17,417 bases of DNA. Source: Vairimorpha apis BRL 01 (lineage: Eukaryota > Microsporidia > Nosematidae). Numbering within the stretch: position 1 is the stretch's first letter; every line of letters starts with the position of its first letter. The notes below the pieces were generated by a model that was given only the letters and a program-made list of their open reading frames with translations, did not search any database and was not told where the DNA came from. The translations under genes were made by a program, and so were the position numbers. The DNA is taken from the NCBI GenBank assembly GCA_000447185.1, contig KE647095.1, forward strand, positions 1 through 17,417, read 5' to 3'. This document shows positions 1-17,417 of this stretch, one piece after another.

Positions 1-1078
1 AGATTTTTTAAAAAATTTAAACTTTTTAAAATGAAACTATAAATAATAAATAAATTAATAATTTATTAATGCTTACTTCTAAAGTAATAATTATGTTCTT
101 ATATTGATTTTACATGTTTTTTTGTATTTTAACTTTTAATTAATTAAACAATTTAAAACTTCATAAATATTTTTATAAGTATTATAATTTAATCTTTAAT
201 AATTTTGACATGTTTTTTTTTGTATTTGGAATTTTAATTAATATTAAAATCTTGTACCTTATAAATTTTTAAGTCAAAAATACAGTTTAATCTTTAATAC
301 ATTTCGTACATTTTTTTTGTATTTTGTATTTTAATTAATATTAAAGTCTTATATTTCAGTATGATTTTAGTCAAAATTACTATTTAATCGTTAATACTTT
401 TTAAAATGTTTTGATATAATTAATAGTTTTTTGATAAATTTCAATAAACACGCATTACTTGTTATTTATTATTTTTAATTTATCTTTATACAGAATTATT
501 TAAACAAGTTTTTTCAAAATTTTATTTAATTTTACTTATTATATTAATAACTCTTTAGTATTTGTGATAAAAACTGCAAATTTTATTATTTACAATTACT
601 GCTTTAGGTAGAACCTTTTTAATTTTTTTATAAATATAATAAACATATACCATTTTTTATATACTGTTTGTGTTTATATTAATATTATTTAATATTAAAA
701 AAAATCTTACATAAATTTTAATAAATGTAAATACTTCGATAAAATTTTAGATGGAATCAAAACATAAATTTTCTTAATTATAACTTAACTTGTACACTTT
801 TTTTATAAATATTTATTATATTTATTTGTTTTTATGATATCATATTTTTCGACATGTATCTTTATGTTGTAAAGAAACATTTATCTATAATTTAATTTTT
901 ACAAAAATAAAATTATAAATCTTTAAATGAATAATTGTTTTATAAATATACTAATGTGGAGATTTATACTATCAATATATTTATATTTTATTTATATATA
1001 ATATATGAATTTTAAATTTTTTTACTATAACATAATATTTCAAAATTATAATTAAGAAAATAGAAAATGTTATAAAAA
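1..1078. other. Gene-free AT-rich stretch
   Basis: I see no open reading frame with protein-like composition on either strand and no RNA gene. Runs of A and T dominate and stop codons occur every few codons in all frames. The only structure I can support is the diverged tandem repeat at 105-396, which is listed separately. Confidence 0.7.
105..396. repeat. Three diverged tandem copies of a unit of about 96-100 bp
   Basis: The copies run about 105-201, 202-299 and 300-396. Each begins with an ACAT plus T-run plus GTATTT core (112, 208 and 308), continues with a TTTTAATTAAT element, and ends with a TTTAATC(T/G)TTAATA element. The spacing between cores is 96 and then 100 bases. The copies differ by many substitutions and small indels, so the duplication is old. 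A possible fourth copy after 396 is too degraded to count. There is no coding potential. Confidence 0.6.
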
Positions 1079-1260
1079 GAAATAGAATTTATACATAAGT
1101 GTAAAATTAAAGTAGTTGCATATTTTATGACATGGGATGAGTAATTACTAGATTTCATAGCAAGTATGTATATACCAGATCATAACATTTTCAAATAAAT
1201 AGAAGTTAATATTTAGTCTGAAGTTATTAAAAAGATAACTGATTGCAAATCAATGAATAT
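1079..1260 (+). mobile_element. Decayed retroelement fragment A (C-terminal coding remnant)
   Basis: Translating 1079-1138 gives a segment ending KCKIKVVAYFMTWD. After a one-base deletion at about 1139-1140 the next frame continues VITRFHSKY to about 1182. The motif order, a (M)TWDG-like motif followed by (I/V)xTxFHxxY, is the same as in the remnants at 4850-5050 and 11281-11547. The following bases (to about 1260) can be aligned only loosely, as a basic LKLLKR-like stretch with stops. From memory of microsporidian genomes this segment resembles the C-terminal end of a reverse transcriptase of the non-LTR (LINE) type; this is not proven here. It is a dead fragment: it is frameshifted, has stops, and no polymerase core is present. 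Confidence 0.55.
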
Positions 1261-1709
1261 GAATAAGGTTAGAATATGAGTGGAAGTTCAATTAAGGACA
1301 AAACTACTAAATTACAGGTTTTGCATCTAGTGATGCAGGTGCAAGAAAATAAAAATAAATTCAAAAATTTGGAATCAAAAATTAATATTTTTTATTTAAA
1401 AATAAAAATTTGATTTACTATATTTAAAAAATTTTGTTTTAAAATCATTTATATGTTTGAATTTTAAATTTTTATTTAAAATAAATTATAGAATACAAAA
1501 ATGTTTATTAATATTTTTCTACTTTTAAAAATTTATCTATTATATTTTAATAATAGTTTGCTTTATTAAATTAATAATATTAATAAACCCGTTTTACTAC
1601 ATGAAAATGCAAAAATAACATTTTATGTCAAAATAAAAATGAACATGATATTTTTATAAATTTTAATACTTAAGTTTTATTAAAAAAAATTATTTAATAA
1701 TAAATTTTA
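1261..1709. other. Gene-free AT-rich stretch
   Basis: No coding or RNA signal is visible. A CCC triplet near 1588 is followed by an ATG, but that frame stops after five codons. The right part is the 3' flank of the minus-strand gene that ends at 1710 or 1817. Confidence 0.6.
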
Positions 1710-1816
1710 TTAAAAATAACTGTCCATTGAATTAGTAGATAAATACTTTTTGTTATCGTTCTTATCCTTTTTTCCTTTTTTATATTGTTTAAAAATTAAA
1801 TAAACAATATAAAAAA
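1710..1816 (-). other. Probable hidden C-terminal tail of the repeat protein
   Basis: The repeat protein stops at a TAG at 1817-1819, in the middle of a hydrophobic segment. If the six-base run at 1819-1824 had one more base (or the ribosome slipped -1), reading would continue in a new frame to a TAA at 1710-1712. That tail first completes a membrane segment (about LVFYIVYLIF) and then gives a short Lys-rich hydrophilic end of about 25 residues. A hydrophobic helix followed by a positive tail is the usual form of a single-pass membrane protein. The joined protein would be about 716 residues. This is inference from composition; no homolog was used. Confidence 0.55.
1776..1816. repeat. Perfect 16-bp inverted repeat with a 9-base loop
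   Basis: The arm at 1776-1791 (TTTTTTATATTGTTTA) is the exact reverse complement of 1801-1816, with nine A/T bases between. In the direction of the minus-strand gene this hairpin begins immediately after the TAG stop and the T6 run. It could be a 3'-end structure of that gene, part of the hidden coding tail, or by position a stimulator of frameshifting. It consists almost only of A-T pairs, so the RNA hairpin would be weak for its length. Confidence 0.7.
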
Positions 1817-3859
1817 CTAAAAAACAAAACCTCCTAATATCAGAAAAACAAATGCTTCGGTCATTAAAACTGTTGTTTTATTTAAAACAAGTTTGTTTGT
1901 AGGATTTAAATCCGTTAAGTTGTCTTTAAAAATTAAATTTTCACTAAAGAATGAAGAATCAGTTTCAAAACTATTATTAATTAATTTTTCTGTCAAATGA
2001 ATAGTTTCATTTTTAGAAAAATTGGATTTATCAAAATCATTGATATTAATTTGATTTTTATCAGTAATATTTAGATTTTCTTTTTCAATATCTAAATTTA
2101 AGTAATTAAAACTATCATTTACCATTTTAAAATTGTTATCTAGATAATCAATATTTATATTAATATCATCACTACTTAGATTATTCGAATTATTATTTTC
2201 TTCATCTGTATTAGAATTAATATCATCACTACTTAGATTATTCGAATTATTATTTTCTTCATCTGTATTAGAATTAATATCATCACTACTTAGATTATTC
2301 GAATTATTATTTTCTTCATCTGTATTAGAATTAATATTATCACTAATTAGATTATTCGAATTATTATTTTCTTCATCTGTATTAGAATTAATATCATCAC
2401 TATTTAAATTATTCGAATTATTATTTTCTTCATCCGTATTTATATTAATATTATCACTAATTAGATTATTCGAATTATTATTTTCTTCATCTGTATTAGA
2501 ATTAATATTATCACTAATTAGATTATTCGAATTATTATTTTCTTCATCTGTATTAGAATTAATATCATCACTATTTAAATTATTCGAATTATTATTTTCT
2601 TCATCCGTATTAGAATTAATATTATCACTAATTAGATTATTCGAATTATTATTTTCTTCATCCGTATTTATATTAATATTTTTAGTATCAAAATCATCTA
2701 CCTTGTTATTTTTTTCATCAAATCTTTCATTTATATTATCACTACCTAAATAAAAAGGATCAAAATTTTCTTCACTATTTAAATATATTAAATTGACGTC
2801 TTCTTTAATATCATTAAAATCTGTTGAAACATCTTTGTTTTTAACGTTTTTTTCATTATTAGAATTAATTTTTTCAATGTCAGTATCAACATTAGAAACA
2901 TTTATTTTTTCCTTAACATAATGGTTTTCATTATTATAATTTAAATCAATTAATAAATTATTTTCTTTGTCAATATTAAAATTTTCTTGATCAACAATTA
3001 AATCAATAGAATTAGTATTTAAATTTTCATTATTATTTGAAACATTATATTTTTGTTTAGTTAGAATATTATTTTTAATATCATCAGTTTTTATGTCTAA
3101 CTCATAATTCTTTACATCAGATAAATTCTTACCGATATTTATTGTATTCATATTTAAAGTGTTTTCTTTTTTATTATTATTACTTTCTGTAAAATAACCA
3201 ATAATTTCAGTTTTTACTATTTTTTTGGTATTATTTTCTAAATATATTTCCTTGTCATGCTCAGAAATATTATCTTTTTCATTTGAAAAACCTTCATTAA
3301 GTGTTAATGGTTTCTGTAAAGTAGGTATAAAATTACAATACAAAGCTTTATTTTCAGAATAATTAAAATCATTTTTTGAACTTAATATATAATCTGGTAC
3401 AAAATGAATCCATTCCTTTGGAATATCATTTTTAAATTCATTAAATATTTGTTCTAAAACATTTTCATCATTTTTATTATAATTAGGGTCAATCCATTTA
3501 TATTCTACAATAGCACCTGGACAAATAGCTGTAATTTCTTCTTTCGCTGTTTTTATATACTCTAAATCTTTAAATTTTATTCGTCCTAATTTCATTGTAA
3601 AATAACGTACTAAAAACCTATAATATCTATTAATATCCATATTATAAAAACATCTATTAAATGTGTTACCTGAAAATTTTTTCATTTTAAAATAATTATT
3701 ATTCTCACCTTTATCATAAATGAATATAGGATTGTTTTTGAATTTTACATTATTCTTAAAATTAACTATTTTATCTATACAGTCAAAAATTTCTTTACAT
3801 GAAATTGCTTCTACATATTTTAAATTTATGATTTGTTCTGATTGTGAATCAAAGGACAT
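1817..3859 (-). CDS. Asn/Asp-rich repeat protein with C-terminal membrane segment
   Basis: I do not recognise a family. The 680-residue frame begins MSFDSQSEQ. No signal peptide is visible. Residues 1 to about 165 look like a folded domain of mixed composition with aromatic residues (WIDPNY, KEWIHFVPDY). From there on the protein is low-complexity and rich in Asn, Asp, Glu and Ile. Residues about 389-559 hold nine near-identical 19-residue units built on (S/N)xDxINSNTDEENNNSNNL. Residues about 659-680 are hydrophobic and end abruptly at a stop, probably because of a frame break at 1819-1824 (see 1710-1816). The layout, a small N-terminal domain, a long acidic disordered spacer and a membrane anchor, would suit a surface or spore-membrane protein, but that is inference. 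A CC motif lies six bases before the ATG. Confidence 0.75.
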   Translation of the reverse strand: MSFDSQSEQIINLKYVEAISCKEIFDCIDKIVNFKNNVKFKNNPIFIYDKGENNNYFKMKKFSGNTFNRCFYNMDINRYYRFLVRYFTMKLGRIKFKDLEYIKTAKEEITAICPGAIVEYKWIDPNYNKNDENVLEQIFNEFKNDIPKEWIHFVPDYILSSKNDFNYSENKALYCNFIPTLQKPLTLNEGFSNEKDNISEHDKEIYLENNTKKIVKTEIIGYFTESNNNKKENTLNMNTINIGKNLSDVKNYELDIKTDDIKNNILTKQKYNVSNNNENLNTNSIDLIVDQENFNIDKENNLLIDLNYNNENHYVKEKINVSNVDTDIEKINSNNEKNVKNKDVSTDFNDIKEDVNLIYLNSEENFDPFYLGSDNINERFDEKNNKVDDFDTKNININTDEENNNSNNLISDNINSNTDEENNNSNNLNSDDINSNTDEENNNSNNLISDNINSNTDEENNNSNNLISDNININTDEENNNSNNLNSDDINSNTDEENNNSNNLISDNINSNTDEENNNSNNLSSDDINSNTDEENNNSNNLSSDDINSNTDEENNNSNNLSSDDININIDYLDNNFKMVNDSFNYLNLDIEKENLNITDKNQININDFDKSNFSKNETIHLTEKLINNSFETDSSFFSENLIFKDNLTDLNPTNKLVLNKTTVLMTEAFVFLILGGFVF
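2183..2695 (-). repeat. Nine 57-bp coding tandem repeats
   Basis: Copies start at 2183, 2240, 2297, 2354, 2411, 2468, 2525, 2582 and 2639 (each at ATTCGAATTATT on the plus strand), exactly 57 bp apart, so the reading frame is kept. Each encodes 19 residues containing TDEENNNSNNL. A partial tenth unit flanks the array. Linker variants (ISDN, NSDD, SSDD; INS or INI) follow a pattern: one run of variants appears twice, and three SSDD units adjoin each other at the C-terminal side. This suggests block duplication and recent copying. The DNA identity between units is far higher than selection on protein alone would need. Confidence 0.95.
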
Positions 3860-4849
3860 AAATTGGATATAATTTTGTTTATATACATGTTATTTAATTA
3901 ATAATAAAATTGCGTATACATATAAATTAATTATTATTTTTAATTAAAACTATTAAAATTAAATTTATGTTTATATTAAACATTTTAATTATAATTTAAA
4001 GAAATTTATTTTGTTTTATAAAAATATTTTTTAAGATTCTAATATAAATTTTAAAATATCAATTAAAATAAACATTTTTATAGATTATATTCATTTGTTT
4101 AAACTTTTAGTAATTTAATTTATATTAAAAATATTTTTAAGATACTAATTGTTAAGATCGATTCTTTTACTTTAATTGTAACAACACTTTAAATTTTTTA
4201 AATTTTAATATATTTTAGCAATTTTAATATATTTTGTAAATTTTCCTAAATATTAATTTTAAATTAAATTTAATGTTATTTTTATAATAATAACTGAGTT
4301 AAATATTATAAGTTTTCAAAAAACAATCTAATTATATTTTTATAATACTCACTTTAACATTATTATATAAAATTTAAGAAAACTATTATAATTTTAATAA
4401 TATATATTAATTAATTCTATTAATTATGATGTTAATTAATTTTTTATATTTCCTGGTATTATATTATTTGAAACAAAAATTATTCTGTATTTAATATTAA
4501 ACAGTTTTTATTAGTGTTCTTTTTTGCTATAAGATGTAAGTTAATTTCTAGTTTTTTATTTTATAGTACTTAATTTTTTACAATTGATCTAATTTAAAAA
4601 TATAAAAAATTTTGAAATTAAATTATACTATGTATAATTGTTTTCTTTATTTTTAAATTCCAAAAAATACTTTTTTTCAAAATGTAATTGATTTTTTAAA
4701 AATAATAATAATGAGAACTTATGTATATAAATGATTTATAAAAAATTTATAATATTATTATTAATATAAATTTATAAAAGAAAAATATTTATTAGGGTAT
4801 AGTGTTTTTTAATAATTTATATATTGTCACAAGTAGATATAGGGCGACT
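3860..4849. other. Gene-free AT-rich stretch
   Basis: It holds the upstream region of the repeat-protein gene and then featureless A/T sequence with stops in all frames. A GGG near 4793 is not followed, on the other strand, by any usable start codon. I see nothing else in it. Confidence 0.65.
3865..3866 (-). promoter_or_regulatory. CC start-site motif of the repeat-protein gene
   Basis: On the coding strand the sequence reads ATCCAATTTATG, so CC lies five bases before the ATG. It is a weak form of the CCC motif seen at other starts in this window and supports the start at 3859. Confidence 0.4.
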
Positions 4850-5050
4850 TTAGCATTTATGTGATTCCAAATTTTCTAACTCAATAACCTCCTGTTCACC
4901 TTCCGTAATATACTTGCCTCTTCGGGCTTCCATAGAGAGACTCTCTAGGGTCATCTAATCACTCTGGCTTGTACGTATGCCTGTGTTCGGATGTCTATAT
5001 TTAGCACATTCCTATATTGTTTGTGGAAAGTTGTTACTATTCCCTCTCAT
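4850..5050 (-). mobile_element. Decayed retroelement fragment B, the best preserved
   Basis: This island is clearly GC-richer than its flanks. Read on the minus strand from about 5046 it gives EGIVTTFHKQYRNVLN and runs on to QAYVQARVI. A one-base loss at about 4955 follows, and the next frame continues TLESLSMEARRGKY to a natural stop at 4850-4852. The codons where fragment A has TWD here read as Lys, a stop and Glu, so the element is mutated. The pattern GIVTxFHxxY, then (A)YVQxxV(I), then TLESxSxExRRG agrees with my memory of the C-terminal end of microsporidian LINE-type reverse transcriptases. Only the last 65 or so codons remain, as expected of a 5'-truncated or mostly eroded copy. Confidence 0.65.
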
Positions 5051-5344
5051 TTAATATAAATTCATATAACTATTTTATTATACAAATTATATAAATCCAT
5101 TATTTATTTTTAATATTGATTTTTGATTCAATACATTTGCTTACATCTTTGTAATATAGATTAAATAATCATAATGTCTTTTGCTGTAATATATAATTAA
5201 ATTTAACAACATTTTTAATAAAAAAAATAAATTATTTTTTAATTTATCCATTGATAAATAATATTTTCTTGAAATCAGATAAATGTTTTATCAATATTAT
5301 CAAGATTTATTTTCTATAAATATGTTATCATTCTAAAAAAAATA
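5051..5344. other. Upstream region of the LRR gene
   Basis: This is AT-rich sequence with no gene. A 9-bp inverted repeat (ATTGATAAA at 5250-5258 and its complement at 5287-5295) lies about 50 bases before the start codon; whether it means anything is unknown. Unlike most genes here, no CCC or CC motif lies next to the ATG. Confidence 0.5.
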
Positions 5345-6238
5345 ATGTTCTTGAAAGAATTATTTTTTTATATATTTTTTAATTTTTTTATTGTATCAGC
5401 AGCAAACTTTGAAATATATAAATTTAATAAATTGGATAAAAAAGAAACTTTTGAATTTACAATAAGAGGTAGATTGTATAATAGAATTGGATTAGATATA
5501 CAATATTTCATTAATATTACATGTATTCGAATTGAAAATACTAATATCGATAATCTACCGAATGAATTTTCTTATTTGAAAAATCTTAAATGTCTTTTTT
5601 TGTACAAAAATAAATTCATAAAACTTCCAATAGTTATTGGAAAACTTTTCAGTTTGAAAGAACTAAATATAAATGAGCCACTATTACAAGAAATTCGAAT
5701 GAATATAGCACAATTGTGTGATTTAAAAGAATTATACATTACTGCAAAAAATAACGTTGAAATGCCAAATATTTTTCATCGTTTAATTACTCTTCGAAAA
5801 CTTTTTTTATATAAAGTAAATTTGACAAAATTATATGATTTTTCAAAATGCAAAAATCTTGTTGAAATGAATTTAATTGATAATAATTTGAAACATTTTC
5901 CTATATCAATTACTAAACTCAAAAATTTGCAGCAATTATGCATAATAAAAAATAATTTAAATAAATTGCCCAATAGCATAAGTCGTTTACAGAAACTTCA
6001 ATATTTATTTTTACATAACACTAGTTTAAAAAATATTCCAGAAAAAATGGGAACTATGAAAAATTTAATTGTTTTATCGTTAAAAAACAATTTAATTAAA
6101 TCTTTACCACTATTAATGTCAAATTTGCAAGATACTTTATTTAAATTAGATTTGATTGGCAATAAAATAAAGAATAGACCCGTTTCTTATACTTGTAAAA
6201 TTGGTACAGCAAAAATCAAGTTTAAAAAAATATTATAA
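5345..6238 (+). CDS. Secreted leucine-rich repeat (LRR) protein
   Basis: The 297-residue protein starts with a signal peptide: a Lys/Glu pair, then a Phe/Ile/Leu-rich core and SAANF at about residues 18-22. Nine to ten LRRs of 22-24 residues cover about residues 58-285, with the pattern LPxxIxxLxxLxxLxLxxNxL; clear units begin at IDNLPNEFSYL, FIKLPIVIGKL, LKHFPISITKL, LNKLPNSISRL and LKNIPEKMGTM. The short tail after the last repeat is basic. LRRs form curved solenoids that bind proteins. Microsporidia carry families of secreted LRR proteins thought to act at the spore or host interface; the target of this one is unknown. There is no membrane segment after the signal peptide and no frame break. 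It stands alone: the nearest gene on either side is more than 1.4 kb away, and a retroelement remnant lies about 300 bp upstream. Confidence 0.85.
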   Translation: MFLKELFFYIFFNFFIVSAANFEIYKFNKLDKKETFEFTIRGRLYNRIGLDIQYFINITCIRIENTNIDNLPNEFSYLKNLKCLFLYKNKFIKLPIVIGKLFSLKELNINEPLLQEIRMNIAQLCDLKELYITAKNNVEMPNIFHRLITLRKLFLYKVNLTKLYDFSKCKNLVEMNLIDNNLKHFPISITKLKNLQQLCIIKNNLNKLPNSISRLQKLQYLFLHNTSLKNIPEKMGTMKNLIVLSLKNNLIKSLPLLMSNLQDTLFKLDLIGNKIKNRPVSYTCKIGTAKIKFKKIL

Positions 6239-9200
6239 TTAATTTTAAAAAAACTTCAAATGGTCAGAAAAAATTATATAAACAAGATTTAAAAAAATAT
6301 TTAAAAACAAAATTTATTTTTTTAATTTTTTATATCAAAAAACAAGATAAGAAAATTGATTAAAAAATATTAATGCATTAAAAAATCTTAGCCTTCTATA
6401 ATTTCCATATACTTAAAATATATTATCTTTAAATATTTTATTTATGTTTAAAATAAAAAAATTACTTGTTGTGAAGAAACAATATGATAATAACTGTTAT
6501 AATTTATAAAAAGTTAATATATCAAAATCATTTTTTTAAATTATTAAACTAAATTTTAGTATTAATATTTAATTGAAGAAAACATTTTTTTTTGTTTAAA
6601 ACTACAAAACAAAATAATATACTATTTTAAGTTATTTAAAGTAAAAAAATTAAAGATTGATGATTATTTTCTAGTTGAATTAATTTAAATTTTTAAGTAA
6701 TTAAAATATGAATACTATTCATTTTTACTTTTATGTATGACATTCTTTGAATTGTATTAAAATAAAATAAAATAAAATTTTATTTTTTGAATATTATTTT
6801 TAACAATTCACATGTTTAACATTTTTAACTTAATTAGTTTTAAATAGATGTAAACTATAATTTTTGCTTACTTTATAAAAATTACATATTAAAGAACTTT
6901 AGAATCAAGTAATTTATATAAATTATAATAATTTATACTTTTTTATTTAAATATATTTTAAATGAAAATGCAAACTTTGATAGTTTTGATACAAAAAAAA
7001 GAGCTAATTATTTAAATAAACATATCTTTTAATAATGACAAAAATAAGTATTTTTTAAAAAAGCAAAACTATTTCTATTATGACATATTTATATAAGATT
7101 TAAATCAATTATTCTATTAATTTTTAATTACATTTTTACGAAGTCTTTAAAAAGAAAGAAAAATCGAAAGATTGTTAAAGAAAATTTTTAAAATATTGTA
7201 AATATTTCATATTTAAAGTTTATAAAAGATTTAAAATTTTAAAAATTTTATAGTCTATCAGTGATGTTTTAAAAGCACTAACAATTTTTTAATATTAGTA
7301 AACATACAAAATTTTTATGTTTATTTTTGAGATCAGAAAAATAAATTTTTTTTGATTTAAATTATAATAGAACTTTAAATGATTAAACATATTATTGTTT
7401 ACACATTTTTTTTAAAAATAACTTTCAAAAATTTTTAAAATATTTTAAAATACAGCTTCTTATTAAAAAAACATTTATTTATTTGTTGAAATGTATTGTA
7501 ACAAATAAAAAAATTTAAGAAATAACAGAAAAATAGTAAAAAAATAATTTTTTTAAAATTTTATATAAATTAAAACCATAAAAGTAAGATAATTTTAAAA
7601 GAAACCACCAAGTACTAAAAATTTACTAAAGTAAAATAGTTTGAACATTTTTTATATCAATATTATTGCAAGTATAATAAAGTCATGCAAAGATAACTAA
7701 TTTTAAAAAGTTACAATCAATTATTAAGTTTTGACTTAATTATGTGAAAAAATTGGACTATAAATATATACATCTTTTATTATCATAAAAAATTTAAATA
7801 TAAGGATTAAAAACTTTTTAGAAATAATTTTATAATAAATTATAAAATATGTCATAGATTATAAATTTAAAATGGTGTTTTAATACATTTTATTAATAAT
7901 AACATCTTAAATATTATTGTATTGAATAAAATGAAATAAATTAATTTAATTTTACAGTTTTTTATAATTTAATTTAAAATTGTTAATAATAAATTTGGTC
8001 TTTTAAAATACCATAAATATTTTATATAAAATAATTTAATCGGACGATAAGCATTCAAGTAATTTTACATTTAAAAAATAATATATTTCAAAAAGCTAGA
8101 AATTTATGTAAACTTAAAAAAGTATTTTTTAATAATAAAAAAAATTCAAATACGTCTTAAATTTTTTTAAAACATAAAAATGGCATTTAAAAAAATTGCC
8201 ATGATATTTCATAGAATAATAAAATTTTAATAAAAACTATTGATAATAATTTCAAATCTTATTCAATACAAAAGAAATTTTTTTTTAATATATATGAATT
8301 ACAATAATATAAACTAATCTAAATTTGTAATTTTTGTAAATTACACTACTATAAACTAAAATTTAAATTTATATGTGAAATTTATAAATTTTTTTGATAA
8401 AAATAATTAATTATAATAATACTTTTGTACATATACAAAAAAGATAAAAACTTTTTTTACAAAAGATATTTTTTATTTTTTGTTTGTTTTAGATGCATTT
8501 TATGTTTAAGAAAAAATTATACAATCAACAAAAGTTATTTATATTTTATTTAATTATAATCTTAATAAAGGTTAAAATTACAATCAGATTATAAAAATTC
8601 TAAAAAAATATATTAATATTTTTATAAGAATTTAAAAAACTAACTTTTTAAGTAATTTAAAGTTAAAAAGAGATAAATATAAAGCTAATAATAAAATAAT
8701 TTAATATGATCAAATTTAAGCTGGTAGGTAATTTTTAAAAAAAAGTAATTGTTTATCAATTTCGATGTTACATTCTAATTTGTTAATTAATTTATAAATT
8801 TAATAATTTTAAAATTGCATTTTATTTGACAAAATATCATTTACAGTTATTAAAAATTAAAAATAATATAATATCAATATTATTTTTGTTTTATTTTAAG
8901 TCATGACATATTTTTGATGCATTTCATAGTATTTATTACATCTTGAAATTTTTTTGTTATTACACTGTAATAATTCCAAAAGGTTTCTAATAATCCGATA
9001 AATGTAATTTAATACTTCATCTAAATAGCATTATATAGTTAAAATTTTTTATTCTAAACTTTTTAAATTGTTACTTAAATTTATAGTGTCAAAATATTTA
9101 TCACTATATGAAAATTAAATTTTTTTTAATCATCATATTTACACAAGAAACAATTCCATTAAATTAATTTGAATTTTTATTTAAAATTTATTAAAGCATA

Positions 9201-9442
9201 TATTTATTAAAGTAATTATTTGCTTAAAATTTTATGAATAAAAGTTTTTATTTATATAGAAAAAATATTTTTTAAATAATTACTAAAGAGTTTTTAATAT
9301 TCCTACTGCGCAAAATAACTTTATTTATATATTAAAATTTACAATATATTTTTTTAAATAAATTTTACATTTTAAATTTAAATATTTTTTAATGTTATTA
9401 AACAAATATAGTTAAATATTTTAAAAAAATTTATTATTAAAT
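6239..9442. other. Large gene-free desert of about 3.2 kb
   Basis: I find no protein-like frame, no RNA gene and no GC-richer island. By eye I find no CCC or GGG triplet anywhere in it, in contrast to gene starts in this window. Its long A and T runs and the stops in every frame make hidden frameshifted genes unlikely, though a very small one cannot be excluded. Confidence 0.65.
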
Positions 9443-9853
9443 TTAATATATTCTTATGCTTCGTTTTTTATCATATTTTCTTTTATATGCATAATACGTC
9501 GATTTAAATAAAAAATAAATTCCAAAAAATACAAATGTAAAAAATAAAAACATAAACGTGACAACAAAATTATACTGTTTTGAAAGATGCATTTCTGAAT
9601 ATGTAGTCTGCTCTATTAAATTATCATTATTAATATTATTATTGTCTAATGCAATAAAATTGTAAAAATATTTCAATTTTTCTTGAATTTTAAATAATTT
9701 TTCGTTTTTCAGATATTTTTTATATATTTTAATTTTATTAATTTTTTTAAAATCATTAAATTTTTTGACATTTAAAGCTTTTAAATTTCTATTTAATCTT
9801 ATTATGTTCGAGTCAAAATCATCTTCAATTTTGTCATGAACAGATTTTTGCAT
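9443..9853 (-). CDS. C-terminal piece: charged helix plus membrane segment
   Basis: This is the 136-residue frame of the split gene above. Its own ATG is probably an internal Met of the joined protein, since the upstream frame is open and protein-like. Residues 1-65 are rich in Lys, Asp and Asn and probably helical. Residues about 95-117 are a membrane segment made mostly of Phe, Val and Leu. The last 18 residues are strongly basic (YKRKYDKKRSIR). A helix before a C-terminal anchor is also the general form of SNARE proteins, but I see no convincing SNARE layer pattern and do not claim it. Confidence 0.6.
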   Translation of the reverse strand: MQKSVHDKIEDDFDSNIIRLNRNLKALNVKKFNDFKKINKIKIYKKYLKNEKLFKIQEKLKYFYNFIALDNNNINNDNLIEQTTYSEMHLSKQYNFVVTFMFLFFTFVFFGIYFLFKSTYYAYKRKYDKKRSIRIY

Positions 9854-10281
9854 TCTATTAAAACGTTGCTCATTTTTTAATTCTGCAAAAAAATTAAAAA
9901 TTGGACAATTAATATAGTTACTTGATTTTAATTTTTTAAAAATTGTTCATTTTTTATTAGTTTTGGATAGCAACACTCATAGAAATTACTTAAAATTTGA
10001 AAGTATTTATTTTCTTCGATTTGTGTGTCACATGAAAAGACCAACTCAGATTGATTTGCATTTTTTAATATTTTAAATTTTTGGTTATTTTTAAAATTGC
10101 TAAACAAAGACAAATGATCATCACAACAATTATAGATATTACTTATTTGTATAATTAGACTGACACAATTTAAAATATTCCTACAAAGCATATACTCACC
10201 CATTAAATTTGTGTCATGTGTATCAAATATAAAATAATCACATTGTTTTGATATCAAATTATAACTTTCCTTATATTTCAT
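9443..10281 (-). CDS. Unrecognised single-pass membrane protein, split by one frame break
   Basis: Two adjacent minus-strand frames (9928-10281 and 9443-9853) are best read as one gene. The first stops at a TAA (9928-9930) just after a T6 run at 9932-9937 (A6 on the coding strand). One more base there lets the frame run without a stop through the 74-bp gap, including the stretch CPIFNFFAELKNEQRFNRM, into the second frame. The joined protein has about 279 residues: a Cys-rich N-terminal half, a Lys-rich helical middle, one membrane segment and a basic tail. With no signal peptide and a single C-terminal membrane segment it could be tail-anchored with its bulk in the cytosol. I do not recognise the family. 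The coding strand has ATCCGCAATATG at the start, a weak C motif. Confidence 0.65.
9928..10281 (-). CDS. N-terminal piece: Cys-rich domain
   Basis: The 117-residue frame begins MKYKESYNLISKQ. It contains nine Cys residues, some paired (NCCDD, YECCY), and hydrophobic stretches around residues 35-50 too short and mixed to be sure membrane segments. The spacing of the Cys residues does not match a zinc finger that I know. It ends at a frame break in a homopolymer and continues in the piece at 9443-9853. Confidence 0.6.
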   Translation of the reverse strand: MKYKESYNLISKQCDYFIFDTHDTNLMGEYMLCRNILNCVSLIIQISNIYNCCDDHLSLFSNFKNNQKFKILKNANQSELVFSCDTQIEENKYFQILSNFYECCYPKLIKNEQFLKN

Positions 10282-10286
10282 ATTGC

Positions 10287-10288
10287 GG
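10287..10288 (-). promoter_or_regulatory. CC start-site motif of the split membrane-protein gene
   Basis: The coding strand reads TTATCCGCAATATG, placing CC five bases before the ATG. It is a weaker variant of the CCC signal and supports the start at 10281. Confidence 0.35.
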
Positions 10289-10461
10289 ATAATAAAATTA
10301 CTTTTGTAATAATTAATTAATTAATTTGTTATCAATTAATCAAACATTTTAATTAAAACTAAACAAAATGTTGCTTAAAAAAATTAGTAAAATGACAAAT
10401 ATATACAATATATACAATTAATATTATTTTTTATCATTTAAAAATCTTACATATTCATTTT

Positions 10462-10497
10462 AAATATTATAAATATTATAAATATTATAAATATTAT
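10462..10497. repeat. Short tandem repeat, four copies of 9 bp
   Basis: The unit AAATATTAT is repeated exactly four times. It is non-coding and typical of slippage in AT-rich DNA. Confidence 0.9.
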
Positions 10498-11280
10498 TTA
10501 TTTTCATATTGAATAAAATATATAACTGACTTTAATTATTATTAAAATTGTAAAATTATATCTGTTATTTATTTTATTATTTTTCATATAGAAATTTTTA
10601 TTTCTATAAAATGAAAAAAAAATTTTATAACAATAGACTTGTGCTTCATTTATAAGAAAATATATTTAATGTTATTGTTGAAATTAATTTTAAAATCAAG
10701 TTTTTAATAATATTGTAAAACAAAAATTTAAAATTATTAAATAAATCTATAATTAATTAACATTTACAATTTAGAAATAGTTAAATTTTTATGATTACAT
10801 TTCTTTTGATATTTGATTAGATTTTTTTAAAAATTGATTATTTTAAATTTACATTTGTTCAAAAAAATTAAAATCAATAATATATATTATAATATTTAAT
10901 ATGTCAAATTTTTTTAAACTTATTTTGAAATTTTTTTTATATTTCCAATATTATAAAAATTTATCATTGTAACTTTTAAAATTAAATCTATAAACAGTTT
11001 TGTGTCCTAATATAAAAAATTAAATTAATTATTATTAAATAAAATAAAGATTTTCTTAAAAATGTAGATTAAAAGGTATGTAGTAAAAATATTACAAATA
11101 GATCTGTTTCTCACACTAGATTTTTTATCTTTTCAAAAAAATGAGTTTTAATTTTATTTAAAAGATTTTTATAATCATAGTACATTTTTATTTTTCTTTT
11201 TTAAAACTTTTTAATAAAATTGTTTATTAGCGAGTAAATTTTATAATCTCATGTATTTATGATAGTATTAGCTTTGGACA

Positions 11281-11547
11281 AACATTAGATTGCTGATCTG
11301 CAATAGCGGCTTCTGCTATCTTCCTCATATTGAGTACTCCATAGAAATGCTCTTAAGAATATTCTTAAGATTCACAGATAGAATGTACGTTTCAGTTCGG
11401 TTGATGGTATCAAGTTACTTTCTGTGTTTAGAATGATATTTGCTACTAATCCATCCCATATCAACACATATGTGATAATTTTTCTCTTATATACATGTAT
11501 CAATCCCATTTCATTTGCAAGTTCATCAAATTTCCTAAATTTTTTTG
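11281..11547 (-). mobile_element. Decayed retroelement fragment C
   Basis: On the minus strand the frame from about 11547 reads KFDELANEMGLIHVYK, then a VLIWDGLV segment corresponding to the TWDG motif of the other copies, and stops at 11372-11374. In another frame 11331-11369 encodes LKNILKSISMEYS, matching TLESLSMEARRG of fragment B. A further frame below it (YEEDSRSRYC) may be the next part. The order of motifs is the same as in fragments A and B, and this copy extends further upstream (ELANEMG) than they do. At least two frameshifts and stops show that it is dead. Relation to a LINE-type reverse transcriptase is from memory and is not shown by the sequence. Confidence 0.6.
11351..11370. 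repeat. 20-bp perfect palindrome
   Basis: TCTTAAGAAT is followed directly by its own reverse complement with no spacer. It lies inside retroelement fragment C, where it also encodes the remnant LKNILK, so it may be chance or a small local duplication. Confidence 0.7.
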
Positions 11548-11659
11548 ACTCGAATTGATTTTAGTAGTCGAGTTATGTAAAACCTATTTTTACAATAAGC
11601 AGTTTTTTTACATATATATATACATTTATCTATAATTATTTTTTTTAAAATTTTTAAAT

Positions 11660-11662
11660 CCC
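11660..11662 (+). promoter_or_regulatory. CCC start-site motif of the MED10-like gene
   Basis: AAATCCCATATG places CCC two bases before the ATG. An AAATTT-like stretch precedes it. Both agree with signals described at microsporidian gene starts, and they fix the start at 11665. Confidence 0.65.
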
Positions 11663-11664
11663 AT

Positions 11665-12015
11665 ATGAAAGCTTATATAAAAAATAACAAGTTAAGATTT
11701 AAATCACCTGTTTTATCATGTATATACAAATTAAATAAAATTCAAAATGCAATTGAAGACAAAAATAATGATAAATTTCCTTATGAAGAAATTCAAGATT
11801 TTATTTATGATTGTAAAAAAATAATTGAAGAAACAGAAAATATTGAAATTCCATTAGATTATATTGAACATATCAATAAAAATAAAGAAGCTTTAAATTA
11901 TTTTGAAAGTAAAAATTTAAAATCTAAAAATAAGGAGGATATTGTAAATAAACAAAAAGATGTTTTTAATAAATTTAAAAATGGAATAAAAGATTTTTTA
12001 GATTTATTAGAATGA
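11665..12015 (+). CDS. MED10: Mediator complex subunit 10-like protein
   Basis: The product (116 residues) is close in size to the core of MED10/Nut2, a subunit of the Mediator middle module that links activators to RNA polymerase II. The N-terminal half is a pair of predicted helices (about residues 18-58). The family signature is then recognisable: IPLDYIEHINKNKEALNYF at about 62-80 fits the IPLxVIxYIDxGxNPDxYT motif, and the last helix (KQKDVFNKFKNGIKDFL) fits the family pattern NxxxKGKxxAFxxFRDxL. The Gly and Pro of the NP turn are missing, so it is a divergent member. It lies 136 bp upstream of the Isd11-like gene on the same strand, and each has its own CCC motif, so they are separate transcription units. 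The identification is by motif memory; I am fairly but not fully sure. Confidence 0.6.
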   Translation: MKAYIKNNKLRFKSPVLSCIYKLNKIQNAIEDKNNDKFPYEEIQDFIYDCKKIIEETENIEIPLDYIEHINKNKEALNYFESKNLKSKNKEDIVNKQKDVFNKFKNGIKDFLDLLE

Positions 12016-12143
12016 ATTTTGATGTGAAAATAACTAATATAAATTGTTTTTAATAAAATATTTACAATTTTATATTTAAAAAAATTTAACAAACATTTAT
12101 TTTTTTATTAATTTCAGTTTAAATTTTTTATGCATATTATAAA

Positions 12144-12146
12144 CCC
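12144..12146 (+). promoter_or_regulatory. CCC start-site motif of the Isd11-like gene
   Basis: AAACCCTATAAATG places CCC five bases before the ATG at 12152, and it decides this start for a very short gene. Confidence 0.65.
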
Positions 12147-12151
12147 TATAA

Positions 12152-12394
12152 ATGTTACCAATAGTAAAACAATCATTTAATGAATTAATGAATATTGTTT
12201 CAAAGTTTAAATCACCTGCATATAAAGAATTTTTTAAAAGAAAAGCGATTGAAAATTTTAATGATGTTAAAAATAGTATTAACAGAAAATGTAAGGTGTC
12301 ACAATATTTAGAAAATCAAAAAGACTTAATTGATGTATTAAAAAGACAGACAGTTATTTACAATATGTTTTACGATGAAAAAAGTGGAATATAA
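12152..12394 (+). CDS. ISD11: Isd11-like (LYR-family) mitosomal protein
   Basis: The 80-residue protein has the size and pattern of Isd11 (LYRM4), the small helical protein that stabilises the cysteine desulfurase Nfs1 in Fe-S cluster assembly. In microsporidia this pathway works in the mitosome, and an Isd11 is known from the group. Matching features are a three-helix layout, the FxSxAYKEFFKRKAIENF helix in the place of the FxxYNxRxYAxRRIxxxF helix, and the C-terminal LKRQTVIYNMFY in the place of the family's xRRQxxIxxLY end. The N-terminal LYR tripeptide is not conserved (FNEL lies there), which is seen in divergent members. No cleavable targeting peptide is visible. An AATAAA overlaps the stop codon. 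The convergent neighbour gene ends only 14 bp away if its last frame break is accepted. Confidence 0.55.
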   Translation: MLPIVKQSFNELMNIVSKFKSPAYKEFFKRKAIENFNDVKNSINRKCKVSQYLENQKDLIDVLKRQTVIYNMFYDEKSGI

Positions 12395-12408
12395 TAAATC
12401 TTTTATTT

Positions 12409-14058
12409 TTAGTACAATGACTTTACGATGTTTGATAAATTTAAAATAGTTAAAGTTTCAGCTTTATCTGAGGATTCATAATTTTTAATAATTTTTTCCA
12501 AAGTAGATTTTGATGGTGTATAAATAGTTTCATTTTTAATAAAAAAACTTGGTTATTAACTAGAATAAATTTACTATTGCTTATGTTACCGATTTCTGTT
12601 TTAGCAGGAGATTTAACAATTTTAAACAATAAATTTCGAATTTTTGATTTATCGTCAATGTTTGATATATTTATGTCAATATCAGAAAATTCACTTTTAT
12701 CTAAAACTTTGTTATTTTTATAAACATCATTGGTTTTTTCTAATTTTTTATTATTTATTGTTAAATCATTATCATTTTCATACACATTTATTTTAATTTT
12801 CTTTACTTCTGATGAAAATTCTGTTTTGTATTGATTTTCATGTTTTTGTTGTGTTTTAGTTAAAATATTATCATGTTCTTCTGATTTTTGTGTATAGTTT
12901 TTTAAGAGTTGTTCAAGTTTTTTCACTTCATTAATTTCATTTAAGATAACATCTCTAAATATATTAGTTGACATATAACAGTTTATTAAAAATTCAAGTA
13001 AATAAATTCGCATTACAATAGTCTCTTCTGTTTCATATGGACTTTTTTTATTAATACATTAAAAAAAGTCAAAATTGTTTTATTCTGCGAAAATTTATAC
13101 ATATCAAATAATAAATTTCTTACTTTAGTTTTCCAACTTTTCATACCAATCTCATTACCATTAACAATTTCATCAGAAGGAAAATCTTCAGAGATTGAAT
13201 CCATAACAGACTTTATATTTGTTATTAAACATTCAAATCCAATGTTTTTCTTTTCTTTCAATAAATTTTCTATTAAAAATCCATGTACATAACCTATAAT
13301 TTCACTTAAATATTGTTGCTCTTTAAACTGACGAAGAAGGTTAAAAACATTGAGATTTCCATATATTTTATTAAAACAAAAATTCATCATAAATGAATAT
13401 ATCCTAAGTAATTTAATTGTTGTCTCAAAATCCAATTCAGGTATTTTAAAAATTTCAGACAATGAAATATTATTTATAATATCTTTAAATGTTTTATATG
13501 CAGGTTTATGTTCTTTAGGTTTTTTAGAAAAATTTATTTCATTTTCTGAATCTTGATGTGAATTTTTTACCACTAAATCATTAGCATCTATATTAATTCT
13601 TTCCTTGTTTTTGTGTAGAACAATAGATTCTTTTTTTTGAATTGTATTTTTATTTTTTAATTCTTCTTCTATATTATTTAACATTTGAAGATAAGTTATA
13701 ATATTATCTTTTGTAGTCATATGACGAAAATACCTTTTTTTAATAATCTGAATCCAAAGGGAGTTATATAAGTAATAAGTTTTAAAAAATCAAAAATTAT
13801 TGTTTGATCAATCTTATATTTACGCATCAAATCTTTATATCTACATCTTATTTTTTTATTACAACTCACTATACTATATTGATCATTTAAAATTTTATAA
13901 ATCATACCTTCTTTGTTGTTGTAAATAATTTCTTCATATAATAAATATTTATTTTTAAGATTTGAATATAACATAAAACTTAGTTTGTTTATGTCAATGT
14001 TGACGTATTTTATGTAATTTTTTAAAATAAATAATCGAATAGAACTATCATTTATCAT
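12409..14058 (-). CDS. DDT/WHIM-domain chromatin-remodelling subunit, broken into three frames
   Basis: Three overlapping minus-strand frames (13717-14058, 13013-13720, 12450-13013) form one gene of about 550 residues. The overlaps are 4 bases and 1 base, and each junction follows a T7 run (13735-13741 and 13043-13049). One extra base in each run joins the frames without stops. A third break is likely at the A7 run 12541-12547; with it the gene ends at 12409-12411 with an acidic and Lys-rich tail instead of an out-of-frame one. The joined protein has a DDT domain, then a WHIM-like segment that spans the second junction, then a coiled-coil and disordered tail. This order is that of ISWI accessory subunits (Acf1/Itc1 type), which direct nucleosome sliding. 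A CCC motif precedes the ATG. The family call rests on hydrophobic patterns, so it is moderate; the single-gene reading is more certain. Confidence 0.6.
12450..13013 (-). CDS. C-terminal piece of the DDT/WHIM protein
   Basis: This is a 187-residue frame. Its first 25 or so residues (RIYLLEFLINCYMSTNIFRDVI) fit the second half of a WHIM motif, in which a Leu-rich helix precedes an (S)xxxRxxI element; the preceding half lies in the frame at 13013-13720. A charged coiled-coil region follows (about residues 25-65), then an Asn/Asp/Lys-rich linker and a more structured part from about residue 125 (SKIRNLLFKIVKSPAKTEIG). The last 30 residues (Trp, His and Met present, KIMNPQIKLKL) look out of frame; a one-base change at 12541-12547 gives a more natural tail ending at 12409. 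The apparent ATG at 13013 is probably an internal Met. Confidence 0.55.
   Translation of the reverse strand: MRIYLLEFLINCYMSTNIFRDVILNEINEVKKLEQLLKNYTQKSEEHDNILTKTQQKHENQYKTEFSSEVKKIKINVYENDNDLTINNKKLEKTNDVYKNNKVLDKSEFSDIDINISNIDDKSKIRNLLFKIVKSPAKTEIGNISNSKFILVNNQVFLLKMKLFIHHQNLLWKKLLKIMNPQIKLKL
13013..13720 (-). CDS. Middle piece: DDT domain and start of WHIM
   Basis: This is a 235-residue frame. Residues 1-95 are a charged linker. Residues about 98-157 fit a DDT domain: TIKLLRIYSFMMNFCFNKI matches the first Leu-x-x-x-x-x-Phe helix, NVFNLLRQF the second helix, and IIGYVHGFLIENLLKE the last helix with its conserved His-x-x-Leu-Leu pattern. From residue 196 (WKTKVRNLLFDMYKF) a WHIM-like Trp-containing segment begins and runs over the frame break at 13043-13049. 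DDT domains bind DNA or help the ISWI ATPase on nucleosomes. The ATG at 13718-13720 overlaps the stop of the upstream frame (ATGA), which in a eukaryote is better explained by a frame break than by a separate gene. Confidence 0.55.
   Translation of the reverse strand: MTTKDNIITYLQMLNNIEEELKNKNTIQKKESIVLHKNKERINIDANDLVVKNSHQDSENEINFSKKPKEHKPAYKTFKDIINNISLSEIFKIPELDFETTIKLLRIYSFMMNFCFNKIYGNLNVFNLLRQFKEQQYLSEIIGYVHGFLIENLLKEKKNIGFECLITNIKSVMDSISEDFPSDEIVNGNEIGMKSWKTKVRNLLFDMYKFSQNKTILTFFNVLIKKVHMKQKRLL
13717..14058 (-). CDS. N-terminal piece of the DDT/WHIM protein
   Basis: This 113-residue frame begins MINDSSIRLF, preceded by CCC, which makes it the true start of the gene. Residues about 35-100 contain a small beta-rich stretch (EGMIYKILNDQYSIVSC) followed by a basic patch (KKIRCRYKDLMRKYKI) and a helix. 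A similar order, a short beta segment, an L(R)RK element and an FxK helix, occurs near the N terminus of some Acf1/Itc1-type proteins; I offer that only as a possibility. The frame ends six residues after LLKK at the T7 run 13735-13741. Confidence 0.5.
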   Translation of the reverse strand: MINDSSIRLFILKNYIKYVNIDINKLSFMLYSNLKNKYLLYEEIIYNNKEGMIYKILNDQYSIVSCNKKIRCRYKDLMRKYKIDQTIIFDFLKLITYITPFGFRLLKKGIFVI

Positions 14059-15156
14059 TTTTAGGGTAGAAATTATGTTTAAATGTACAAAAAAAATAAT
14101 TTGATAAAATTAATTAAAATATTAAATAATGAGATATGAATTTATTATAACATTTAAAAATCTTTAAATTTTATCTTTATGATATCAGACTTTTTAATCT
14201 TACAATTTTTCTAGAATAGTATTAAATAAAGTTTATTTAAAATTATTTTATTAAAATATTTAAATTTTGATTTATCTTGTAATTAATGTACAAAAATATG
14301 TCATTTACAATATAATACAAATATTTCATAACTTATAAAATTTTAAATAATAAATCGAATTTTTTTAATAAAAATATTTTTGTAAAAGATGTTTGTTTAT
14401 TAAAAAATAAATTATTTTTTTATTTTATATAAAAAAAAATAAAAAATTTAGATTATCAAGAATTGAAACTTAATAATAATTATGATTGTTTTTAATTTAG
14501 TATTTTTATTATAAACAAAACAATCAAAGTATTTAATTACCTCATTTAAATAATAAAATGTTGATTTAAATTTTGATCAAGTATTTTTTTGAGTATAAAA
14601 TTCGCAATTTATTTAATATCTTTTAAATTATTATTCAATTAATATAATTTTTAATAATACATTGAATTGATAAAATATGAAATATATTAAGGTTTTAATA
14701 TATGTTGATTGATGAAAAATTTTTTATTTGAAATTTTAAAGTAAAAAGAATAGATCTTAAGTATTAAAATTAAAATTTTTTTATTTTAAATATAACATTT
14801 ACCTATAATATAAAACAAAAATATATTATTATCGTTATTTATATTTTTTAAAAAAATTTAACATTAATAAAGTACAAAATTTAATATTAAATACAATTAT
14901 CTCAAAAAAATTATTAATAATTTAAAATGAGTATTATTTATGAAATAAAATAAAACTTAAAATATATAATTCTAAATTTTTACATAATTCAATGTTTTAC
15001 ATAATGTTTTAATAAAATTTAATTCATATTAATTTAAAATAAAAATATTATTATACCTTGATTTTTAAGGTTTTATTCTATGGACATTTTAAATAAAACA
15101 AATTTTATAATAAAAAGGTATGCTTTTTTAACCTATAAATGTTTAATTAAATAACA
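14059..15156. other. Gene-free AT-rich stretch
   Basis: Apart from the CCC motif at its left end, I see no coding signal, RNA gene or GC-richer island. It separates the upstream end of the DDT/WHIM gene from the 3' end of the cullin gene. Confidence 0.65.
14064..14066 (-). promoter_or_regulatory. CCC start-site motif of the DDT/WHIM gene
   Basis: The coding strand reads CTACCCTAAAAATG, with CCC five bases before the ATG at 14058. The two inner pieces of this gene have no such motif, which supports reading all three as one gene. Confidence 0.6.
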
Positions 15157-16917
15157 TTAAGGAATATATTCAATATTTGCATCATATAATTTTAAAAAAC
15201 CTTTTTTTCTAAATCTTGCAATCTTGTTGTCAACATATTCATATCAACTTTAAAATCCTTACACAATTCGATTTTTAATAAATTTATTTCAAATGTTTTT
15301 TTGTATTTCATAATTTTCATAATTTTGGAATCCAACTTTTCATTTTTTGAAGATCCTGTTTCCATAATTTTATTTCGAAATATTTTTTTAGTTTGATGAT
15401 TATCAGGTAAAAAATTTGTAATATCACAATTTTTATTTATAATATATTCATTATTCTGAAATATTATTAAATTCTTTTCGATTAAAACATGCATGTGATT
15501 TTCATAAACATAATTTAATTTTTTTGTAATTTATTATCCAATATTTTTTTTATAATGTCATATTGTAAAAAACTTAGCGTAATATTTTTAGAAAAAAGTT
15601 CAACTTCAACACTACTTAAAGAATTCATCCATATTATTCTTTTTTTTCATTACGCAACATTTTTTCTTGATAAGTATTTCTTATTTCATTAAATTCTTCT
15701 AAGTCACAATCTTCATTTATAAATTCAACCCACTGAAACTTTTTTAATAACATAATTTCATAATTATTAATAATATTTCTTTGTCTGAAATCTTCTAGTA
15801 TATTTTGTAATTTATAAACATATACAAAATCTGTATTGTTTTTAATTGTTTCAATAAATCTATCTTCTTCATCTAAATTGACATTTTTGGAGTTTATTAA
15901 TCTTAAACATAACTTTTCTCTAAGTTGAAGTTCAAATTGTTCTTCTTGATTTATGATACTAAATAAAAAGCCAACAAATTCATAATATAAAAGGTTGTTA
16001 TTTTGAATAACATTAGTATCAATATTGTTAGAACTAATATTACATTTTTTGTCAATATCGTAATAATTATTCTTTATTGCTATATCTAAATTTCTTACTA
16101 TTTTATCATACTTAACTTCCATTTTAACAAAAAATTCGTAGAAAATTTTTTTTGTCATATTTTCATAATTTTTATATTCTTTAAACATATCAAACAACAT
16201 ATCGATATCATCAAAATTCTTATATTTTATGTTAATAAATTCATTTACAATATTTTTATATCTATTATAATTAAATTTGAATATTTCTTCTAAAATAATA
16301 AATTTTTTATTATAAATTCCATCTATAAAAATATGATTTTCGAATTTAGTAGAAATTTCTTTTAATATCATATCTTTGAGACTATCATATTTTATGGGAA
16401 TTTTTTTTAATATATTTTCAATATCATAAATAGAATTTAAATTCATTGATAAAATTTTTCTTGTAATTTGATCATAAAGCAATTGTTTACAAGAAAAATT
16501 ATAAAAATTTAAAAGTTCTTCTACTTTTAAAAAATATTCTTCTTTATAGTTATGTAAAAATTTTTCTGAAACTTCAAAAAACATAGTTGTTTGATTTAAA
16601 ATTAATTTTCGTTTAAAAATAGAATAAATTTTTTTCTTAACACTACTAATTTTATCTTCATTTCTAAATATTTTAAAAAAAATATCAAACATTTCTTCAA
16701 GCCATTTATGTTCATTATAAATATCATCAATACTAATATTTATGTTATTTAAACGTTTCTTAACTAATTTTTTTACAATATCTTTAACACTTGAAAAATA
16801 TTTTTTTGATGTTGAATGTTTGCTTGAAATCAAATAAATTTTATGATACGGGATTATAAATTTTGAAGCAAAATAACTATTAATAAAATCTTTTGTTAAC
16901 TTGTAATCATTTGACAT
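15157..16917 (-). CDS. Cullin, scaffold of a ubiquitin ligase, with three frame breaks
   Basis: One gene of about 587 residues is spread over several minus-strand frames. Breaks lie at T8 15640-15647, T7 15519-15525 and A6 15194-15199; each is repaired by one extra base. The first join recovers KKRIIWMNSLSS, the counterpart of the family's GRKLxWxxxLG segment. The stretch between the first two breaks is a winged-helix part (ELFSKNITLSFLQYDIIKKI). The third adds an 11-residue C-terminal end, so the protein ends at 15157-15159 as cullins do, shortly after the last helix. Cullins carry RING protein Rbx1 at this end and a substrate adaptor at the other. At 587 residues it is shorter than the usual 750 or so, typical of microsporidian shrinkage. 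Which cullin (CUL1 or CUL3 type) I cannot say. CCCC precedes the start. Confidence 0.85.
15192..15494 (-). CDS. C-terminal piece of the cullin: neddylation domain
   Basis: This 100-residue frame is not a separate gene. Residues 1-25 (HVLIEKNLIIFQNNEYIIN) are the end of the second winged helix. Residues about 54-98 are the Nedd8 domain: LDSKIMKIMKYKKTF matches the family's IVRIMKxRKxL, and the Lys of the second IMK is in the place of the Nedd8-acceptor Lys. Then LLKIELCKDFKVDMNMLTTR fits the pattern LxxEVxxxLxFxVxxxxIKKR, and LEKKVF fits LIEREYL. The frame stops at 15192-15194 just after an A6 run; one more base extends it to 15157. Confidence 0.8.
   Translation of the reverse strand: MHVLIEKNLIIFQNNEYIINKNCDITNFLPDNHQTKKIFRNKIMETGSSKNEKLDSKIMKIMKYKKTFEINLLKIELCKDFKVDMNMLTTRLQDLEKKVF
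15634..16917 (-). CDS. N-terminal and middle piece of the cullin
   Basis: This is a 427-residue frame. Residues 1 to about 270 are helical cullin repeats with little sequence conservation, as is usual for the adaptor-binding arm. The cullin homology region starts at about residue 320: FELQLREKLCLRLINSKN fits FxxxYRKxLAxRLL, EEDRFIETIKNNTDF fits xExxxIxxLKxxCGxxF, and YKLQNILEDFRQ fits the KLexMxxDixxS helix. FQWVEF is in the place of the WP element. The frame ends in a poly-A run on the coding strand at 15640-15647, just before the conserved W segment. The start ATG is 4 bases after CCCC. Confidence 0.85.
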   Translation of the reverse strand: MSNDYKLTKDFINSYFASKFIIPYHKIYLISSKHSTSKKYFSSVKDIVKKLVKKRLNNINISIDDIYNEHKWLEEMFDIFFKIFRNEDKISSVKKKIYSIFKRKLILNQTTMFFEVSEKFLHNYKEEYFLKVEELLNFYNFSCKQLLYDQITRKILSMNLNSIYDIENILKKIPIKYDSLKDMILKEISTKFENHIFIDGIYNKKFIILEEIFKFNYNRYKNIVNEFINIKYKNFDDIDMLFDMFKEYKNYENMTKKIFYEFFVKMEVKYDKIVRNLDIAIKNNYYDIDKKCNISSNNIDTNVIQNNNLLYYEFVGFLFSIINQEEQFELQLREKLCLRLINSKNVNLDEEDRFIETIKNNTDFVYVYKLQNILEDFRQRNIINNYEIMLLKKFQWVEFINEDCDLEEFNEIRNTYQEKMLRNEKKE

Positions 16918-17417
16918 AAAAGGGGTTGTGATATTTTTTTAGACGTATTTTATACAAAATTAAAGATAAACCAATTTTCAGTATTACAAAATTCTATCAA
17001 AAATACTTTTATAATGTATTTAAATGCAAGAACTAATATATAGATTTTTTAAATTTATTTGCATTTTTTATTTAACATTTTATGTTTAAAAAAAAGTTTT
17101 AAGATTCATACAATATATGCACTTTTGTAATGCAAAAAAAAATAAATTCTGCTTTATTAAATTTAAATATAATAAATAAATTTAAATTACAATAAAAAAA
17201 AGCAATTTTATTAATAAAATAACTTTAAATAGATATTAATTTATTTTAATATTATGTTATATTTCTTATTTAAAAATACAACTTTATATTTTTTATATTT
17301 GGAATTTGAAGTACAAATAAAGTCAATTTCATTATGATAATATATATTAAAAAAGTTAAATGTGATAAATAAAATATTTAATTTTATTGTTTTTTAACTT
17401 ACAAAGATTTATACTAC
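16918..17417. other. Upstream region of the cullin gene, otherwise gene-free
   Basis: Apart from the CCCC motif next to the start codon, I see only AT-rich sequence with stops in all frames up to the end of the window. Confidence 0.6.
16922..16925 (-). promoter_or_regulatory. CCCC start-site motif of the cullin gene
   Basis: The coding strand reads CACAACCCCTTTTATG, with CCCC four bases before the ATG at 16917. This is the strongest copy of the motif in the window. Confidence 0.65.

What the first reader, a model, noticed from the sequence alone, without database searches (positions are those of the whole stretch)
1710..16917. Eight frame breaks, all one base short in an A/T run
Breaks at 1819-1824, 9932-9937, 12541-12547, 13043-13049, 13735-13741, 15194-15199, 15519-15525 and 15640-15647 all lie in runs of 6-8 A or T, and each is repaired by one extra base. 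All are in the four minus-strand genes; the three plus-strand genes are intact. Joined frames have no other stops and regain conserved residues (cullin). Truly dead genes would also show substitutions and stops outside homopolymers, as the retroelement remnants here do. The likely cause is homopolymer undercalling in the assembly. The alternative, slippage by polymerase or ribosome on A/T runs as known from AT-rich endosymbionts, would be notable in a microsporidian.
Basis: partly seen in the sequence, partly recalled or inferred. Interest (0 to 1): 0.8.

Follow-up and report, generated by a model that had tools for sequence, protein, structure and literature searches.

The report
Assembly errors that split intact genes
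Several genes in this AT-rich parasite sequence look broken most likely because the assembly has dropped single bases; near-identical copies of two of them found elsewhere are whole, so this is a sequencing artefact and not a new way of reading genes.

Summary
Protein searches found an intact 587-aa version of the cullin-like gene (P0002) and an intact 550-aa version of the DUF5097 gene (P0005). Each differs from the window by one residue, and their longest contigs are 15.3 and 6.2 kb, too long to be single transcripts. All six breaks in these two genes are absent there; each time the window is one base short. The claim that every break lies in the named run of 6-8 A/T is only partly right. 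Of six testable breaks, three lie at the named run, one fits a neighbouring 7-base run better, and two fit stretches without a long run. The problem is spread over the assembly and both strands: in 16 loci, 41 overlapping ORF pairs are one-base-short type against 12 of the other, and 80% of the 41 hold a run of 6 or more against 21.5% expected. The RNA polymerase I subunit RPA2 and four kinase genes are split the same way. Slippage is not needed. Genes A and B, one break each, were not checked against an intact copy.

The parts
15160..16917 (-). Gene D: cullin-like protein, in the window cut into frames 15637-16938, 15518-15646, 15195-15530 and 15160-15243
   Evidence: Frames. Identity is weak: Pfam Cullin E 0.003 in the first piece, Cullin_Nedd8 E 0.0025 in P0002, both below the curated cut-offs; the Cullin model itself was not listed for P0002. 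Intact 587-aa P0002 traces through all four frames with 1 mismatch.
15640..15648 (-). Break D1: frame switch at the run of 8
   Evidence: Codons without mismatch 15640-15648; run 15640-15647
15519..15526 (-). Break D2: frame switch at the run of 7
   Evidence: Codons without mismatch 15521-15526; run 15519-15525
15201..15209 (-). Break D3: frame switch fits the 7-base run 15202-15208 better than the named run 15194-15199 (by one mismatch)
   Evidence: runs listed
12412..14058 (-). Gene C: DUF5097 (PF17020) protein, in the window cut into frames 13720-14109, 13016-13789, 12453-13058 and 12412-12552
   Evidence: PF17020 E 5.7e-22 in the first piece. Intact 550-aa P0005 traces through all four frames with 1 mismatch. 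Orthologues P0006-P0008 are continuous.
13726..13731 (-). Break C1: frame switch here, longest run 4, rather than in the named run 13735-13741
   Evidence: 0 mismatches here, 2 at the named run; I110 and F111 invariant in four orthologues
13052..13054 (-). Break C2: frame switch beside the named run 13043-13049, longest run 2
   Evidence: 0 mismatches here, 1 at the named run; N337 invariant in four orthologues
12541..12548 (-). Break C3: frame switch at the run of 7
   Evidence: Codons without mismatch 12543-12548; run 12541-12547
9446..10281 (-). Gene B: two frames, 9931-10320 and 9446-9946, overlapping at 9931-9946 (run 9932-9937); unknown protein, one break
   Evidence: ORF overlap only; no intact copy sought
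1713..3859 (-). Gene A: 680-aa Asn-rich repeat protein with a 57-bp tandem repeat; frames 1820-3889 and 1713-1877 overlap by 58 bp, run 1819-1824 at the edge
   Evidence: no intact copy sought
5345..6238 (+). Uninterrupted leucine-rich-repeat gene (comparison, no break seen)
   Evidence: 297 aa, LRR_14 E 1.2e-18
11665..12015 (+). Uninterrupted 116-aa ORF (comparison, no break seen)
   Evidence: CCC upstream of ATG
12152..12394 (+). Uninterrupted 80-aa ORF (comparison, no break seen)
   Evidence: CCC upstream of ATG

Best explanation
The breaks are single-base losses made in sequencing or assembly of a very AT-rich genome (window 16.5% GC), most often but not only in A/T homopolymers. The genes themselves are whole in the organism. 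Shown: intact near-identical copies of both three-break genes, and the same one-base-short pattern in other sampled parts of this assembly, including an essential gene. Inferred: that the loss happened in the reads or consensus (the platform is unknown), and that the breaks in genes A and B have the same cause.
For: P0002 (587 aa; 4 member sequences, 5 contigs, longest 15,323 bp) and P0005 (550 aa; 3 members, 1 contig, 6,197 bp) run through all six breaks with one mismatch each, and all six steps are one base short in the window. Contigs of that length around genes of about 1.7 kb are not single transcripts (inference). In 16 loci (the window plus fifteen 10-kb stretches of the same assembly), 41 of 53 overlapping coding ORF pairs are of the one-base-short type (p 8e-5), on both strands (29 minus, 24 plus). 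Of the 41, 80% hold a run of 6 or more against 21.5% expected. Well-separated ORF pairs show no frame preference (16, 15, 13). The RNA polymerase I subunit RPA2 is split into frames covering residues 101-812 and 898-1113 of the chain 4c2m_B, RPA135, with two one-base-short overlaps between them. Four kinase domains are split into adjacent matches, all four of the one-base-short type.
Against: No raw reads were seen, and the DNA behind P0002 and P0005 was not read, only the proteins. Two of the six testable breaks fit short runs, so homopolymer undercalling alone does not cover all. Many conserved genes are whole (2 of 2 tubulin matches, 2 full-length HSP70 frames, one AAA frame of 797 aa), so the loss is uneven. 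The ORF test is insensitive: at its loosest threshold it caught 2 of the window's 8 breaks, and its low-scoring pairs may include chance ORFs.
Confidence: 0.95

Rival explanations
1. The runs are truly short in the DNA and the full proteins are made by RNA polymerase slippage or ribosomal frameshifting on A/T runs, as reported for AT-rich insect endosymbionts.
For: All six tested breaks have the same sign, and slippage is described for homopolymer frameshifts in Blochmannia and Buchnera (PMC3017870 passages).
Against: Near-identical genes on long contigs are unbroken. In the Blochmannia comparison eight B. vafer genes have such frameshifts and only genes with a single indel are counted as intact, whereas here two genes carry three breaks each. 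Two of six breaks fit short runs better, and the overlap at the second RPA2 break holds no run longer than 5. A library search for microsporidia with transcriptional slippage gave 2 papers and one for ribosomal frameshifting gave 23 (15 listed); none of the listed titles concerns slippage in microsporidian genes.
Confidence: 0.02
2. The genes are truly broken in this isolate (recent pseudogenes) but intact in the isolate behind P0002 and P0005.
For: The two sources are not identical: one residue differs in each protein.
Against: Six one-base losses against two residue changes in 1,137 residues, all losses on one side, and no in-frame stops along the traced frames. The same pattern breaks RPA2, an essential enzyme; the domain search found no second copy, though it also missed the polymerase II and III counterparts, so that is weak. 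Genes C and D have no second full copy in the assembly.
Confidence: 0.02
3. The fragments are separate genes or exons.
For: The larger downstream fragments contain an ATG from which an ORF can be read.
Against: None of the four inner ATGs examined has the upstream CCC that 4 of 7 gene starts have. Four orthologues of gene C are continuous across all three junctions.
Confidence: 0.01

Closest known systems
Frameshift errors in the Nosema ceranae draft genome (PMC2685015; passages seen)
   Same: AT-rich microsporidian with frequent homopolymer runs; [quoted passage not shown]
   Different: Here the platform is unknown; error status rests on independent intact proteins; some losses fit short runs
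Gene-fragmenting errors in long-read assemblies (Kastor, PMC12007338; start of abstract seen in a search listing)
   Same: Frameshifts and premature stops from sequencing error that make genes look like pseudogenes
   Different: That tool is for draft assemblies of small genomes; whether the present assembly is from long reads is unknown
[quoted passage not shown] passages seen)
   Same: AT-rich genome, frame breaks in poly-A/T tracts in genes that otherwise look functional
   Different: Here near-identical copies lack the breaks, there are up to three per gene, and two of six fit no long tract

Membership tests
Assembly homopolymer/indel artefact | An independent sequence of the same locus lacks the breaks | tested here: met
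   P0002 and P0005 pass through 6 of 6 breaks with one mismatch each; the 2 breaks of genes A and B not tested
Assembly homopolymer/indel artefact | Breaks spread over the assembly, both strands, essential genes included | tested here: met
   53 overlaps in 16 loci, 29 minus and 24 plus; RPA2 split; but several conserved genes whole
Assembly homopolymer/indel artefact | All losses lie in homopolymers of 6 or more | tested here: not met
   4 of 6 testable breaks in the window; 80% of 41 one-base-short overlaps hold such a run
Assembly homopolymer/indel artefact | Raw reads show the longer run | not testable with these tools
   No reads available
Transcriptional or ribosomal slippage rescue | The DNA itself is frameshifted | tested here: not met
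   Intact frames on contigs of up to 15.3 and 6.2 kb, for genes C and D of a near-identical isolate
Transcriptional or ribosomal slippage rescue | Break sits in a slippery homopolymer | tested here: not met
   Met by 4 of 6; 2 of 6 testable breaks fit runs of 2 and 4
Transcriptional or ribosomal slippage rescue | Mixed-length transcripts or junction-spanning peptides | not testable with these tools
   No RNA or peptide data
Pseudogene | Other disabling changes and relaxed substitutions | tested here: not met
   One residue change in 587 and one in 550, no in-frame stops along the traced frames; genes A and B not tested

The most novel reading that the evidence does not exclude
A minority of breaks not tested here (gene A at 1819-1824, gene B at 9932-9937, or some of the others in the genome) are real in the DNA and are bypassed by slippage on A/T runs in a microsporidian.
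Probability: 0.03. Interest if true: 0.7.

Novelty: not a real feature. Interest (0 to 1): 0.1.

Why it matters
It is a warning about this assembly. Gene counts, lost functions and pseudogene counts drawn from it will be wrong, since breaks of this kind are spread over the sampled coding sequence and cut even RNA polymerase I. It also gives a reference-free test (the sign bias of ORF overlaps) for spotting such assemblies before anyone claims slippage or gene decay.

Tried and rejected
Slippage, true pseudogenes and separate genes were considered and rejected for the reasons given under the rivals. Second copies were sought in the same genome: for gene D only a 113-base, 75% match, for gene C four matches, all within the window. 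The cullin Pfam model found nothing in the own genome, and none of the 14 control genomes rang either, so that result is uninformative. tRNA and Rfam scans of the window gave nothing. A search for elongation-factor GTPases gave nine matches, one with a stop inside; whether their frames are complete was not judged, and neither were the other partial kinase matches. Literature searches did not identify the genome. The first search with the middle piece of gene C found only the window itself, because candidates are limited to 1.75 times the query's length; one search solved this.

Full report
The window (17,417 bases, 16.5% GC) is contig C45 of a 5.96-Mb, 223-contig assembly. On the minus strand, four genes are each cut into overlapping open frames; the eight overlap intervals are 10 to 100 bases long and each contains or overlaps the named run, but three intervals hold two runs of 6 or more.

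Independent intact copies. A search of 5.8 billion proteins with the first piece of gene D (427 aa; 7,994 candidates scored) returned two proteins: the window's own piece and P0002, 587 aa, 4 member sequences on 5 contigs of up to 15,323 bp, source label 'lgn' (I take this to be the Logan assemblies of public reads; inference). A second search, with words drawn only from the 235-aa middle piece of gene C, returned P0005, 550 aa, contig 6,197 bp, and three more distant orthologues of 541, 503 and 503 aa, all four carrying PF17020. Contigs of 15 and 6 kb around genes of about 1.7 kb are not single transcripts, so the frames are continuous in DNA (inference; the DNA itself was not read). Traced codon by codon against the window, P0002 matches 586 of 587 residues and P0005 549 of 550, and each needs exactly three frame steps, all of the same sign: the window is one base short. 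The name cullin is itself weak: the Cullin and Cullin_Nedd8 matches are below the curated cut-offs, and the Cullin model is not listed for the full P0002.

Where the breaks are. The intact proteins fix the switch points. One fits the neighbouring 7-base run (15201-15209), the named run costing one mismatch more. Two fit outside long runs: 13726-13731, longest run 4 (named run: two mismatches more), and 13052-13054, longest run 2 (named run: one mismatch more) (the coarser intervals agree). The residues that decide the last two are invariant in P0005-P0008 (I110, F111 and N337). A substitution together with a loss in the run could mimic this but needs more changes. So the statement that all breaks lie in runs of 6-8 holds for four of the six testable ones, and for three at the named place.

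Test over the assembly. I fetched twenty 10-kb stretches. Five came wholly or mostly masked and were dropped; with the window this leaves 16 loci. Seven of the fifteen lie on two contigs (C201, C213) and one more on C160, chosen because earlier searches had matches there; the rest were picked by contig number. A codon model trained on ORFs of 220 aa or more gave 53 overlapping same-strand coding ORF pairs in 74 kb of coding core: 41 of the one-base-short type and 12 of the other (p 8e-5), 29 on the minus and 24 on the plus strand. Two-base losses would fall in the second class. Of the 41, 80% contain a run of 6 or more (21.5% expected from random coding stretches of equal length) and 66% a run of 7 or more (7.7% expected). 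Among the 12, 50% contain a run of 6 or more (22.5% expected). Well-separated pairs show no frame preference (16, 15, 13). With stricter thresholds the bias stays (20 to 6 and 12 to 2). The method is insensitive, finding 2 of the window's 8 breaks at the loosest threshold; low-scoring pairs may include chance ORFs. An earlier run with a distance filter gave 38 to 11.

Essential genes. In L007 two frames match RNA polymerase I subunit RPA2 best: the first covers residues 101-812 and the second 898-1113 of RPA135 (4c2m_B), and Pfam domain Rpb2_6 is cut between them. Two one-base-short overlaps lie between them, the second with no run longer than 5. Among 30 kinase matches, four pairs of adjacent matches continue one domain in a shifted frame, all four of the one-base-short type; other partial matches were not examined. 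Against this, 2 of 2 tubulin matches (frames of 439 and 445 aa), two HSP70 frames (701 and 684 aa; a third, partial match was not judged) and one AAA frame of 797 aa are whole, so the losses are uneven. Conserved genes may hold fewer runs; this was not measured.

Mechanism. The best reading is base loss in reads or consensus, mainly in A/T homopolymers. The Nosema ceranae draft (454 reads) reported 58 cases of adjacent ORFs that a single-base frameshift error would join, and named homopolymer runs as prone to sequencing error (PMC2685015, passages). Blochmannia frameshifts that may be rescued by transcriptional slippage are reported as indels in poly-A/T tracts, with only single-indel genes counted as intact (PMC3017870, passages). 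Here there are three breaks in each of two genes, two of six that fit no long run, and intact near-identical copies. The minus-strand restriction in the window is probably chance: 64 of 81 coding runs of 6 or more lie in the minus genes, which gives about 0.15 for eight of eight.

What stays open. Raw reads, RNA and peptides were not available. The organism was not identified. A microsporidian is likely from PF17020 in gene C (family range recalled) and from CCC upstream of 4 of 7 gene starts against 1.2% by chance per 20 bases, but the microsporidian SSU rRNA model found nothing in the assembly (5 of 24 candidates scored).

Noticed in passing
   Followed up: partly
window 4840-5050: A second more G+C-rich island, by eye similar in kind to the one at 11240-11600; not compared.
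   Followed up: no
window 2159-2679: A 57-base tandem repeat, 9.1 copies, 94% matches, in gene A: a 19-aa Asn/Ser/Asp-rich repeat.
   Followed up: no
upstream of window 11665, 12152, 14058, 16917: CCC within 20 bases upstream of the ATG in 4 of 7 gene starts and in 0 of 4 inner ATGs; resembles the C-triplet start motif described for Nosema ceranae.
   Followed up: partly
L007:3042-6222: The only Rpb2 domain-6 matches reported in the assembly belong to RPA2 of RNA polymerase I; the counterparts for polymerases II and III were not found in that search, so the assembly, its unmasked part or the search may be incomplete.
   Followed up: no
window 111-401: A tandem array of about 97 bases, 3 copies, at the left end of the contig.
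   Followed up: no
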